Of a stretch of 64,000 bases of DNA, positions 1-64,000 are shown one piece after another. The position numbers and the translations under genes are program-made. Below the pieces are notes generated by a model. It searched no databases and was not told the DNA's origin. It saw nothing but the letters and a program-made list of their open reading frames with translations. How positions within the stretch are numbered: the first letter of the stretch is position 1; every line of letters begins with the position of its first letter. The stretch is from Pseudanabaena frigida (GTDB lineage: Bacteria > Cyanobacteriota > Cyanobacteriia > Pseudanabaenales > Pseudanabaenaceae). Location: contig QBML01000017.1 of assembly GCA_003242085.1 (NCBI GenBank), positions 49,030 to 113,029 of the forward strand. Reading direction: 5' to 3'.

Positions 1-1068
1 GGATTTTATGCGGGAACCCTCAAAAGTACAGAAGTAAATAGATTAATTCCTCAAGATAAGGAAATTAACTTAGTCGATCTCCATAATTCTGCAACTTTAA
101 ACCGACTATTATTCAAGGTATTTGGCTATCTTGATGCTAACTGGCTAAAAGTGATCGCCCAACAGCAACCATCTCTCATTCATGCTCATTTTGGCCCTGA
201 TGGTTTGTGGAGTCTCCCAATTTCTAGGCATTTAAATATTCCACTAATAGTTACTTTTCATGGATATGATGCAATTTTGACGGAGCAAAGTTTGAATTTG
301 CCTAGCTTGTCTTTTAGGCTTTATTTAAAACGTCGTCAGCAACTTTTGAGTGAAGCTAGTTCGTGCATTGCTGTCTCTCAATTTATACGTGAAAATCTAA
401 TTAAAATCGGATGTCCTAGTAATAAAATTATCGTTCATTATATTGGCATAGATACAAATAAGTTTTATCCAGAATTCACTGTGTTACGACAACCTATAGT
501 GCTTTTTGTCGCTCGATTAGTTGAATTTAAAGGATGTGAATATTTGATTAGAGCTATGCAGATTGTTCAAGCAATTATGCCTGATGCCGAACTAGTAGTT
601 ATTGGAGATGGTCATTTAAGAAATAGTCTCGAGCTACAGGCTCAGCAAAGTTTAAAAAAATATCGTTTTTTAGGTGTACATCCTCCAGAAGTTGTCAGAG
701 ATTGGATGCGGCGATCGCAAGTATTTTGTGTTCCTAGTATTACTGAACCCTCTGGACTTACTGAAGCTTTTGGTATGGTATTTGCAGAAGCGCAAGCGAT
801 GGGATTACCAGTAGTTAGTTTTAAAACAGGTGGAATTCCTGAAGTAGTTGCCCATGAAGAGACAGGATTGCTGGCAAAGGAGGGTAATGTAGAAGAATTG
901 TCAGCATATATTATCAAAATATTAGAAGATTCCCTAATATGGAGACGCTTTAGTGAAAATGGTATTTCTAGAGTAAATAGTCTATTTAATTTGTATAAAC
1001 AAACTCGTCAACTAGAAAATATTTATGATGATGTATTGGCTGAATTCTCTGCAAAGCATCATATCTGA
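1..1068 (+). CDS. Glycosyltransferase family 4, 5' end cut by window
   Basis: The reading frame is open from base 1, so the gene starts upstream of the window; the GTG at 151 is internal. About 355 residues are visible. They include an acceptor-side His-Ala-His-Phe-Gly segment and the GT4 C-terminal half with a VARLVEFKG donor-domain start and the EPSGLTEAFGMVFAEA segment that carries the E-x7-E nucleotide-sugar signature. The family moves a sugar from an activated donor to a growing glycan in the cytoplasm. A methyltransferase follows after 3 bases, then a second GT4 gene, so this is probably the end of an exopolysaccharide or O-antigen-type operon. Donor and acceptor cannot be told from sequence. 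Confidence 0.9.
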   Translation, partial: GFYAGTLKSTEVNRLIPQDKEINLVDLHNSATLNRLLFKVFGYLDANWLKVIAQQQPSLIHAHFGPDGLWSLPISRHLNIPLIVTFHGYDAILTEQSLNLPSLSFRLYLKRRQQLLSEASSCIAVSQFIRENLIKIGCPSNKIIVHYIGIDTNKFYPEFTVLRQPIVLFVARLVEFKGCEYLIRAMQIVQAIMPDAELVVIGDGHLRNSLELQAQQSLKKYRFLGVHPPEVVRDWMRRSQVFCVPSITEPSGLTEAFGMVFAEAQAMGLPVVSFKTGGIPEVVAHEETGLLAKEGNVEELSAYIIKILEDSLIWRRFSENGISRVNSLFNLYKQTRQLENIYDDVLAEFSAKHHI

Positions 1069-1071
1069 GCA

Positions 1072-1944
1072 ATGGAGAACTTAAATTATATGCAATCAGA
1101 AACTTGCCCTATCTGTAAAAGTCTTCACTTTCAGATTCGATATAATCTGGATAAAGGACAACTTTCAACCTGTCAAAAATGTAAAACTGTACTTTTTTTC
1201 CCAAGACCAACACTAGAAGAGTTAGCAGAATATTATAGACAGCCAATTTATCGTAGTGCCTATACAAGTAGTGTAATGGCTGAGCAAGAGTTCTCAAAGG
1301 CAAGATATTCTCAACTATGTGATGTTCTTAAAAAGTATGTCCCTTCTATTTTAAGTAAATCTGATAAAAGTTTATTAGATATTGGTTGTGGTAATGGAGA
1401 TTTGATTAAGGTAGCAGCTAAGAAGGGATGGAAATCTTTTGGGACAGAGCTATATGATGAGAACTCAATAGGAAATTCTCAAAATAGAGATAACTCAGAT
1501 ATAAAGATTTATACAGGCGAACTTTTATCGTTAAATCTGCCAGCAAACTCGTTTGACTTGATTACGATCTATCATGTAATCGAGCATTTAATATCGCCTA
1601 TAGAAACACTATCAGAAATTTATCGTTTGCTAAAGCCTTCTGGTGTTGCTTTAATTGAAACTCCAAATATAGGTGGGATAGGCTCGATCGTAAAAGGGAA
1701 ACAATGGTCACATATTATTCCTCCAGAGCATATTACTTACTTCAACCCTTCCGCCCTTAGATTTGCTGTTTTAAAGGCACAATTTCCAAAAACTGAAGTA
1801 TTTACAATATCTCCTCAAGTTATTGATAGTGCCTCTAATTTAGTTGAGCCTTTTCAATCAATCCTCAAGGGAATATATGCGATCGCACCAAGGTTTAACT
1901 TAGGAGCTACGTTACAAGCCTTAGCCTTTAAGAGTTCATCATGA
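1072..1944 (+). CDS. Class I SAM-dependent methyltransferase with N-terminal zinc-ribbon
   Basis: This 290-residue protein has two CxxC pairs near the N-terminus (C12/C15 and C34/C37) that look like a zinc ribbon. A Methyltransf_23-type Rossmann domain follows, with the SAM-binding LLDIGCGNG motif at about residues 101-109 and a later IYHVIEHL motif. Proteins of this layout methylate sugars or lipids in surface-glycan clusters, which fits the glycosyltransferases on both sides. The ATG at 1072 sits 3 bases after the upstream stop; an internal ATG at 1090 is an alternative start. The stop overlaps the next start by 4 bases (ATGA), indicating translational coupling. The substrate is unknown. 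Confidence 0.85.
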   Translation: MENLNYMQSETCPICKSLHFQIRYNLDKGQLSTCQKCKTVLFFPRPTLEELAEYYRQPIYRSAYTSSVMAEQEFSKARYSQLCDVLKKYVPSILSKSDKSLLDIGCGNGDLIKVAAKKGWKSFGTELYDENSIGNSQNRDNSDIKIYTGELLSLNLPANSFDLITIYHVIEHLISPIETLSEIYRLLKPSGVALIETPNIGGIGSIVKGKQWSHIIPPEHITYFNPSALRFAVLKAQFPKTEVFTISPQVIDSASNLVEPFQSILKGIYAIAPRFNLGATLQALAFKSSS

Positions 1945-3116
1945 AAATTGGAATTAATAGTTTATTTCTTAAACCGAGCCAAGTTGGGGGTGCGGAATTT
2001 GTATTAAAAGGCTTATTAGTAGGCTTAGCACTAAATAAAGATATAGATTTATATATCTTTATTAGCGATAAGCTTATAAGTTGGTTAAATGAATTAATTG
2101 CGTCACTAAATCTAAACTTAGCTGATAGATTAAACATTATTCCTATTGCAATAATCGGTAACCGCTTTGTTAGCGAAGCTTTTCAATTGCCGATTATCAT
2201 AAATCGATATCAGCTTGATGGTTTGATTAATACTAATTACTTCACTCCTTGGCGATCGCTGCTTAAATCTCCATGTGCAACAATTATTTACGATCTTAAT
2301 TATTTGCACTTCCCCGATCTGTTTTCTTGGTATAAGAAATTGTGGTTGCGATTGGCTCATCAGATGACATTGGCTAATGCAGATATAACTGTAACGATTT
2401 CTGAATTTGTTAAACAAGATATTCAAAAAAGATATAAATCCAATCAGTTACCTGTAGTAATTTACACTCCAATTTTGTGGAGTAGATTAGATATCTTGAA
2501 CTTTGGCGAATGGAGTAGTGAGTTTTCTAAAATAGATATATCAATAAGCGATCGACCATTTATTCTTTCTGTCGCTAATCACTATCAACATAAAAATCTT
2601 TCTACTTTAGTTAAAGCATTTCATAAACTACCTAGTAGTTTAAATGAAGTAAAACTAGTTTTAGTCGGACAATTGCCTAATTCTCTTGTGGGGATGCGTC
2701 GCGATCGCTGTGATGATATTCCACAATTAGTGAGGGATTTAGGATTAGAAAATCGAGTTTATGTGACAGGCTATATTAGCGATCGCGAGTTGGCTTGGTA
2801 TTATCATCATGCGGCTTTATTCGCTTTCCCATCGGTATTTGAAGGTTTTGGGATGCCCCCTGTAGAAGCTTTAGGGATGGGTTTGCCAGTTTTGACGACA
2901 AAATGCACGGCAATCCCAGAAGTAACGATGAATTTGGCTGAATATGTTGAAAATCCTCTGGATGTGGACGAGTGGTGCGATCGCCTCACAACGATGCTTA
3001 GCGATCGCGATAAGTATTTACCAACTCAAGCTGAAGTTCAACAAATTAGACAAACTTACGAACCTGTTGCGATCGCCAAAAAATATATAGAAGTATTCCG
3101 CAATATCAAAAATTAA
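1941..3116 (+). CDS. Glycosyltransferase family 4
   Basis: This 391-residue protein has a GT4 fold. The N-terminal half resembles the Glyco_trans_4 acceptor domain (KIGINSLFL start). The C-terminal half has the donor-binding stretch with FPSVFEGFGMPPVEALGMG and a following PEV, which carries the E-x7-E motif. The start ATG overlaps the methyltransferase stop by 4 bases. Several HIP1 octamers lie inside the gene, so it looks resident rather than newly acquired. It is the last gene of the visible glycan operon. The sugar specificity cannot be read from the sequence. Confidence 0.9.
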   Translation: MKIGINSLFLKPSQVGGAEFVLKGLLVGLALNKDIDLYIFISDKLISWLNELIASLNLNLADRLNIIPIAIIGNRFVSEAFQLPIIINRYQLDGLINTNYFTPWRSLLKSPCATIIYDLNYLHFPDLFSWYKKLWLRLAHQMTLANADITVTISEFVKQDIQKRYKSNQLPVVIYTPILWSRLDILNFGEWSSEFSKIDISISDRPFILSVANHYQHKNLSTLVKAFHKLPSSLNEVKLVLVGQLPNSLVGMRRDRCDDIPQLVRDLGLENRVYVTGYISDRELAWYYHHAALFAFPSVFEGFGMPPVEALGMGLPVLTTKCTAIPEVTMNLAEYVENPLDVDEWCDRLTTMLSDRDKYLPTQAEVQQIRQTYEPVAIAKKYIEVFRNIKN

Positions 3117-3140
3117 GAAGATCGAGATAGATGTGTATTT

Positions 3141-3236
3141 CTATTCATAAGAGATACCAAGCGATCGCATTTTTTCTTGTAACTCCTTTAGCCTAGTCTC
3201 AGCTTGTTCTGCAAAGAAATGGCTCGCTTCCCTTTT
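3141..3236 (-). pseudogene. Remnant of a Uma2-type coiled-coil C-terminus
   Basis: On the minus strand an open frame of about 30 codons ends at a stop at 3141-3143. It reads like the coiled-coil tail of Uma2-family proteins (AEQAETRLKELQEKMRSLGI, then the stop). No start or Uma2 domain lies upstream; the frame runs into the palindromic repeat at 3252. It is best read as the tail of a decayed gene. The call rests only on similarity to the tails of other Uma2 proteins, including the RAEQE-rich tail of the gene at 9258. Confidence 0.4.
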
Positions 3237-3251
3237 AGGGGTGTGCAATTT

Positions 3252-3312
3252 AATAAGGAACTAATTTTTGATGGCGCAGCGTCGCCACGCCATCAAAAAT
3301 TGGTTCCTTATT
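3252..3312. repeat. Palindromic hairpin repeat
   Basis: The arms AATAAGGAACTAATTTTTG and the complementary copy pair over about 25 bases with one mismatch, around a GC-rich core (GGCGCAGCGTCGCCACGCC). It lies just past the 3' end of the cobT-like gene and may act as a terminator. It resembles in layout the larger nested palindromes elsewhere in the window. Confidence 0.7.
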
Positions 3313-3326
3313 TTACGGCGAAGCCC

Positions 3327-4394
3327 TTACTTATTGAGATACTGCGCTTCGATCGCACTCAACAATTTCTCCTGAGTCCAATTTTGATATAAGTGTGCGG
3401 CGATCGCTGCACCACCCGCACCAACACCTTCTTTGACAAAACCTTGTTCGTAAGCTTGCAATTGTGGAAACTTAGACTTGGCAAAACTTAGCTGTGTGGC
3501 AAGTAATGGCACATCGCGCACGGCCAAAGCTAAATCGACAGTATTACTTGTGGGATCTTCCGCAACCCATCGAGTTGTGCCAACGGCGATCGCGTCAGGA
3601 TTCCATGTGAGATTTTTGTATATGGCGATCGCTCTGGCTAAAGCATATACCGCTAGCATCTGCGTTCCCCCTGCTAGTAATACGCCACTATGACGACTAG
3701 CCGCGATCGCCATTCCCGCTACTGCGATTTGCATCGGATCGCCCACTGCTGCCACAATTTCAAAGGGTGTCGCTTGTCGATCTAGGTTCTGTAATCCTGT
3801 CTGTACGATTTCCCATTTTTGAGCATGGTTACAGGTGGAATGCGAGCTATTCACCTTATCTTTAGCATCGATTCCTAACGCTGTGAGAACGGCTAAAGCT
3901 GTGGTCGTGCCGCCGACAACACATTCACTGAGGATTACATAGGCTCCTGCTTGCGCTAGTTTCTCACCCCATACTAAGCCCTGTACGAATAGTTGCAATA
4001 CTGTTTCAATCGGTAAAGCCTTGCCTGTACTCAAGCATTTTGCGGGCTTTCCGCCAAGATTAAGCGCTTCCACTGTTGGCGCGATCGCTAAGCCAGCATC
4101 AAAAATAAAAAGTGGTAATTCTTGCTCTGCCACGACTGCACGAGAAATTAATACAGGCGATGCACCAGCGACTAGGGGTGGCAATGGAAAGTTTGGATTT
4201 GTACCTGTTGCCAGAAATTCGGCATCAGCGATCGCTGTATATTTGCGATCTTCAGGAGTTGCCCCTGCTGCGGAAATATTGGGAATTAATCCTGTTTCTG
4301 TAAACCCCAACACACAAGCAAATACTGCGCGTTTTCCACGATAGGTTTTGAGCCAAGCTTTGGCTTTTTTGCGTTGTGTGTAGGTTTTGATCAT
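3327..4394 (-). CDS. cobT: CobT-like nicotinate-nucleotide phosphoribosyltransferase family protein (TIGR00303/UPF0284)
   Basis: This 355-residue protein matches the cyanobacterial/archaeal branch of CobT-like proteins. Gly-rich segments typical of the family are visible (VVGGTTTALAVLTALG at about residues 160-175 and the AGMAIAASRHSGVLLAGGTQML region). CobT enzymes transfer phosphoribose from nicotinate mononucleotide to the lower base of cobalamin or pseudocobalamin. No other cobalamin genes are nearby. The tiny DUF2256 gene is just upstream on the same strand. The exact reaction of this branch is less well established than that of E. coli CobT. Confidence 0.8.
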   Translation of the reverse strand: MIKTYTQRKKAKAWLKTYRGKRAVFACVLGFTETGLIPNISAAGATPEDRKYTAIADAEFLATGTNPNFPLPPLVAGASPVLISRAVVAEQELPLFIFDAGLAIAPTVEALNLGGKPAKCLSTGKALPIETVLQLFVQGLVWGEKLAQAGAYVILSECVVGGTTTALAVLTALGIDAKDKVNSSHSTCNHAQKWEIVQTGLQNLDRQATPFEIVAAVGDPMQIAVAGMAIAASRHSGVLLAGGTQMLAVYALARAIAIYKNLTWNPDAIAVGTTRWVAEDPTSNTVDLALAVRDVPLLATQLSFAKSKFPQLQAYEQGFVKEGVGAGGAAIAAHLYQNWTQEKLLSAIEAQYLNK

Positions 4395-4429
4395 TAGTCT
4401 TTTATAGCAAAAGGTTTGCTTAGTAAACC

Positions 4430-4579
4430 TTAACTATTACTTTTTTGTTGACGACAGCGATCGCTACAATATTTCACTTCATCCCAGCACCTTTCCCATT
4501 TTTTGCGCCATGAGAAAGGCTTACCGCACACTACACAGTCTTTGCTGGGTAAAAAAGATTTATTACCTTTGTGAGCCAT
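4430..4579 (-). CDS. DUF2256 small zinc-finger-like protein
   Basis: This is a 49-residue gene starting [15 protein letters not shown]. It carries the family pattern [14 protein letters not shown], then [10 protein letters not shown], giving four Cys that could bind zinc (C15, C18, C38, C42), plus the conserved Trp/Lys-rich middle. The family is widespread in bacteria and its function is not known. It lies 35 bases upstream of the cobT-like gene on the same strand and may share a transcript. Confidence 0.85.
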
Positions 4580-4644
4580 ATTTAAAAAATTTCATAAATG
4601 TGTCATGGCATCAACTTTTCTCAACCAACGAGGAAATCTCTATA

Positions 4645-4762
4645 CTATAGCAATGAAATAAATAACTAGGACAAATCAAAACCCAAAATACAAGTGGCGA
4701 CGCAAAGCGCCGCCACTTGTATTTTGGGTTTTATGTCCTAAGCAACCCTTTCATTTCTATAG
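4645..4762. repeat. Nested-palindrome repeat, family A, copy 1
   Basis: The outer inverted ends are CTATAGCAATGAAA on the left and its near-complement TTTCATTTCTATAG on the right. Inside are TAGGACA and AAAACCCAAA arms and a long GC-rich stem with a short loop. The element is 118 bases and has no coding capacity, like a MITE. It sits between the divergent DUF2256 and GGDEF genes. Confidence 0.85.
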
Positions 4763-4840
4763 AAAATATTCTGTCAGTTGTGGATAGCCAGCAATAATAG
4801 CGATCGCTAAATCCAGCATAACTCCAGCCAAACACCGCGA

Positions 4841-5404
4841 ATGACTAACTTAAATCGAGATGAATTGACTGGACTAAAAAATCGAAAACTCTTACAAAAT
4901 TGCTTTGATGAATACACTGGAGATAGCTCGCACTTTGGATTAATCTTAATTGATGTGGATGGGTTGATCTATTTCAACGATTACTATGGTCATGCTGAAG
5001 GTGATGAGAAGCTAAAACAAATTGCTGAGTTAATCTGTCAAAATGTGCCAAGTAGCGTTGATGTTTTTCGATCTGGGGGAGATGAATTTGCGATTCTTCT
5101 TAACAATTTGAACATGGCAGAAGTTATCTCATTAGCAATGCAAATTTGTAAAACTGTTAATCAGAATTTTGCTCATATGCCACCATTACGAAGATTCTAT
5201 TGGATGCGCGATCGCAGTTGTTTAGAGGTTCATTATCCATTAACAGTATCTTGTGGGGTTGCTTTTTATCCAGAAGATGGCATCAATTATAAAGATTTGA
5301 ATAAAGCTGTAGATGAAGCATTATTCAGAGCAGGAAAAACCTTGTTTGGGGGTGTTGTAGGTTTAGCAAGGAATGGCTATGAATATTGTTCTTTACCTTT
5401 TTAG
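4841..5404 (+). CDS. GGDEF-domain protein (probable diguanylate cyclase)
   Basis: This 187-residue protein consists of little more than a GGDEF domain. It begins with the DELTGLKNRK element, contains the metal-binding IDVDGL stretch and an intact GGDEF active-site loop (residues 79-83), and ends with the SCGVAFYPEDG segment. The family makes cyclic di-GMP from two GTP. There is no visible sensor domain or membrane segment, and no RxxD inhibitory site at the usual place upstream of the loop. An unusual insert (about residues 110-130, HMPPLRRFYWMRDRS) precedes the last strands. Activity is likely but depends on dimer formation, which is unclear. Confidence 0.85.
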   Translation: MTNLNRDELTGLKNRKLLQNCFDEYTGDSSHFGLILIDVDGLIYFNDYYGHAEGDEKLKQIAELICQNVPSSVDVFRSGGDEFAILLNNLNMAEVISLAMQICKTVNQNFAHMPPLRRFYWMRDRSCLEVHYPLTVSCGVAFYPEDGINYKDLNKAVDEALFRAGKTLFGGVVGLARNGYEYCSLPF

Positions 5405-5483
5405 CTTTTATATCTTCAGGGGCACAACCATAGACTCATCAATTGTTCTGTTGTCAGAGTAAAAAGCTCTTAAAGTGATCAAC

Positions 5484-5600
5484 CTATAACAATAAAAATT
5501 AGCTTAGAACATAAAACCCAAACAAGTAGAGGCGGCGCGAAGCGCCGCCTCTACTTGTTTGGGTTTTGATTTATCCTAGCTCCCTCTTTCATTGCTATAG
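5484..5600. repeat. Nested-palindrome repeat, family A, copy 2
   Basis: The right end TTTCATTGCTATAG and left end CTATAACAATAAAA are near-complementary. The inner AAAACCCAAA arms enclose a perfect stem (ACAAGTAGAGGCGGCGC and complement, loop GAA). It is 117 bases long and lies between the convergent GGDEF gene and xseB, where the stem could terminate both transcripts. Confidence 0.85.
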
Positions 5601-5610
5601 GTTGAGATTG

Positions 5611-5832
5611 TTAAGAATTTTGACTTTGGATTAGAGTGACTTTCTGTTCGGCTTTTTCCAGATATTCACGGCAATATTGCGATCGCTTCATTCCTTCTTC
5701 ATAGAGAGCCAACATTTCATCTAAGGCGGCTTCGCCATCATCGAGAATTTCGACGATTTCTTCTAAACGCTGTAATTGTTCTTCAAAGGATAAATCTTGT
5801 AGATTCTTATGGATATTATTCAGGTCGGTCAT
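5611..5832 (-). CDS. xseB: Exodeoxyribonuclease VII small subunit
   Basis: This 73-residue protein has the family pattern LSFEEQLQRLEEIVEILDDGEAALDEML followed by YEEGMKRSQYCREYLEKAE, the usual length and sequence of XseB. Several copies coat one XseA subunit in the enzyme that degrades single-stranded DNA in both directions. Its start overlaps the end of xseA by 17 bases, so the two subunits are co-translated. Confidence 0.93.
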   Translation of the reverse strand: MTDLNNIHKNLQDLSFEEQLQRLEEIVEILDDGEAALDEMLALYEEGMKRSQYCREYLEKAEQKVTLIQSQNS

Positions 5833-7018
5833 GTACTTTCTCGATTTTGACTTGGGCTATTTCCGATCGCCGCACGATTTCCACTTTATCAAATGTCGTG
5901 AGTGACTCATTGTTACTGAGAAAGCGATCGTCTACTTGCAGCAATGCAAAGCCGCGCTGTAATGGTGAGAGTGGATGGAGCGATCGCAAATGGGCTGTGA
6001 TACTTTCGAGTTTGCTAGAGGATTGACGCAGATGGCGAATTAAGGACTTTTGCATATCTCGTTCGGCTTCGTCTAACTGTTGAGCGCGATCGTGGAGGCG
6101 ATCGCTAAAATTTTCGAAAGCATAGCTATTAGAGAGATTCGTAAGCCGTTGCTGATAATTTTGCATCTCTAGTTGGACATTGCGGGTGAGGCGACTTTCC
6201 CAAAAAGTAATCTGTTGCCATAGTGTATCGCGATCGCATTGTGATACTAGCTCTGCTGCTGCTGTGGGGGTCGCGGCGCGTAAATCAGCCACAAAATCAG
6301 CGATCGTAAAATCTGTTTCATGTCCTACCGCCGAAATAATCGGAATGCGCGAGTGATAAATTGCGTCTGCTACTGGCAAGGTATTAAACGCCCACAGATC
6401 CTCAATCGAGCCACCGCCTCGCCCGACAATCAACACATCGGCATCAGTGTTTTGCAAAACCACGATCGCCTTAGCAATCTCTTCGGGAGCCGCATCTCCT
6501 TGTACTGTGGCAGGACATAGATAAATCTGACAATGGGGCGATCGCCGATTGAGCGTACTGAGAATATCTTGAATTACGGCTCCTGTTGGTGAAGTCACTA
6601 CCCCAATTTTCAGGGGTAAGGCAGGAATATCGCGCTTTCGCTCTGGATCGAAATATCCCCGTTCGGCGAGTTCTTCCTTGAGAGCAGCAAAGGCTAAATA
6701 TAAATCGCCCTGTCCTGCGGCAGTCATGCGATCGCAGTCAATCTGATATTTACCTCTTGTGGCGTAGACCGTCAGCCGACCTTGCACGACGACTTGCATT
6801 CCACTTTTAGGGCGAAATGACAAAGTGCGGCTTGCCCACATAACACAGTCAATCTGTGCGGATTCATCCTTGAGGGTAAAATAGCGATGCCCAGATGCTG
6901 CGGTCGTAAATCCTGAGATTTCGCCCGTCACGCGCACAATGCCGATTTCTTCGCGCAACAAAAGCGTAATCGCTTGCGTCAAGCTAGCTACAGACATCGC
7001 ATCTTTAGAACTGTTCAT
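5816..7018 (-). CDS. xseA: Exodeoxyribonuclease VII large subunit
   Basis: This 400-residue protein begins with an OB-fold DNA-binding domain (about residues 5-110, with GEISGFTTAASGHRYFTLKD). The catalytic domain follows, with the IGVVTSPTGAVIQDIL and VGRGGGSIEDLW motifs, the AVGHETDFTIADFVAD stretch and a coiled-coil tail. Length and domain order are normal. The gene overlaps xseB downstream and is divergent from the small secreted protein at 7033, with 14 bases between start codons, so the promoters must overlap. Confidence 0.95.
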   Translation of the reverse strand: MNSSKDAMSVASLTQAITLLLREEIGIVRVTGEISGFTTAASGHRYFTLKDESAQIDCVMWASRTLSFRPKSGMQVVVQGRLTVYATRGKYQIDCDRMTAAGQGDLYLAFAALKEELAERGYFDPERKRDIPALPLKIGVVTSPTGAVIQDILSTLNRRSPHCQIYLCPATVQGDAAPEEIAKAIVVLQNTDADVLIVGRGGGSIEDLWAFNTLPVADAIYHSRIPIISAVGHETDFTIADFVADLRAATPTAAAELVSQCDRDTLWQQITFWESRLTRNVQLEMQNYQQRLTNLSNSYAFENFSDRLHDRAQQLDEAERDMQKSLIRHLRQSSSKLESITAHLRSLHPLSPLQRGFALLQVDDRFLSNNESLTTFDKVEIVRRSEIAQVKIEKVHDRPE

Positions 7019-7032
7019 AAAACCTACTGCTC

Positions 7033-7473
7033 ATGTGGCGATCGCCGAATATGCAAACTTTGTTCAACTCGCTGAAATATTCTATGCTGCTGCTTGCTAT
7101 CTTGCCAGCCACATTCTTGCCAGCCGCCGTCCAAGCTCAAGTACCCGATAGCAAAGGTAATTACTACAGAAATGATGCTTCAGTTTTAGCTCCTAGTCGG
7201 TTTAATAAGCTTGTTCCTGGCTTTTTGTGGCGAGTTATGGTTGATGAACTAAATTGCCGTCAAGATGCAAGTTTAGATAGCCCGATAAATCGTACGTATC
7301 AGGTAGGCGATCTATTAGAAGTGGAAGTTTATCGCGGCGGATCTGATGAAGTTTATGTGAATCCTGTCGATCGCAATGGTAGACCTTGGATGCCAGTTCG
7401 TGGTGCAAATACAGAAGAAAAGTGCTATGTACGGGCAAATAGTCGGTTTATTCAGCCTGTCACTGCTAAGTAA
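7033..7473 (+). CDS. Secreted hypothetical protein with SH3-like segment
   Basis: This 146-residue protein begins with a signal peptide: a hydrophobic run near residues 18-32 and an Ala-x-Ala site before QVPDSKG. The mature part contains ELNCRQDAS ... YQVGDLLEVE ... GRPWMPV, which looks like a bacterial SH3-type fold with two Cys that could form a disulfide. An ATG at 7051 would shorten the N-terminus by six residues and is equally plausible. A strong hairpin follows the stop. Its role is unknown, probably in the periplasm or cell envelope. Confidence 0.65.
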   Translation: MWRSPNMQTLFNSLKYSMLLLAILPATFLPAAVQAQVPDSKGNYYRNDASVLAPSRFNKLVPGFLWRVMVDELNCRQDASLDSPINRTYQVGDLLEVEVYRGGSDEVYVNPVDRNGRPWMPVRGANTEEKCYVRANSRFIQPVTAK

Positions 7474-7478
7474 TTTTT

Positions 7479-7524
7479 CAAGCCCAAGAAAGATGGAACA
7501 AAGTACCATCTTTCTTGGGCTTGA
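7479..7524 (+). terminator. Hairpin terminator after the SH3-like gene
   Basis: CAAGCCCAAGAAAGATGG pairs perfectly with its complement after a 10-base loop, 6 bases past the stop codon. A T-rich tract precedes rather than follows it on this strand, so it may also work as an RNA-stabilising hairpin. Confidence 0.6.
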
Positions 7525-7570
7525 GGATTTTGATATAGTCAAAGCCATTTTAGTTAACGAATAAAACCCA

Positions 7571-7607
7571 ACAGGAAGTTGCAGCGCGAAGCGCTGCAAC
7601 TTCCTGT
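7571..7607. repeat. Hairpin repeat related to family A cores
   Basis: ACAGGAAGTTGCAGCGC and its complement surround a GAA loop and are preceded by AAAACCCA, as in family A, but the outer CTATAG ends are degenerate. It is probably a decayed copy. The rest of 7474-7738 holds only a weak hairpin at about 7677-7701 upstream of the Rrf2 gene. Confidence 0.6.
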
Positions 7608-7738
7608 GAGGGATCTAATTAAATCCATAATTTACAGTGTTATACCGTAGTATCATAGGATTCATTAGGTTATGGTAAGCAACGCATCGCGTTACTTATC
7701 ACAACTGTCTAACCTTTAAATAAGAATTACGGTCAGTT

Positions 7739-8182
7739 GTGGAACTTTCTTTAAAGAGTGAATATGCAATCTTGGCGATGCTTGAGCTAGCCAGTAACTT
7801 TGCGATCGATCAGCCTCTCCAAATTCGTCAAATTGCCCATCAACAAAATATCCCCGATCGCTATTTAGAGCAGTTACTAGCGACTCTAAAGCGTCAAGGC
7901 TTGGTCAAGAGTCAGCGCGGCTCTAAGGGAGGATATATTCTTGCCCGTGAGCCCAGACAAATTAGCTTACTGGAGATCATTCGCGGCATCGAAGGTTACG
8001 ATCCGATTTCGGAACAGAAGAACAGCAAAGTCAGCAATGAAAGTGCTTCTGTTTCAGTGATTAGAGAAGCATGGGAAGCAGCGCAAAAGGCAGCTTCTAA
8101 TGTTTTAGATGGATGTACGCTGAAGGATTTATGCGATCGCCAACGCCAACGCCAAATCGCCACAACGATGTATTACATCTAG
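7739..8182 (+). CDS. Rrf2-family transcriptional regulator
   Basis: This 147-residue protein opens with the Rrf2 winged-helix pattern (MELSLKSEYAILAMLELA, then QIRQIAHQQNIPDRYLEQLL and SQRGSKGGYILAR). The start is GTG at 7739, which matches the conserved N-terminus. Rrf2 proteins such as IscR sense iron-sulfur clusters through Cys residues. Here only two Cys are near the C-terminus (GCTLKDLC), fewer than the three of IscR, so cluster binding is possible but unproven. The targets are unknown. A direct hairpin repeat and an IS element follow. Confidence 0.85.
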   Translation: MELSLKSEYAILAMLELASNFAIDQPLQIRQIAHQQNIPDRYLEQLLATLKRQGLVKSQRGSKGGYILAREPRQISLLEIIRGIEGYDPISEQKNSKVSNESASVSVIREAWEAAQKAASNVLDGCTLKDLCDRQRQRQIATTMYYI

Positions 8183-8185
8183 TCA

Positions 8186-8279
8186 TCCTAAATGATATGA
8201 GAGGCTTCGACTTCGCTCAGCCAGCGTAGACTGTTGGCTGAGCGAAGTCGAAGCCCTGAATCTCACAAATGATTTAGGA
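8186..8279. repeat. Palindromic repeat, family B, copy 1
   Basis: The outer ends TCCTAAAT and ATTTAGGA are complementary. The inner arms GGCTTCGACTTCGCTCAGCC pair perfectly around an 11-base loop. It is 94 bases and non-coding. The left inverted repeat of the IS element begins 7 bases beyond it. Confidence 0.75.
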
Positions 8280-8348
8280 CTGCTAGGGCGTGTCATCAAT
8301 TAGGTAAACTAGAGGAAGGAAAAAGTAACAAACAGAAAGCAAAACGAG

Positions 8349-8726
8349 ATGACAGTCCGCCGATATGCCCTGAGAGATGAGCAGTGGGAAAGGATCAAAA
8401 ACTTATTGCCAGGCAGAGAAGGAACCGTCGGAGTCACGGCAAAAGACAACCGATTGTTTGTTGAGGCAGTGTTATATCGCTACCGAGCAGGAATACCTTG
8501 GCGAGATTTGCCAGAGAGATTTGGGGATTATCGAGTAGTACATACAAGGTTTAGCCGATGGTCAAAAACAGGTGTATGGAAAAGAGTATTCCAAGATTTA
8601 GCCAATGAAGCAGACAATGAATACGCGATGATTGATTCAACAATAGTCCGCGCCCATCAGCACAGTGCTGGTGCAAAAGGGGGGATGCAAAAAGCGAAGC
8701 AATTGGTCGCAGCAAAGGAGGTTTAA
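8349..8726 (+). CDS. IS5-family transposase, N-terminal frame
   Basis: The 125 residues begin MTVRRYALRDEQWERIKNLLPG, the DUF4096 N-terminal domain of IS5-type transposases, and include the first catalytic Asp in AMIDSTIVRAHQHSAGAKGG. The true protein leaves this frame near the A4G6 run at 8675-8684: reading in the -1 frame from there gives AIGRSKGGLSTKIHTLVDAL, the standard continuation. The last residues of this frame (KQLVAAKEV) are therefore probably off-frame product. Whether the shift is programmed or a mutation cannot be settled here. Confidence 0.85.
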   Translation: MTVRRYALRDEQWERIKNLLPGREGTVGVTAKDNRLFVEAVLYRYRAGIPWRDLPERFGDYRVVHTRFSRWSKTGVWKRVFQDLANEADNEYAMIDSTIVRAHQHSAGAKGGMQKAKQLVAAKEV

Positions 8727-8803
8727 GCACCAAGATTCACACCCTAGTTGATGCCTTAGGAAATCCAATAGACTTTCACTTAAGTCAGGGTCAAGCTTGT
8801 GAC

Positions 8804-9112
8804 TTGGATGGGTCTGATGTGCTCATTGATAACTTGGTTGCTGATACTCTGCTTGCCGACAAGGGCTATGATGCTGATGAACGGGTAATTGAGAGACTAG
8901 AGAAACAGGGTAAAACGCCTGTGATTCCGCCCAAGCGTAATCGTACAACTCAACGGGAATATGACAAGCATCTGTACAAAGCTCGACATTTGATTGAAAA
9001 CTTTTTCGCTAAAATTAAGCAGTTTCGAGCAATTGCTACCCGTTACGATAAACGTGCAACGAATTTTCTCGGTGCTATTTATCTCACTGCTTCCGTTATC
9101 TGGCTTAATTGA
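8804..9112 (+). CDS. IS5-family transposase, C-terminal frame
   Basis: This frame is open well upstream of its first ATG and joins the N-terminal frame by a -1 shift near 8680. It supplies the second catalytic Asp in LADKGYDAD and the catalytic Glu in HLIENFFAKIKQFR, so the combined DDE triad is intact. A C-terminal RRR-like basic end is replaced by LTASVIWLN, normal for the group. It stops 8 bases before the last base of the right inverted repeat's CGCCC. Confidence 0.85.
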   Translation: MDGSDVLIDNLVADTLLADKGYDADERVIERLEKQGKTPVIPPKRNRTTQREYDKHLYKARHLIENFFAKIKQFRAIATRYDKRATNFLGAIYLTASVIWLN

Positions 9113-9131
9113 TGACACGCCCTAGCGATCG

Positions 9132-9217
9132 CTATAGAAGTTAAGACATAAAAGCCCAAAGAGAGTTGTGGCGCAGAGCGCCACAACTCTCTTTGGCTTT
9201 TTAGAAAGAGGTTGTAG
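9132..9217. repeat. Nested-palindrome repeat, family A-like copy
   Basis: It begins CTATAG, then has AAAAGCCCAAAGAGAGTTG and its complement around a GGCGCAGAGCGCC core (stem 9146-9202). The right outer end is poorly conserved. It starts 7 bases after the IS target site, so the IS landed between a family B and a family A element. Confidence 0.65.
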
Positions 9218-9257
9218 AATGTACTAACCAAGTACAGGTTTCTGTGAGGACAAATCT

Positions 9258-10151
9258 ATGACTCCACAGCCTTTAATCTCTCAATCTTTAACCCCTGAAG
9301 CGATTCCCAGTGGGATGCATAACGCTACTCCTGACATCCCCGAAATTGATTATCCTGACAGCGATGGTAATCCTATGTCTGACAATACCGAGCAATATCG
9401 CTGGATCGTAATCATCAAAGAAAATCTAGAGATTATGTATGCTGATGACCCAAATGTATTTGTGGCAGGGGATCTGGCTTGGTATCCTGTGCGCTATACC
9501 CAAAAGCGGGCTGCGCCTGATGTGATGGTTATATTTGGTAGACCCAAGGGTAGACGTGGTTCTTATAAGCAATGGTTAGAGGAAAATATTGCACCACAGG
9601 TGGCTTTTGAGATTTTGTCTCCCAGCAATAAAGACCGCCGAGGGATTGATTCTTTAGAAGAGAAGTTTGAGTTTTATCAAGAACATGGTATTAAGGAGTA
9701 CTACACCTACGATCCTGATGATTTTGTTTTAGAGGGTTGGCAACGATATGGCGATCGCCTAGTAAAAATCCCTTCCATGATGGATTGGGTCAGTCCGCTT
9801 TTAGGCATCAGATTTGATTGGGCGATCGGACAGGAACTAGTCTTATCGCGTCCCGATGGACAGAGATTTCTATCTTCAGTGGAGTTAGACCATCGCTTTC
9901 AGCAATCGAAGCTTCAGGTTTGGCAAGAACAACAACGTGCCGAACAAGAACGTAAACGCGCCGAATTTCAGCGTCAACGTGCCGAGCAGGAAAATTTGCG
10001 TGCCGAACAAGAAAGTCAACGTGCTGAGCAGGAAAAACTGCGTGCCGAGCAGGAAAGTCAACGTGCCGAGCAAGAAAAGCTGCGTGCCGATCGCCTTGCC
10101 GAACGTTTACGTGCTTTAGGTATCGATCCAGATAGTGCTGAGAACCTATAA
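9258..10151 (+). CDS. Uma2-family (DUF820) protein with coiled-coil tail
   Basis: This 297-residue protein carries the PD-(D/E)XK-like Uma2 domain at residues 50-200 (RAAPDVMVIFGRPKG, then APQVAFEILSPSNKD, and EYYTYDPDD). The tail, about residues 215-285, is built from RAEQE-x-x heptads and is a predicted coiled coil encoded by short DNA direct repeats. A GAGGA ribosome site lies 9 bases before ATG. Uma2 proteins are abundant in cyanobacteria and have no established function; a nuclease fold has been proposed. The repeated tail is prone to length change. Confidence 0.85.
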   Translation: MTPQPLISQSLTPEAIPSGMHNATPDIPEIDYPDSDGNPMSDNTEQYRWIVIIKENLEIMYADDPNVFVAGDLAWYPVRYTQKRAAPDVMVIFGRPKGRRGSYKQWLEENIAPQVAFEILSPSNKDRRGIDSLEEKFEFYQEHGIKEYYTYDPDDFVLEGWQRYGDRLVKIPSMMDWVSPLLGIRFDWAIGQELVLSRPDGQRFLSSVELDHRFQQSKLQVWQEQQRAEQERKRAEFQRQRAEQENLRAEQESQRAEQEKLRAEQESQRAEQEKLRADRLAERLRALGIDPDSAENL

Positions 10152-10259
10152 GGGTTCAGCATTTACGCTGCGATCGCTAAACGGCTCTCACAAAAAACTT
10201 TCCGCAAATGCAAATATCTTCTTCGTTCCTTGACAATAAATTAATCGTGACCTAAACCT

Positions 10260-10886
10260 ATGCCAACAGTTCTATCAATCACCGAAGCCAATCTATCCAT
10301 CAGCGATGTAGAAGCTCAGTTTGGACTGGTTCATACTAGCGATTCCCAGTTTTTTATAGAATGGTTCACCGATCTGCCTGTACTTACTCAAGAGGAAATA
10401 GCCGATTGCGATCGCATCAAAAGAAGTTACTTATACAATCGCTCTGAAGATATTAAAGAAAATGGAATCAACCTTTTAGTTGTATCACCGTTGCTTTATC
10501 TAGCAGGTTTTTTTGAGCCACCATACAAAGTTCGTGCAGAAGAAGCGATCGAGATTGCTGTGGAAGATGAAGGGATTGTCTATAGAGGTCGAATTGATGC
10601 CTTGGTTGTGCAAAAACATCTTTGGATTGTCTTGATAGATTCAAAGCGGCCTAAATTTAATTTCTTTGAAGCTGTTCCCCAAGCTTTAGCCTATATGATG
10701 GCAAGTCCAAATGGCGATCGCCCTTCCTATGCTTTGGCAACAAATGGCGATGGTTTTATATTTATCAAGCGCCAAGGACAACAGTACAGTTTTTCTAGTG
10801 ACTTTTCGATGTTTTCCCAGCCTCAAAATCATTTATACCAAGTTCTACAAATCCTCAAGCAGCTTGGTAATATCGCTTCTAGTTGA
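10260..10886 (+). CDS. HsdR N-terminal-like restriction-endonuclease-fold protein
   Basis: This 208-residue protein resembles the stand-alone HsdR-N-like proteins common in cyanobacteria. The candidate PD-(D/E)XK core is GRIDALVVQ followed by IVLIDSKRP, then an AVPQALAYM helix. There is no helicase domain and no partner hsdM or hsdS gene nearby, so it is not a functional type I restriction system. It may be a solitary nuclease. It follows the Uma2 gene by about 110 bases on the same strand. Confidence 0.65.
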   Translation: MPTVLSITEANLSISDVEAQFGLVHTSDSQFFIEWFTDLPVLTQEEIADCDRIKRSYLYNRSEDIKENGINLLVVSPLLYLAGFFEPPYKVRAEEAIEIAVEDEGIVYRGRIDALVVQKHLWIVLIDSKRPKFNFFEAVPQALAYMMASPNGDRPSYALATNGDGFIFIKRQGQQYSFSSDFSMFSQPQNHLYQVLQILKQLGNIASS

Positions 10887-11032
10887 ATAATGTTAAACAG
10901 ATAAGAAAATGATTTTTGGTATTTTTACGATCGCCAACAACATTCGGTAATGCTTCATCCCTACGATTTTTTATGTTTTCTTCTTTTTTAAGAATAAAAA
11001 ATATACAATTGTGATGCAGTCTTGGTGGTGGT

Positions 11033-14000
11033 GTGATGGCTTCACGATTCTATGCGCTGACTTGTGTTTTGGTATCTGGACTTTTGGGCATGGTGTGGCA
11101 ACCAGAGCTAACTTTTGTGGCTGCCCAAACTATTAAGGCCCAATCTACTGCGGCTATTAGTCTGGATAAGTTAGTTGGAGAATATGAAGTCATCATAAGT
11201 CCTCAAGCTTTGGCTGAAGCTGCAAAAGATGAGGGAGTGCGATCGGTTACGGGTAGATGGATAATTAAAGCTAATGGTACTTTTGAAGTTCTGCTGAAAG
11301 TAATTTCGACAAAAAATGAAGTTCAAGAAATTAGGACTTCTGGCAAGATTACGATTGAGAATGGCAAGGTAGCTTCTCAAGTCGAAATAGTTAATGGCGA
11401 AAAGCCAGAGCAAACTCCTCCTAAACAGTTTTATACTCTCTCATCTGATGGGAATGAGTTACAGGCTGATGGTCAACCTGTAAAGCTAGTCAGATATTTA
11501 TCGAAGAGTTCACCTCTTCGCTCATCACAATCAACGACAAATGAGTCCAAGTTTTCTCAAACGCTTAGCCTCGACAAAATAGCTGGAGAATATGAGGTTG
11601 TCTTAAGCCCTCAAGTTCTGGCTGATGCTGTAAAGGATGGAGTGCGATCGGTTACAGGTAAATGGATAATTAAAGCTAATGGTACTTTTGAAGCTTTGCT
11701 CAAAGCAGTTTCCACAAAGAATGAAGTTCAAGAAATTAGGACTACTGGTAAGGTTACTATTGAAAATGGCAAAGTAGCTGCTCAAGTCGAAACAGTTAAG
11801 GGTGAAAAGCCAGACAAAACTCCTCCTAAACAGTTTTATACTCTCTCATCTGATGGGAATGAATTACAGGCTGATGGTCAACCTGTAAAGCTAGTCAGAT
11901 ATTTATCGAATAGTTCACCTCTATCGAAATCAACGACAAAAGATCGTAAAGCTGAGGTAGATCGACTAATCCAGTTAGGAAATCAGCAATATAGCAAGAG
12001 TCAATATCGCGAGGCTTTTCAAGCATGGGAGCAAGCCTTACAAATTTATCGAGAAATTAAAGATCGCAAAGGTGAAGCATTATCAATCAATAATTTGGGT
12101 GCGGCATACAACAGTCTCGGACAGTACCAGAAATCAATTAATTTCTATCAGCAAGCTTTAGCCATCTTCAAGCAAGTCGGCGATCGCAAAGGTGAAGCAT
12201 TGTCAATCAATAATTTGGGTGCGGCATACAACAGTCTCGGACAGTACCAGAAAGCAATTGATTCCTATCAGCAAGCTTTAGCCATCTTCAAGCAAGTCGG
12301 CGATCGCAATAGTGAAGCAAGGTCGCTCAATAATTTGGGGCTTACATACAACTATCTCGGACAGTATCAGAAAGCAATTGATTTATATCAGCAATCCTTA
12401 GCGATCCAAAAGCAAATTGGAGATCGCAACGGTGAAGCATTATCAATCAATAATTTGGGACTTGCATACAACAATCTCGGAGAGTACGAGAAAGCGATTG
12501 ATTTATATCAGCAATCCTTAGCGATCAGAAAAGAGATCGGCGATCGCAATGGTGAAGCAAGGTCGCTCAATAATTTGGGTGCGGCATACAACAATCTTGG
12601 AGAGTACGAGAAAGCGATTGATCTATATCAGCAAGCTTTAGCCATCTTCAAGCAAGTCGGCGATCGCAATGGTGAAGCAAGGTCGCTCAATAATTTGGGT
12701 GCGGCATACAACAATCTTGGAGAGTACGAGAAAGCGATTGATCTATATCAGCAAGCTTTAGCCATCTTCAAGCAAGTCGGCGATCGCAATGGTGAAGCAA
12801 GGTCGCTCAATAATTTGGGTGCGGCATACAACTATCTCGGACAGTACCAGAAAGCAATTGATTTCTATCAGCAATCCTTAGTGATCCAAAAGCAAATTGG
12901 AGATCGCAATGGTGAAGCAACGTCACTCAATAATTTGGGACTTGCATACAACTATCTCGGACAGTATCAGAAAGCAATTGATTTCTATCAGCAATCCTTA
13001 GTAATCCAAAAGCAAATCGGTGATCGCAATGGTGAAGCAACGTCACTCAATAATTTGGGTGCGGCATACAACTATCTCGGACAGTATCAGAAAACGATTG
13101 ATTTCTATCAGCAATCCTTAGCGATTACAAAGCAAATCGGTGATCGCAATGGTGAGGCAAGGTCACTCAATAATTTGGGATTTGCTTTTAATAAACTTAG
13201 TCAACCTGAAATCTCGATTCTCTTTTATAAACAAGCTGTCAATAGATACGAAACTATTCGCAAAGACATCAAAAAACTTGGTAAAGAAGAACAGCAGTCC
13301 TACACCAACACCATCGCCAGTGGCTATCGCGCTCTTGCAGATCTTCTGATTAAGCAAGATAGAGTAATGGAAGCATTGCAAATCCTTGACCTGCTCAAAG
13401 TCCAAGAACTTGAAGACTATCTTAAAAATATAAAAGGGAACGATCGCACATCTCAAGGTATAAGACTTTTAGAACCTGAAAAGGCTATTAGCTCGCAGCT
13501 TTTAAATTTTAGCCTTGAGCAAACTCCTGAACTTAACCGCAAGTTAGCTAGCCAAATTCAGCAAATACCAAAATCGGAAATTAACAAAGTTCCTGAATAC
13601 CTGCAAAAAATCCCACAAGGAAGCGTGCTTATTTATCCATTAATCCTTAGCGACAGACTAGAAATCATTCTCTTTGCCCCTAATACCCTACCGATTCATC
13701 GCACCGTTCCTATCAAAAAAGAGGATTTAGAGGAACTAGCTCTGGTCATGCGTGTTTATCTGAGAGACCCCAAAAACTCAAACATCAAAGACTATAGCAA
13801 GCAACTTTACGATGTTTTAATCAAGCCTATCGAAGATGACTTCAAACAGACGAAAGCGACAACTATCCTCTACGCTCCAGATGGACAACTTCGCTATATC
13901 CCTCTTGCCGCACTCTACGATGGCAAACAATGGCTAGTTGAGAAATATCAAATTAGCAACCTCATTGCTTATAGCCTCAGTGACTTTAGTCCTAAGCCCA

Positions 14001-14611
14001 AAACTGCACCCAACATTCTCGCAGGTGCTTTTGGCGGCAAGAAAGGGGAAATTAAATTTGGACAAAATGGATTACCCGCTACGATTACCGAAGTTCGAGA
14101 GATCGCCAAATCATTACCCAACTCCACCACCCTCGAAGAAAATGCCTTTAGTCGTCAAGCTACAGAGACGCAGTTAAAACAACACAATATTCTCCATCTC
14201 GCCACCCATGCCGAATTTAACTCAGGTAGCCCCGATAACTCACGGATTTTCTTTGGTAACGGCGATATTCTCAAGTTGAATGAAATCACCGACCTGTCCC
14301 TGCAAAATATCGACCTGATTGTATTGAGTGCCTGTCAGACAGGTGTTGGCAAACTTGGTGATGGGGTAGAGATTTTAGGCTTTGGCTATCAAGTCCAAAA
14401 AGCAGGAGCAAAAACCGCGATCGCCTCACTTTGGAAAGTCGATGATGCTGGCACGCAAGCTCTCATGGATGCTTTTTATCAAACATTGCCACAAGGTAAT
14501 CTGACTATTGCTGAGGCTTTACAACAATCTCAGGTCAAGATGATTCGCTCATCTCAATACAATCATCCTGCGTTCTGGTCAGCCTTTTTTATCATTGGCA
14601 ATGGCTTGTAG
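11033..14611 (+). CDS. Secreted TPR-CHAT protease-like protein
   Basis: This 1192-residue protein starts at GTG 11033 or ATG 11036. It has a signal peptide (about residues 1-32, cleavage near VAAQ), then two 136-residue copies of an unnamed domain (starts at residues 44 and 180, both with GEYEV and KQFYTLSSDG). About ten 40-residue TPR units follow (residues 344-740), then a C-terminal CHAT domain. The caspase-like dyad is present: H1059 in HLATHAEF and C1101 in LSACQTG. CHAT proteins are clan CD cysteine peptidases, often used in protein-protein signalling or defence; the substrate is unknown. Two neighbouring TPR units are identical in DNA, showing recent expansion. Confidence 0.9.
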   Translation: MMASRFYALTCVLVSGLLGMVWQPELTFVAAQTIKAQSTAAISLDKLVGEYEVIISPQALAEAAKDEGVRSVTGRWIIKANGTFEVLLKVISTKNEVQEIRTSGKITIENGKVASQVEIVNGEKPEQTPPKQFYTLSSDGNELQADGQPVKLVRYLSKSSPLRSSQSTTNESKFSQTLSLDKIAGEYEVVLSPQVLADAVKDGVRSVTGKWIIKANGTFEALLKAVSTKNEVQEIRTTGKVTIENGKVAAQVETVKGEKPDKTPPKQFYTLSSDGNELQADGQPVKLVRYLSNSSPLSKSTTKDRKAEVDRLIQLGNQQYSKSQYREAFQAWEQALQIYREIKDRKGEALSINNLGAAYNSLGQYQKSINFYQQALAIFKQVGDRKGEALSINNLGAAYNSLGQYQKAIDSYQQALAIFKQVGDRNSEARSLNNLGLTYNYLGQYQKAIDLYQQSLAIQKQIGDRNGEALSINNLGLAYNNLGEYEKAIDLYQQSLAIRKEIGDRNGEARSLNNLGAAYNNLGEYEKAIDLYQQALAIFKQVGDRNGEARSLNNLGAAYNNLGEYEKAIDLYQQALAIFKQVGDRNGEARSLNNLGAAYNYLGQYQKAIDFYQQSLVIQKQIGDRNGEATSLNNLGLAYNYLGQYQKAIDFYQQSLVIQKQIGDRNGEATSLNNLGAAYNYLGQYQKTIDFYQQSLAITKQIGDRNGEARSLNNLGFAFNKLSQPEISILFYKQAVNRYETIRKDIKKLGKEEQQSYTNTIASGYRALADLLIKQDRVMEALQILDLLKVQELEDYLKNIKGNDRTSQGIRLLEPEKAISSQLLNFSLEQTPELNRKLASQIQQIPKSEINKVPEYLQKIPQGSVLIYPLILSDRLEIILFAPNTLPIHRTVPIKKEDLEELALVMRVYLRDPKNSNIKDYSKQLYDVLIKPIEDDFKQTKATTILYAPDGQLRYIPLAALYDGKQWLVEKYQISNLIAYSLSDFSPKPKTAPNILAGAFGGKKGEIKFGQNGLPATITEVREIAKSLPNSTTLEENAFSRQATETQLKQHNILHLATHAEFNSGSPDNSRIFFGNGDILKLNEITDLSLQNIDLIVLSACQTGVGKLGDGVEILGFGYQVQKAGAKTAIASLWKVDDAGTQALMDAFYQTLPQGNLTIAEALQQSQVKMIRSSQYNHPAFWSAFFIIGNGL
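12063..13182 (+). repeat. 120-bp tandem repeats encoding TPR units
   Basis: Ten starts of the pattern GATCGCAAnGGTGAAGCA fall exactly 120 bases apart from 12063 to 13143. The units at 12541-12660 and 12661-12780 are identical base for base. Most unit boundaries carry a GGCGATCGCAA or GGAGATCGCAA, that is, a HIP1 or HIP1-like core. These are coding TPR repeats. Confidence 0.95.
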
Positions 14612-14636
14612 CATCGTGTAGCGATCGCGACTTTCC

Positions 14637-14675
14637 ACAAAAAAGCACCGCAACCAGTCTGGTTATGGTGCTTTA
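14637..14675. terminator. Bidirectional terminator between CHAT and Rieske genes
   Basis: AAAGCACC ... CCAG/CTGG ... GGTGCTTT forms a stem with one bulge in the 95-base gap between convergent genes. Confidence 0.6.
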
Positions 14676-14706
14676 GGATTGGTTATTATTTATCGCCACA
14701 GAGATA

Positions 14707-15072
14707 TTAGGCATCAATAAACAAATCGCTGCCTTCTTGGGTGACAGTGAAACTTGCTACATCGGTGGGAGCTTTGCCCATAGCCATTATTTTCTTGGCA
14801 ACACCAGGCAAGGGAATACCAACAAAGGAATCTACCCATTCCACGTTTTTGCCAGTACAGATTTCAAACTTAGAACCATGAAAGGGGCAAGTAATGACAC
14901 CATTTTCAAACTTACCTTTTGCCAAGGGGAGTCCGAGGTGAGGACATTTATTGGCGATCGCACAATGCTTGTCACCGACTTTAGCGACGATGACAGATTG
15001 ACCATTGGCACTGGTTTTCAGGACTTTATCAGCACTGACATCGTTAGTAGTAGCAATTTTGACTTTAGCCAT
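14707..15072 (-). CDS. Rieske [2Fe-2S] ferredoxin-like protein
   Basis: This 121-residue soluble protein has a single Rieske cluster-binding domain: C43 and H45 in CPHLG, and C62 and H65 in CPFHG. No membrane anchor or oxygenase catalytic domain is present, so it is a stand-alone electron carrier, like the small Rieske ferredoxins of nitrite reductases and dioxygenases. No obvious partner gene is adjacent. Its start is well supported by the usual MAKVKIA N-terminus. Confidence 0.9.
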   Translation of the reverse strand: MAKVKIATTNDVSADKVLKTSANGQSVIVAKVGDKHCAIANKCPHLGLPLAKGKFENGVITCPFHGSKFEICTGKNVEWVDSFVGIPLPGVAKKIMAMGKAPTDVASFTVTQEGSDLFIDA

Positions 15073-15375
15073 AATGAAGGACTCCTATGATATGAAAGAT
15101 TTTTAAAGTTTTAGAAAATGACTACCAGATCATACAGGATCGGCCGTTTGTACAGTTGAGTTACAGCGCACAGGTTTCACTTTAGCGATGAGATGCTGAA
15201 CCCCGCACAGCATCTCATTTTTATTGGTTAGGCTCAAGCTGAGTGGTGATAGATATAAAAAATTTCTATCCAATAACCGTTAAGTAAAACTACTTAGTTG
15301 CGCTAATCTTAATTTAGTTTTGTAAAGTTACATTGCGTATTTTGTCTAAGCTCCATTAATTAAGTGCTATTTCTG
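15073..15375. other. Gene-free region with an isolated terminator-like hairpin
   Basis: This 303-base gap separates the divergent Rieske and SGNH genes and must contain both promoters. The only structure seen is the hairpin at 15188-15222. No ORF with coding character was found. Confidence 0.6.
15188..15222 (+). terminator. Isolated rho-independent terminator-like hairpin
   Basis: ATGAGATGCTG pairs perfectly with CAGCATCTCAT around a 9-base loop and runs into TTTTT on the plus strand. No plus-strand gene lies upstream: the Rieske gene points the other way. It could end a small RNA starting after 15075, or be a relic. The hairpin at 16081 shares the GATGAGATGC arm. Confidence 0.6.
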
Positions 15376-16086
15376 ATGACGACCTTAAATCTCCACAAAG
15401 CTTGCACCGTCTCTTCTCGACCGAGTCAACCTTTAAGAATTACAGCTTTTGGTGATAGCTTAATCTATGGCTACGGCGATCCCGTCAATGGTGGCTGGGT
15501 GGAGCAACTACGGCGGCGATGGATGGCATCAGAAGCAGGACATGTCATCTACAACTTAGGAGTACGTGGTGATACGGCATCACAGGTCAATCAACGCCTA
15601 GAACAGGAATTTATCTTACGCGGTGAACTCCGTAATAAACTCCCTGATTTAATCATTTTATCTGTTGGGGTGAATGACTCTCCACGAGTTGGCAAGCGGG
15701 ACAGTAATAAAAGCATGACGGATTGCGATCGCTTTACTTTAGAAATTGTCAATTTATTGGATAAGGCTCAAAGTCTCTGTCCCGTAATGTTTGTGGGCAT
15801 GGTTCCCGTTGATGAATCGAGAATGCCTTTTCATGACTGTTTGCACTTCAATCATGAGGATCAGTTTCGCTATAAAGAAATCACTAAATCAGCTTGTCAT
15901 GTGCGAGATATTCCCTATTTAGATCTATTCGATCTATGGCAAGAACGGGGACAAACTTGGATTAATGAGCACTTATCTGAAGATGGGATACATCCAAATC
16001 CCGAAGGTTATCATGCGATCTATCAAGATATTCTTCACTGGCAACCACTAATTCAATTGGAACAACTTACATCTATCCAAAGATGA
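15376..16086 (+). CDS. SGNH/GDSL-family hydrolase
   Basis: This 236-residue protein has the four SGNH blocks: catalytic Ser28 in FGDSLIYGYG, Gly in LGVRGDT, Asn in SVGVNDS, and the Asp/His pair in EDGIHPNPEGY. These enzymes hydrolyse esters of lipids or acetylated sugars. No signal peptide is seen, so it is likely cytoplasmic. The ATG at 15376 is preferred; an upstream GTG at 15364 would add four residues. A palindromic hairpin overlaps the stop codon. Confidence 0.85.
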   Translation: MTTLNLHKACTVSSRPSQPLRITAFGDSLIYGYGDPVNGGWVEQLRRRWMASEAGHVIYNLGVRGDTASQVNQRLEQEFILRGELRNKLPDLIILSVGVNDSPRVGKRDSNKSMTDCDRFTLEIVNLLDKAQSLCPVMFVGMVPVDESRMPFHDCLHFNHEDQFRYKEITKSACHVRDIPYLDLFDLWQERGQTWINEHLSEDGIHPNPEGYHAIYQDILHWQPLIQLEQLTSIQR

Positions 16087-16114
16087 GATGCCGCAATTTG
16101 CGCCGCATCTCATC
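16081..16114 (+). terminator. Hairpin overlapping the SGNH hydrolase stop codon
   Basis: AGATGAGATGC pairs with GCATCTCATCT around an internal CGC/GCG extension. No clear T-tract follows. Its arm sequence is shared with the hairpin at 15188 on the other side of the same gene. Confidence 0.5.
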
Positions 16115-16200
16115 TGCCTATTCTTAATGGAATTAATTTAGAGTTAGTGGCTGAGAAAATTTTGGGATGTTGAAGCTTGGATAGTTTAGGGATATAGCAT

Positions 16201-16320
16201 TCCTAAATTATTTGTAAGATTCAGAGCTTCGACGCTTCGGTAAGCTCAGCGTATCGCTTCTAGCAGCCAGCGTAGACCTTTGGCTGCTAGAAGTCGAAGC
16301 CTCATAAACTGCATCTAAAT
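16201..16320. repeat. Palindromic repeat, family B, copy 2
   Basis: It begins TCCTAAATTATTTG like copy 1 and carries the GCTTCGAC block and an inner stem (CTTCTAGCAGCCA with complement). It ends ATCTAAAT next to the helicase stop codon. At 120 bases it is longer than copy 1 and less symmetric. Confidence 0.65.
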
Positions 16321-16322
16321 TA

Positions 16323-18698
16323 CTAAATCTTCTGAATTGGTGCAAGTTTGGGATCGATGATTTTTTTGCCTTGACCAGCAAAGGCAACAGCTAGATACAT
16401 TTTGTCGCCTGTACCCAACAAGTTTGAGACTTGACCTTCGCCAAACTTGTCATGCATTACGCGATCGCCTACTTGCCAATCGATACGGGGTTTCGGTTTG
16501 ACTGCGTTTACCTTGACAGGAGGCACTGACCTGAGCGAACCTTTGACACTTGTAGCTTCGGCACGTTGACTTGCCTTGCTGATAAATTTATCGATGCCAT
16601 GTCCTGTGAGATATTCTTTGGGAAGTTCAGCCAAAAATTGTGAAGGAATCGCATATTCACGGTTGCCATAGAGCCGACGCGCTTGAGCATGACTGAGGAA
16701 TAGCTTTTCTTGAGCACGGGTAATGCCCACATACATGAGTCGGCGTTCTTCTTCTAGAGCCATTGGATCGTTAATCGAACGGAAACTAGGGAATAAGCCT
16801 TGCTCTAGACCAACTAGAAATACGACTGGAAACTCTAACCCTTTAGCTGCATGGAGCGTCATCAGTGTTACTTTTTCAGCATTCTCACTGCTGTCATCAA
16901 GGCTAGAGGCAAGAGCTGCATTCGCTAAGAAAGCGTCAAGAGAAGCATCTTCATTCTCTTCCGCGAATTGGACGGCGGCATTATAAAGTTCCTGCAAGTT
17001 AGCAATGCGATCGTTGGCTTCATCATTAGTTTGGGCTTTCAGTTCATCGACATAGCCAGATTCCTCAAGAATGCCCTGAATGATATCTGCTGCTGGCGTG
17101 ACGCTAACTTTGGCTTGCCATTTTTGCATCAACTCTACAAACGAAATTACGCCCTTTGCCGATCGCCCTGCCAGAGTTTTGACTGTCGTTTCATCGCTGA
17201 TAATTTCCCAAATTGGAACATTGAGTTCTTGGGCGGCTTGTTGCAGCTTATCGAGCGTTGCTTTGCCAATGCTGCGTTTGGGAACATTAATGATTCTCAT
17301 TAAGCCGAGAGTGTCGGATGGATTGGAGAGAAGTCGCAAATAGGAGAGAACGTCTTTGATTTCTTTGCGATCGTAGAATCGCATACCGCCAACTACTTTA
17401 TAAGGAATATTCCAACGCACCAGCATTTCTTCAAAGGGGCGGGATTGGGCGTTGGTGCGATAGAGGATGGCAAAATGTCCAAGATTGGCAGTTGGTGTTT
17501 TTGACTTAACGCGGCGGATTTGCTCGATCACAAACTGGGACTCGTCAACCTCATCTTCAGCGCGATATAGCTCGATCAAGTCACCATCGGGACGAGTTGC
17601 TTTGAGGACTTTATCGATACGCTGAGTATTGTTGTCAATCAGTTGGTTCGCAAGTTCGAGAATGTTAGCTACTGAGCGATAATTTTCTTCGAGCTTAATC
17701 ATTGAGCCTGTATGGGCATCGGGTAAGCGATCGCCAAAGGCTTCTTGAAACTCCATTAAGATCGTAAAATCGGCCGAACGGAAGCTATAAATTGATTGAT
17801 CGGCATCACCGACCACAAAAATGGAACGACCTTCCCAAGTTGGTTTTTGATCGTTTGTGGATAGTAAGCGAATCAGATCGTACTGGGTGCGGTTGGTATC
17901 TTGATATTCATCGACGAGAATATGCTTAAAGCGATCGTGCCAATAGTTGAGTACTTCTGGATTTTGTTGAAATAAGCGCACTGGTAAAAATATAAGGTCA
18001 TCAAAATCGAGAGCATTATTGGTGGCTAGTTGATTTTGATAGAGATTGTAAACTTGGGCGATCGCGCGTTTGCGATAGGGTGAATCATCGCTTTGTTTTT
18101 CGTATTCTTCAGGAGTCCAACCTTTGTTTTTGGCATTGCCGATCGCAAAGCGTACTGACTTTGGCTCAAATTTCTTTTCGTCTAAATTTAGTTGGTTGAT
18201 GACGATATCTTTGACTAAGGATTGTGCATCAGAATCATCGAAAATCGAGAAGTTTTTTGCCCAGCTTCTACCATTTTGATCTTTATACTTATCAATATCA
18301 AGCCGTAAAATACGACAGCACATACTATGGAAAGTCCCCATCCATAGACCGTCTTGCGCAAAGCTATTAATATATTGCTTATAAACTTTTTTACGGAGTT
18401 TATCCTGTTCCCAGTCAGGGATTTCACTTAAAGACTTTCCTAATTCTCTTTGAGCAACTTCTTGGGTTAACAAAGATTGAATTCGCGCATTCATTTCCTT
18501 GCCAGCTTTATTTGTAAAAGTCACCGCTAAAATTTGCTCGGGGGCAACATTATGATTGAGCATTAAATTAGCAATGCGATAAGTCAATGTTCGCGTTTTT
18601 CCCGATCCTGCACCCGCCACTACTAGCATTGGGCCGTGAAGATGGCTTGCTGCTTTTTGTTGAGCAGGGTTGAGGTGATTTAAAAAATTGGAACTCAT
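16323..18698 (-). CDS. pcrA: UvrD/PcrA-type superfamily 1 DNA helicase
   Basis: This 791-residue protein has the SF1A motifs in order: Q-motif LNPAQQKA, Walker A AGAGSGKT (about residues 30-37), motif Ia AVTFTNKAG, Walker B ILVDEYQDTN, motif III VVGDADQSIYSFR, motif IV LEENYRS, motif V LMTLHAAKGLEFPVVF and motif VI MYVGITRA. It unwinds DNA 3' to 5' in excision repair and replication-fork clearance. The C-terminal tail (WQVGDRVMHDKFGEG) is the RNA-polymerase-binding module of PcrA/UvrD. It is divergent from the kinase gene, with a 62-base gap. Confidence 0.95.
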   Translation of the reverse strand: MSSNFLNHLNPAQQKAASHLHGPMLVVAGAGSGKTRTLTYRIANLMLNHNVAPEQILAVTFTNKAGKEMNARIQSLLTQEVAQRELGKSLSEIPDWEQDKLRKKVYKQYINSFAQDGLWMGTFHSMCCRILRLDIDKYKDQNGRSWAKNFSIFDDSDAQSLVKDIVINQLNLDEKKFEPKSVRFAIGNAKNKGWTPEEYEKQSDDSPYRKRAIAQVYNLYQNQLATNNALDFDDLIFLPVRLFQQNPEVLNYWHDRFKHILVDEYQDTNRTQYDLIRLLSTNDQKPTWEGRSIFVVGDADQSIYSFRSADFTILMEFQEAFGDRLPDAHTGSMIKLEENYRSVANILELANQLIDNNTQRIDKVLKATRPDGDLIELYRAEDEVDESQFVIEQIRRVKSKTPTANLGHFAILYRTNAQSRPFEEMLVRWNIPYKVVGGMRFYDRKEIKDVLSYLRLLSNPSDTLGLMRIINVPKRSIGKATLDKLQQAAQELNVPIWEIISDETTVKTLAGRSAKGVISFVELMQKWQAKVSVTPAADIIQGILEESGYVDELKAQTNDEANDRIANLQELYNAAVQFAEENEDASLDAFLANAALASSLDDSSENAEKVTLMTLHAAKGLEFPVVFLVGLEQGLFPSFRSINDPMALEEERRLMYVGITRAQEKLFLSHAQARRLYGNREYAIPSQFLAELPKEYLTGHGIDKFISKASQRAEATSVKGSLRSVPPVKVNAVKPKPRIDWQVGDRVMHDKFGEGQVSNLLGTGDKMYLAVAFAGQGKKIIDPKLAPIQKI

Positions 18699-18760
18699 GG
18701 GTACAGGATGAAGAAACTTAGGTAGACTCTAATACAGTATGCCAAAAATACAGTATTAAC

Positions 18761-20194
18761 GTGGATATTTACTGCACACGCCCGAATTGCCCAAAGCCGT
18801 TAAATTCCTTTGCTGACCTTGATAGTGGCAATACCATCAAAACTATTGCTCAAAAGTTTTGTACAACTTGTGGGATGCCTTTGTTGCTTGGTGGACGTTA
18901 CATCGTCGAAAACCCGATCGCTCAAGGTGGTTTTGGTGCAACTTTCTTAGCTCGCGATCGCTATACGCCCGCGATGAAACGTTGTGTAGTAAAACTTTTG
19001 CAACCAGTGGGACTTACCAGTTCCCAGATGGCGATCGCCAAGCAGATGTTTGAGCGTGAGGCAACGGTTTTAGAAGATTTAGGTACACATCCGCAAATTC
19101 CCGATCTGCTTGCCTACTTTGAAGTGCAGTCAGGACAGGATGAATTTTTTTATTTGGTGCAAGAATTTGTCGATGGCTTTACGTTAGAACAAATTGTCGA
19201 GCAGCATGGCGCGATCGCTGAGGCGGATGCCTTAGAAATTATGCAAAGTCTTTTGCCTGTCTTGACATTTATTCACGAAAAAGGCTCGATCCATCGCGAT
19301 ATTAAGCCTGCAAATATCATGGTACGCAAGTCCGATCAGACTTACTTTTTACTGGATTTTGGGGCAGTTAAGCAGGTTGCAGGAGCTGCCCAAGGGCAAA
19401 AATCTACAGGTATATTCACTCCAGGATATGGCGCACCCGAACAAATGCGTGGTGATACTGTGTTTCCTGCCACCGATCTCTATGCTTTTGCAGTCACTTG
19501 TCTATTTTTGCTGACGGGCAAAGAGCCTGAAGAATTATTTGATGTTAGTTACAACAAGTGGCAATGGGATCAATTTGTAAAGCTGAGTCCCACTCTTAAT
19601 AATGTTTTACACAAGATGTTAGAGACTGCTCCTAGCGATCGCTTTAACTCTGCTGCCGCAGTCCTCCAGGAGCTCAGTGTAAATTCCTCCACAAATGTAA
19701 AGACATCTCATCAGACAAGTATCCAAGTACCCGTACCGATTGCTTCTCCCCTTGCTGTTAATGCTCCCGCAGTTCCAAAACCCGTAGTTTCGCGATCGCA
19801 GAAAACGCCTTGGTTGTTATCTGCTCCAATTCCTACGCAATTTATCGCTGCTTTTTTGTTAGGCGTAGAAGCGATGTTGCTATGGCAGGTAATGACAACG
19901 GTTGGGATTTCGGCGATCGGCGCTCCTGCAAATTTAGTCGTTTTTGGAGCATTATTGCTGGGTGTTATTCTGCTGAGGATTAGTTCTGTTCTTGATAATA
20001 AAGATCTATTTGTATTCGTAAATTTACTCAGTTTCGCCGCTGTCTGGGGAGGACAAATCTTTGTAAAAGCTCTATTTCAGAACTTACCACAATGGTTAGA
20101 TATAGCTCAGTATTGCGGAGTCGCAGGCTTTAGCGCGATCGCTCTTATGGCTGCCTTTCGCCTCATTTTCCAATTACTCTATTCATTACTATAA
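18761..20194 (+). CDS. Ser/Thr protein kinase with zinc-ribbon N-terminus and membrane C-terminus
   Basis: This 477-residue protein starts at GTG 18761. The N-terminus has paired Cys (YCTRPNC and FCTTCGMPL) typical of cyanobacterial SpkB-like kinases. The kinase domain follows: Gly loop AQGGFGATFLA, Lys in CVVKLL, catalytic HRDIKPANIM, DFG in LLDFGAVKQ and an APE-like APEQM. A Pro-rich linker then leads to about four hydrophobic segments (residues 365-477), placing the kinase at the membrane. Substrates are unknown. Confidence 0.92.
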   Translation: MDIYCTRPNCPKPLNSFADLDSGNTIKTIAQKFCTTCGMPLLLGGRYIVENPIAQGGFGATFLARDRYTPAMKRCVVKLLQPVGLTSSQMAIAKQMFEREATVLEDLGTHPQIPDLLAYFEVQSGQDEFFYLVQEFVDGFTLEQIVEQHGAIAEADALEIMQSLLPVLTFIHEKGSIHRDIKPANIMVRKSDQTYFLLDFGAVKQVAGAAQGQKSTGIFTPGYGAPEQMRGDTVFPATDLYAFAVTCLFLLTGKEPEELFDVSYNKWQWDQFVKLSPTLNNVLHKMLETAPSDRFNSAAAVLQELSVNSSTNVKTSHQTSIQVPVPIASPLAVNAPAVPKPVVSRSQKTPWLLSAPIPTQFIAAFLLGVEAMLLWQVMTTVGISAIGAPANLVVFGALLLGVILLRISSVLDNKDLFVFVNLLSFAAVWGGQIFVKALFQNLPQWLDIAQYCGVAGFSAIALMAAFRLIFQLLYSLL

Positions 20195-20197
20195 GTT

Positions 20198-20332
20198 ACG
20201 TGGAAAGAATTTCTGCGATGGTCGAAGTCTAGGGCTGGCATGGGGGCACAGCCCCTACGAATTTGAATTGTTTAGGTAGGGGCTGTGCCCCCGTGCCAGC
20301 CCTATCACGCTAGCTGCAAGATATCTCCACGT
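20198..20332. repeat. Palindromic repeat, family C
   Basis: The outer ends ACGTGGAAA and TCCACGT are inverted copies. The inner arms GGGCTGGCATGGGGGCACAG and GTAGGGGCTGTGCCCCCGTG pair over about 27 bases. It is 135 bases, non-coding, and fills the gap between the convergent kinase and reductase genes. Confidence 0.75.
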
Positions 20333-20357
20333 TCCATATAACATCAGTACGTAAGTC

Positions 20358-21437
20358 CTAATTTGGATAATAGCCTGATGGCTTTAAGCCAACTGCCTTA
20401 TCTCCATGAATCGCGCCTTGAATTTCTGACTCAAAGAAACTGTAGGGAAACTGTGACTCAGGGCGACTAATCGATTCAAGGCGATCGCCTAATTCTTTAG
20501 GAATTTCAAAATCTAACGCCTTGAGATTATCCTCCAATTGCGATAATTTTGTTGCTCCCACAATCACCGAACCAATACTTAGGCAATTTGCTGTCCAGTT
20601 GATAGCAACTTGAGCCATACTCCGATTAAGTTCTTTCGCCACATTTTCCAGTTCAGCGATAATCTTCCAACTCCGTTCTGTAAATTTTTGGAATGCAGGA
20701 TTTTGACTATCTTTGAGAGTGTCTAGCCTGCCTTGTCCAATGAATGCACCTTCACTAGGTTTATATTTACCACTTAATAGCCCACTCGCTAGCGGACTCC
20801 ACACCATGACACCCATGCCAAGCTCTAGACCAAGGGGAACAAATTCACGCTCAATATTCCGTTCAACTAGAGAATATTCTAGTTGCAGCGTACTCAGTGG
20901 TTCGTAACCGTGCCACTCGGCAAGGGTTTGCGCTCTTGCAGCATACCAAGATGGTGTGTCGCTCAAGCCCACATAACGCACTTTACCCGATCGCACCAAA
21001 TCATCAAATGTTCGCATCACTTCTTCGACGGGGGTAATCCGATCCCAAGTGTGCAGAATATAGAGATCGATGTAATCAGTTCCCAGCCGTTTGAGCGAAC
21101 CTTCCACAGCTCGCAGAATATTTTTGCGTCCGTTACCACCTGCGTTGGGGTTTCCCTGTTCGGCGTTGTAGGTGAACTTAGTAGCGATGACAGCGCGATC
21201 GCGTAATCCTCGTTCGGCAATAAATTTACCAACCCAAGACTCACTCGTACCACCAGTATAGAGATCCGCCGTGTCAATAAAATTTCCACCCGCATCAATG
21301 TAAGTGTTAAATAATTGACGGGCAGTATCTTCATCCGATCCCCATCCCCATTCTGTGCCAAAGGTCATTGCCCCAAGAGATAAGCGACTAACTCGTAATC
21401 CAGATTTGCCAAGGGTGTAGTAAGTATTAAGAGACAT
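20358..21437 (-). CDS. Aldo/keto reductase
   Basis: This 359-residue TIM-barrel oxidoreductase has the family signatures LGAMTFGTEWGWG, the catalytic Asp/Tyr region DTADLYTGGTSE, the substrate-side Lys in ATKFTYN and the His in YILHTWD. A VIVGATKLSQLEDNL segment near the C-terminus is the NADPH-binding end. It belongs to the general NADPH-dependent aldo/keto reductases and the substrate is unknown. It is divergent from the Mrr gene (103 bases). Confidence 0.9.
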   Translation of the reverse strand: MSLNTYYTLGKSGLRVSRLSLGAMTFGTEWGWGSDEDTARQLFNTYIDAGGNFIDTADLYTGGTSESWVGKFIAERGLRDRAVIATKFTYNAEQGNPNAGGNGRKNILRAVEGSLKRLGTDYIDLYILHTWDRITPVEEVMRTFDDLVRSGKVRYVGLSDTPSWYAARAQTLAEWHGYEPLSTLQLEYSLVERNIEREFVPLGLELGMGVMVWSPLASGLLSGKYKPSEGAFIGQGRLDTLKDSQNPAFQKFTERSWKIIAELENVAKELNRSMAQVAINWTANCLSIGSVIVGATKLSQLEDNLKALDFEIPKELGDRLESISRPESQFPYSFFESEIQGAIHGDKAVGLKPSGYYPN

Positions 21438-21540
21438 TGTTTGATTCCTTTACTCTATCTGCTATATTTTTAACACATCATTCAAATTTCATATTCGTTT
21501 ATAATTCTTTAGAATTTCAATTCCAGATTTTCAGACAATT

Positions 21541-22431
21541 ATGCTTCCGCTAATGCAACTTACTGGCGACGGGAGAGAGCATTCTTTTAGGGAAAGTGTG
21601 GAATATTTAGCAAAGTTCTTTAACTTATCGGAGGATGACAGAAAAGAGTTGTTACTAAGCGGACAACAACCTACTTTTGATAACCGAGTTGGCTGGACGA
21701 AAACACACTTACTTAAGGCTGGTTTGTTAGAGTCGCCCCGACGTTCTGTTTTTCAAATTACGACAAGGGGTAAGGAAGTACTTAGCCAAAATCCGCCACT
21801 AATCAATGCCAAATTTCTCAAGCTATTTCCCGAATATCAAGCATTTACTGGAGTTAATACAATTGTTAATAGTTCCAATTCACCATCTCAAGATAATCTA
21901 ACTGAGCAAATTACCCCAGAAGAAGCCTTAGCTTCGGCATATCAAAAATTAAAATTAGCTTTAGCTCAAGACCTGTTAATGCTTGTCAAAGACTGTACAC
22001 CTGATTTCTTTGAACGCTTAGTAGTGAAATTATTGGTCAAAATGGGCTATGACGGCTCGATTCAAGATGCTGGAAAAGCGATCGGTAGAAGTGGTGATGA
22101 GGGGATCGATGGAATTATTAAAGAAGATCGCTTAGGTTTGGATGCGATCTATATCCAAGCTAAAAAATGGGAAGGAACAGTAGGTCGTCCTGAAATTCAA
22201 AGATTTGTGGGAGCGTTGGCAGGTCAGGGTGCGAAAAAAGGCGTATTCATAACTACTTCCAGCTTTTCTAAGGAAGTGCAAGAATATGCCAAAAACATGA
22301 AAGATACTAAAATTGTGCTTATTGATGGAGAGCAGTTGACCCAGTTCATGATTGACTACAACTTAGGCGTATCAATTATGTCGCAGTATGAAGTTAAAAA
22401 AATTGATTTTGATTTCTTTGTAGACGAATAA
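21541..22431 (+). CDS. mrr: Mrr-type restriction endonuclease
   Basis: This 296-residue protein has an N-terminal winged helix (about residues 1-95, Mrr_N, with GWTKTHLLKAGLLESP) and a C-terminal Mrr catalytic domain from about 155. The PD-(D/E)XK core is GDEGIDGII followed by IYIQAKKW. VGRPEIQRFVGAL and KGVFITTSSFS follow. Mrr enzymes cut methylated or otherwise modified DNA, so it is a candidate type IV defence nuclease. It is a single gene with no modification partner. A strong terminator follows. Confidence 0.9.
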   Translation: MLPLMQLTGDGREHSFRESVEYLAKFFNLSEDDRKELLLSGQQPTFDNRVGWTKTHLLKAGLLESPRRSVFQITTRGKEVLSQNPPLINAKFLKLFPEYQAFTGVNTIVNSSNSPSQDNLTEQITPEEALASAYQKLKLALAQDLLMLVKDCTPDFFERLVVKLLVKMGYDGSIQDAGKAIGRSGDEGIDGIIKEDRLGLDAIYIQAKKWEGTVGRPEIQRFVGALAGQGAKKGVFITTSSFSKEVQEYAKNMKDTKIVLIDGEQLTQFMIDYNLGVSIMSQYEVKKIDFDFFVDE

Positions 22432-22433
22432 AA

Positions 22434-22466
22434 AGCAAAAAGGAGCGCATAGCGCTCCTTTTTGCT
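22434..22466. terminator. Terminator between mrr and the convergent gene
   Basis: AGCAAAAAGGAGCGC pairs perfectly with GCGCTCCTTTTTGCT around a 3-base loop. It reads as a terminator in both directions. Confidence 0.85.
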
Positions 22467-23169
22467 AATAATCATCTCTGACCGCAAAGGTAATCGTTTG
22501 CTTGGTCACGATATTAATAACTGTACTTGGTTCGATTACAGTCACCTGTGGAGCTGTCACGTTCCCAACTAGCACTGAGGCAGCTGCACCACCGAGAATA
22601 TCGATAATCTGCACATTGCCACGCAGGACACCGCCGAGAACTGCACCTGCGGCTCCACCGATACCAGCGTCGGTCAAAATTGCACCTGCACCAGTTTCAC
22701 GGGGATCTTTCATATCATTAATCAGAGCCGATTCGGCTTGGAGTCTGACCGTTGCGCCACGACTAGTAAACTTTTGGGCAACAAACTTAGAGCCGCCTTC
22801 CGCAGGTACAAATTGTCCCTCGATTACTGCCCCCGCAGGAATCAACACCGTCCCGTTATTAGCTGCAATATCTTGGGCAACTAGCAAGCTAGCGTTCACA
22901 GTTTCGCCTTTAGCGATATAGAGAGTATCTTGGCGATCGATTTTAGTGGCGATCGCCTGACCTACAGGCAAACTTAAAGTAGAGCGAAATACCTGAGCTA
23001 CTTGATATTGTTGAGATTGTGGTTTTGTTACCTGTGCTTGAGGCTTATTATTTGTCCGATAGCGCGAAGAAGCATAGCTAGGACTTACCACCAAGGAAGT
23101 CACAGCTATGCTCATTGCCATACTTACAGACGAAATAATTGCTAATTTTGAATTATGTTTAGCGCTCAT
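22465..23169 (-). CDS. Exported hypothetical protein with glycine-zipper segment
   Basis: This 234-residue protein begins with a signal peptide (residues 1-33, hydrophobic SVSMAMSIAVTSLVV, Ala-Ser-Ser site). The mature part has two beta-rich stretches (VLIPAGAVIEGQF and FTSRGATVRLQAE) and a Gly/Ala-rich GIGGAAGAVLGGVL segment resembling a glycine zipper. It is likely periplasmic or outer-membrane associated. No named family is recognised with confidence. Confidence 0.55.
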   Translation of the reverse strand: MSAKHNSKLAIISSVSMAMSIAVTSLVVSPSYASSRYRTNNKPQAQVTKPQSQQYQVAQVFRSTLSLPVGQAIATKIDRQDTLYIAKGETVNASLLVAQDIAANNGTVLIPAGAVIEGQFVPAEGGSKFVAQKFTSRGATVRLQAESALINDMKDPRETGAGAILTDAGIGGAAGAVLGGVLRGNVQIIDILGGAAASVLVGNVTAPQVTVIEPSTVINIVTKQTITFAVRDDY

Positions 23170-23317
23170 AAATGCCTCTGGGGATGCCGATAGAGTTCTA
23201 TCTAGATTATGACTAAAAATATTTTATCTTTGTTCCTACAGCGATCGCTAAAATCCTTGCGCTCATCACCCTAAAACAGCGATCGCATTGCTTGAATATT
23301 TGACAACTTACTTCATA

Positions 23318-23336
23318 GTAACTACAATGTAATTAC
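23318..23336. promoter_or_regulatory. Palindromic operator upstream of mazE
   Basis: GTAACTACA-A-TGTAATTAC is an inverted repeat with one mismatch, 25 bases before the mazE start. MazE-type antitoxins autorepress by binding such palindromes; the assignment here is inference. Confidence 0.55.
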
Positions 23337-23360
23337 TACGAGTTTGGAGTTTATCTAAAT

Positions 23361-23621
23361 ATGAGTACATCTATCCGAACTCGAATAATCAAAATAGGTA
23401 ATTCTCAAGGTGTTCGTATTCCTAAAACTCTATTAGAACAGAGTGGGATTTGTACAGAAGTTGAGATTGGCATAGATGGCGATCGCCTTACTATTCGACC
23501 TGTGCCACGATTAAGGGTTGGTTGGGATGAAGCTTTTGCAATGATGGCTTTACAAAAAGATGATGTTCTCTTGGATGATATGGATACAACAGATTGGGAT
23601 CGGGTTGAATGGGAGTGGTAG
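23361..23621 (+). CDS. mazE: MazE-type antitoxin (AbrB/SpoVT fold)
   Basis: This 86-residue protein has the swapped-hairpin AbrB pattern IKIGNSQGVRIPKTLLEQSG followed by IGIDGDRLTIRP. The acidic C-terminal tail (DDMDTTDWDRVEWEW) is the part that wraps the toxin. Its end overlaps the toxin start by 13 bases. It neutralises MazF and should repress the operon through the palindrome at 23318. Confidence 0.9.
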   Translation: MSTSIRTRIIKIGNSQGVRIPKTLLEQSGICTEVEIGIDGDRLTIRPVPRLRVGWDEAFAMMALQKDDVLLDDMDTTDWDRVEWEW

Positions 23622-23938
23622 CTATACGTTTTGATATTTTTCTGGTTAATCTCGATCCGACTATTGGTAGTGAAATACAGAAGACGAGACCCTGCGTTAT
23701 CGTTTCGCCAAATGAATTGAATCGCAACATTTCCACGGTGATTATTGCGCCAATGACGACTAAGGGGCGAGCATATCCTACTCGTGTTATTTGCCAGTTT
23801 CAGGAAAAAGAGGGACAAATAGTTCTCGACCAAATCCGTACAGTGGATAAATCGCGGTTGGTCAAAAGGATTGGTGAAATTAGTCAAGATGAGCAAAGAG
23901 AAGTTCTTAGTATCTTGGCTGAGATATTTGCTGAATGA
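23609..23938 (+). CDS. mazF: MazF/PemK-type mRNA interferase toxin
   Basis: This 109-residue protein has the family pattern FLVNLDPTIGSEIQKTRPCVIVSPNELN, then STVIIAPMTTKG and IVLDQIRTVDKSRL. The catalytic Arg (in KTRPC) and the Ser/Thr of the TVD stretch are present, so it is probably active. MazF toxins cut mRNA at short sequences. ATG at 23609 lies inside mazE. Confidence 0.92.
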   Translation: MGVVAIRFDIFLVNLDPTIGSEIQKTRPCVIVSPNELNRNISTVIIAPMTTKGRAYPTRVICQFQEKEGQIVLDQIRTVDKSRLVKRIGEISQDEQREVLSILAEIFAE

Positions 23939-23984
23939 AGAAGATGATGAGGGAACATGCGATCGCTCATCTAATAATCAATTT

Positions 23985-24039
23985 TAAAACCCCAAAGAGA
24001 ATTGCGGCAATTCGCACTGCAATTCTCTTTGGGGTTTTA
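23985..24039. repeat. Hairpin repeat with family-A-like core
   Basis: TAAAACCCCAAAGAGAATTGC and its complement enclose a short variable core. It has no CTATAG ends. It follows mazF and may serve as its terminator. Confidence 0.65.
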
Positions 24040-24053
24040 TATTTTTAGTGATT

Positions 24054-24136
24054 ATAGCAATGCAAGTTTTGCTTAGGAGATAAAACCTAAATAAATGAAG
24101 GCGGTGCGAAGCGCCACCTTCATTTATTTGGGTTTT
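24054..24136. repeat. Nested-palindrome repeat, family A-type copy
   Basis: The left end TATAGCAATG is conserved. The stem is AAAACCTAAATAAATGAAGG with complement, and the core GCGGTGCGAAGCGCCACC allows one mismatch. The right outer end is degenerate and merges into the 3' end of the SnoaL-like gene. Confidence 0.7.
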
Positions 24137-24158
24137 GAGAAAGTGCAAAGCGCTGTAG

Positions 24159-24515
24159 TTAGTTATAATTAGCAATTACTTTGGTAACTTTTCCATTAGC
24201 ATCTATTTCCATAAATTCTCCTGATTTTGTTCCTTTTTGATTGATGTAATACAGAACAACACTGGAAATTCCCCACATCACATCAACTAGCTCGAATTTA
24301 AGATCGGGGTATGCTTCCAGTCCTTTTTGAAAGTATTCGCGTAATGCTTTTTTGCCGATCGCTTTTCCTGATGGGGCGTTCAGTAATTTTGCGGCGATCG
24401 GTGATATCAGAACTACATCGTCACTGTAGTGAGACATAATTTCATCAAGATTGAGAGAATTCCATGCTTTTAGCCAATGTTCTGCAAAGGATTTGGCTTG
24501 AATTTCTGTGAGCAT
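24159..24515 (-). CDS. SnoaL/NTF2-like protein
   Basis: This 118-residue protein has a cone-shaped NTF2-like fold suggested by EHWLKAWNSLNLDEIMSHYSDDV, then LREYFQKGLEAYPDLKFELVDVM, and the closing KGTKSGEFMEIDANGKVTKV. The family includes polyketide cyclases and ketosteroid isomerase-like enzymes. Function is not predictable from sequence. It is divergent from the flavin reductase gene, with 99 bases between. Confidence 0.75.
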   Translation of the reverse strand: MLTEIQAKSFAEHWLKAWNSLNLDEIMSHYSDDVVLISPIAAKLLNAPSGKAIGKKALREYFQKGLEAYPDLKFELVDVMWGISSVVLYYINQKGTKSGEFMEIDANGKVTKVIANYN

Positions 24516-24614
24516 TTTGACTCCGAAAAAGCTTTTTTCTAAGTATTATAGTTATCAGCAACTTAGCTAATCTTGATATATTTATTTACATAGCTACAAA
24601 GTTGTCTATTCATC

Positions 24615-25253
24615 ATGCATATCGATCCAAAAGAAACATCTGCTTCTGATAACTACAAGCTATTAACTAATCTTGTGGTTCCGCGTCCGATCGCTTGGGT
24701 AACTACACAAAGTATACAGGGAGTAGTTAATCTTGCCCCCTTCAGTTTCTTTAATGCTATAGGCAGTAATCCTCTATACCTCATCATAAGTATTGGCAAT
24801 AAAGATGATGGAAGCATGAAGGATACTGCGGCAAATATCATTGCTAATGGCGAATTTGTAGTCAATTTAGTGACAGAAGATTTACTAATGGCAATGAATA
24901 TCTCTGCTGCTAACTTTCCTATAGAAGAAAGTGAACTTACGGCAGTTGGTTTGCATGGAGCGGAATCAAAACGGGTTAAGGTTCCGCGTGTTGCCGAAGC
25001 TCAAGCAAGTTTGGAATGTGTTCTCCACAGCCAACAACCATTAGGAATTTACACGCTGATCGTCGGTCAAGTCGTTATGTTTCATGTTGACGATCGCCTG
25101 ATTAGCGATCGCTTGCACATTAATGGCTTTTATCCAATTGGCAGAATGGGATCTCCTGCTTATTATTGTCGTACAACCGATCACTTCGATTTACCACGTA
25201 TTCCTTACGAGCAGTGGCAAAAAGAAAATCTCGACCAGAATTACAGCAATTAA
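24615..25253 (+). CDS. Flavin reductase-like FMN-binding protein
   Basis: This 212-residue protein has the split-barrel flavin reductase pattern: NYKLLTNLVVPRPIAWVTT, VNLAPFSFFNAIGSNPL with the FMN-phosphate-binding residues, DTAANIIANGEFVVNLV and the late GRMGSPAYYCRT. Such proteins bind FMN and reduce flavin with NAD(P)H or act as flavoenzymes. The gene is monocistronic. A short hairpin at 25265-25289 follows the stop. Confidence 0.88.
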   Translation: MHIDPKETSASDNYKLLTNLVVPRPIAWVTTQSIQGVVNLAPFSFFNAIGSNPLYLIISIGNKDDGSMKDTAANIIANGEFVVNLVTEDLLMAMNISAANFPIEESELTAVGLHGAESKRVKVPRVAEAQASLECVLHSQQPLGIYTLIVGQVVMFHVDDRLISDRLHINGFYPIGRMGSPAYYCRTTDHFDLPRIPYEQWQKENLDQNYSN

Positions 25254-25264
25254 CGATCAAATGT

Positions 25265-25289
25265 GACAGCGTTGCGAAGCAATGCTGTC
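25265..25289 (+). terminator. Short hairpin after the flavin reductase gene
   Basis: GACAGC and GCTGTC with GTTGC/GCAAT-type inner pairing form a small stem 12 bases after the stop. The T-tract is weak. Confidence 0.4.
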
Positions 25290-25320
25290 AAGTCTTTTCT
25301 TGGTTTGGGTTTGCATTCAA

Positions 25321-25377
25321 ATCGCTAAAAACATAGAAAGACAGCACAAAGTGCTGTCTTTCTATGTTTTTAGCGAT
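25321..25377. terminator. Perfect 27-bp hairpin at the GST 3' end
   Basis: Two 27-base arms, starting ATCGCTAAAAACATAGAAAG, pair without mismatch around AAA. The hairpin overlaps the last codons and stop of the GST gene and lies between convergent genes. Confidence 0.75.
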
Positions 25378-26323
25378 TAAGGAATCGCCCGTAGTCGATT
25401 TCTGGTCCTGCGGGGATAACCCGAGATGGATTGAGTTCTGGCAAACCTTTATAGTAAAGTCGCTTTACATGATCGATGCTACAAATAGTTTGAGCGTCGG
25501 CATATTGATATAACTCGCAGCAATAGTTCCAGAGATTTGGGAAGTCAACTAATCGCTTAATATTGCATTTGAATAATCCGTAATAAGCCAAATCAAATCG
25601 AAATAGCGTTGTAAATAGACACCAATCAGCTAAAGTCAAGCGATCGCCACATAAATATCGCTGTTTTCCTAACACTTCTTCCCATTTTGCTAATGCTTGG
25701 AATAAATCAGCGATCGCCTCGTCATAGGCTACTTGCGAAGAGGCAAAACCACAACGATACACACCATTATTAATCGGTTGATAAATCTCATCGAGAATTT
25801 CATTGATGCGATCGCGAATATCCTTTGGATAGAAATCAATTTCTTTTGCTCCCAGTGCATCAAACTCAGAGTTAAATATTTGAATGATTTGGCGAGACTC
25901 ATTATTGACAATCTGACTTGTCTGCTTATCCCACAGCACTGGTACGGTAACTCTGCCTGTATAAGTCGGATCGGACTTGACATATACTTGCCACAAATAA
26001 TCTGACTGATTGACACGATCGGGAATACATCCCGAATAATCCGAAAATTGCCAACCTTGTTCGCTAATTACGGGATCGACAATGGATAAACTAATAAGAT
26101 TTTCTAGACCTTTTAGTTTCCATAACAGGGCAGTTCGATGTGCCCAAGGACAGCCTAAGGAAATATAGAGATGATAGCGTCCAGTCTCAGCCTTAAATTC
26201 ACTAGAGCCATCGGCAGTAATCCAGTTATGGAACTGTGTGGACATCCGCTGAAATTGTCCATTCTCATTACGTTCCGTCCATTGTGTTGTCCATTGACCG
26301 TTGACTAATTGACCAAGTGCCAT
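25370..26323 (-). CDS. Glutathionyl-hydroquinone reductase (Xi-class GST)
   Basis: This 317-residue protein has the thioredoxin-fold active site LGCPWAHR, where the Cys marks Xi-class enzymes such as YqjG/EcM4. The C-terminal helical domain follows (GDRLTLADWCLFTTLFRFD). Xi-class enzymes reduce glutathionyl-hydroquinones back to hydroquinones. It lies 26 bases downstream of the DODA-type dioxygenase gene, probably in one transcript, so the pair suggests handling of aromatic or quinone compounds under MarR control. Confidence 0.88.
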   Translation of the reverse strand: MALGQLVNGQWTTQWTERNENGQFQRMSTQFHNWITADGSSEFKAETGRYHLYISLGCPWAHRTALLWKLKGLENLISLSIVDPVISEQGWQFSDYSGCIPDRVNQSDYLWQVYVKSDPTYTGRVTVPVLWDKQTSQIVNNESRQIIQIFNSEFDALGAKEIDFYPKDIRDRINEILDEIYQPINNGVYRCGFASSQVAYDEAIADLFQALAKWEEVLGKQRYLCGDRLTLADWCLFTTLFRFDLAYYGLFKCNIKRLVDFPNLWNYCCELYQYADAQTICSIDHVKRLYYKGLPELNPSRVIPAGPEIDYGRFLNR

Positions 26324-26349
26324 TTTATTTTCTCCTGATAGTTTGATAT

Positions 26350-27129
26350 CTAAGCAAATGAATAAGCTGCCATACTGAAAGCGCCATAGGTATAGCTGCT
26401 ATGGAGTTGTATGCCTTTTACAGCAGAACCTGCGGCTCCTAGTGCCACAAACAAAGGCAGTAAATGTTCTTCGGTTGGATGATTCTCTTTAGCGTGAGGG
26501 GCAAGTTTGCGATATTGCAGAAGGTCATCCCATTTGCCTTTCTCGATTGTTGCTGCAAGCCATTCATCAAACTGGGTTACCCAATCGGGAGGTGGCGCGT
26601 CATAATCTGCATTAAAGGCATAAAGATTATGGGTGGCGCTACCACTGCCAATAATCAACACTCCTTCATGACGTAATGGTTCTAGCGCTTGTCCTATTTT
26701 CCAATGATGAAGTGGATCGCGATCGTACTGAATGGAAAGCTGAGTCACTGGGATGTCAGCCTCTGGATATGCCAAAATTAACGGAGTCCAAGCACCATGA
26801 TCGAAACCGCGTGATGGATGTGTATGGCTGGGAATGCCTGCGTTATTGAGTAAGCTGACTACGCGATCGCTAAGTTCGGGCGCGCCGAGAGCAGGATAGC
26901 TCAACTGGTAAAGCTTTTCAGGGAACCCAGAAAAGTCATAGATAGTTCTAGGCTGTTTTGCTGCGCTTACTGTCGGTGAGGCAGCATTCCAGTGAGCGGA
27001 GATAACCACAATAGCTTTTGGTTTAGGAAATTGCTGACGAATAGAACGCAGAAATTTTGTGGCTGCACCATCTCGAATGGCTAAATCTGGCGCTCCGTGG
27101 GATAAAAAGATTGTAGGTAGAGTATCCAT
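26350..27129 (-). CDS. ygiD: DODA-type extradiol aromatic ring-opening dioxygenase (LigB-like)
   Basis: This 259-residue protein has the LigB-superfamily metal site pattern: PTIFLSHGAPDLA with an early His, VVISAHWNA with a second His, and GFDHGAW. It matches the 4,5-DOPA dioxygenase-like YgiD group, which opens catechol rings. It is the first gene after a region holding two near-identical palindromes upstream (27195 and 27326), best read as MarR operators. The physiological substrate is unknown. Confidence 0.88.
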   Translation of the reverse strand: MDTLPTIFLSHGAPDLAIRDGAATKFLRSIRQQFPKPKAIVVISAHWNAASPTVSAAKQPRTIYDFSGFPEKLYQLSYPALGAPELSDRVVSLLNNAGIPSHTHPSRGFDHGAWTPLILAYPEADIPVTQLSIQYDRDPLHHWKIGQALEPLRHEGVLIIGSGSATHNLYAFNADYDAPPPDWVTQFDEWLAATIEKGKWDDLLQYRKLAPHAKENHPTEEHLLPLFVALGAAGSAVKGIQLHSSYTYGAFSMAAYSFA

Positions 27130-27194
27130 AAATTGAGAAACAGGAGGAACTGGATCGCGAATTGGAATCTTTATTGCTTGTTACTTTGTAGTAT

Positions 27195-27210
27195 AGTTCT
27201 AGTTAGAACT
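27195..27210. promoter_or_regulatory. MarR-type operator, site 1
   Basis: AGTTCTAGTTAGAACT is a 16-base inverted repeat with one central mismatch, 66 bases upstream of the dioxygenase start. Its size and position fit a MarR dimer site. Confidence 0.7.
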
Positions 27211-27325
27211 GTTGAATATTAAGATTGAAAGTTGGTTTAAATTCCTAAAGCCTTAAAAATCGGAATTGACTATATTTAAAATTGATAATAATAACTGATA
27301 AAAAATTTTTTGGTCTTATCTTAAT

Positions 27326-27341
27326 AGTTCTAGCTAGAACT
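27326..27341. promoter_or_regulatory. MarR-type operator, site 2
   Basis: AGTTCTAGCTAGAACT is a perfect 16-base palindrome and differs from site 1 at a single base. It lies between the marR stop and the dioxygenase promoter. The two sites are 131 bases apart. Confidence 0.75.
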
Positions 27342-27397
27342 TTATTAAAAGCTAACTTGTTTATTTAATTCTGTCAAGAGGGACAATAAAATTGTTT

Positions 27398-27853
27398 CTA
27401 AAAAGCCTGTCTTAACCTGCTTAGTAAAACCTTGAGCAATTCTAGCTCCGATGGATCGAGCTTCTCAAACCGCTCTTTAATATGAGCAATATGGACTGGG
27501 AAGACTTGCTCGAAAATCTCTTGTCCCTTAGCTGTTAGTTGCACGATCACGCTACGGCGATTGTCAGGGGGTGTTTCGCGTGCGACTAATTGTTTTTGGA
27601 TGAGGCGATCGATCACACCTGTCAAAGTTCCCTTGGTAATTAAGGTTTTCTCGCCCAAGTTTCCCATACTCATGCCGTTAGTATTACCGAGTGAGGCTAT
27701 CACATCAAACTGAGCGGGAGTGAGATCGAACTGTCGCACATGGGCTTCTGAATATGAGGAAAATGCTTGGTATGCTCTAGCAAGTTCTCGCATCGTAGGG
27801 ATGAAGCTTTCATTGGCAGCTTGGGTGGTTGTTTTATTCTGGATAGCAGACAT
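27398..27853 (-). CDS. MarR-family transcriptional regulator
   Basis: This 151-residue protein has the winged-helix MarR core: LTPAQFDVIASLGN, the recognition region LGEKTLITKGTLTGVIDRLIQKQLV and the wing RETPPDNRRSVIVQLTAKG. MarR proteins usually repress genes for phenolic or oxidant stress and release DNA on ligand or Cys oxidation; no obvious Cys pair is present. The two palindromes downstream, in front of the dioxygenase gene, are the likely targets. A related half-site sequence near 27868-27884 suggests possible autoregulation. Confidence 0.9.
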   Translation of the reverse strand: MSAIQNKTTTQAANESFIPTMRELARAYQAFSSYSEAHVRQFDLTPAQFDVIASLGNTNGMSMGNLGEKTLITKGTLTGVIDRLIQKQLVARETPPDNRRSVIVQLTAKGQEIFEQVFPVHIAHIKERFEKLDPSELELLKVLLSRLRQAF

Positions 27854-27990
27854 TTAGCTTGATTAAAACTATTCTAATTAGTTTTATTTTACACTTTGAT
27901 TTGTCTAGTTAGATAGCTGTTTATTTGGAATAGCCTATTTTTTTATCGTGATAAAATCAAGTAACAGGCACAAGCTTTACTGACGTAACT

Positions 27991-28566
27991 ATGGACGCTT
28001 TAACCATCAGCCTAGAATCTGTAATCGATCTCACCGATGAGCAGTTCTTTCAACTTTGCCGCAAGAATAGCGACCTCAGATTCGAGCGCAATGCTCAAGG
28101 AGATATTACAGTCATGGCTCCAGAGGGTGGCGAGACAGGGATGCGTAGTGCTAGCATCCCCACCGATTTAGGAATATAGAATCGTAAAGCTAAGCTAGGC
28201 TTTGCTTTCGGTTCATCCACAGGTTTTAAGCTTCCTAATGGTAGCGATCGCTCTCCTGATGCTTCATGGATTTTGAAGGAAAGATGGGAAGCTTTAACAC
28301 CAGAACAGCGATCGCGATTTGCTCCCATTTGTCCAGACTTTGTAATTGAATTGATGTCTCCTAGTGATAACTTGAAGGTCACCCAAGCGAAGATGCAGGA
28401 ATATCAAGATAATGGCGCAAGGCTAGGCTGGCTGATTAATCGCAAAGACCGTGAAGTGGAAGTTTATCGAATTGACAAGCCTAAGGAAGTTTTACAAAAT
28501 CCGAGTTCTCTCTCAGGGGAAAATGTGTTGCCTGAGTTTGTTTTGAGCCTTGCGGAAATTTGGTAA
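27991..28566 (+). pseudogene. Uma2-family gene with one in-frame nonsense codon
   Basis: The frame is continuous from 27991 to 28566 except for TAG at 28177-28179, after the residues ASIPTDLGI. The next codons, NRKAKLGF then FGSSTGFKLPNGSDRSPDASW, are the standard Uma2 core. Uma2 proteins normally have Trp at the stop position (TGG changed to TAG). Everything downstream, including the late LGWLINRKDREVEVYR, is well preserved. It is either a very recent pseudogene, a sequencing error or a site of readthrough. Confidence 0.85.
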
Positions 28567-28570
28567 TTAG

Positions 28571-28627
28571 CCTATACCGACAGACAGTAGCGCACGCGCA
28601 GCGTGCGCTACTGTCTGTCGGTATAGG
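28571..28627. repeat. Perfect long hairpin after the uma2 pseudogene
   Basis: Two 26-base arms beginning CCTATACCGACAGACAGTAG pair perfectly around a 5-base loop, with CGCACGCGCAGCGTGCG at the centre. It begins 5 bases after the uma2 stop. It is similar in scale to, but different in sequence from, family A. Confidence 0.8.
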
Positions 28628-28697
28628 CTTCATGAGTACTTATCAAATGTGAGAAAATAATGCATAATTGCTAGAAATATGCAGTCTAGAGGCAAAA

Positions 28698-29111
28698 ATG
28701 CAGGAACAAGATTGGGGTAATGAGGAATTGTGGATCGTAACCGCTAGCGATCGCCAAGAATCACAATCTGGGCAAAAGACAGTTGCATTCAGTCCCCCTA
28801 ATCCTACACGCTCAGGAGCAACAGTATCAGGTGAAGCGATCAAAGAAAGTCGGGTGAAAGCGGAGAACTTGGCGGCGCAGATGTCTCAGTTTGTGAGGGT
28901 GATTGGTCGAGTCTTTGCTGATGCTCAAAAACAAATCGATCCCCAAGCAGGGTTACAACTGGATGAGATCAAATTGGCGGTTGATATTTCTGCTAAGGGT
29001 GAAATTAAGCTCTTGGGTACGGGGATTGAAACCTCTGGAAAAGGGGCGATCGAGTTAAAATTTAAACGAGCAGAGTTACCTAAAAAATCTCAGCCTTCGG
29101 AGTCTGTTTAA
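28698..29111 (+). CDS. Trypco1 (trypsin-co-occurring domain 1) protein
   Basis: This 137-residue protein starts at ATG 28698 with AGAGG 6 bases before it; a longer start at TTG 28668 is less likely. The C-terminal half matches the Trypco1/CU044_2847 pattern: AAQMSQFVRVIGRVFADAQ, GLQLDEIKLAVDISAKGEI and a closing IELKFKR. The domain was described next to trypsin- and caspase-type proteases in predicted bacterial immune and cell-death systems. The caspase gene follows after 4 bases, so the two form a tight operon. The N-terminal third is low-complexity and may be a linker. Confidence 0.75.
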   Translation: MQEQDWGNEELWIVTASDRQESQSGQKTVAFSPPNPTRSGATVSGEAIKESRVKAENLAAQMSQFVRVIGRVFADAQKQIDPQAGLQLDEIKLAVDISAKGEIKLLGTGIETSGKGAIELKFKRAELPKKSQPSESV

Positions 29112-29115
29112 AGGT

Positions 29116-30591
29116 ATGGCAAGAAATTTCGCAGTGGTCGTTGGGATTAATAATTACAAAAAAATCCAACCTCTAAAGTATGCCAAAAGCGATGCTGAGA
29201 GGATGTGTGATTTTTTCACGCAGGATTTGCAGGTTAGTCCTGAAAATTTGTACTTTTTTTCTGACGATTCTCCATGCGATGTTTGGGGTAGGGAAACTCA
29301 GCCAACCTATAGCAATCTTGAAACTTTTTTTACGGAAAGTTTTGAAACTCCATTCCTAGAGTCAGGTGATACGCTGTGGTTCTACTTTAGTGGACATGGA
29401 ATGCCCTATGAAGGCAGAGATTGTCTTTTGCCAATTGATTTCAGTCTCAGCATTGCTTCCAAGACGACAATTCCCCTGTCAGGTATCACAGATCGTTTGC
29501 GGCGGAGTGGGGCGGACAATGTGGTGATGTTGATCGATGCTTGTCGCAGTGATGGTGCGAAGAATGTGGGTATGGGCATCGGTGAGGAGAAGCAACAGGG
29601 TGTAATCACGTTCTTTTCTTGCAGTCCATCGCAGGTTTCCTATGAGATTGATGAGATTGGGCAAGGGGCTTTTACAAATGTGTTGCTGGAGGCGTTGCGG
29701 ATTCAGGGAGAGGAGAATTGTGCGACGGTGGAGCGTTTTGCTAATTATTTGAAATTTCGCGTACCAAAGTTGACGCAAAGGTACAAGAATTATGTACAGA
29801 CTCCATACGTTGTGATTGAGCCTGAAACTAAGTTGCATTACATTCTGTTGCCGAAGTTTGCTAATCTCACGGATATTGCTTTACTTAGAGAAAATGCGCT
29901 TGAGGCTGAAAATGAGGAAGATTATGATTTAGCTTTTCAATTGTGGCTACGGGTAAATGTCTCGGCTAGTGGTACGGATATTAAGGCTATTAAAGCTTTT
30001 CAGCGTTTGGCTAATAAGCAATCTGCTCCTAATTCTCAATTAAAAGAAAGAGTTAGCGATCGGGGTGGTGAAAACAATTCCTCAGTTGTTAGTCTAAATC
30101 CTGTGGCATTAGTGAGTGCTAAGGGTATTGACTATCGTGAATTGGAAAAATTGCTGAAGGCGAAAGAATGGGGAAAAGCGGATCGGGAAACTAATAAATT
30201 GATGGTGAGTGCGGTGGGAAAAGATTTTGGGCAGTGGCTATCTAGTGACGACTTACTCAAGACTTCTTGTGATGATTTATTAGCGATTGATCGCTTGTGG
30301 ATAAGTTATAGCGATGGACTTTATGGGTTTAGTGTCCAGAAGCAAATTTATGTCGAGTGTGGTGGTAGATTAGATTTTGGTAATCCAATCTCTGAGACTT
30401 GGAATATATTTTGTCATAATGTAGCATGGCAAAATGAAGATAGTTACGTGTCTTATCCTGAACCATTTTTTCTTGAAGATTTTATGCTTATTAATGGACA
30501 TCTGCCATTTTTGGCGAATAGTGTATTAGTGAACGGCATAGTGACCGTTAATGCGTACTTCTTTTCTCTTATTGCGACTTGTGAAGCATAA
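29116..30591 (+). CDS. Caspase-family (p20) peptidase fused to a GUN4 domain
   Basis: This 491-residue protein has an N-terminal caspase p20 domain (residues 3-230) with an intact dyad: H94 in YFSGHG and C143 in LIDACRS. A linker of about 90 residues follows. A GUN4 domain runs from about residue 338 (IDYRELEKLLKAKEWGKAD, then DDLLAIDRLWISYSDGLYGF) to about 480. GUN4 in cyanobacteria binds porphyrins and activates Mg-chelatase, so this fusion could couple tetrapyrrole status to proteolysis. The last part, after SVQKQIYVECGG, is more divergent than the core. It is translated with the Trypco1 protein. Confidence 0.88.
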   Translation: MARNFAVVVGINNYKKIQPLKYAKSDAERMCDFFTQDLQVSPENLYFFSDDSPCDVWGRETQPTYSNLETFFTESFETPFLESGDTLWFYFSGHGMPYEGRDCLLPIDFSLSIASKTTIPLSGITDRLRRSGADNVVMLIDACRSDGAKNVGMGIGEEKQQGVITFFSCSPSQVSYEIDEIGQGAFTNVLLEALRIQGEENCATVERFANYLKFRVPKLTQRYKNYVQTPYVVIEPETKLHYILLPKFANLTDIALLRENALEAENEEDYDLAFQLWLRVNVSASGTDIKAIKAFQRLANKQSAPNSQLKERVSDRGGENNSSVVSLNPVALVSAKGIDYRELEKLLKAKEWGKADRETNKLMVSAVGKDFGQWLSSDDLLKTSCDDLLAIDRLWISYSDGLYGFSVQKQIYVECGGRLDFGNPISETWNIFCHNVAWQNEDSYVSYPEPFFLEDFMLINGHLPFLANSVLVNGIVTVNAYFFSLIATCEA

Positions 30592-30696
30592 ACCATAAAG
30601 CTTTTACACTCCGATTAAGTTTAGTAAGCCGACAATTTTCTACAGCATAATCAGTACTCTAGCATTTCGTTGCCTGTCACCACCGATTCTCCTGTA

Positions 30697-30762
30697 GGGG
30701 CAGAGCATTCCCACCATAATCTATAAATTCTGCAATCATCTCAAATTGGGAAAGCTCTGCCC
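30697..30762. repeat. Inverted repeat, GGGGCAGAGC type
   Basis: GGGGCAGAGCATTCCCA and TGGGAAAGCTCTGCCC pair with one mismatch across a 33-base AT-rich loop. Confidence 0.6.
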
Positions 30763-30864
30763 TTAACCTCCAACATTCACCGACAATTCCTAAACCTCCC
30801 TAAGCGATCAACATTTACCGAAAATCTCCAAACCGCAGGGATAAGCGATCAATAAAAGCAAAGA

Positions 30865-30930
30865 GGGTAGAGCATTTGCGAATGAAGATTGTAGCGGAGA
30901 GTTGGAGATATTGGCGCAAATGCTCTACCC
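30865..30930. repeat. Inverted repeat, GGGTAGAGCATTTGCG type
   Basis: GGGTAGAGCATTTGCG and its perfect complement CGCAAATGCTCTACCC bracket a 34-base spacer. It shares the AGAGCATT block and spacing with the repeat at 30697, so the two are likely relatives. Confidence 0.65.
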
Positions 30931-30971
30931 CTACATATTTTCTTTTTTCTTTAAAATGCAAAACTTAAGAA

Positions 30972-31232
30972 ATGAAGCTGACTCCATACTTTGAAAAAAT
31001 AGTCCTCAACAAACGTTTAGAGATTAACTTAGATTGGTGCGATCGCGTAATTGCAAATCCCCTAAAGACAGAATCACAGCCAGATGGCAGAATTCGCCAT
31101 TGGGGTATAATCGCTGAAGCCGATAACCGAGTTTTGAGGGTTGTCACATTAGATGATGGCGAAACAATTCACAACGCATTCTTCGATCGCAATTTTCGCA
31201 AACAATTAGAAAGAGAAGGAAGACAAATATGA
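30972..31232 (+). CDS. DUF4258-like small protein (putative toxin)
   Basis: This 86-residue protein has the pattern ANPLKTESQPDGRIRHWG ... NRVLRVVTLDDG, which resembles DUF4258 proteins that have a RelE-like fold. The stop overlaps the next start (ATGA), pairing it with a DUF2283 protein, an arrangement seen repeatedly in cyanobacteria and presumed toxin-antitoxin-like. Activity is not established. Confidence 0.6.
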   Translation: MKLTPYFEKIVLNKRLEINLDWCDRVIANPLKTESQPDGRIRHWGIIAEADNRVLRVVTLDDGETIHNAFFDRNFRKQLEREGRQI

Positions 31233-31447
31233 AAATCCACTACTTTGCCGATACAGACACACTCTTTATTGAACTTAGCGATCGCCCTAGTGTTAGAACT
31301 GAAGAAATTAATGATCTAGTGACCGTAGACTTTGATAGAGAAGAAACATTAGTGGGCATTACCATTGAATCAGCGAAAGCTCAAGTCGATCTCAACTCAA
31401 TTAATATTTTGACTAACCTAGAGCCTAAAACATTGCAACCTGTATGA
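31229..31447 (+). CDS. DUF2283-family protein (putative antitoxin)
   Basis: This 72-residue protein has the DUF2283 pattern KIHYFADTDTLFIELSDRPSV, TEEINDLVTVDFDRE and VGITIESA. DUF2283 proteins are often the partner of small DUF4258 proteins. The start overlaps the upstream stop by 4 bases. The family's role is not experimentally settled. Confidence 0.85.
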   Translation: MKIHYFADTDTLFIELSDRPSVRTEEINDLVTVDFDREETLVGITIESAKAQVDLNSINILTNLEPKTLQPV

Positions 31448-31471
31448 TAAATCTTGAACCAAAGATAACCT

Positions 31472-32029
31472 ATGAATCAAAGACTTTTTATCGCGTTGTT
31501 ACCACCTGACACTATTCAAGATGAAGTTAGGCAAATTCAATATGACTTGCGCGATCGCTACAATACCCAAGCCACCCTCAAATCTCCGCCTCACATTACG
31601 CTAATTCCTCCCTTTGAGTTGTCAAGCGATCGCCTAGAACCATTACAAATAGAACTAGAGAAATTTGCCAAAACGCGATCGCCTTTTACCATTAACCTCT
31701 CAGGATTTGCTGCGTTCCCTCCTCGCGTTATTTATCTCAATGTCTTGCCAAATCCGATTCTGCAAAATTTGTATGTAGATATCGCGGCGACCCTTGCAAA
31801 TAATCTAGACATTCACTATCCCCATGCTTCTAGACCGTTTGTGCCACATATGACTGTTGGGTTTCGAGACTTAACACCTGAGAACTTTGAACTAGCTTGG
31901 GCAGAGTTTCGCGATCACCAAATTAATTTTGACTTTGAAGCGATCGAACTGACTCTATTGGAACATGATGAGAAAAAATGGAATGTTCTCTCAAAATTTA
32001 CTTTGCAATCTCTAGAAGGATCGCTCTAA
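31472..32029 (+). CDS. thpR: 2'-5' RNA ligase family protein (ThpR-like)
   Basis: This 185-residue protein has the two H-x-T motifs of the 2H phosphoesterase superfamily: PHITLIPP (about residue 43) and PHMTVGF. The RLFIALLPP start and final ELTLLEHDEKKW are typical of RNA 2',3'-cyclic phosphodiesterases. It may hydrolyse cyclic phosphodiester ends or act on nucleotides. It ends tail-to-tail with the Uma2 gene, overlapping it by 4 bases. Confidence 0.85.
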   Translation: MNQRLFIALLPPDTIQDEVRQIQYDLRDRYNTQATLKSPPHITLIPPFELSSDRLEPLQIELEKFAKTRSPFTINLSGFAAFPPRVIYLNVLPNPILQNLYVDIAATLANNLDIHYPHASRPFVPHMTVGFRDLTPENFELAWAEFRDHQINFDFEAIELTLLEHDEKKWNVLSKFTLQSLEGSL

Positions 32030-32622
32030 TTTACTTTTAGACAATCAAAAAGCTGACTTAGACTAAGCTGTAAAGCATTAGCAAAACTAGGAACAATGAG
32101 CATCTGATCGGGAATTGCGATCGCGATCGGTTGTTGATGGGGCTGATAGATAATCACTAAGCGCTCAGCAGGATCGATTAACCATCCCATTTGTGAACCA
32201 CGATCGAGACAATACAAAATATTGACAACCACCCGATTCACAGATTGATTGGGACTGAGGATCTCAATTACCCAGTCTGGTGGCTGATTAAAAGTATTAG
32301 CGATCGTGCCATCTGGATTAGTGGGAATATGCTCCCAAGTGAAAACAGCAATATCCACCACGATGGAGCGATCGCCAAAAGTACAACGGAGTTCTGGGAA
32401 AGCCCATGCAATGCGTGCTTTTTTGAAAAGTCCATTAACAGTGCTAGTCAATTCACCTTGGATCGAGCTATGTTCACCTTGGGGCATAATTTTTTGAGTG
32501 ACGATACCATTGATAAATTCACTCGCAGGCTTAGTTTCTGGTTGTCGGAGAAACTGCTCTAGTGTGATTGATTGCGTACGTGTGTCTAACATCGATTTGC
32601 TCTGGATAGACTTCACAAGCAA
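32026..32622 (-). CDS. Uma2-family (DUF820) protein
   Basis: This 198-residue protein contains the Uma2 core: LRQPETKPASEFINGIV, VVDIAVFTWEHIP, PPDWVIEILSPNQSVNRV and MGWLIDPAERLVIIY. Unlike the gene at 9258 it has no coiled-coil tail. Function is unknown; a PD-(D/E)XK fold is proposed for the family. It is the only intact short-form copy in the window. Confidence 0.88.
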   Translation of the reverse strand: MLVKSIQSKSMLDTRTQSITLEQFLRQPETKPASEFINGIVTQKIMPQGEHSSIQGELTSTVNGLFKKARIAWAFPELRCTFGDRSIVVDIAVFTWEHIPTNPDGTIANTFNQPPDWVIEILSPNQSVNRVVVNILYCLDRGSQMGWLIDPAERLVIIYQPHQQPIAIAIPDQMLIVPSFANALQLSLSQLFDCLKVN

Positions 32623-32640
32623 AGGCTTGATGACTTTATA

Positions 32641-32757
32641 CTATAGCAACGAAAGAGATAGCTAGAACAAATCAAAACCTAAATAAATAGAGGCGGCGCA
32701 TTGCGCCGCCTCTATTTATTTAGGTTGTATGCCCTCAGCAAAGCTTGCTTTGCTATA
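32641..32757. repeat. Nested-palindrome repeat, family A, copy with intact ends
   Basis: It begins CTATAGCAACGAAA and ends TTTGCTATAT. The middle has AAAACCTAAATAAATAGAGG with its complement around GCGGCGCATTGCGCCGC. It is 117 bases long, matching the copies at 4645 and 5484 in length. Confidence 0.85.
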
Positions 32758-32771
32758 TAACTTTATGGATT

Positions 32772-33587
32772 TTAATCTGATTTAAATTTATTCCTTAATT
32801 GACTGCTCAGTGCATCAATCCCAGTCACAACCACTAACAAAACCAACATCATTGTCATCGCTTTGTTATATTCAAATCCACGAATATAACTGACTAACTC
32901 GAAACCAATTCCACCCGCACCGACTACTCCTAAAACTGAGGCGGCGCGAATATTGTATTCAAACATATAGAATGTATAACCGAGGCATAGTGGTAAAACC
33001 TGTGGTAGTACTCCATATTGAGCGATTTGCCACCACGATGCTCTACCTACTTCCAAAGCTTCTAGCGATCGCCTGTCCACTGATTCGATCGCTTCTTGAT
33101 AGAACTTCGCCAAATAGCCAATCGTATAAATCCCTAAAGCCAAAGTTCCTGCTGGCGCACCAAGTCCAGTCGCCGCCACAAAGAATAAGCCCAAAATAAT
33201 CGAAGGAACCGAGCGCACAGTATTTTGTAAAAGATTCGCCAGCCAACGCAACCAGAGAGGCGAAAGATTTCGCGCTGATAATAACGCCAGTGGAATAGAA
33301 AGAATTGCGCCAATCGTCGTTCCCCAAAGTGACATTTGCATAGTCTCAATCAGAGCATTAATTGCTACATCTAAAATGCTCAGATCGGGCGGCCATAGCC
33401 GTGACAGAAAATCTGTCATATAAGGCAGACTTGTCTGGATTAATTTGAAATCGATTTTTAAACCTTTTAAAGACCAAATGTACGCCAAACCTAAACCAAT
33501 GATGACTAAAATTCTGATAGTCCAGACGTGATAGCGGCTAGAAGTAATCTTGGAAATTTTGGGCAGAATCCGATCGGTAAATTTCAT
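32772..33587 (-). CDS. phnE: Phosphonate-type ABC transporter permease
   Basis: This 271-residue membrane protein has about six hydrophobic segments. The cytoplasmic loop YLAKFYQEAIESVDRRSLEALEVGRAS contains the EAA-type motif that contacts the ATPase. It is the PhnE type. Its start overlaps the phnC stop (TAATG). With phnD and phnC it forms an importer for phosphonates or phosphite. No phosphonate lyase or phosphite dehydrogenase is present in the window. Confidence 0.9.
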   Translation of the reverse strand: MKFTDRILPKISKITSSRYHVWTIRILVIIGLGLAYIWSLKGLKIDFKLIQTSLPYMTDFLSRLWPPDLSILDVAINALIETMQMSLWGTTIGAILSIPLALLSARNLSPLWLRWLANLLQNTVRSVPSIILGLFFVAATGLGAPAGTLALGIYTIGYLAKFYQEAIESVDRRSLEALEVGRASWWQIAQYGVLPQVLPLCLGYTFYMFEYNIRAASVLGVVGAGGIGFELVSYIRGFEYNKAMTMMLVLLVVVTGIDALSSQLRNKFKSD

Positions 33588-34366
33588 TATGCAGCGGTAG
33601 CGGACTGGAATTGAGACAGCCTTTGCAATTTGGCAAATTGTCTTTCAATATTTTGACAATCCCCATCATACACGACCTGTCCTGCTTCTAGAACGATCGC
33701 TCTTTGTGCGTACTTTGCCGCGAGAGCAAGATCGTGCAGCACCACAACGACGGTTAATCCTTTTTGGTGCATTTCTTGCAAACTGGTCATCACTTGATTG
33801 ATACCCGATACATCTAAGCCTGTAGTTGGCTCATCGGCTAGCAAAATATGTGGTGACTGGATTAAGGTACGGGCGATTGCTACTCGTTGGCGTTGTCCGC
33901 CGCTTAGTTGTTTTGCTTTTTGATAAATTTGCTCCTGTAAACCGAGCTTCTGTAATAGTTGCATGGCAACGCGGCGATCGCGTCTTGGGAATCCCCACAG
34001 ACTTTGCCATGTGTTTAATTCACCTAAACATCCACATAGGACATTATCCAAAGAGGAAAGCTGATCGACTAAACCGCCGCCTTGAAATAGAAAACCGACA
34101 TTCTTGCGAACTTCTCCGATCTGATTTGGTTCAACGGTCGTGCCGCATATTTCAATTTCGCCTTGCTTGATGGGGACTAGACCCACCAGCGATCGCAAAA
34201 GCGTCGATTTTCCTGCGCCATTGAGACCGAGCAAAGCCACAAATTCGCCATGATTAATTTGTAAATCGATTCCATTTAAGATCGGGCGCTTCAAGGTCGC
34301 TTGATAGTCTGTCTGCACATTGTGACAGGCGATCGCAGGTAAGTCTTTTTCTACTGGAGTTAGCAT
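33587..34366 (-). CDS. phnC: Phosphonate-type ABC transporter ATP-binding protein
   Basis: This 259-residue ATPase has Walker A GLNGAGKST (about residue 48), signature LSGGQRQR, Walker B LLADEPTTGLD and the switch His in VVVLHDLALA. Sequence and neighbours place it in PhnC. It powers the PhnE permease. A hairpin lies between phnD and this gene. Confidence 0.9.
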   Translation of the reverse strand: MLTPVEKDLPAIACHNVQTDYQATLKRPILNGIDLQINHGEFVALLGLNGAGKSTLLRSLVGLVPIKQGEIEICGTTVEPNQIGEVRKNVGFLFQGGGLVDQLSSLDNVLCGCLGELNTWQSLWGFPRRDRRVAMQLLQKLGLQEQIYQKAKQLSGGQRQRVAIARTLIQSPHILLADEPTTGLDVSGINQVMTSLQEMHQKGLTVVVVLHDLALAAKYAQRAIVLEAGQVVYDGDCQNIERQFAKLQRLSQFQSATAA

Positions 34367-34394
34367 AATTTTGAAATTCTCATCTTGGGATACT

Positions 34395-34427
34395 TTTTTG
34401 TTGCCTAGCTCCGCTAGGCAACAAAAA
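34395..34427. repeat. Perfect intercistronic hairpin between phnD and phnC
   Basis: TTTTTGTTGCCTAGC pairs with GCTAGGCAACAAAAA around TCC. T's precede and A's follow the GC core on both strands, so it is not a typical terminator. It may stabilise the phnD message. Confidence 0.7.
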
Positions 34428-34432
34428 GAAAG

Positions 34433-35458
34433 CTATGGTTTGAGTCCTGCCCGTTGAATCGCAACTCGCATACTCGCTAAATGTGTCTCGTGCTCGACTT
34501 TCACTAGTTGAGTGGAGTTGTAGAGGCTACGAAACAACTGATTATTTTGAGGCTCATTCAGTTTCAGAAAAGCAGTAATCAACTTTTCGCGAACTTCAGG
34601 GGTAACGCTGTCATCAAAAGTGATTCCATGAGCTGGCACTTGAGGAACTGCGTGCAATACTCTCAACTTTTTCCCTTCTTCAGCAGTAATCCAAGGTGGC
34701 AGCATTGCATATTCCGATACTACTGCTACATCAGCTTGATCGCGTAAGACTGCTTGTAAAGCACTACTATATCCGTCACCATAGGTAACTTTGCCAAAAA
34801 ATTGCTCTAAGCGATCGGGCCCATCTACAAACTTCAGCCCGACCAATTCGCTAACGGGGAAAATAAATCCTGATCCTGATGAACGGGAAGTAAATGCCAT
34901 CCGTTTGCCCCGTAACTGCTCTAAAGTCTGCTGGGGATCGGCTAAGGGGCGCAAGCTACTGCCTTCAGGCACCACAAATACCGAATTGTAGGTTTTACCA
35001 CCCGAATAGTCTTCGCGAACTTCTGCCAAGTACATTTTTGCACCTGATAGCTGCTCGGCTTTGAGGGCGGCGCGACCGCTTACAAAGGCAACATTAGCGC
35101 GATTGGCTTTCAATGCTTCTACTGATGCGGTTTCGTCAGCAATCATCCCTTTGATTGGAATTCCTGACTCTTTAGATAAAATTGCGGAAACCTCGTCAAC
35201 TTTACGCTGTAAATCTTTGGTATCACGCCGAGTAGCAAAGGCGATCGTAATTTCATTAGCAGGAGCCTTTACCGATTCAGTTTGCGCGGGTTTGGCATCT
35301 TTGGCTTGTTCCTTGTCGGCACTTTTAGTAACTGTCTGGTTTGTGTCGGGTTGAGTGGAAGATGGCTGGTTACCTGTACCACAAGCAGTGAAAGCTACTA
35401 ATGATGCTAACCCCATGAGAATAGCTAAATTAGTAGATGAAAATAGATTTTTTTTCAT
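34433..35458 (-). CDS. phnD: Phosphonate-type ABC transporter substrate-binding lipoprotein
   Basis: This 341-residue protein starts with a lipoprotein signal (hydrophobic run and FTAC at the cleavage site). A linker rich in Lys/Gln follows. The PhnD-type periplasmic binding fold then runs from about residue 70 (ITIAFATRRDTKDLQRKVDEVSAIL, and later GDGYSSALQAVLRDQADVAVVS). It binds the ligand and delivers it to PhnE. Whether it prefers phosphonate, phosphite or another oxyanion cannot be read from sequence. No convincing Pho box was seen upstream. Confidence 0.88.
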   Translation of the reverse strand: MKKNLFSSTNLAILMGLASLVAFTACGTGNQPSSTQPDTNQTVTKSADKEQAKDAKPAQTESVKAPANEITIAFATRRDTKDLQRKVDEVSAILSKESGIPIKGMIADETASVEALKANRANVAFVSGRAALKAEQLSGAKMYLAEVREDYSGGKTYNSVFVVPEGSSLRPLADPQQTLEQLRGKRMAFTSRSSGSGFIFPVSELVGLKFVDGPDRLEQFFGKVTYGDGYSSALQAVLRDQADVAVVSEYAMLPPWITAEEGKKLRVLHAVPQVPAHGITFDDSVTPEVREKLITAFLKLNEPQNNQLFRSLYNSTQLVKVEHETHLASMRVAIQRAGLKP

Positions 35459-35690
35459 TAATTTAAAAAAATGGGCAACACACTAAAAAGAATTACTTGC
35501 AATAACTAATGCACATAGCTTAAAACTATTTGAGAATTAAAGTCAATAACTTACGGGTTTTTTTACGATTGTCTAGAAATTTGTTGATTGTCTCAAAGTG
35601 AAAAGTCTCACAATTGCAGAACCTAAGGGCGATCGCTATAAAATAAAAAACATCGTTCACGAGATCGCAAATAGGCTGACAAAAAACTAA

Positions 35691-36482
35691 ATGCCCCAAA
35701 ATCATATTCCTGAAGGCGAAGAACGTGAATTCAAAACGATAGGAAGTGCCGCGATCGATGGTGCGCCGATCGCCTACATTATCGTCCTTGCTGCTGTTGT
35801 CACCGTTTTAGCCTATGTGCCTTTTTCGATAACACTTGGCTCAGGTAAAGGTATGCCCCTAAGTCAAAGTATTTATCCCCTTCTCGGTTGGGTGCTTGGT
35901 TCTTGGGCAGGAGCTTTAGCAAGTGGTATTGGTGCTTTTATTGGTATCTTCCTTGCGCCACATACAGCAGGTAGTGTTCCTGTGATTTCTCTATGGGGTG
36001 CAGCGATCGCTAGTTTTGCGGCAGGAGCAATGGGTTCTAATCCTAAACGCAAATACTGGTATTTGGGCTTAACAGTTCTCTTTGCGATCGAGCTTGCGGT
36101 TTATGCCTATCTAGCGATCGCTCGAAATGGTATCCCTATAAATACTTTTATTCTCGGAGCTTTTATCGATTGGTCAGCAGTATTTCTATTTGTTTTGCCA
36201 ACGCGGACATTATTTGCTCGTTTGATTAGTAGTAGTGATATTGCGAAAGTAGCGATCGGGATATTTGGAGGGACATGGATGATTTGTGGATTGGCTCATC
36301 TCAGTCAAGTTGCATTTACTTATTATCTATTTAACTGGCCAGAACCAGTTTGGAATATGTTGATTCCAATTATTCCTATAGAAAATGCAATGCGTGGTTT
36401 GTCAGGTTTAGTAATTGGTACGGGCGTAATTTCAGGATTGAGAGCGATTAATTTAGTCAAGCCAAAGGAAGCTATTTATTAG
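35691..36482 (+). CDS. Multi-pass membrane protein, possibly an ECF-transporter substrate component
   Basis: This 263-residue protein has about six hydrophobic segments beginning near residue 28. The end ENAMRGLSGLVIGTGVISGLRAI resembles the C-terminus of ECF S-components, and a mid-protein GSWAGALASGIGAFIG loop fits. No EcfA or EcfT genes are adjacent. Identification is tentative; it could be another uncharacterised membrane family. Confidence 0.5.
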   Translation: MPQNHIPEGEEREFKTIGSAAIDGAPIAYIIVLAAVVTVLAYVPFSITLGSGKGMPLSQSIYPLLGWVLGSWAGALASGIGAFIGIFLAPHTAGSVPVISLWGAAIASFAAGAMGSNPKRKYWYLGLTVLFAIELAVYAYLAIARNGIPINTFILGAFIDWSAVFLFVLPTRTLFARLISSSDIAKVAIGIFGGTWMICGLAHLSQVAFTYYLFNWPEPVWNMLIPIIPIENAMRGLSGLVIGTGVISGLRAINLVKPKEAIY

Positions 36483-36609
36483 AAGTTTGCAAGAGTGATA
36501 TGCGATCGAATTCTCAGATGTATTATATTGTAAGAAATCTGCTTCCTTATGTTACTACTAGACCATAGGTAATTACTTATCTTTTATCTTTGAAGTTAAA
36601 AAAAGAAAA

Positions 36610-36828
36610 ATGGATACACTGAAGCTAGACAATATCCAAAAGGAAATCGCCGATCTGCCTCCTGATGCACAACAAATTATTTTCGATCTGGTGGATATTC
36701 TAAAAAAACGTTATTTCCCAAATCCACAAAAAGTTCCACAAACAACAGTAAATGACTGGTCAGATTTCATTGGTTGTATGGATGCAGAATCAGATTTATC
36801 AAGAAATTACAAAACATATCTAATATGA
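36610..36828 (+). CDS. Antitoxin-like small protein, translationally coupled to reverse transcriptase
   Basis: This 72-residue protein (IQKEIADLPPDAQQIIFDLVDILKKR, then WSDFIGCMDAESDLSRNYKTYL) looks like the antitoxins that precede PIN toxins in cyanobacteria, but ends shortly after the toxin-binding tail would begin. The stop TGA overlaps the ATG of the reverse transcriptase (ATGA at 36825-36828). It may be a real partner of the RT or a truncated antitoxin left by an insertion. Confidence 0.55.
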   Translation: MDTLKLDNIQKEIADLPPDAQQIIFDLVDILKKRYFPNPQKVPQTTVNDWSDFIGCMDAESDLSRNYKTYLI

Positions 36829-38345
36829 GTCGTAGTCCTAAAGAGCACTTTCAAAGAACAAAAGAACTTGCTGAATCACTATCTACATCAGCTATATACG
36901 ATTGGTTAGTGACTAAAGGTTATTTCCCAGAAGCTTATGTCTTACCGCCGTGTTTTGCAGTGACTAAGTATCCAGTTTTTGGAAAAGTTTATTTTCCATA
37001 TACAAAGACAAAGTTTAAACCAGAAATTTCTGAATTCCAACAAGTTCACTTCCCTAAAACTGAGTTAACAGATAGAACATTTGGAATAATCGATCCAAAA
37101 ATCCATTCAGACATTGCATTTACAATTTCTGACAATTGGAGTCAGGTGATAGATTGTCTTTTTAATAAAGATAATCAGGTTTGTTCTTATAGTTTTCCTA
37201 TTCCTTTAAATCATAAGATGGTAGGAGAAATTGGTGAACTTAGAAGTGGAAGAATGATCTATGAGTTTATTGAAATGGCTGAAAATGATGTGGCTGCCAT
37301 TGCTTTTCGATATAAATATCTTATCAAAACAGATATAAAAAATTTTTACCCATCAATTTATACCCATAGCATTCCTTGGGCTCTACATGACAAAGCTATT
37401 ATTAGGCAACCAAATAAAAGAAACGATTATGATTTTATTGGAAATCGTTTAGATAAGCTTTTTCAAAATGCTAATGATGGTTGTACTAATGGAATCCCAA
37501 TAGGCCCTGTTGTATCAGACTTAATTTCTGAAATGGTTCTATCAGGAGTAGATAGAGAACTATCAAAATCAATCAATCAAGATGTAGTTGTAGTTAGATT
37601 TAAAGATGATTATCGCATTCTTGCTAAAAGTGAGTCTAGTGGGCGATCAGTTGTCAAAGCTCTTCAATCAGCCTTAAAAAGTTATCGTCTTGAACTAAAC
37701 GATGGAAAAACCGCGAGTTATCGTCTACCAAGTGGTCTTTTTAGAAACTGGGTATCAGAGTATCACAGTGCTAATCCCCATCCAAAATCAACCTATGATT
37801 TCAAGCGATTCAAAGAAGTATACTTATCAGTTATAGAAATTGACAAAAAGAATTCTGGTTGTGGTGTTATAGATAGATTCTTAGCAGATATTATAACTAA
37901 ACAGGGCAAGATCCGAATTAAAAAATTAGACAATAGATCACTAATTAAGACAATAAGTTTATTACTTATGCTTGCAGACTTACGGACAAAATCATTTCCA
38001 AAAATCCTAGCTATTATTGAAGCTATTATAAAATCTCCTTTTGGTTCAAAGCACATAGATTTGATATTTGAACATCTTGAAGAATTTCTTGTTGAGCTAA
38101 AGTCAGAAGAAATGAATAACAGATATTTAATTACTTGGATTATCTACTTTATTAGAGCAAATAGTCTTGAAAGTAAACTTAAAGATAGTAGTTATCAATT
38201 TGCAGATCCAATAGTATGTGCAACTTACAATGATGAATTTACTGCATTTAGTGAACATGAAGATTTCGAGATTTTCTCTAGTGTAAAAACAATTGCAAAA
38301 AAAATCACAATGTTAGAACATCTTGATGTTTTCAAACCTCAGTAG
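36825..38345 (+). CDS. Reverse transcriptase of the Abi/DRT-like type
   Basis: This 506-residue protein has a reverse transcriptase core. Motif A is KTDIKNFYPSIYTHSIPWAL with D170. The motif-4-like block is CTNGIPIGPVVSDLISEM. The catalytic pair is D261-D262 in RFKDDYRI, where the usual YADD is replaced. A helix-rich C-terminal region of about 200 residues has no similarity I recognise and fits the alpha-helical C-terminal domain of Abi and DRT phage-defence RTs. There are no group-II-intron maturase domains and no visible retron RNA. The gene is AT-richer than its neighbours and lacks HIP1, suggesting transfer. The class within the unknown-group RTs cannot be assigned here. Confidence 0.82.
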   Translation: MSRSPKEHFQRTKELAESLSTSAIYDWLVTKGYFPEAYVLPPCFAVTKYPVFGKVYFPYTKTKFKPEISEFQQVHFPKTELTDRTFGIIDPKIHSDIAFTISDNWSQVIDCLFNKDNQVCSYSFPIPLNHKMVGEIGELRSGRMIYEFIEMAENDVAAIAFRYKYLIKTDIKNFYPSIYTHSIPWALHDKAIIRQPNKRNDYDFIGNRLDKLFQNANDGCTNGIPIGPVVSDLISEMVLSGVDRELSKSINQDVVVVRFKDDYRILAKSESSGRSVVKALQSALKSYRLELNDGKTASYRLPSGLFRNWVSEYHSANPHPKSTYDFKRFKEVYLSVIEIDKKNSGCGVIDRFLADIITKQGKIRIKKLDNRSLIKTISLLLMLADLRTKSFPKILAIIEAIIKSPFGSKHIDLIFEHLEEFLVELKSEEMNNRYLITWIIYFIRANSLESKLKDSSYQFADPIVCATYNDEFTAFSEHEDFEIFSSVKTIAKKITMLEHLDVFKPQ

Positions 38346-38423
38346 CTGCTTAAACTATGGTTGATAATTTGAATATTAAAGATGTCAGATGGATAAAATC
38401 ACTAAGTCTCAATTAAACATTTT

Positions 38424-38636
38424 ATGAAACCCATAATTATATATCTTTCTCCAAAAAACAAACAAGTCCTTGAGCAACTATCAGTACAAGGAGGAAAAAC
38501 ACCTTCTGAGATTATTCAAGAAGCCTTCGAACTTTATGTTGTGAATAAGAAAAAGATATTGCCTAAATGTGTTGGCGTGGGTAAAAGTGGTATCGCTGAT
38601 CTCTCTGAACGAGTAGACGAACTACTTTGGCAATAA
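38424..38636 (+). CDS. vapB: VapB-like antitoxin (ribbon-helix-helix type)
   Basis: This 70-residue protein (KPIIIYLSPKNKQVLEQLS, TPSEIIQEAFELYV) looks like a ribbon-helix-helix DNA-binding antitoxin. The tail CVGVGKSGIADLSERVDELLW is the toxin-binding end found in VapB proteins of PIN modules. A stop-start overlap (TAATG) leads into a truncated PIN toxin gene, so the antitoxin is now orphaned. Confidence 0.75.
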   Translation: MKPIIIYLSPKNKQVLEQLSVQGGKTPSEIIQEAFELYVVNKKKILPKCVGVGKSGIADLSERVDELLWQ

Positions 38637-38695
38637 TGATTATAGCGATCGCTGATATTACTGCAATTATCACGTTAATTGATAAAGACGACTAA
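38636..38695 (+). pseudogene. Truncated PIN-domain toxin (vapC remnant)
   Basis: A 19-codon frame starting by overlap with the vapB stop reads like the start of PIN toxins (Met-Ile-Ile-Ala, then ADITAIITLIDKDD), then meets TAA. The first residues include a two-residue insertion where a HIP1 octamer sits (GCGATCGC at 38644-38651). Its end touches the stop codon of the fitB gene on the other strand. It is the decayed partner of the vapB at 38424. Confidence 0.6.
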
Positions 38696-39111
38696 ACCTC
38701 CCAAGGATTGACTAAAGTTAGCTGACAGTCGCAAAAATCTGCAATATTACGAGTGGCTAACACTGCATTTTTAGAACGAGAGATCGCGGCAATTTGGGCA
38801 TCAGATTGAGCGATCGGTTTACCACTTTGTCGCCGAAATGAAGCTAACTTTGCATACTCCAGAGCCGATGCACTATCAAAAGACAAAATTCGTTCTGGAA
38901 AATCTTGCTCAAACATTTGCTGCACAGCCCTTTCCATATCACTTCGGCGTTTTCCCATAGGCAACAGAGCTAGCCCGTAATACATCTCCGCCTGTGTAAT
39001 TGTCGTGACAAAGATCTCTAATGAAACTTGCTGACCAATCCAACCCATAACCGTAGGATTGGGAACGGCTCTCATAAACTCTGAAAGCACATTTGTATCG
39101 AGAATAATCAT
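38692..39111 (-). CDS. fitB: PIN-domain toxin (FitB/VapC type)
   Basis: This 139-residue protein begins MIILDTNVLSEFM, carrying the first catalytic Asp and a nearby Glu. Further acidic residues occur in TQAEMYYGLA and SDAQIAAI, and the fourth site in TRNIADFCDC. PIN toxins cut tRNA or rRNA. The length and the antitoxin type match the FitAB group. The start overlaps fitA by 4 bases. Confidence 0.9.
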   Translation of the reverse strand: MIILDTNVLSEFMRAVPNPTVMGWIGQQVSLEIFVTTITQAEMYYGLALLPMGKRRSDMERAVQQMFEQDFPERILSFDSASALEYAKLASFRRQSGKPIAQSDAQIAAISRSKNAVLATRNIADFCDCQLTLVNPWEV

Positions 39112-39356
39112 AAATCCTCGAATAAGTTGCGATCGCGAATGGGTTCTCTCTCAATTGAGGGCAAATCAAATCCGCCTAAATCAGCAAAGCGCTGATGGAT
39201 AGATTCACCAAGACTCTTTGGTAATTCTTCTTGAGCCAAAACACTTTTGAGAATAACGCGCACTTCTTCTTCCATAGAGCGCCCTAACCGTGCCGCTCTA
39301 ACCCGCAGTTTTGCCTTAAGAGCATCATCTAAATTGCGAATCGTAATATTAGCCAT
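39108..39356 (-). CDS. fitA: FitA-type antitoxin (Arc/ribbon-helix-helix)
   Basis: This 82-residue protein starts at ATG 39356 (MANITIRNLDDALKAKLRVRAARLGRS), the classical FitA N-terminus; a TTG at 39368 would add four residues. EEEVRVILKSVL follows, then a flexible toxin-binding tail rich in acidic residues. It pairs with fitB and should autorepress. Confidence 0.9.
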   Translation of the reverse strand: MANITIRNLDDALKAKLRVRAARLGRSMEEEVRVILKSVLAQEELPKSLGESIHQRFADLGGFDLPSIEREPIRDRNLFEDL

Positions 39357-39456
39357 CTTTGCAATCAATTAATAGTATCAATGATAGCACTAATTGATTA
39401 GAACTGCTGAACGAGTAAAAGCATCAAGTGAGATTCTGTTTCTCCTGCGCTAGAAT

Positions 39457-40719
39457 ATGTCAAAAACAGATATGTCGAATAGCTCAAGCGATCGCAAGCA
39501 ACGTAGTTCTAAACCAAAAAAAGTTTCTCAGATCAAACGCTTTTTCAAATGGCTGGAATGGCGATTTGCGACACCAGAGTTTATTGGAGGCATGTATACC
39601 GCATTGACGCTGTTCTTCTTTATGGCGGCGACAAATACCCTTTCGGGTTGGTTGTATGTAATTAGTGGAGTGAGTTTTGCGTTGCTGATTGTCGGGGCTG
39701 TGATGCCTAAGCGATTGCTAGCGGAAATGGTCGTGGTGCGATCTCAAATCGATCCTGTAAGCGTTGGTGAAGATATCTGGATTGATTTAACAATCCAGAA
39801 TAAGGGGAGAACCGAGAAACGCTTGTTGGAAGTTCGGGATGTTTTGCCAGAAAACCTCTCGAGTATTTTGCAACAAGAAGTCGTGATTGAATTGATTGCG
39901 CCGCTTCAGGAATATCGCTGGACGTATGAAGCGAAAACCACTAAGCGCGGTGTATTTTTGTTTCGCTCTACGGAAATTGCAACTTCCAGTCCCCTCGGAT
40001 TATTCCGCAGTCGTCGCGCTTGTCCGTCGGGACAAAAGGCGATCGTTTATCCAACTGTGCTGCCACTAGATAACTGTCCATTAGTCGATCGATTAGGGAC
40101 TGATACAAGTCCGCGTCAATATAGTGATGACCATAACTATAGTAATGCTACGGAAGGATTAACTAAGACCTTGCGTCCCTATCGCTGGGGCGATCCGACA
40201 AGACTAATCCATTGGCGTACTAGTGCCAAGTTTGGTGAATTGCGCGTGCGAGAATTGGAAGTAACTATCGGCGGTCAAGAAGTAGCGATCGCCCTCGACA
40301 CTTCCATAGGATGGCAACCTGAAGCTTTTGAAGAAGCAGTAGTGGCAGCGGCTTCGCTCTATTTCTACGCTCAGAAATCGAAACTGAGCGTGCGACTATG
40401 GACAAAGGAAACAGGCATCATTCAAAGCGATCGGGCTGTATTAGAAACTTTAGCGGCAGCAAATATTTCTACTAGTGCCGTAACTCAAACAGAAATCCTC
40501 AAAGAACTACCCGATCTGCCTGTGGTATGGCTTTCCCACTATAACGATAGCATTGCCTATTTGCCCTTTGGTAGCCGCTGGGTATTGTGGCAAACTCCCG
40601 CAAAAGTATCGATTCCTAATCAGCGATCGCTGGGCTTAACGATTGAAACTATTTCTTATTCTGATGACTTGAGTTATAAATCTTTGCGATCGCAACTTCA
40701 GCAATATCTAACACCATAA
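39457..40719 (+). CDS. DUF58 domain protein
   Basis: This 420-residue protein has two adjacent hydrophobic segments (about residues 48-90). A beta-sandwich region is followed by the DUF58 signature GDPTRLIHWRTSAKFGEL near residue 245, then a vWA-like fold segment (VAIALDTSIGW). DUF58 proteins often partner with MoxR ATPases; none is adjacent here. The role is unknown, probably membrane-associated assembly or a chaperone-like function. A second ATG at 39472 is a possible start. Confidence 0.82.
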   Translation: MSKTDMSNSSSDRKQRSSKPKKVSQIKRFFKWLEWRFATPEFIGGMYTALTLFFFMAATNTLSGWLYVISGVSFALLIVGAVMPKRLLAEMVVVRSQIDPVSVGEDIWIDLTIQNKGRTEKRLLEVRDVLPENLSSILQQEVVIELIAPLQEYRWTYEAKTTKRGVFLFRSTEIATSSPLGLFRSRRACPSGQKAIVYPTVLPLDNCPLVDRLGTDTSPRQYSDDHNYSNATEGLTKTLRPYRWGDPTRLIHWRTSAKFGELRVRELEVTIGGQEVAIALDTSIGWQPEAFEEAVVAAASLYFYAQKSKLSVRLWTKETGIIQSDRAVLETLAAANISTSAVTQTEILKELPDLPVVWLSHYNDSIAYLPFGSRWVLWQTPAKVSIPNQRSLGLTIETISYSDDLSYKSLRSQLQQYLTP

Positions 40720-40748
40720 AAAGGAGAGGCGCTTCGTGCTGCTCATTT

Positions 40749-41924
40749 TTATAGGGTCTCGTACAAGTCAGCGATGATGATGTTAGAAAATAGCCAGCCA
40801 TCGGGAGGAACTAACATGATGCGTATATCTTCTGATTGTTCTGCAAACTTTACCCAATTCCTCTCTTGATAGCGCTCTAGACATTGCAAAACGCGATCGC
40901 ATAGGTCTTTGCCGTAGTTTTGCATCAGCGTATTCAGGCTTAGACCTTCTGCTAATCGAAGTCCCTGCATGAGCGTGTCCATTAGTTCTTCAGCAGCATC
41001 AATAATCGGAGCAGTAAAGCCAATTCCTTGTGACTGCCATTGAGAAATTGCTTCCAGATATTCACGCATTTTTCGAGGGCGATCGATTCTCTGATGATTG
41101 AGATAACTGGTTGCACCCATTCCCATTCCGTAAAAGGGTTGATTGTGCCAATAGGTTAAATTATGGCGAGATTGATAGGATGCCTTCGCATAATTAGAGA
41201 TTTCATAATGCTCGTATCCTGCGGATGGAAGTAGCTCATGGGCGGCTAAGTACATAGCAACGGTAAGATCTTCTGATGGTAATGGATTGTCGCCTGCCTG
41301 ATAGCGTTTACCAAAAGCGGTTCCTTCTTCGATCGTGAGGTCATAGATTGATAGATGTGTAGGTTGCAAAGCGATCGCTTTTGCTAGGGAATCTTGCCAC
41401 TCGGTGATTGATTGATGGGGAAGTCCTGAAATCAAATCTAAACCGAAGTTCTCAAATCCAGCACTTTTAATTGCTGCCACTGCTTCATAGATTTCGGTTA
41501 CGCTATGTCCGCGTCCGCACACATCCAATAGTTCCTGTTGAAAAGCTTGTGCCCCTAAACTAATTCGATTTATGCCTAAACTTCGATAACCTTGTAAGCT
41601 CTCAATGCTGACTGTTCCAGGATTTGCTTCAAGGGAAATTTCGGCATTAGGGGCGATCTCAAAGTATTTAGCGATCGTTTCGAGAATCTGCTCAACCTGT
41701 TTTACTGACAGCAAAGATGGCGTGCCACCTCCAAAAAAGATCGTTTGTAACGTCTCAACGGGCGGAATCGCCGCAACAGTTAGGGCAATTTCTTGGCATA
41801 GCACATCAACATATTGCTGTTTGAGATTTTCGCCACCAGTCGTAATTGCGAAGTCACAATAAAAACATCGCCGCTTACAAAATGGAATATGTAGGTATAG
41901 GGATTTGGGAAAGATTTGACTCAA
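40749..41924 (-). CDS. hemW: HemW, radical-SAM heme chaperone-like protein
   Basis: This 391-residue protein has the radical SAM cluster motif with C16, C20 and C23 (FCKRRCFYCDF), where the Phe after the last Cys separates HemW from HemN. The FFGGGTPSLL SAM-binding motif and the C-terminal HemN_C-type domain follow. HemW binds heme and inserts it into respiratory proteins. It is often misnamed coproporphyrinogen oxidase. It is divergent from the pseudo-caspase gene. Confidence 0.9.
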   Translation of the reverse strand: MSQIFPKSLYLHIPFCKRRCFYCDFAITTGGENLKQQYVDVLCQEIALTVAAIPPVETLQTIFFGGGTPSLLSVKQVEQILETIAKYFEIAPNAEISLEANPGTVSIESLQGYRSLGINRISLGAQAFQQELLDVCGRGHSVTEIYEAVAAIKSAGFENFGLDLISGLPHQSITEWQDSLAKAIALQPTHLSIYDLTIEEGTAFGKRYQAGDNPLPSEDLTVAMYLAAHELLPSAGYEHYEISNYAKASYQSRHNLTYWHNQPFYGMGMGATSYLNHQRIDRPRKMREYLEAISQWQSQGIGFTAPIIDAAEELMDTLMQGLRLAEGLSLNTLMQNYGKDLCDRVLQCLERYQERNWVKFAEQSEDIRIMLVPPDGWLFSNIIIADLYETL

Positions 41925-42100
41925 TGCGATAATAAATAAATGACTTCGTTACTGATTCATTATCGCAGCATACGCTCTAAGTAATTCTACTCATGAAAAA
42001 GTCTAGCTAAAAATCTGGCAAAATAACTGAAAAGAGATGCCTTGAATCGGCTTTAATTAGAAGTGCGATCGCAAAAAGAAAAGGAATTCACGGCAGAAAT

Positions 42101-44353
42101 ATGGGGATTGCAAGGCGACAATTCTTGCAGGCTGGTTTGACCAGTCTGATCGGATGGCAATTTCTGACCCGCGATCGCGTGGCATTTGCCGCAGAGCAAT
42201 ATGTCCGTCAAGCGACAGTGCCAACACAGCGAAAGCGAGCGATATTGATTGGAATTAATCAATATGATGCTAAAGAGGAATCTGCTAATAATTTACAAAA
42301 TTTTTCACAAAATATTGCCACAAATGGATGGTTGCCTTTGCATGGATGCGTCAATGACGTTGAGTTGCAACAGGAACTATTAATTCATCGCTTTGGCTTT
42401 GCACCACAGGATATCGTTACCCTGACCGATCGCGAGGCAACTCGCAATAATATTTTTAATGCGATTACCGAACATTTAACTGCTCAGACTTTGCCTGACG
42501 ATTTGGTGGTGGTTCATTTTAGTGGACATGGCTCACGTCTTGGTAATTACAATACCTTGGTTCCTGTAGATAGCGGCTTGCCCCAAAATCTAGAAAACTT
42601 GCGAGATATTACTGAACTAGAATGGCGCGGATGGCTACAAGAGATTGCCACAGATCGCATTTTGTCAATTATTGATGCAGGATTTTACTATCCGAATATG
42701 TCGGCGATCGGCAATTTTCGCCTGCGATCTCGTCTGGGACTTAAAAACTGGCAACCAGCGACAGAAACCGATCCGAGCGAAAAACAGCCAGTTGATACAA
42801 AACTAGTTGGCACAACTTTACGAGCAGCTTCAGGCGATATGCTTTGTGCTGATGCCCAATGGTCGGGTTTTAGTAGCGGTGCATTTACCTATGCTTTAGT
42901 ACAGCAAATGTGGCAAATTGCTCCTGCTACAACAATTCATGTAGTCATGAGCGATTTGGCGACAACCTTAGATCGTCGCGCTTTACATAATGACAATCTC
43001 ACCATTGACAAGCAAATCGCTGAGATGTTGGAAATTGATGAGACTAAACAAAAGGCGATCGCTTCTAGTACTTTTGCCGAATTTTTACCAATCCCTGAAT
43101 TTGGCTGCGATGGTGTAATTACGAATAGTATTGGCGATCGCCGTACTGCTGATGTCTGTCTGTCGGGGATGCCAATCGTAGTTCTGAGTAATTACATGGC
43201 TGGATCGCTCTTAAATGTGATTTCAGGAATGAGTTCTCCTCAAGCTAAGCAACCAACTGTTGACTCTGAAACAGTTGTCATGATTCCCAATTCGATTTCA
43301 GCAGATCCAATAGCTACAGTACAACTAAAGTCTCGCAACGGGTTTAAGGCAAAAGTTGAAATTTTAAGCGATCGCAGTGGTATTCAAAAACTGGAAACAG
43401 GTCAGCTACTCCAAGAAGTAATGCGGGCAATTTCCCATAATGTCAAATTAGCGATCGCCCTTGATATTGGGTTGAGCAAAATCGAGCGCGTTGATGCCAC
43501 CAGTGCCTTCTCAACTTTACCGAATATGTTTGGTGTTAATGCTAACGAGCAATGTGCCGATTGTTTATTTGGTGTTCAATCGGCAAGCTATGGTTTATTT
43601 ACAGTTGGTCATACACCTATTCTGGGTTCTTTTGGCTCTGTTGGAGAATCAGTGGGTGTTGCCATCAAACGTCTGCAACCATTTCTCGAAAGTCTTCTAG
43701 CCGCGAAACTTGTCCGCACCACTGAGAATCAAGCAACTTCACATCTCGACGTGCGCGTTACTCTCAAAGCTATGATTGGGGTTGATGAACGCTTAGTCAC
43801 TATTGCTAGTAAATCTGCTGCTCGCGCTTCTCTTGTGCCTGCCAGTAGTATCAGTAATACAGTTCGCACCAAGCCAATTAATATTGGCGATCGCCTTGAA
43901 TGCCAGATCGAAAACTTCAGCGATCGTCCCCTTTATGTGCGAATTTTTTGCCTCGATCAACGTAGTAAGATTCTCACCCCAAACTTTATTACTACGCCCT
44001 ACGCTAATGATGGTGTAATTCCTCCATCGGAGACCCTGACTATTCCTTATCCTAAAATGCCGATGAATTGGTCTGTCTCCGCGCCAAAAGGCATGGTTGA
44101 TGTCCAAGTTGTCATTAGCCGATCGCCACTTATCCAAGTTGCCAAAACCTTAGAAGCCTCTCAACGCCAAGCTTCTTCTCTGAACGGACTAATTGCGATT
44201 TCCAACCCGTTGCAAGTGGCTCAAGCTTTACTTTCCGATCTCGATCGTGCGGGTAAACCTTCAGATTTCGGCAACTTCAGCATTGTCAGTGATGCATGGA
44301 TGTTGGACGTACAACAATGGGCAACCTTCAACTTCAATTATCAAGTTGCCTAA
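42101..44353 (+). CDS. Tat-exported caspase homologue lacking the catalytic cysteine
   Basis: This 750-residue protein starts with a twin-arginine motif (ARRQFLQAG) and hydrophobic stretch. A caspase p20 fold follows: RAILIGINQYDAKEES, HGCVNDVELQQELL, and the catalytic His intact (H143 in FSGHGSR). Where the catalytic Cys should follow DA (DAC), there is DAGFYY, with Gly at residue 194, so peptidase activity should be lost. The C-terminal 450 residues are beta-rich with no recognised domain. It belongs with non-catalytic orthocaspases, possibly acting as a decoy or regulator in the thylakoid lumen or periplasm. Confidence 0.82.
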   Translation: MGIARRQFLQAGLTSLIGWQFLTRDRVAFAAEQYVRQATVPTQRKRAILIGINQYDAKEESANNLQNFSQNIATNGWLPLHGCVNDVELQQELLIHRFGFAPQDIVTLTDREATRNNIFNAITEHLTAQTLPDDLVVVHFSGHGSRLGNYNTLVPVDSGLPQNLENLRDITELEWRGWLQEIATDRILSIIDAGFYYPNMSAIGNFRLRSRLGLKNWQPATETDPSEKQPVDTKLVGTTLRAASGDMLCADAQWSGFSSGAFTYALVQQMWQIAPATTIHVVMSDLATTLDRRALHNDNLTIDKQIAEMLEIDETKQKAIASSTFAEFLPIPEFGCDGVITNSIGDRRTADVCLSGMPIVVLSNYMAGSLLNVISGMSSPQAKQPTVDSETVVMIPNSISADPIATVQLKSRNGFKAKVEILSDRSGIQKLETGQLLQEVMRAISHNVKLAIALDIGLSKIERVDATSAFSTLPNMFGVNANEQCADCLFGVQSASYGLFTVGHTPILGSFGSVGESVGVAIKRLQPFLESLLAAKLVRTTENQATSHLDVRVTLKAMIGVDERLVTIASKSAARASLVPASSISNTVRTKPINIGDRLECQIENFSDRPLYVRIFCLDQRSKILTPNFITTPYANDGVIPPSETLTIPYPKMPMNWSVSAPKGMVDVQVVISRSPLIQVAKTLEASQRQASSLNGLIAISNPLQVAQALLSDLDRAGKPSDFGNFSIVSDAWMLDVQQWATFNFNYQVA

Positions 44354-44406
44354 AACCAAAAAAAGCAAAGGTGGTGTTTTGTGCCACCTTTGCTTTTTTG
44401 TGGTTT
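44353..44406 (+). terminator. Terminator after the caspase homologue
   Basis: AAACCAAAAAAAGCAAAGG pairs with CCTTTGCTTTTTTGTGGTTT with one bulge around a 9-base loop. The stem ends in a T-rich tract. It overlaps the gene's stop codon by one base. Confidence 0.8.
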
Positions 44407-44509
44407 ATCTTCCTATCGATACAGGCGGCTATCACTACGTTTACGGTCTAGCGTCTGTAAACCAACATTTCTATAATGGCTTCAGTAACAAATTGTAACT
44501 TTTAAAAAA

Positions 44510-46372
44510 ATGGCTGTAAAAAAAGAAGACCCCAAGCGATCGCGCGCTCGTCTGATTGGTAATGTCCTATTACTGATCGGTGCAGGATTGCTAATTATAA
44601 ATATCTTTTTACCAAACTTATTTGCTCCCGCTTTACCTCGCGTTCCCTATAGCCTATTCGTCCATGAAGTCGAAGAAGGACATGTGGCACGGGTATATAT
44701 TGGACAAGACCAGATTACTTATCAATTAAAAGGTGTTAGCCCTGAAATCCAAGGTGATGTGATTTCGACAACACCAATTTTTGACTTGAATTTACCAGAA
44801 CGTCTTGAAAAGAGCGGCGTAGAATTTGCGGCGGCTCCAGTCCAAAAAGCTGGTTGGTTCGGCACATTACTAAGCTGGGTCATTCCTCCCTTAATTTTTG
44901 TCGGTATCTTCCAACTCTTTAGCCGTAACGGTGGCGGTGGCGCTCCTGGTGGCTTGCAGATTGGTAAGAGCAAAGCAAAAGTCTATGTCGAAGGTGAAGC
45001 AACCAAAACCATGTTTGGCGATGTCGCTGGTGTCGATGAAGCGAAACAAGAACTTCAAGAAATTGTGCAGTTCCTCAAAACTCCAGAGAAGTACACCAAA
45101 ATCGGTGCAAAGATTCCTAAAGGCGTATTGCTAGTTGGTCCTCCCGGAACTGGTAAAACTCTGCTTGCCAAAGCTGTTGCTGGTGAAGCAGGTGTTCCCT
45201 TCTTCAGTATCTCTGGTTCTGAATTTGTCGAACTCTTTGTCGGTGTTGGTTCTTCACGAGTACGCGACTTGTTCGAGCAAGCCAAAAAGCAATCTCCTTG
45301 TATCATCTTTATCGATGAACTTGATGCGATCGGTAAGGCTCGCTCTAGCGGTGGTATGTACGGCGGTAACGACGAACGCGAACAAACTCTCAACCAGTTG
45401 CTCACGGAAATGGATGGCTTTGGTGTTGATGGAACGACAGTAATCGTTCTTGCCGCAACCAACCGTCCTGAAACTCTTGACCAAGCGCTACTCCGTCCAG
45501 GTCGTTTCGATCGCCAAGTATTAGTCGATCGCCCTGACAAGAGCGGACGCTTAGCAATTCTCAAAATCCACGCCGCAAAAGTCACCCTCGACAAAAGTGT
45601 TGACCTAGAGACGATCGCTACTCGTACTTCTGGTTTTGCAGGTGCTGACCTTGCCAACCTCGTTAACGAAGCGGCACTGCTTGCGGCTCGTGCTGGACGC
45701 GAAACTGTCTTGCTTGAGGACTTTGCTGAAGCAGTTGAACGTGTTGTCGCTGGTCTAGAAAAGAAGAGTCGCGTTCTCAATGAGAACGAGAAGCGGATTG
45801 TTGCCTATCACGAAGTTGGTCATGCTCTAGTAGGAGCGCTTAACTCCAGTAGTGGCAAAGTTGAGAAAATCTCGATCGTGCCTCGCGGTATGGCAGCTCT
45901 CGGCTACACCTTGCAACTCCCAACAGAAGATCGCTTCCTGTTAAGCAAAGAAGAAATCGAAGCCCAAATCGCGACTCTCCTCGGTGGGCGATCGGCAGAA
46001 GAAATCATCTTTGGTAGCATTACTACTGGTGCATCGAATGACCTCCAACGGGCTACGGAACTCGCCGATAAGATGGTAACTAGCTACGGTATGAGCGAAG
46101 TTTTGGGGCCACTTGCCTACCAAAAGCAACAAAATCAATTCCTTGGTGGTATGGAGATGGCACGCAATGTCAGCCCTGCCACTTCGGAAGCGATCGACAA
46201 GGAAATCAAAGCGATCGTCGAGAATGCCCATGCAAAGGCACTAGCGATTCTCAATGCGAATCGCGATCTGCTAGAGTCCATCTCTGAGAAGCTCTTAGAA
46301 ACAGAAGTAATCGAAGGTGAATTCCTCACTGGTTTGCTAGCCCAAGTTAAACCCGCTGAAGTTAACGTATAA
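44510..46372 (+). CDS. ftsH: FtsH ATP-dependent zinc metalloprotease
   Basis: This 620-residue protein has two hydrophobic segments (about residues 17-35 and 118-138). The AAA module follows, with Walker A GPPGTGKT, Walker [12 protein letters not shown] and the second region of homology [21 protein letters not shown]. The protease domain has HEVGH as the zinc site. Length is normal. FtsH degrades damaged thylakoid and plasma-membrane proteins. The N-terminal [21 protein letters not shown] resembles the FtsH1/FtsH4 group rather than FtsH2 or FtsH3, though the paralogue cannot be fixed. A clean terminator follows. Confidence 0.96.
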
Positions 46373-46381
46373 ACTTCTTAA

Positions 46382-46426
46382 TTCAAAACAAAAAAGCCAC
46401 GCATTGCGTGGCTTTTTTGTTTTGAA
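46382..46426. terminator. Terminator after ftsH
   Basis: Two 21-base arms (TTCAAAACAAAAAAGCCACG and complement) pair perfectly around ATT; the core GCCACGC is followed by TTTTTT. Confidence 0.9.
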
Positions 46427-46480
46427 AAAACTTTTAATATTAACCAAAGCCCCCAAGCTCTATACCAGAAACATTTGTAT

Positions 46481-46510
46481 TGACATTGTATATACAAAAT
46501 CGTTAATATA
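46481..46510 (+). promoter_or_regulatory. Promoter with operator upstream of tacA
   Basis: A -35 TTGACA (46481-46486) is followed after 18 bases by a -10-like TAATAT (46505-46510), and a perfect TTGTATATACAA palindrome (46487-46498) lies in the spacer. The start of the antitoxin gene is 34 bases downstream. The palindrome is a plausible site for TacA autorepression. Confidence 0.6.
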
Positions 46511-46543
46511 AATCTAATCAAGGTATATAACAAATTCTAAATT

Positions 46544-46861
46544 ATGCCTAAGTCATCGCCATCTCAGATAAAAAAGATAAAAGATCGAGTTCTCAATCAA
46601 ACTCGTGACTTGTCCATCAATATTCGGATTAGCCAAAATCAGAGAGACTTAATCGATCGGGCGGCGACATTACAAGGTAAAAGTCGCTCAGAATTCATGC
46701 TGGAATCTGCCCACCAAAAAGCGCAAGATGTTTTACTCGATCGCTGTTTGTTTGATATTGATGCAGAGCGATTTCAGCAGTTTATGGATCGCTTAGATGC
46801 TCCTATCATGCCTAACGACAATTTGCGCCAACTATTAACGACAAAGGCTCCTTGGGATTAA
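46544..46861 (+). CDS. tacA: TacA-type antitoxin (DUF1778)
   Basis: This 105-residue protein has the DUF1778 ribbon-helix-helix pattern LSINIRISQNQRDLIDRAATLQGKSRSEFML, then the toxin-binding C-terminal segment (DIDAERFQQFMDRLDAP). Its stop overlaps the toxin start by one base (TAATG). It should repress its own promoter and neutralise TacT. Confidence 0.9.
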   Translation: MPKSSPSQIKKIKDRVLNQTRDLSINIRISQNQRDLIDRAATLQGKSRSEFMLESAHQKAQDVLLDRCLFDIDAERFQQFMDRLDAPIMPNDNLRQLLTTKAPWD

Positions 46862-47364
46862 TGGCTAATCAAGGTATTAACCCACCCACAAAAATCAATC
46901 CTTCTCATCAATTCGATCAATTTGATTGTGGCAATATTCAACTCAATAATTGGTTAAAGCATCGTGCTTTCAAGAATGAAAAACAAGGTGCTTCTCGAAC
47001 CTATGTAGTTACTGTTGAGAATGTGGTTGTGGCTTATTACTGTTTAGCAAATGGTGCGATCGCGCAGACAATCTCCACAGGCAAAGTCAAGCGAAATATG
47101 CCTGACCCCATTCCTGTGATGATTATTGGGCGTTTAGCAGTCGATCGAAATTGGCAGGGTAAGAGAATTGGCAAATCTTTGCTAAGGGATGCAATACTTC
47201 GTACTTTACAGGCTTCTGAAATTGCGGGAATTAGAGCAATTTTAGTGGAAGCAATTTCTGAAGAGGCAAAGCAATTTTATGAGAAGTGTGGTTTTACGGT
47301 TTCGCCTATTGCGCCGATGACTTTGATGATTACGATCAATGATGCAATTTCATCTTTAACGTAA
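46861..47364 (+). CDS. tacT: TacT-type GNAT acetyltransferase toxin
   Basis: This 167-residue GNAT protein starts at ATG 46861. The cofactor-binding pattern is IIGRLAVDRNWQGKRIGKSLL. The conserved late Tyr is in FYEKCGF. TacT-type toxins acetylate the amino acid on aminoacyl-tRNA and block translation. It pairs with tacA. Confidence 0.88.
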   Translation: MANQGINPPTKINPSHQFDQFDCGNIQLNNWLKHRAFKNEKQGASRTYVVTVENVVVAYYCLANGAIAQTISTGKVKRNMPDPIPVMIIGRLAVDRNWQGKRIGKSLLRDAILRTLQASEIAGIRAILVEAISEEAKQFYEKCGFTVSPIAPMTLMITINDAISSLT

Positions 47365-47478
47365 ATAAATCAAGCGATTTGGGATATTACTAACCTATCT
47401 TAAACTGGTATATAGATAAACATCATCCATTTCCCTGTGTTAGACTTTGACTAGCTTATTGCTTAAAAAGAGGCAAAT

Positions 47479-47709
47479 ATGAACTACCGAAACATTATTA
47501 CAATTGAGGCGGATAAACGAGGTGGTAAGCCTTGTATTCGTCGAATGCGTATTACTGTATATGATGTTTTGGGTTGGTTAGCATCTGGAATGTCTCATGC
47601 TGAAATCTTAGATGATTTCCCAGAATTGACAGAGCAAGATATCAGGGCTTGCTTGGAGTTTGCTGCTGATCGAGAACATAGATTGATGGCTATTGTGGGT
47701 GCTGCGTGA
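47479..47709 (+). CDS. DUF433 antitoxin-like protein
   Basis: This 76-residue protein matches DUF433: ITIEADKRGGKPCIRRMRITVYDVLGWLASGMSHAEILDDFPELT. DUF433 proteins are usually followed by a DUF5615 (Mut7-C-like PIN) toxin. Here the next reading frame begins at GTG overlapping the stop and reads RLLFDQ, the start of DUF5615, but stops after 16 codons. So the antitoxin appears orphaned. Confidence 0.85.
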   Translation: MNYRNIITIEADKRGGKPCIRRMRITVYDVLGWLASGMSHAEILDDFPELTEQDIRACLEFAADREHRLMAIVGAA

Positions 47710-47756
47710 GATTACTATTCGATCAAAAATGGAGTGATCAATATGTCTCTCACTGA
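47706..47756 (+). pseudogene. DUF5615 toxin remnant
   Basis: The GTG start overlaps the DUF433 stop. The codons read Met-Arg-Leu-Leu-Phe-Asp-Gln, matching the start of DUF5615 proteins, then diverge and end at TGA. Only about 16 codons survive. Confidence 0.5.
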
Positions 47757-48000
47757 GCTTTTATCAACTGTTAGCCAATTAACTCATGAGGATAAACTAC
47801 GGTTAATTCATTTTCTCTTGCTTGCTGTAGCGAAAGAAGAAGGTTGTAATTTGGACACAACACAGGTTAATCCAGAGCAAAATCTACTTAACCAATTAGC
47901 ATCAACTGATGCAGTTGTATGGTCGTCTCAAGTAGATGCTCATGCAGTCACAGCATTGTCAGATCTTTTGATAGCTGTAAAGGAAAAAGCAAATGCTTAA
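47743..48000 (+). CDS. Small hypothetical protein
   Basis: This 85-residue acidic, helical protein starts at ATG 47743 (MSLTELLSTVSQLTHEDKLRLIHFLL). An upstream GTG at 47734 would add three residues. The N-terminus resembles small antitoxin-like helical proteins, but no family is recognised. It overlaps the DUF5615 remnant. Confidence 0.45.
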   Translation: MSLTELLSTVSQLTHEDKLRLIHFLLLAVAKEEGCNLDTTQVNPEQNLLNQLASTDAVVWSSQVDAHAVTALSDLLIAVKEKANA

Positions 48001-48118
48001 TGGACAGCATTTTAGGTTTATTAAGACAATTGACAGTTTAGAGAAATATCTCAGTAGTTAAAGTTAATTTAGATTTAGATAAACAGTATATTTGTCATGC
48101 ATATATTTTAATAAGCAC

Positions 48119-49582
48119 ATGAAATCCTCAGAGAATGATCCTTTAGAACTTTTAGAATACTTCTCTATTGGTATATCGATAATTGGAATCATCATAGCCA
48201 ATGGTGTTGGTCAATCAATATATGCTGTAGCACCAATAATATTTACCATTTTCCTAAATCTATTAAGTCGTAATCGTTTAAAACAACAGATAGAAAAAAA
48301 TACTCGTGCTGAAGTGAATAGGTTGGACGATTTGCAATTAGAACATAGCAATATAACTCTTGCTGAAGTATATCGTTTAGAAAAATTACAACAACAATCT
48401 CAGAAAAATAATAATATAGCGATTGCGGAAGTGGGAGCTAGAATACAAAGAATTCCTGAGACGATTAGGCGAGTTGAAGATATCAGTAGTCAGTTAAATC
48501 ATTTGTTAGATAAGTATTCTCTTTTACGGGAAGAAACAAATAAAAACATCAAGCTGGCACTTCATGAGATAGGAATAAAAATACAAGAAATTCCAGAGCT
48601 AATTATAAAAATCGATAGTCTTAATAGACGATTTGATAATCTTAGTAGTCAAGTAGATGCTGGTTCTAATATTCGAGTGATTAATGAGATCCAATCACAG
48701 ATAGTTTCGGTCAAATCTGAAATCAAAACTTTGACTCAGCAACAAAAGATAGAAAAGACTACGAATGAATTGGATATATTAACTTCTGATTTCAATGATA
48801 CTAATGAATCAAATAATATTTTGCGAATCAAAAATGATCTAAACTCTTTGGAAAGTAGATTAAATGATTTTTCATTTTCTACACAAGCTATCCCTCAAGA
48901 AATACATAATAAAATTGATGATTTACAAATCGAATTAAATATTCTCAAAAGAAGATTTGATGCTCAAATTAATGTTGATATTTCTACCGTAACGCATAGG
49001 TTAGAGTCTCTTGTTTTACTAACGATACAAAAAATTATCAATCAACCAGAAGTAGATAAGTCTAAACTGATTTGTGATCGTGGGCAAAGTAGAAAGATAC
49101 TGTATCAGGCTCTAAATGAGGCTAAAGAAAGAATAATTATAGTTTGCCCTTGGATTACTGTTAGCGGACTTAGCGATGTCTTAAAGTCTGATATAGAGAA
49201 AGCTTTAAGTCGGGGTGTAAAAATCGACATTGGATGGGGAATGCTTAGAGATATGGAAGAAGTACAAAAACTTAATTCTTCAGGCAAAGTTTCTGATCTG
49301 CTACAAAATATTGGTGTGAATAGTAAATGGTACAATGCTGTTTCTAAATTAACTGATCTACAACAAAGTTACCCTAGTCTTCTAAATTTGAAACTTATAG
49401 GTACACATGAGAAGTTTCTAGTATGTGATCGATCGTGGGCGCTAATTACAAGTCATAACTTTCTTACATCAAGTGATTCTAGCAGTGATAGAGAAATTGG
49501 GTTATGTACTTATGATGCAAGTATTATTACCCCACTAATCCATAGATATGAAGATGCTTCTGACCTAGATAAAACTATATAA
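48119..49582 (+). CDS. Membrane-anchored, coiled-coil, phospholipase-D-fold protein
   Basis: This 487-residue protein starts at ATG 48119. Two hydrophobic segments lie at about residues 12-50 (SIGISIIGIIIANG and IYAVAPIIFTIFLNLL). A long coiled-coil-like region of about 250 residues follows. The C-terminal PLD-like domain has one HKD-type motif, HEKFLVCD, with SHNFL after it. A single motif suggests dimerisation. The layout (anchor, sensor-like stalk, nuclease or lipase fold) fits an effector. The gene lacks HIP1 sites and sits among toxin-antitoxin genes. No partner gene is visible. Confidence 0.75.
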   Translation: MKSSENDPLELLEYFSIGISIIGIIIANGVGQSIYAVAPIIFTIFLNLLSRNRLKQQIEKNTRAEVNRLDDLQLEHSNITLAEVYRLEKLQQQSQKNNNIAIAEVGARIQRIPETIRRVEDISSQLNHLLDKYSLLREETNKNIKLALHEIGIKIQEIPELIIKIDSLNRRFDNLSSQVDAGSNIRVINEIQSQIVSVKSEIKTLTQQQKIEKTTNELDILTSDFNDTNESNNILRIKNDLNSLESRLNDFSFSTQAIPQEIHNKIDDLQIELNILKRRFDAQINVDISTVTHRLESLVLLTIQKIINQPEVDKSKLICDRGQSRKILYQALNEAKERIIIVCPWITVSGLSDVLKSDIEKALSRGVKIDIGWGMLRDMEEVQKLNSSGKVSDLLQNIGVNSKWYNAVSKLTDLQQSYPSLLNLKLIGTHEKFLVCDRSWALITSHNFLTSSDSSSDREIGLCTYDASIITPLIHRYEDASDLDKTI

Positions 49583-49621
49583 ATAGCGGCTATAGGAATT
49601 TAAAAAAGTAACTGTCTCAAA

Positions 49622-49867
49622 TCATCCCACACTAGCCATAAGCCTAACTGATGGTCTATCTGCACGAGTTGGCAAACGGAAATAACTCATTGGTAAAGTA
49701 ACAACTGCAACCGTATTTCCAAGCATATCGAAAAACTCAACACTATAGCCAGTTTCCAAACTAATTACATCATGCTTTTCTACTACCGTTCCAATATCCC
49801 CAGCATAAACACCTTCTTCAGGCAAAGTAGTTAATAGAATTACATCAGAATAAAGTGGAAAATTCAT
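49622..49867 (-). CDS. DUF4926 protein
   Basis: This 81-residue protein has the pattern SDVILLTTLPEEGVYAGDIGTVVEKHD followed by GYSVEFFDMLGNTVAVVTL, matching DUF4926. Family members are often next to DUF6883 genes as putative toxin-antitoxin pairs; no partner is visible here. The function is unknown. Confidence 0.8.
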   Translation of the reverse strand: MNFPLYSDVILLTTLPEEGVYAGDIGTVVEKHDVISLETGYSVEFFDMLGNTVAVVTLPMSYFRLPTRADRPSVRLMASVG

Positions 49868-49998
49868 TCTTGCTTATGCTCACTATTGAGTAGATATTCA
49901 GTTAGCTTTGACGGCTCAACAACTGCGCGATCGCTGTTCGGGATTTTCATATACTTCAGCGTCTATCGCTTTATTTGAGCTTATCATAATCAATGAGT

Positions 49999-50071
49999 GC
50001 GATCGCATTGATTTTTAGCTTTGAGAATAAGCGATCGCTGTTTTGATCGGCTTGAGTATCTTGGCGATCGC
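49999..50071. repeat. Direct repeat copy upstream of hicBA
   Basis: The block GATCGCATTGATTTTTAGC ... TGTTTTGATCGGCTTGAG ... TTGGCGATCGC recurs in decayed form downstream of hicA (50601-50735). The hicBA module is therefore flanked by direct repeats. The rest of 49868-50153 contains HIP1 sites but no gene. Confidence 0.55.
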
Positions 50072-50153
50072 AAACAGTTCATTAACCTATAGTAGACTAG
50101 GTCAATAACCTGAAAGCAATTTAGGCAAATCAAGATAAGCGAGTTAGTCAAAA

Positions 50154-50369
50154 ATGATTAGAGAATTTAACGTAGTTATCGAAAAAGACTCTGATGGATA
50201 TTTTGTCGCCTCAATTCCAAACTTGAGAGGCTGCCATACCCAAGCAAAATCCCTTGATATTCTTATGGAACGAATTCAAGAGGCAGCAGAACTATGCTTA
50301 GAATTCGAGAACCTAGACAGTCCATCCACAGAATTTGTAGGCATACAGAAAATTTTAGTAGAAGTATGA
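50154..50369 (+). CDS. hicB: HicB-type antitoxin
   Basis: This 71-residue protein begins with the HicB degenerate RNase H pattern (FNVVIEKDSDGYFVASIPNLRGCHTQAKSLDILMERIQEAAELCLE). It is shorter than full HicB proteins because there is no C-terminal DNA-binding domain. The stop overlaps the hicA start by 4 bases (ATGA). It neutralises HicA. Confidence 0.9.
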   Translation: MIREFNVVIEKDSDGYFVASIPNLRGCHTQAKSLDILMERIQEAAELCLEFENLDSPSTEFVGIQKILVEV

Positions 50370-50590
50370 GCAAGCTTCCAAGTTTGACAGGAAACCAACT
50401 AATCAAAGCTCTACAGAAAATAGGCTTTGATGTAACGCGAGTAAAAGGTAGTCATCATATTCTTATTCATGCTGATGGTAGACGCACAGTAGTTCCAGTT
50501 CATTCAGGTGAAGATATTGGAACTGGACTACTTTCCCAGATACTAAGGGATTGTCAAATCACAAGAGATGAACTTAGAGACTTGCTGTAA
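50366..50590 (+). CDS. hicA: HicA-type mRNA interferase toxin
   Basis: This 74-residue protein starts at ATG 50366. It has the double-stranded RNA-binding-like fold with the catalytic His in KGSHHIL and the closing VVPVHSGEDIGTGLLSQILRDC. Length is normal. HicA toxins cut mRNA. It pairs with hicB. Confidence 0.92.
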   Translation: MSKLPSLTGNQLIKALQKIGFDVTRVKGSHHILIHADGRRTVVPVHSGEDIGTGLLSQILRDCQITRDELRDLL

Positions 50591-50600
50591 ATGTAATTCC

Positions 50601-50735
50601 TGTTTTGATTGACTTGAGGACTTTAGCGATCACCATTGATTTTTAGCCTTTATCAAGGCTATCTCTATTTTTATTAGTTTGAGGATTGTGGCGATTGTAT
50701 TGATTTTTAGCCTTGAGAAAAGCGATTACCTCAAA
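50601..50735. repeat. Direct repeat copies downstream of hicBA
   Basis: Two partial copies of the block at 49999 are present: TGTTTTGATTGACTTGAGGA then ATTGATTTTTAGCC, and again TTAGTTTGAGGAT then ATTGATTTTTAGCCTTGAG. Unit spacing is about 70 bases. Confidence 0.55.
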
Positions 50736-50776
50736 AATGCTTTACCATAAATCAATAGCTTTCAAGTTAGAACCCA

Positions 50777-51067
50777 ATGAGTCAAGTCCTAACCCTAGAA
50801 CTTAGCGATACCGACTACGCCGAAATCAGACAACGTGCGGAACTAGCTGGTGTAACCATCACTGAATGGGCGATCTCCTCCCTCAAAGAACATAAGCAAA
50901 TAACCAAATCCAAATTACAAAACGAAGCAGAAAGACAAGCAGCACGTCAAAGATTTCGCCGTCATGCTGGGTCAATCAATTTAGGATACGCAACAGGTGC
51001 AGATAATGAAAGTATTGATGCTGACCTTGCCAAAGCCTATGCCAATGAACTTGGAGCAATTGCCTAG
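50777..51067 (+). CDS. vapB: VapB-type antitoxin, partner of the PIN toxin
   Basis: This 96-residue protein has a short N-terminal DNA-binding-like stretch (LTLELSDTDYAEIRQRAELAGVTITEWA) and a long charged tail. The stop overlaps the start of the PIN toxin by one base. The tail NEAERQAARQRFRRHAGSINLG would contact the toxin. The assignment rests on position and layout. Confidence 0.7.
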   Translation: MSQVLTLELSDTDYAEIRQRAELAGVTITEWAISSLKEHKQITKSKLQNEAERQAARQRFRRHAGSINLGYATGADNESIDADLAKAYANELGAIA

Positions 51068-51468
51068 TGTTGCTTCTCGATACATCAGGCTTACTCTGCT
51101 ACATTCATACTAGCGAGCCGCAACATCCTAGCGCAGTCAAAGCCTTCGATGCAGCTCATACTTATCTGACCCATAGCTATGTTCTATCAGAATTTGTCGC
51201 CTTATCCCAAGTGCGAAACTTACCACGAATCAACGCTCTCACTTTCGTGAAAGACTTATTAGAACATCCAGATATTGAAACAATATGGGTTGACGAAGAA
51301 TTACATCAAGAAGCTGTCAATCTTCTATTGAATCGCATGGATAAAACCTATTCATTATGTGATGCAGTGAGCTTCGTCTTGATGCGCCGCCTAGGTCTAA
51401 CCGATGCTCTAACAACAGATCGCCATTTTGAACAGGAAGGTTTTGTAAGGTTGTTAACCATGTCTTGA
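51067..51468 (+). CDS. vapC: PIN-domain toxin (VapC type)
   Basis: This 133-residue protein starts at GTG 51067. The first catalytic Asp is in LLLDTSGLL. The second acidic site is in SEFVALSQV, then SLCDAVSFVLM and LTTDRHFEQEGF. All four acidic positions are present, so it is probably an active RNase. A terminator-like structure is not visible before the ndhF3 promoter region. Confidence 0.88.
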   Translation: MLLLDTSGLLCYIHTSEPQHPSAVKAFDAAHTYLTHSYVLSEFVALSQVRNLPRINALTFVKDLLEHPDIETIWVDEELHQEAVNLLLNRMDKTYSLCDAVSFVLMRRLGLTDALTTDRHFEQEGFVRLLTMS

Positions 51469-51582
51469 CTAAAATCTAATCATAAGCCTGACACCTTCTT
51501 TCTCTGCCTGCTATCGGAATAAGTTATTTTATCAATTCCTAATTTTCAGTTAGCCTAGTCACCGCAAAATCTCTACTATAGT

Positions 51583-51606
51583 AATCATAGATAAAAATCG
51601 ATGATT
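51583..51606 (+). promoter_or_regulatory. Inverted repeat upstream of ndhF3, possible LysR-type regulator site
   Basis: AATCAT and ATGATT are inverted copies 12 bases apart, 81 bases before the ndhF3 start. Cyanobacterial ndhF3 operons are controlled by the LysR-type regulator NdhR/CcmR. The site is inferred from position and symmetry, not from a consensus match. Confidence 0.35.
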
Positions 51607-51686
51607 GCGGGTATTTTCATTTAGAGATATCTTTGCAATAATCATAGAAATTTAGTTATGGTTTTTTAATTATAAATAGAGATTAT

Positions 51687-53522
51687 ATGATAAACAACTG
51701 GCTGGACACAATCTGGCTGATTCCTTGCTATTCCCTCCTGGGAGCGGCACTTTCGGCGATCTGGTTTCCTGGGATCACCCGTAAAACAGGACCCAGACCA
51801 GCGGGTTACATTAATATCTTGATGACTTTTTTATCCTTAATTCATGCGATCGCCGCCTTGAACGCAGCTTGGGGACAGCCAGCACAGGAGATATCCTTTC
51901 CTTGGTTAACTGTCGGTGGGCTAAACTTCACTATCGATTTGGAAATCTCACCGATCACGATTGGGGCGATCGCTCTAATTGCGGGAATTAACTTGCTCGC
52001 TCAGATCTATGCCGTGGGCTACATGGAAATGGATTGGGGCTGGGGTCGATTTTTTGCACTACTAGCATTGTTTGAATCGGGGATGTGCTCTCTTGCTCTA
52101 TGTAATTCCCTTTTCTTTAGTTATGTCATTCTCGAAATTCTGACTTTAGGAACTTATCTTCTAGTCGGGATCTGGTATAACCAATCCCTAGTAGTGACAG
52201 GTGCAAGAGATGCCTTCTTAACGAAGCGGGTAGGCGATCTATTTCTGTTAATGGGTGTAGTAGGACTACTACCCTTAACAGGTACTTGGAACTTTACCGA
52301 ACTTGCACAATGGGCAAGTGCAACAACTATCGATCCTAATGTAATTACTTTAGTTACGCTCGCCCTCCTAGTTGGTCCAATGGGAAAATGCGCCCAATTC
52401 CCACTTCATCTCTGGTTAGATGAAGCAATGGAAGGGCCGCTACCTAGCACTATTCTTCGGAATACTGTAGTTGTTGCCACAGGTGCTTGGGTATTGGTGA
52501 AATTGCAACCAATCTTTGCTCTATCTCCCATAACGCAGCAGGTGATGATTGGAGTTGGTGCTTCGACTGCTTTAGGTGCTGTAGCGATCGCGATCGCGCA
52601 GATTGACATAAAACGCGCCCTCTCTTATCTGACCAGTGCCTATATGGGAATCATTTTTATCGCTGTTGGAGTTGGTGAAGTCCATAGTGCCTATATTTTG
52701 ATTGTGGCTCATGCCCTCGCGATCGGATTGTTGTTGATGGCAGTGGGTAGCATTATTTCCAACACGGTTAGCCAAGATCTTACCTTGATGGGAGGGTTAT
52801 GGAGCCGCCGCCCAATCTCTGGTTTGTGCTTTTTAATCGGTGCGATCGCCCTAGTTGCTCTCCCTCCGTTTGGTAGTTTTTGGGCAATGGCGGATTTAAT
52901 ATCTCATCTTTGGCCAGGTCATGCCGCGCTCGCAATATTACTGTTGATCATCAATGGATTGATGGCTTTTAGTTTAATGCGTGTGTTCGGACTGATTTGG
53001 GGAGGTAAACCCAAACAGATGACGGAAAGATCCGTCGAACCTCTATGGCTAATCGTTTTACCGATGACGATCCTTGCAGGACTTGTTTTGCATACACCGC
53101 AACTGTTCGCCACCTTGGGAATTATCCCCGATTGGTCGGCAGCATACAGTCTTGATGCCCTGCTTTTATCAGGCTCAAGTCTTGCAGGATTGAGTACTGG
53201 TGCATATCTCTATCTAAACGATCGCGTGACTAAGCCGATCCAGATTCCTTGGCATGGACTGCAAAGCTTCCTCGCCAATGATTTTTATACTCCCAAGCTT
53301 TACAAAGTCACAATTGTGGGACTGGTGGATGGCATATCTCAGCGTATGTATTGGTTTGATCGCTTTTTTGTAGATGGTGTCGGCAATCTGTTTGGATTGG
53401 CAACTCTATTTAGCGGTCAAAATCTTCGCTACAGCACTTTCGGTCAGTTACAACTCTATACGCTGACGATTATGGTCGGAATTGGAGTTCTACTTTTATT
53501 GCTATTCAATCGTACTCTCTAG
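51687..53522 (+). CDS. ndhF3: NAD(P)H-quinone oxidoreductase subunit NdhF3
   Basis: This 611-residue membrane protein has about 14-16 helices and the antiporter-like core (KRVGDLFLLMGVVGLLPLTGTWNF, then GKCAQFPLHLWLDEAMEGPLPSTIL, and ASTALGAVAIAIAQIDIKRALSY). It belongs to the CO2-uptake branch, NDH-1MS, not respiratory NdhF1. It is first in the operon ndhF3-ndhD3-cupA-cupS. It helps couple ferredoxin oxidation to CO2 hydration. Confidence 0.93.
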   Translation: MINNWLDTIWLIPCYSLLGAALSAIWFPGITRKTGPRPAGYINILMTFLSLIHAIAALNAAWGQPAQEISFPWLTVGGLNFTIDLEISPITIGAIALIAGINLLAQIYAVGYMEMDWGWGRFFALLALFESGMCSLALCNSLFFSYVILEILTLGTYLLVGIWYNQSLVVTGARDAFLTKRVGDLFLLMGVVGLLPLTGTWNFTELAQWASATTIDPNVITLVTLALLVGPMGKCAQFPLHLWLDEAMEGPLPSTILRNTVVVATGAWVLVKLQPIFALSPITQQVMIGVGASTALGAVAIAIAQIDIKRALSYLTSAYMGIIFIAVGVGEVHSAYILIVAHALAIGLLLMAVGSIISNTVSQDLTLMGGLWSRRPISGLCFLIGAIALVALPPFGSFWAMADLISHLWPGHAALAILLLIINGLMAFSLMRVFGLIWGGKPKQMTERSVEPLWLIVLPMTILAGLVLHTPQLFATLGIIPDWSAAYSLDALLLSGSSLAGLSTGAYLYLNDRVTKPIQIPWHGLQSFLANDFYTPKLYKVTIVGLVDGISQRMYWFDRFFVDGVGNLFGLATLFSGQNLRYSTFGQLQLYTLTIMVGIGVLLLLLFNRTL

Positions 53523-53537
53523 TTCGAGAAAGAAACT

Positions 53538-55076
53538 ATGCCTAACATACTCAGCACCTTAATTTGGTTGCCAACGATCGGCGCCCTAGCGATCGCACTG
53601 TTACCTAAAAACCAGTCAAAAACAGGAGCAGCGATCGTTGCTAGTGCAATTTTAGTTCTTAACTTTTTGCTTCTCCGCCAATTTGACTCCACCATCCCAG
53701 ATTTTCAATTAGTTGAAAATCTGCCTTGGTTGGATAATCTGGGATTGAATTACAGTCTCGGCATTGATGGACTATCGCTGCCTCTAGTAGTTTTAAATGG
53801 TTTCCTCACTTGGTTAGTTGTTTGTTTTTGCGATCGGCAAATCAAGGATCGCTCTCAACTCTTCTATGTATTAATGCTATTAATTCATGCAGGAGTTAGT
53901 GGTGCAATTCTCTCTACGAATACATTGCTATTTGTCCTATTTTATGAATTAGAGTTGATTCCCCTCTATCTAGTGATTGCAGTCTGGGGAGGATCTCAAC
54001 GCAGCTATGCCGCTACAAAGTTTCTCATCTTCACCGCCATCTCTGGCATTCTTGTTTTAGTAGGCTTTCTTGCTTTAGGTTGGCTATCTGCAAGCCCTAC
54101 CCCGATCTTTGACTACTCTGCTCTCCAATCTCTCTCATTGCCTCTAAACATCCAAATAGTTCTTTTACTAGTATTACTATTAGGTTTTGGTATCAAAGCG
54201 CCTTTCGTTCCCTTTCATACTTGGTTGCCTGATACCTATGTAGAATCTACTACGCCAACGGTAATGATACTAGGTGGTATTGTCGCTAAATTAGGAACCT
54301 ATGGTATATTTCGCTTTTGCGTCGGTTTATTCCCTGAAGCTTGGACTTTGATTGCGCCTTGGGTTGCTCTATGGGCTGGGTTAGGGGTCTTATATGGCGC
54401 AATGACTGCGATCGCCCAAAAGGACATCAAGCGGATGGTTGCCTATAGTTCTATCGGTCATATGAGCTATATTCTCTTGGCAGCAGCAGCGGCCACACCT
54501 CTGAGCTTGGCAGGAGGAATTGGGCAAATGGTGAGTCATGGTTTAGTACTCGCGCTACTGTTTTATCTAGTAGGTGTAATCGAAGAGAAGGTTGGTACTC
54601 GCGATCTCGATGTTTTAAACGGATTATTAAATCCTTTGCGAGGGCTACCTACTACTAGTGCATTACTGATTTTAGGAGGTATGGCAAGTGCTGGAATTCC
54701 AGGTCTAGTAGGATTTATTGCCGAATTCTTGATTTTTCAGGGAAGTTACTCTAAGTTCCCAATTCCTACAATCTTTTCCATTATTGGTACTGGTCTAACG
54801 GCAGTTTATTTTGTGATTTTGCTGAATCGCACCTGTTTTGGCAAATTAGATAATGCCACTGCCTATTATCCAAAAGTAAGCGGTCTAGAACAATTACCAG
54901 CCGTAATTCTAACTGGATTGATTATATTTCTGGGAGTTCAGCCAGTATGGTTGTTTCGGTGGAGCGAAGCCAGTGCCTTACAACTTGTAGCTCGTATGCC
55001 TGAGGCTCCTATCCTAGTCGCAGAAAAGGCTTCGACTCAGATTGATAATCTTATATTCTCTGAAAAAACGAAATAA
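53538..55076 (+). CDS. ndhD3: NAD(P)H-quinone oxidoreductase subunit NdhD3
   Basis: This 512-residue NdhD has the Nqo13-type core (YELELIPLYLVIAVWGG, GIKAPFVPFHTWLPDTYVESTTPTVMIL, and AQKDIKRMVAYSSIGHM). Its place between ndhF3 and cupA marks it as NdhD3. It is separated from ndhF3 by 15 bases. It forms the distal proton-pumping arm of NDH-1MS. Confidence 0.94.
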   Translation: MPNILSTLIWLPTIGALAIALLPKNQSKTGAAIVASAILVLNFLLLRQFDSTIPDFQLVENLPWLDNLGLNYSLGIDGLSLPLVVLNGFLTWLVVCFCDRQIKDRSQLFYVLMLLIHAGVSGAILSTNTLLFVLFYELELIPLYLVIAVWGGSQRSYAATKFLIFTAISGILVLVGFLALGWLSASPTPIFDYSALQSLSLPLNIQIVLLLVLLLGFGIKAPFVPFHTWLPDTYVESTTPTVMILGGIVAKLGTYGIFRFCVGLFPEAWTLIAPWVALWAGLGVLYGAMTAIAQKDIKRMVAYSSIGHMSYILLAAAAATPLSLAGGIGQMVSHGLVLALLFYLVGVIEEKVGTRDLDVLNGLLNPLRGLPTTSALLILGGMASAGIPGLVGFIAEFLIFQGSYSKFPIPTIFSIIGTGLTAVYFVILLNRTCFGKLDNATAYYPKVSGLEQLPAVILTGLIIFLGVQPVWLFRWSEASALQLVARMPEAPILVAEKASTQIDNLIFSEKTK

Positions 55077-55086
55077 ATAATAAAAT

Positions 55087-56403
55087 ATGAATACGACATT
55101 GAACGCACCAGTCACTAAATTGCCACCTTCTACTCATCCTTACGCGGAAGTAATCCATCGATTGGAAGCAGGTGGCTCGATGTTACCTGATACTCCAGAA
55201 AATCTGATGCAGATAATTGGACTATACAAAGCATATGCTGTGCCAATGGATTTCTACTGGCGGGATTTGCTTTACATAGCTGAACGAGTATTTCTAGAGC
55301 CGATTCCTGCATTCAAATACTTTCTCCCACAAGAATATCTGGACTTACACAATCATTATGCTGGTGATGATGCCGACCTCCGATTTTGGCGAGGTCACGC
55401 TACAGCTCATCAAGAATTGCTAGATTTCATGGCTCAGGGCGAACTGAAAGTAAAAATTCCTAAAATCTTCCATCATCTCTATCACGATCGCATTAACATG
55501 GAGTTTGCCGAAGAATGTATGCGGGCGATGTTATGGCATCGTGGCATGGGAGGAGAATTAGAGCCATACATGGATTCGGTTGAATATCGCCAAAATGCCG
55601 ATCGCGCAATTCGTGCCTTCTTTAAAAACAATCCTGTCATGCTGGGGCTATACAAGCTCTTTCCTGAGATGTTTATGGAGCAATGCCGTCAATCAACCAT
55701 GACCTCGGTCTTAGGATTGTTTTGGGAAGTGATGGCTCCAGTGTTTTTTGAGATGTCGGATATCTATGATGAGGGCGGATTTAAAGGCGTTCCTGACGCA
55801 ATGGATTTTCTGGTGAACGGCATTTTTGCGATCGCTGGTAGACCGATCTATCATCGCGTCAATATCCGAGGTGAATGGTTTGATATTGTTCCTAAATCCA
55901 AAGGTTTTACATGGCTCTACGAAGCAGCATTTCCGTATGTCGAAGCCGTGTTTTATCGTACTTCACCTTTCCGCGGTACTAAATCCTACAATGCTCAAGC
56001 TCATGAAGTTCCTGCCGATCAGCAGGATTTTCATTACGGAATTTTATATGCTGATAAATTTCCTGTAGGTTCAGCGGGAATTCCGCCGACATTATTACAT
56101 CAGGATATGTATCATTTCTTGCCGCAGTATCTAGTGGACTATTACAAAAAGTATTGTCGAGGTGAAGATGATATCTTGATTCAATTAGCGGTCAGTTTTC
56201 AGCGATCGATGTATAACGTTACTTCGGCGGTAATTCAAGCAGGGAGAGCTGCTTTTCTCTATCCACTAGACGATCCCGATCCGAATCATCTTTTGGCGAA
56301 CCGCCATTATTTTGAAGGACAACTCAATCGATTTTGCAATCCTAAATATGGAATGGATAAAGCTGCAAGATTAGCCATGATTCAAGATCAAAATTATCGC
56401 TAG
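55087..56403 (+). CDS. cupA: CO2 hydration protein CupA (ChpY)
   Basis: This 438-residue protein matches CupA/ChpY. A shared core is visible: YPFVEAVFYRTSPF-like residues at the centre (YVEAVFYRTSPFRGTKSY), DADLRFWRGHATAHQELLDF and the late LYPLDDPDPNHLLANRHYFEGQLNRFCN. CupA binds zinc and converts CO2 to bicarbonate at the NdhF3/NdhD3 arm, on the cytoplasmic side of the thylakoid. The gap from ndhD3 is 10 bases. Confidence 0.95.
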   Translation: MNTTLNAPVTKLPPSTHPYAEVIHRLEAGGSMLPDTPENLMQIIGLYKAYAVPMDFYWRDLLYIAERVFLEPIPAFKYFLPQEYLDLHNHYAGDDADLRFWRGHATAHQELLDFMAQGELKVKIPKIFHHLYHDRINMEFAEECMRAMLWHRGMGGELEPYMDSVEYRQNADRAIRAFFKNNPVMLGLYKLFPEMFMEQCRQSTMTSVLGLFWEVMAPVFFEMSDIYDEGGFKGVPDAMDFLVNGIFAIAGRPIYHRVNIRGEWFDIVPKSKGFTWLYEAAFPYVEAVFYRTSPFRGTKSYNAQAHEVPADQQDFHYGILYADKFPVGSAGIPPTLLHQDMYHFLPQYLVDYYKKYCRGEDDILIQLAVSFQRSMYNVTSAVIQAGRAAFLYPLDDPDPNHLLANRHYFEGQLNRFCNPKYGMDKAARLAMIQDQNYR

Positions 56404-56427
56404 TAAAGGAATTAAGAAATTTAAGTT

Positions 56428-56880
56428 ATGACTACAATTGTTGATATCGCTGTTAATAATGAAGGTTTTTCTACACTAGTAACAGCAGTAAGTGCCGCTG
56501 GTTTAGTGGAAGCATTGCAAAGCCCAGGACCATTTACTGTGTTTGCTCCTAATGATGCTGCCTTTGCTAAACTTCCTGCTGGCACGATCGCTACTCTAGT
56601 ACAGAATATTCCACAACTTTCTCGGATTTTGACTTATCATGTCGTCTCTGGAAGGTATAAAAAAGAAGATTTGCTCTATAAGAAATCTTTAACTTCCCTC
56701 GAAGGTTCTCAAATCGATCTCAATATTCTAGATCTTAGTTTTGAAGCTAACAATGCTACAGTGATTGCGGCGGATATCGAAGCTGATAATGGAATTATTC
56801 ATGTAATCGATACAGTGATGCTCATGCGACCTCACTGGTTTTATCCCATTATGGAATCTGGAAGAGTTGGAGTTGTCTAG
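56428..56880 (+). CDS. cupS: CupS, fasciclin-domain subunit of NDH-1MS
   Basis: This 150-residue protein is a single fasciclin (FAS1) domain: [26 protein letters not shown], the [12 protein letters not shown] motif and the YHVVSG motif. Unlike secreted FAS1 proteins it has no signal peptide, consistent with CupS on the cytoplasmic side. It is the last gene of the operon and is followed by a clean terminator. Confidence 0.93.
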
Positions 56881-56881
56881 A

Positions 56882-56924
56882 GTAGAAAAAAGAGGTAGTG
56901 CATTGCACTGCCTCTTTTTTCTAC
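56882..56924 (+). terminator. Terminator of the cup operon
   Basis: GTAGAAAAAAGAGGTAGTGC pairs with its complement with one G-U, around a 1- to 3-base loop, then TTTTTT. Confidence 0.9.
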
Positions 56925-56980
56925 GTCTATCGATTGCTATACTTTCTACGATCGCGTTAATATCGCAATCTTCACATTGA

Positions 56981-57090
56981 TATAGCAGTAGCTAGTTATG
57001 TTAGGACAAAAGCAAAACCCAGAAGTGAGTTGCGGCGCTGTGCGCAGCAACTCACTTCTGGGTTTTATGTCTTAACTTACTTGGCTATAG
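56981..57090. repeat. Nested-palindrome repeat, family A, copy with intact ends
   Basis: It runs from TATAGCAGTAG to TTGGCTATAG, with the inner TTAGGACAAAAGCAAAACCC and the stem AAAACCCAGAAGTGAGTTGC around CGGCGCTGTGCGCAG. It is 110 bases long and lies after the cup operon. Confidence 0.85.
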
Positions 57091-57143
57091 CTATATTATT
57101 TTATTAATCTATTAATCACAGATGTACAAACTGGTGAGATACT

Positions 57144-57758
57144 ATGGCACTCAAAATCGGTAGGCTTGAGATTGGGTATCGTTTGCTAGTCTCACTGGCT
57201 GGCATCATGTTCGCCTATGGATGGTTGGGCTTTTATCTATGTACATTGCTACGCTATAGCAATTACCCGATCGCAGGTTGCTTGTTTGTATTGGCAATTG
57301 CCGCGATCGCCGCAATACCCCAAAGCTTAGGAGGTCTTTTGTCGGCGATCGCGGCTGTGGCAAATGTTTACTGGCACTCCGATCTCACCAATAGCCTGAT
57401 TGCCGCGTTCGCTTGTTTGGTGATTTATTTACTTGGATTTCAAGATGTGCGATACGATCCCGCCCCCGATAAAAAACTATCGATCGTGGAGATCCTTGCC
57501 ACCATAATTACGATTGCTTTTACAGTGGCGATCGCGCTTACGCTTTTGCAAAATGTCACTACCATCTGGCTAAATAGCATCGCAATCGGCGCGATCGCTG
57601 GCGCAATTACTTTAATTGGCAAGCAACTCGCCTATACAGATCTGCCCCAAAAGTCGATTTGGCGATTATTTAGCATACTAACTGCAGGTAGCTTGGCGAT
57701 CGGTTTGGCAATCAAAGCGATTTTATTTATCACCACCAAAGAGCCGCAATTGTATTAA
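57144..57758 (+). CDS. Multi-pass membrane protein of unknown function
   Basis: This 204-residue protein has about six hydrophobic segments (starting near residues 12, 44, 63, 88, 118, 140 and 172) and a short cytoplasmic loop with charged residues (GFQDVRYDPAPDKKL). It does not match a family I recognise. It is a single gene between the cup operon and the HpsA-like gene. Confidence 0.55.
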   Translation: MALKIGRLEIGYRLLVSLAGIMFAYGWLGFYLCTLLRYSNYPIAGCLFVLAIAAIAAIPQSLGGLLSAIAAVANVYWHSDLTNSLIAAFACLVIYLLGFQDVRYDPAPDKKLSIVEILATIITIAFTVAIALTLLQNVTTIWLNSIAIGAIAGAITLIGKQLAYTDLPQKSIWRLFSILTAGSLAIGLAIKAILFITTKEPQLY

Positions 57759-57954
57759 GTAGCTGAATACAATTAAATATCTTTAAATATTCTCCCTAAA
57801 CTTGCGAGTGCAGCATAGGTTTAGAGGGGATTTTGTCGAGGTGCTTAGAGGTTGCGATCGTCATTGCGTCATGCTTTGTCCGCTAAATATTTAAATCGTG
57901 GTTATTTTTGCGTCTAGCTTGGGTAGTATATTGCAGTCAGGTTGGTAAAAGTTT

Positions 57955-60900
57955 ATGTCTGATTCTAAGCAAAGCCGTAAAATTAATCGCTTTTTTGCCG
58001 AATTTATCGCCAAGTTAAGAAAATGGCTGAATAAGATCGGTAGCCCAATTCGCATTAGTCGGCGCTTTGTGCGGCAACTGTTAGGAGCATCGCGGGGGCA
58101 AAGAAAAGCAGGCAAAGCTGCTGGTTTTGTATTACCAACCGTGACTTTGGTAACTTTAGTTGTCACTCTACTAGTTGTGACGACCGTAGCTAGATCTTCC
58201 GATCGCGCTAGAACAGCAGCTAACGCTCGTACAGAACAGGTTTTCAAAGTTGCTGCCACACCGATTGTCGATCGCGCCCGTGCCAAAATTGATGCACTAT
58301 TAAATGATGGTAAATTACCGCGTACTACCCCACCTGAACTGACCTTAGATAGTGTAATTACCAGCGACAGTGGGAAGTACACGCTACCAGACGAAACGCG
58401 CTTACAACTTGTCTACGATTTTATTGATACCGCTGCGGCTCTAGCTCCAGATGCCAAAATTAATACTGTTAACGCAGTATCTAGTAAAATTGAGAATAAA
58501 GAATACGTATCGACAGCATGGAAGTTCCCAATCGATACTGACAACAATGGGAAGTTTGATTCTTACGGTTTATACAGTATTCTCTTTCGCACACGCCCAC
58601 CTACGATTAGCAATCGACCAATTGTACCGATTGAGTCAAGAGCGTTACCAATGGATGAGACGACTCTCTCTGGGGCTTGTGTCTCGACTGGCGGTGTAAC
58701 GAATATCGCTGGTGATGGAGGCTGGACAACCTCTAGTGACAATCGACTCCGCAAGTCATTCTTTGTTTATGCAGTTACTGTCCCAATCAAAGATCAGACT
58801 AGTTTTCCTGCTCCCTATGATGCGCTAGCTCTAACTGCTTCAACTCAAAAATTTGAGAAGTACAATGGTGCAACTTCTATTAGTGCGGTTGAATTACAGC
58901 AAGATCGCGCTAGGTCTCCACAAAACAATAATGCGGTATTCTTCGAAGGGGATACGGAACTAGTTAATATCGCCACCTTCCGCTTGAATGGAAGAATTTA
59001 TAGTGCAGGAAATCTCATGGTTGGTGCTGCACCCAGCAACCCAATCACTTTGTATCAAGTCAGTAGTTCTGGTGGTAGCACTGCCTCTACGCCTGCTGCT
59101 ACCACTAATCCTGCCTTACTTGGCTCTTGCTATTACGAGAAGAAGAATAGTGAGATTCTAGTTGCTGGTAACGTCGTCGAGGGAGATGCAGTTACTACGG
59201 ATACTGCTAGCCTATCGGCTACTGCCTCAGGAAAAGTAAATGTTCACTTATTCCTTGGTGCAGGCGTTCCACCAGATACAGTAGCAGGTGGAATCAAAGA
59301 AATTACGGATACTGGTACGCCTGCCTCATCAACTGTAAGCGTCAATAGTACTGTTCCCACTAATCTAAGTTCCGATCTAGCTCTCAATGACTTTGAATAC
59401 AACCGCCGTATTGGAGTCTTAGTCGATGCAGCTGTTAGCCCAACTCGTGGAACCCTAACAGTTACTTTCCCTATCTCTGCCAACTTTAGTTCTAACGATC
59501 TTACGTACTCAAACAAGAAAGATCCAACCTCTGTTCAAGAGGATTTAGTTAAACGGATTCAAGATGAAGCATTGTCCTCTAATGCTGAAGTTGCTGTCGC
59601 TAGAAGATCTGCATACACTGCCTATTTCGGAGAGCGTACTCGTAAGGTATCGTTCCGCGATGTTGCTTTTAACGCTACGCTTGCAGCCGATCCTTCTCCT
59701 TTACTAACAGAAATTCCTGTTACAGGACAGCCAGCAGACTTGGCTCCACCGATTGATTGGATGTTGCCAAGCTTTGCCAATTCAAACTTTGGGAATGCTG
59801 GATTAAGCTTTGCTACTCCTACAAGCTTTAATGGTAAAGGTGGTATTAGTTCTGCTTCAGGGGTCACGCTACTAACAACTGCTAATCGTCTCAATCTCGC
59901 GGCTGGCAATCCAGACACCGTAAGTATAACTAATGAGAGAATGTTGGGCGATCGCGTTTTGGTGGGCAATGGCTTTCCTGCCAAATGGCTGAAATATAAC
60001 ACGATTACGAGTAGTCTTGAGTTTGTTGGAGAAAAGGAGACAAACCCAATTTCTACTGTTGCTTCATCAGTATTTTGGAATGAACCTGATGAAAGTACCG
60101 CAGGTACAGTTGAGCGCTATCGCTTGACCCGTGCGATTCCTCTTAGCAATCTGGGCGTGACCGATCGCGGTGGATTCTGGGAAATCTCTGCTGCACTCAA
60201 TCCCGCTATTAGCGATCCTTTCAACCCAACGATCCTAACCCCAGAAACTTCACCAAGAACTGGTGGTTTGCGCGTAGTTACCAATGCAGGTATCTATAGC
60301 CGTCGCCCTGAAGATACATTTTTACCAAGATTCCGTACTGGCTTAACTGACGATCCAGCTACAGCTTGGGACGAATCGAGTGCACCTCTATGGGATGGAT
60401 CGTCAAATCCAGCGCTGCAACTCAATAATCCAATCACTGGAGATGGAACTGTAGCTGGAGATATTAATGAACTGAAGTTTGCTGCCCAGCGCAACTCAAC
60501 CTATGACACTAACACCGATCGCGAGTTGGAGCCTAGAAACTATGTAGTATGGCCAGACTCGATGCCAATGACGAGTGGTAATGTTCGTTACCTCGACACT
60601 ACCACTACGCCAACAAGAGCGACCCCAGGATATTATCCACGTATTAGTGATGATCCTCTTGTAACAGATAAATGGAGTGCAACCGCAGATCCTCGCAAAG
60701 GCGATCTCCAAATGCGGGCAACGGCAGTCTATCACTACAAATACGATGCCTATAACGCGATCGGCACACCAACGGAATATCAATCCCCGATCGCCTGTGT
60801 CAGTAGCTATTACGATCCATCCACTCCTAATACTGCTAAAAATACGCCATTTGGCGGCGTACCTGCACCTTGGAACCCCTCCACTGCTGGACGTTCTAAT

Positions 60901-63900
60901 AACGGGCTTGTCTATACTGTTGGTAAAACTGCTTCTTCTACCGATGTCACCTTTGGCAATATCCTGTACAGTGCGACCACTGGACTGTTTTATGACAACT
61001 CAGCAGGCGTGAGCAACGCTGTTGGCGAAATTTTCAAATTTAAGGACGCTGCTAGAAATCCTGCTAGCAATGTCCTTAATCCCTATGGTGAGAGACTTGC
61101 CTACCAAGCTAACTTGATGTTCCCTAATGGTAGGTTTGTGAACGAGCCATTACGTGAAGTTCTCAAAAAGATCATTGTTGACAAGGGGGTAACAAATGCT
61201 CCTAGTGCTGGGTTAACGCTACCACAACAATCTACCTTAGATGCCAACCTCTGCGCTCTGCAAATTCTTGATGGAAGCGTTACGTTGGCTAATACAAGTT
61301 CCACTGTTGCCGCGATTACTCCAGTTGTTCTAGCTGGTAATGCAATAGTTTCATCAGTACAACTACCTCACGGGACTTTCAAAGAAAGTGCTTTCCTTGA
61401 TGGTAGGGAGGTCAAATCACTTAATCGTAATGAAGCTTTGACCGAAGCTGCTAATGGTAACAGTGCAGTCGCATCGAATGGCTTAGCCCAAATATCAGCT
61501 AATCGCGGCGATATCTACGATCTTGAGATTGAGCAACGTCAACCTATCGAAGTTCGCACTACCGATATTGATATGGATCGCCTCAGAGGTTCAACAATCT
61601 CTGGCGGAAATAACAATACAGGTGTTGCAACCGACTTTTTACTGCCCTATAGCGGCATTGTCTATGCCACTCGTGAAGATGCCCTCGAAGATCTTAGCTA
61701 CTATGACAAAGATAGCTCAGGCAATCCTATACGGACAGATCTCACCACCCGCAAGAACCTCAGTTCAACTGATTTCCTCCTTGACCCCACCCGCAAGCCT
61801 AGTGGCATTCGCTTGATTAATGGCTATCGTCTATGGCGCAGTGCTCTTAATACAGCTAACCTTCCTAACGTAAACACGAATGATGCATTCTCGGATATAG
61901 TTTCCAGTACTACCTATAGCGCTTTCCCTTGGACAGACCCAACTAAGGGCGAAAAGGGATTAACTCTAGTTTCTAATCTGCCCGTATATGTCAAAGCGCA
62001 ACCAGATCCTGCAAACGCTGCCGCAGTACCAGGCTTTAATAGACATACGCGAGAGGAGTTTACGCAGCTTCTTAATGAGGCGCTATCCAATCCGCCAACT
62101 GCCGCCGAGCTAGCCGCAGTTTGGAACAACTTCTACAAGCGACATGCAGACAATGGCGCTACTGACAGACTTGACGCAAACTTTGCCTGCCGTCCAAGTT
62201 CTAACGCTGGCTGTGCTCTTGGTGATGAATGGCGACCTGCAACGGTGTTGGCGGATGCGGTAACAGTTCTATCTGCTAACTATCGCGATGGCTATCGGAC
62301 AGATGGTGATTTCGATCTGAATAATAATTCTAATACCTCTACTAGCATCAACTGGCAGTCGCAACTGAATCCTAATGCCGACAAGCTCAAAGATAGCAGT
62401 TATGTGCTTGACTCGCGCCGTGTTGGTTTCTTTAACAACAACTTTGCCACGAGTGCGACTTGGCTCAATCGCCGTAACTCAGATATGGCAGCAGTTGCTA
62501 GCTCCGATCTATGGCCAGGGTTCCCCGCCAATGCCACGCCTGATAATGGCAACCTTGCTAGCTACAATGCCAATGGTGTCACGCCTATCCAGCGCCGTGT
62601 CAACTTCCATGAGTATGGCATGGAGATCTGCCGTAAGATTCCTGTCAGCGAATGTACTTTCTCCGATTGGGTCAAAGATGGCGCTGGCACAACCACCTTG
62701 CCAACCTATAACACAACTACAGGGGCGATCGATACTACGGCTGTTCCCGTAGGTTCACCACGCTACATTGCCGATAGCGATACGCGCTACCCCCGTCGTT
62801 TGTCATTCTTGCGGTTTGACGACATTTATAAAGATGGCAATGAACAGTTGGTCTTTGCTACTTCTTGTCCTAGCTCCATTGTTTGGCCAATTCCGATTGG
62901 AGTGCAGAGTGGTAGCAGTGCAACGGCTGGCTATACCTATCCGCAGGTTATGGGCGGGTTCGGAACTCCCTTTAATTTTGGTTCTAATAACAGAAGCTAT
63001 GGCACTGTGCCTTGCCCAGAAACGGGATTGAATGTTGACCTGTCAGGCAACGTAAATCAACCCGAAGGACGTAGACGCGATCAAAATGGAACAGCGACAG
63101 CATCGCTGGGTAGTTTGGAGACACAACTAGGTCAGAATACTTTACCCGCAGTCACATGGGGAACTGGTAATGATAATGGTGCTACTGCGGCTCCAAATAA
63201 TACTGGAAGCGTAACCAGCAGTAATGACAATAATAGTGGTCTTCTTCTTGCTAGTGGTAATAGGATCAGTACTAACAACGCTGTTTACAGACGCTTTAAC
63301 TATAATGTTACTCTCAATAACCGTAGCGTTTTGACCGCAGGTCAGACTGTGCGCGTCAGAGTTACCGTATTTCCCAATGACGCTAATACCTATCCTGGCG
63401 ATGTAGGTTCCAATTTCCCATTGTTCGGGGATGCCGCTAACGTCGCTAAAACTGACTATCTAAACGGAATTTACAATGTTGGTAGTACCCCACTCGATAT
63501 GAAGAAGTCGGATGGTACTTCCTATGCTTCTGTACTTGTTGGTGGCAAGTTGCCACGTTTGGGTGTTGGAGCAACCAGCCCTGAATCTGTTGATGCTGAG
63601 TCTGCTACCTGTCCTGATACACCTTCTGGTGCTTATGTAACTGGAACTAGTAAGCAATACTGTGCAGTCATTTCATGGACTGGTCCAAGTGGAACCAACG
63701 ATCCTGATACTAAAAACTTAGCAATTTTGGTTGTTCGAGACAGCGCCAATGAGGGTCAAGAAGAATTTCGTGTCAGAATCGATAACCTGAAGTCTCCTAC
63801 TGGTGTTCCGATTGCCTACAATGCTGGTGCGCCAGAAGAAGTAACAGGACAAATCCAAGTAAATAATAGTCCTACTCCTTGCGGAGCAGCTGCCGCAAAC

Positions 63901-64000
63901 TACTACGCCAATAATGATGACAACATCTTCCCCCGTAATGCTTGTCCAACCCCAACTCCAACCCCAACTCCAACTCCAACTCCAACTCCAACTCCAACCC
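57955..64000 (+). CDS. hpsA: HpsA-like pseudopilin protein, 3' end beyond window
   Basis: The frame starting at ATG 57955 is open for at least 2015 codons and runs off the window. The N-terminus has a basic region, then a prepilin-like segment (KAAGFVLPTVTLVTLV and a hydrophobic stretch), as in HpsA of hormogonium polysaccharide secretion. Unlike most type IV pilins, residue +5 after the Gly is Thr, not Glu. The large extracellular part is Ser/Thr/Asn-rich. At the window edge it enters a Pro-Thr repeat (63953-64000). It should be exported by the type IV pilus-like machinery. Confidence 0.8.
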   Translation, partial: MSDSKQSRKINRFFAEFIAKLRKWLNKIGSPIRISRRFVRQLLGASRGQRKAGKAAGFVLPTVTLVTLVVTLLVVTTVARSSDRARTAANARTEQVFKVAATPIVDRARAKIDALLNDGKLPRTTPPELTLDSVITSDSGKYTLPDETRLQLVYDFIDTAAALAPDAKINTVNAVSSKIENKEYVSTAWKFPIDTDNNGKFDSYGLYSILFRTRPPTISNRPIVPIESRALPMDETTLSGACVSTGGVTNIAGDGGWTTSSDNRLRKSFFVYAVTVPIKDQTSFPAPYDALALTASTQKFEKYNGATSISAVELQQDRARSPQNNNAVFFEGDTELVNIATFRLNGRIYSAGNLMVGAAPSNPITLYQVSSSGGSTASTPAATTNPALLGSCYYEKKNSEILVAGNVVEGDAVTTDTASLSATASGKVNVHLFLGAGVPPDTVAGGIKEITDTGTPASSTVSVNSTVPTNLSSDLALNDFEYNRRIGVLVDAAVSPTRGTLTVTFPISANFSSNDLTYSNKKDPTSVQEDLVKRIQDEALSSNAEVAVARRSAYTAYFGERTRKVSFRDVAFNATLAADPSPLLTEIPVTGQPADLAPPIDWMLPSFANSNFGNAGLSFATPTSFNGKGGISSASGVTLLTTANRLNLAAGNPDTVSITNERMLGDRVLVGNGFPAKWLKYNTITSSLEFVGEKETNPISTVASSVFWNEPDESTAGTVERYRLTRAIPLSNLGVTDRGGFWEISAALNPAISDPFNPTILTPETSPRTGGLRVVTNAGIYSRRPEDTFLPRFRTGLTDDPATAWDESSAPLWDGSSNPALQLNNPITGDGTVAGDINELKFAAQRNSTYDTNTDRELEPRNYVVWPDSMPMTSGNVRYLDTTTTPTRATPGYYPRISDDPLVTDKWSATADPRKGDLQMRATAVYHYKYDAYNAIGTPTEYQSPIACVSSYYDPSTPNTAKNTPFGGVPAPWNPSTAGRSNNGLVYTVGKTASSTDVTFGNILYSATTGLFYDNSAGVSNAVGEIFKFKDAARNPASNVLNPYGERLAYQANLMFPNGRFVNEPLREVLKKIIVDKGVTNAPSAGLTLPQQSTLDANLCALQILDGSVTLANTSSTVAAITPVVLAGNAIVSSVQLPHGTFKESAFLDGREVKSLNRNEALTEAANGNSAVASNGLAQISANRGDIYDLEIEQRQPIEVRTTDIDMDRLRGSTISGGNNNTGVATDFLLPYSGIVYATREDALEDLSYYDKDSSGNPIRTDLTTRKNLSSTDFLLDPTRKPSGIRLINGYRLWRSALNTANLPNVNTNDAFSDIVSSTTYSAFPWTDPTKGEKGLTLVSNLPVYVKAQPDPANAAAVPGFNRHTREEFTQLLNEALSNPPTAAELAAVWNNFYKRHADNGATDRLDANFACRPSSNAGCALGDEWRPATVLADAVTVLSANYRDGYRTDGDFDLNNNSNTSTSINWQSQLNPNADKLKDSSYVLDSRRVGFFNNNFATSATWLNRRNSDMAAVASSDLWPGFPANATPDNGNLASYNANGVTPIQRRVNFHEYGMEICRKIPVSECTFSDWVKDGAGTTTLPTYNTTTGAIDTTAVPVGSPRYIADSDTRYPRRLSFLRFDDIYKDGNEQLVFATSCPSSIVWPIPIGVQSGSSATAGYTYPQVMGGFGTPFNFGSNNRSYGTVPCPETGLNVDLSGNVNQPEGRRRDQNGTATASLGSLETQLGQNTLPAVTWGTGNDNGATAAPNNTGSVTSSNDNNSGLLLASGNRISTNNAVYRRFNYNVTLNNRSVLTAGQTVRVRVTVFPNDANTYPGDVGSNFPLFGDAANVAKTDYLNGIYNVGSTPLDMKKSDGTSYASVLVGGKLPRLGVGATSPESVDAESATCPDTPSGAYVTGTSKQYCAVISWTGPSGTNDPDTKNLAILVVRDSANEGQEEFRVRIDNLKSPTGVPIAYNAGAPEEVTGQIQVNNSPTPCGAAAANYYANNDDNIFPRNACPTPTPTPTPTPTPTPTPT
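63953..64000 (+). repeat. CCAACT hexanucleotide tandem repeat in HpsA-like gene
   Basis: At least eight copies of a CCAACY unit encode a Pro-Thr linker and continue to the window edge. Length is likely variable between strains. Confidence 0.9.

Follow-up and report, generated by a model that had tools for sequence, protein, structure and literature searches.

The window, the 64,000-nucleotide stretch of Pseudanabaena frigida DNA analysed here, encodes a Pepco–caspase unit with an exchangeable GUN4 end, the tail of which probably belongs to a hypervariable class and occupies the site where GUN4 proteins contact tetrapyrroles. We favour the reading, with a probability of roughly 0.55, that the unit is a recognition-triggered cell-death protease and not a tetrapyrrole switch. 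The evidence comes from the gene pair itself, from its counterparts across cyanobacteria, from the exchange of C-terminal domains between sister loci, and from the random-looking DNA that ends GUN4 genes of this class.

A Pepco–caspase gene pair

The preliminary description had reported two open reading frames of 137 and 491 residues separated by 4 bases, and both were recovered as placed there. The Pepco ORF runs from an ATG start at 28698 to 29111 (in the ORF list it begins earlier, with a TTG at 28668), and the caspase gene follows on the plus strand with a gap of 4 bases (29111 to 29116). The features of the pair are as follows.

28698..29111, plus strand: Pepco-domain protein of 137 residues, the constant partner (PF24393, 91.9 bits; AlphaFold mean pLDDT 68.7)
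29116..30591, plus strand: caspase–connector–GUN4 protein of 491 residues (PF00656 and PF05419; AlphaFold mean pLDDT 78.9)
29116..29850, plus strand: caspase domain, residues 1–245 (PF00656; Foldseek)
29395..29397, plus strand: codon of the catalytic His94 (H in 46/46 aligned rows)
29542..29544, plus strand: codon of the catalytic Cys143 (C in 46/46 aligned rows)
29860..30021, plus strand: helical connector, residues 249–302 (columns conserved in at least 75% of rows; AlphaFold helices)
30115..30507, plus strand: GUN4 body up to GHLP, residues 334–464, the exchangeable module (PF05419; identity to relative P0003)
30508..30558, plus strand: tail segment at the LxNxLR position, variable in the class and here common to relatives P0002 and P0030 (class statistics; tail identity)
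30559..30591, plus strand: constant 3′ DNA element, a degenerate copy, through the stop codon (core 30564–30585 compared with the form of the genus)
30592..30625, plus strand: non-coding stretch past the stop codon, like that after GUN4 genes in related genomes (by eye, against loci L386, L389 and L393)

Profile searches matched the larger protein to the caspase family (PF00656, 85.3 bits, residues 3–234) and, in agreement with the preliminary description, to GUN4 (PF05419, 105.6 bits, residues 334–467). The best Foldseek matches of the caspase domain were the MALT1 paracaspase and metacaspases (best E 3.5e-11). The catalytic dyad, H94 and C143, was likewise correctly read: both residues are at these positions and are present in all 46 aligned rows, which comprise the window protein and 45 caspase ORFs of more than 300 residues from Pepco loci, one of them the window's own copy. 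An active orthocaspase is predicted from this intact His-Cys dyad. The AlphaFold model of the 491-residue protein places connector helices at residues 251–266, 270–283 and 289–302, and the alignment shows that the helical connector behind the caspase is common to proteins with differing C-terminal ends. PADLOC matches were limited to a generic caspase model (68 bits) and, at 112 bits, the GUN4 end of PD-T4-6, and no Rfam family reached its gathering threshold at 27900–31500. Between a Uma2-like ORF and the Pepco gene lies a perfect inverted repeat with 28-base arms (28570–28628, found by eye), possibly a small mobile repeat.

The small protein had been described as Trypco1-like. It belongs instead to Pfam Pepco (PF24393, 91.9 bits against a curated cut-off of 27), and the Trypco1 profile (PF19493) gave no match to it at E ≤ 1; Trypco1 identity is rejected because the profile scores favour Pepco. 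Across 57 Pepco-family members the Trypco1 profile matched 27 at E ≤ 10, with a best value of 0.0011, and the likeness is thus a distant resemblance at most. The AlphaFold model of the Pepco protein, of modest confidence (pLDDT 68.7), yielded no match in the PDB at E ≤ 0.001 and contains a long helix at residues 55–79. The earlier view that no system of this composition had been characterised holds in part: as far as the sources were available, caspase–GUN4 fusions were already listed in PMC2853523 and PMC8283722, and we found no description of the Pepco domain by name, or of its pairing with a caspase, among the matches listed from the open-access literature.

The unit is conserved across cyanobacteria

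Pepco was found in 46 of 386 sampled cyanobacterial genomes, with 61 matches, 60 of which were read with their surroundings (all but G155:C393). At 44 of these 60 loci a full-length caspase comes next on the same strand, in each case with an intact dyad; the remaining loci carry a short or broken caspase (4), none (8, one of them at a contig end) or another arrangement (4). Counting the four short ones, 37 of 48 downstream caspase ORFs begin within 15 bases of Pepco. The Pepco–caspase pairing is far above chance, and the neighbourhood survey suggested in the preliminary description thus found the gene pair conserved. The earlier interpretation is supported in so far as a small partner protein and an intact caspase form a conserved operon, of the constant/variable two-gene type that has been predicted for conflict systems; the tetrapyrrole switch that it attached to this operon is not supported. 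The source genome holds three copies of Pepco, and its second Pepco–caspase copy has an FGS end.

The four loci of other arrangement (L105, L107, L108 and L109) come from four genomes of the genus. In them Pepco and the first GUN4 half form one protein, and 67–91 bases on comes a second protein, which starts like Hpt and contains the other half of GUN4. The source genome's copy of this arrangement is at G000:C11:236498-238171. Half-length GUN4 matches ending at profile position 84–85 occur in 12 of the 13 genus genomes searched, and the split GUN4 may be functional.

C-terminal domains are exchanged on a constant core

The 44 full-length Pepco-linked caspases end in FGS (28), GUN4 (10), both (1) or something else (5); by reading, one of these last is DnaJ_C-like and others resemble membrane or NTPase ends. 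Among the P-numbered relatives, which were taken from the best 120 of 1162 matches, P0003 shares 96% identity with the window protein over the caspase and only 42% over GUN4, P0038 is 94% identical over the caspase but has a DnaJ_C end, and P0002 is 73% identical over the caspase and 90% over GUN4. At the matching locus L090 the Pepco protein is 97% identical to the window's; the DNA of the two loci is 90% identical over window positions 27977–30183, breaks inside GUN4 and resumes at 30637–30739. These comparisons show that C-terminal domains have been exchanged on a constant Pepco–caspase core. At locus L087 (G193:C55) the caspase ends in a DnaJ_C-like part, and behind it lies an orphan GUN4 fragment that carries the constant 3′ element; here the older module stayed in place after an exchange.

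The FGS ends of sister Pepco–caspase loci display an RGGSW...CRSA pattern like that of targets of diversity-generating retroelements (DGRs), so that one constant core bears two kinds of diversified C-terminus. Since FGS sits at the same position as GUN4 and carries this DGR-like pattern, the two ends probably serve the same need for diverse recognition. The FGS ends at L056 and L064 have an Asn-rich variable region, which we interpret as resembling an unmutated DGR template.

The GUN4 tail begins at the tetrapyrrole-contact motif

As far as GHLP the GUN4 fold is conserved, and it matches GUN4 chains of known structure that bind tetrapyrroles. In the alignment, the motif LxNxLR of Synechocystis GUN4 directly follows GHLP; the tail of the window's class begins exactly there. 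The motif is intact in the stand-alone GUN4 of the source genome (L012, GHLP-LSNQLR) and absent from the window protein, which reads GHLP-FLANSV instead; none of 141 tail segments in the hypervariable class begins with it. According to the available part of PMC10156173, the Asn of LxNxLR is close to the bound bilin in Synechocystis GUN4, and a single substitution in the motif of the Chlamydomonas protein abolished bilin binding and left porphyrin binding in place.

Tetrapyrrole sensing was already proposed for GUN4 fusions in PMC7159879, as far as the accessible text goes, and the preliminary description had likewise envisaged a death effector switched by tetrapyrrole levels, naming conserved porphyrin-site residues as a test. 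At that site LxNxLR is missing, here as in the rest of the class, and at sister loci the GUN4 end is swapped for others. The switch loses its main support because the tail starts at the LxNxLR site and the motif is found in 0/141 segments. The window's GUN4 may nonetheless bind porphyrin, since the motif substitution spared porphyrin binding and the rest of the fold is conserved.

A constant DNA element ends the variable tails

Past GHLP, the tails of the listed non-FGS caspase–GUN4 relatives differ in sequence and length. Yet 59 of the 86 listed end in one of three ways (14, 26 and 19 proteins), with 27 unsorted, and by reading these three protein endings arise from a single conserved DNA end translated in each of its frames. 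This element has no stop in any of the three. A 21-nt stretch from it, allowing at most 2 mismatches, was found in 50 of 386 genomes and 25 of 142 genera, against 0 for the reversed control in every row shown. The survey gave 118 sites, 117 of which were read (G022:C1:480886 was left out), and 107 of these lie just 3′ of GUN4, with the GUN4 frame relative to the element distributed 37/34/36. The other 10 have no GUN4 match upstream, and several look like deletions. An inverted repeat after the element is weak (38 of 107 copies versus 16.75 in shuffles).

Copies lacking an upstream GUN4 include those at L131, L135, L155, L157 and L188; at L135 and L155, pieces of kinase-like genes are joined to the tail in a deletion-like manner. 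Doubled constant elements occur at L126 and L183, 70 and 51 bases apart, and at L126 a short G/T-rich piece separates an older-looking from a newer-looking copy.

An exact-match scan of species genomes returned at least 115 stretches and at least 80 element loci, all cyanobacterial by title among the matches listed, and 82 of the 87 element sites in them follow GUN4. The element class is wider than the Pepco–caspase system: among the matches listed, Pepco is present at one of the 80 named loci, a caspase profile of the window's type occurs in 8 of 82 GUN4 ORFs, and many other element-bearing GUN4 proteins, by reading, start like kinases or TIR proteins.

Within the genus of the window, 14 element sites were found in 10 of 14 genomes, and all 14 are GUN4 tails; their frames (7/5/2) are too few to call uniform. 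The source genome has one such site, on an NTPase-like GUN4 protein whose segment is nearly free of C. The element core of the window itself (30564–30585) differs from the genus form at 4 of 22 positions and was missed by the 2-mismatch search, and among the Pepco-linked GUN4 caspases only 2 of 11, L063 and L080, carry the element at 2 mismatches or fewer. The window's tail is 81–85% identical to those of P0002 and P0030. Since its element has 4/22 mismatches and its tail is common to these two relatives, the window's tail is probably not varying now; by descent it would belong to the hypervariable class, but it looks inactive or frozen. No second copy of the tail that could act as a donor is present in the source genome, and an in-genome donor is rejected for this tail.

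The tail segments are random-looking DNA with an open frame

The segments between GHLP and the element were collected in two sets from overlapping genomes: 87 distinct segments were kept from the 107 GUN4-linked sites of the survey, and 71 of 82 from the exact-match scan, 54 of them absent from the first set, for a pooled total of 141. Both sets exclude duplicates, doubled elements, cases in which the GUN4 profile match ended early, and segments that are no longer than 12 nt or exceed 150 nt. The 141 segments range from 24 to 136 nt, their lengths modulo 3 are uniform (46/45/50), and they are G/T-rich (A 0.18, C 0.11, G 0.39, T 0.33), an excess that stops at both segment borders. Codon position hardly affects composition in the tails (χ2 15.5, 6 df, against 659.9 in the GUN4 body; first set). 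Pairs of segments are identical at 0.299 and 0.305, where 0.299 is expected, and no shared template is visible; within ten genomes, in samples of 3 to 6, pair identity scatters about the expected level (0.19–0.37).

In-frame stop codons are nearly absent (5 of 2760 codons, compared with 127 of 2714 and 157 of 2669 in the other two frames), and an open frame through the tail is therefore kept. Composition predicts stops at 5.7% per codon (first set), and the chance of so few in-frame stops under a simple composition model is about 4e-62. Taken together, these statistics show that the tails of the class are random-looking DNA with selection for an open frame. As to tempo, the proteins at L125 and L148 have bodies 97% identical and unrelated tails, and three other pairs (L118/L145, L115/L117 and L134/L169) have bodies 94–97% identical and tails that are identical or nearly so. 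Because bodies this similar can bear the same or almost the same segment, tail replacement is episodic at most.

Possible origin of the tails

An ordinary DGR is an improbable source of the GUN4 tails, and of the explanations considered here we give it the least credence. A DGR with an undiscovered template repeat would fit the DGR-like pattern of FGS ends in the same family and the position of the element, which closes the variable segment on its 3′ side as a DGR priming site would. Against it, the tails have neither a fixed length nor a shared template repeat: pair identity is at the random level, and segments within genome G284 alone measure 36, 65, 70, 43, 136 and 25 nt. By eye, no template repeat could be recognised among the 10 element sites that lack GUN4, and a reverse transcriptase match (RVT_1, E ≤ 0.001) was obtained in 9 of the 13 element-bearing genomes searched and in none of the other 4, some of the genomes being drafts.

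Six kilobases downstream of the pair, the window carries a gene for a UG14-type defence-associated reverse transcriptase (36774–38345, plus strand; PADLOC, 699 bits). As a general writer of tails this enzyme is rejected, since matches above 600 bits occur in only 2 of 386 genomes; any match at E ≤ 0.001 was found in 87 of 386, the next best scoring 182.5 bits. Suitable writing chemistry does exist in bacteria: the accessible part of PMC13275509 describes defence-associated reverse transcriptases that make semi-random DNA in a template-free manner. We put forward, tentatively and at somewhat less than even odds, that cyanobacteria own a second, non-DGR diversity system resembling V(D)J junctions. 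A template-free enzyme would write G/T-rich random DNA of random length between the GHLP codons and the element open in three frames, and open frames would be selected. Carried by kinases, TIR-like proteins and caspases, the products would serve as a diverse repertoire for sensing antigens, on what was once a tetrapyrrole-binding pocket.

A proposed recognition-triggered protease and its alternatives

The random-looking and highly variable tails of the class suggest that the GUN4 end recognises something foreign. Such a protease could work as follows. The tail and the GUN4 surface would bind a ligand derived from an invader or from damage, and caspase molecules would thereby be brought together through the connector. 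Pepco would either keep the protease inactive or act as a scaffold for its assembly, and the cell would be killed or arrested once the caspase became active. The alternative that we rate highest, though still as unlikely, is a regulatory or homeostatic protease, in which the caspase acts on a protein of the host at a place or time determined by the C-terminal modules. Module exchange occurs in signalling proteins too, which would suit this idea, and a homeostatic role has been put forward for cyanobacterial orthocaspases (PMC7517822, in the part available). Hypervariable and DGR-like ends would however be unexpected for a fixed host target, and many GUN4 proteins with the element begin, by reading, in a kinase-, TIR- or caspase-like manner. 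Slightly less probable again is the tetrapyrrole-switched protease, in which caspase activity would be switched on or off by a porphyrin or bilin on GUN4 and chlorophyll stress thus be coupled to proteolysis. The fold conserved to GHLP, its match to tetrapyrrole-binding chains and the porphyrin binding kept by the Chlamydomonas mutant (PMC10156173, available part) all speak for it, but the contact motif has given way to a random-looking segment throughout the class, and a switch of this kind leaves unexplained why FGS or other ends replace GUN4 on the same core.

It is also quite improbable that the tails are functionless gene ends, relaxed or in decay, their variation being drift. Variable length and sequence, the deletion-like cases among the 10/117 element sites with no GUN4 upstream, and the degenerate element of the window would all be expected of decay. 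The scarcity of stops in the reading frame alone and the conservation of the 3′ element in 50/386 genomes would not.

If the tails are indeed a recognition repertoire, as a recognition-triggered death protease would have it, GUN4 fusions would no longer be sensors of chlorophyll stress but a second family of diversified receptors beside the DGR lectins, and the receptors described here would share one predicted executioner, the Pepco–caspase pair. This raises the question of what writes DNA of random length, for which no template is visible, at a fixed site in a coding gene. A constant end open in three frames would be an elegant answer to random joining; among the matches listed from the open-access literature we found nothing alike, and no description of GUN4 tails of this kind. 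A GUN4-domain/kinase gene is listed beside bicarbonate transporter and glycosyltransferase genes for RE2, a phage-resistant substrain of Nostoc 7120 (PMC10811720, available part), and as a link to phage it is a lead, no more.

Comparison with known systems

The pair resembles the EACC1 two-gene systems (PMC7159879, as far as available) in joining a small constant 5′ gene to a 3′ gene whose product starts with a caspase and has highly variable C-terminal domains. The 5′ partner of EACC1 systems is, however, described as an actinobacterial protein with one conserved transmembrane helix, whereas here it is Pepco, and the window's caspase scores 62.2 bits with the EACC1-associated caspase model, below its cut-off of 140. 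EACC2/TRADD-N systems (PMC8195603, in part) also combine a constant caspase component with a variable C-terminus, but in those systems the caspase comes after another domain and is paired with TRADD-N, while the window's caspase starts at residue 3 and is partnered by Pepco. Trypco1 and Trypco2 (PMC7159879, same portion) are, like Pepco, small proteins beside a protease, and the Pepco family shows a weak profile similarity to Trypco1; they adjoin trypsin, unlike the window's small protein, which adjoins a caspase and matches the Pepco profile.

The caspase–GUN4 orthocaspases of PMC2853523 and PMC8283722 contain the same fusion, with neither a Pepco partner nor variable tails mentioned in the portions available. 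Relative to canonical GUN4, represented by Synechocystis and by L012 of the source genome, the window protein has the same body up to GHLP and a replacement of the LxNxLR segment. The DGR-diversified lectin-type (FGS/CLec) proteins of cyanobacteria (PMC7517822 and PMC10907252, in the parts available) likewise place a variable C-terminus on effector-type proteins. Unlike those lectins, the GUN4 tails vary in length, show no template and end in an element open in three frames.
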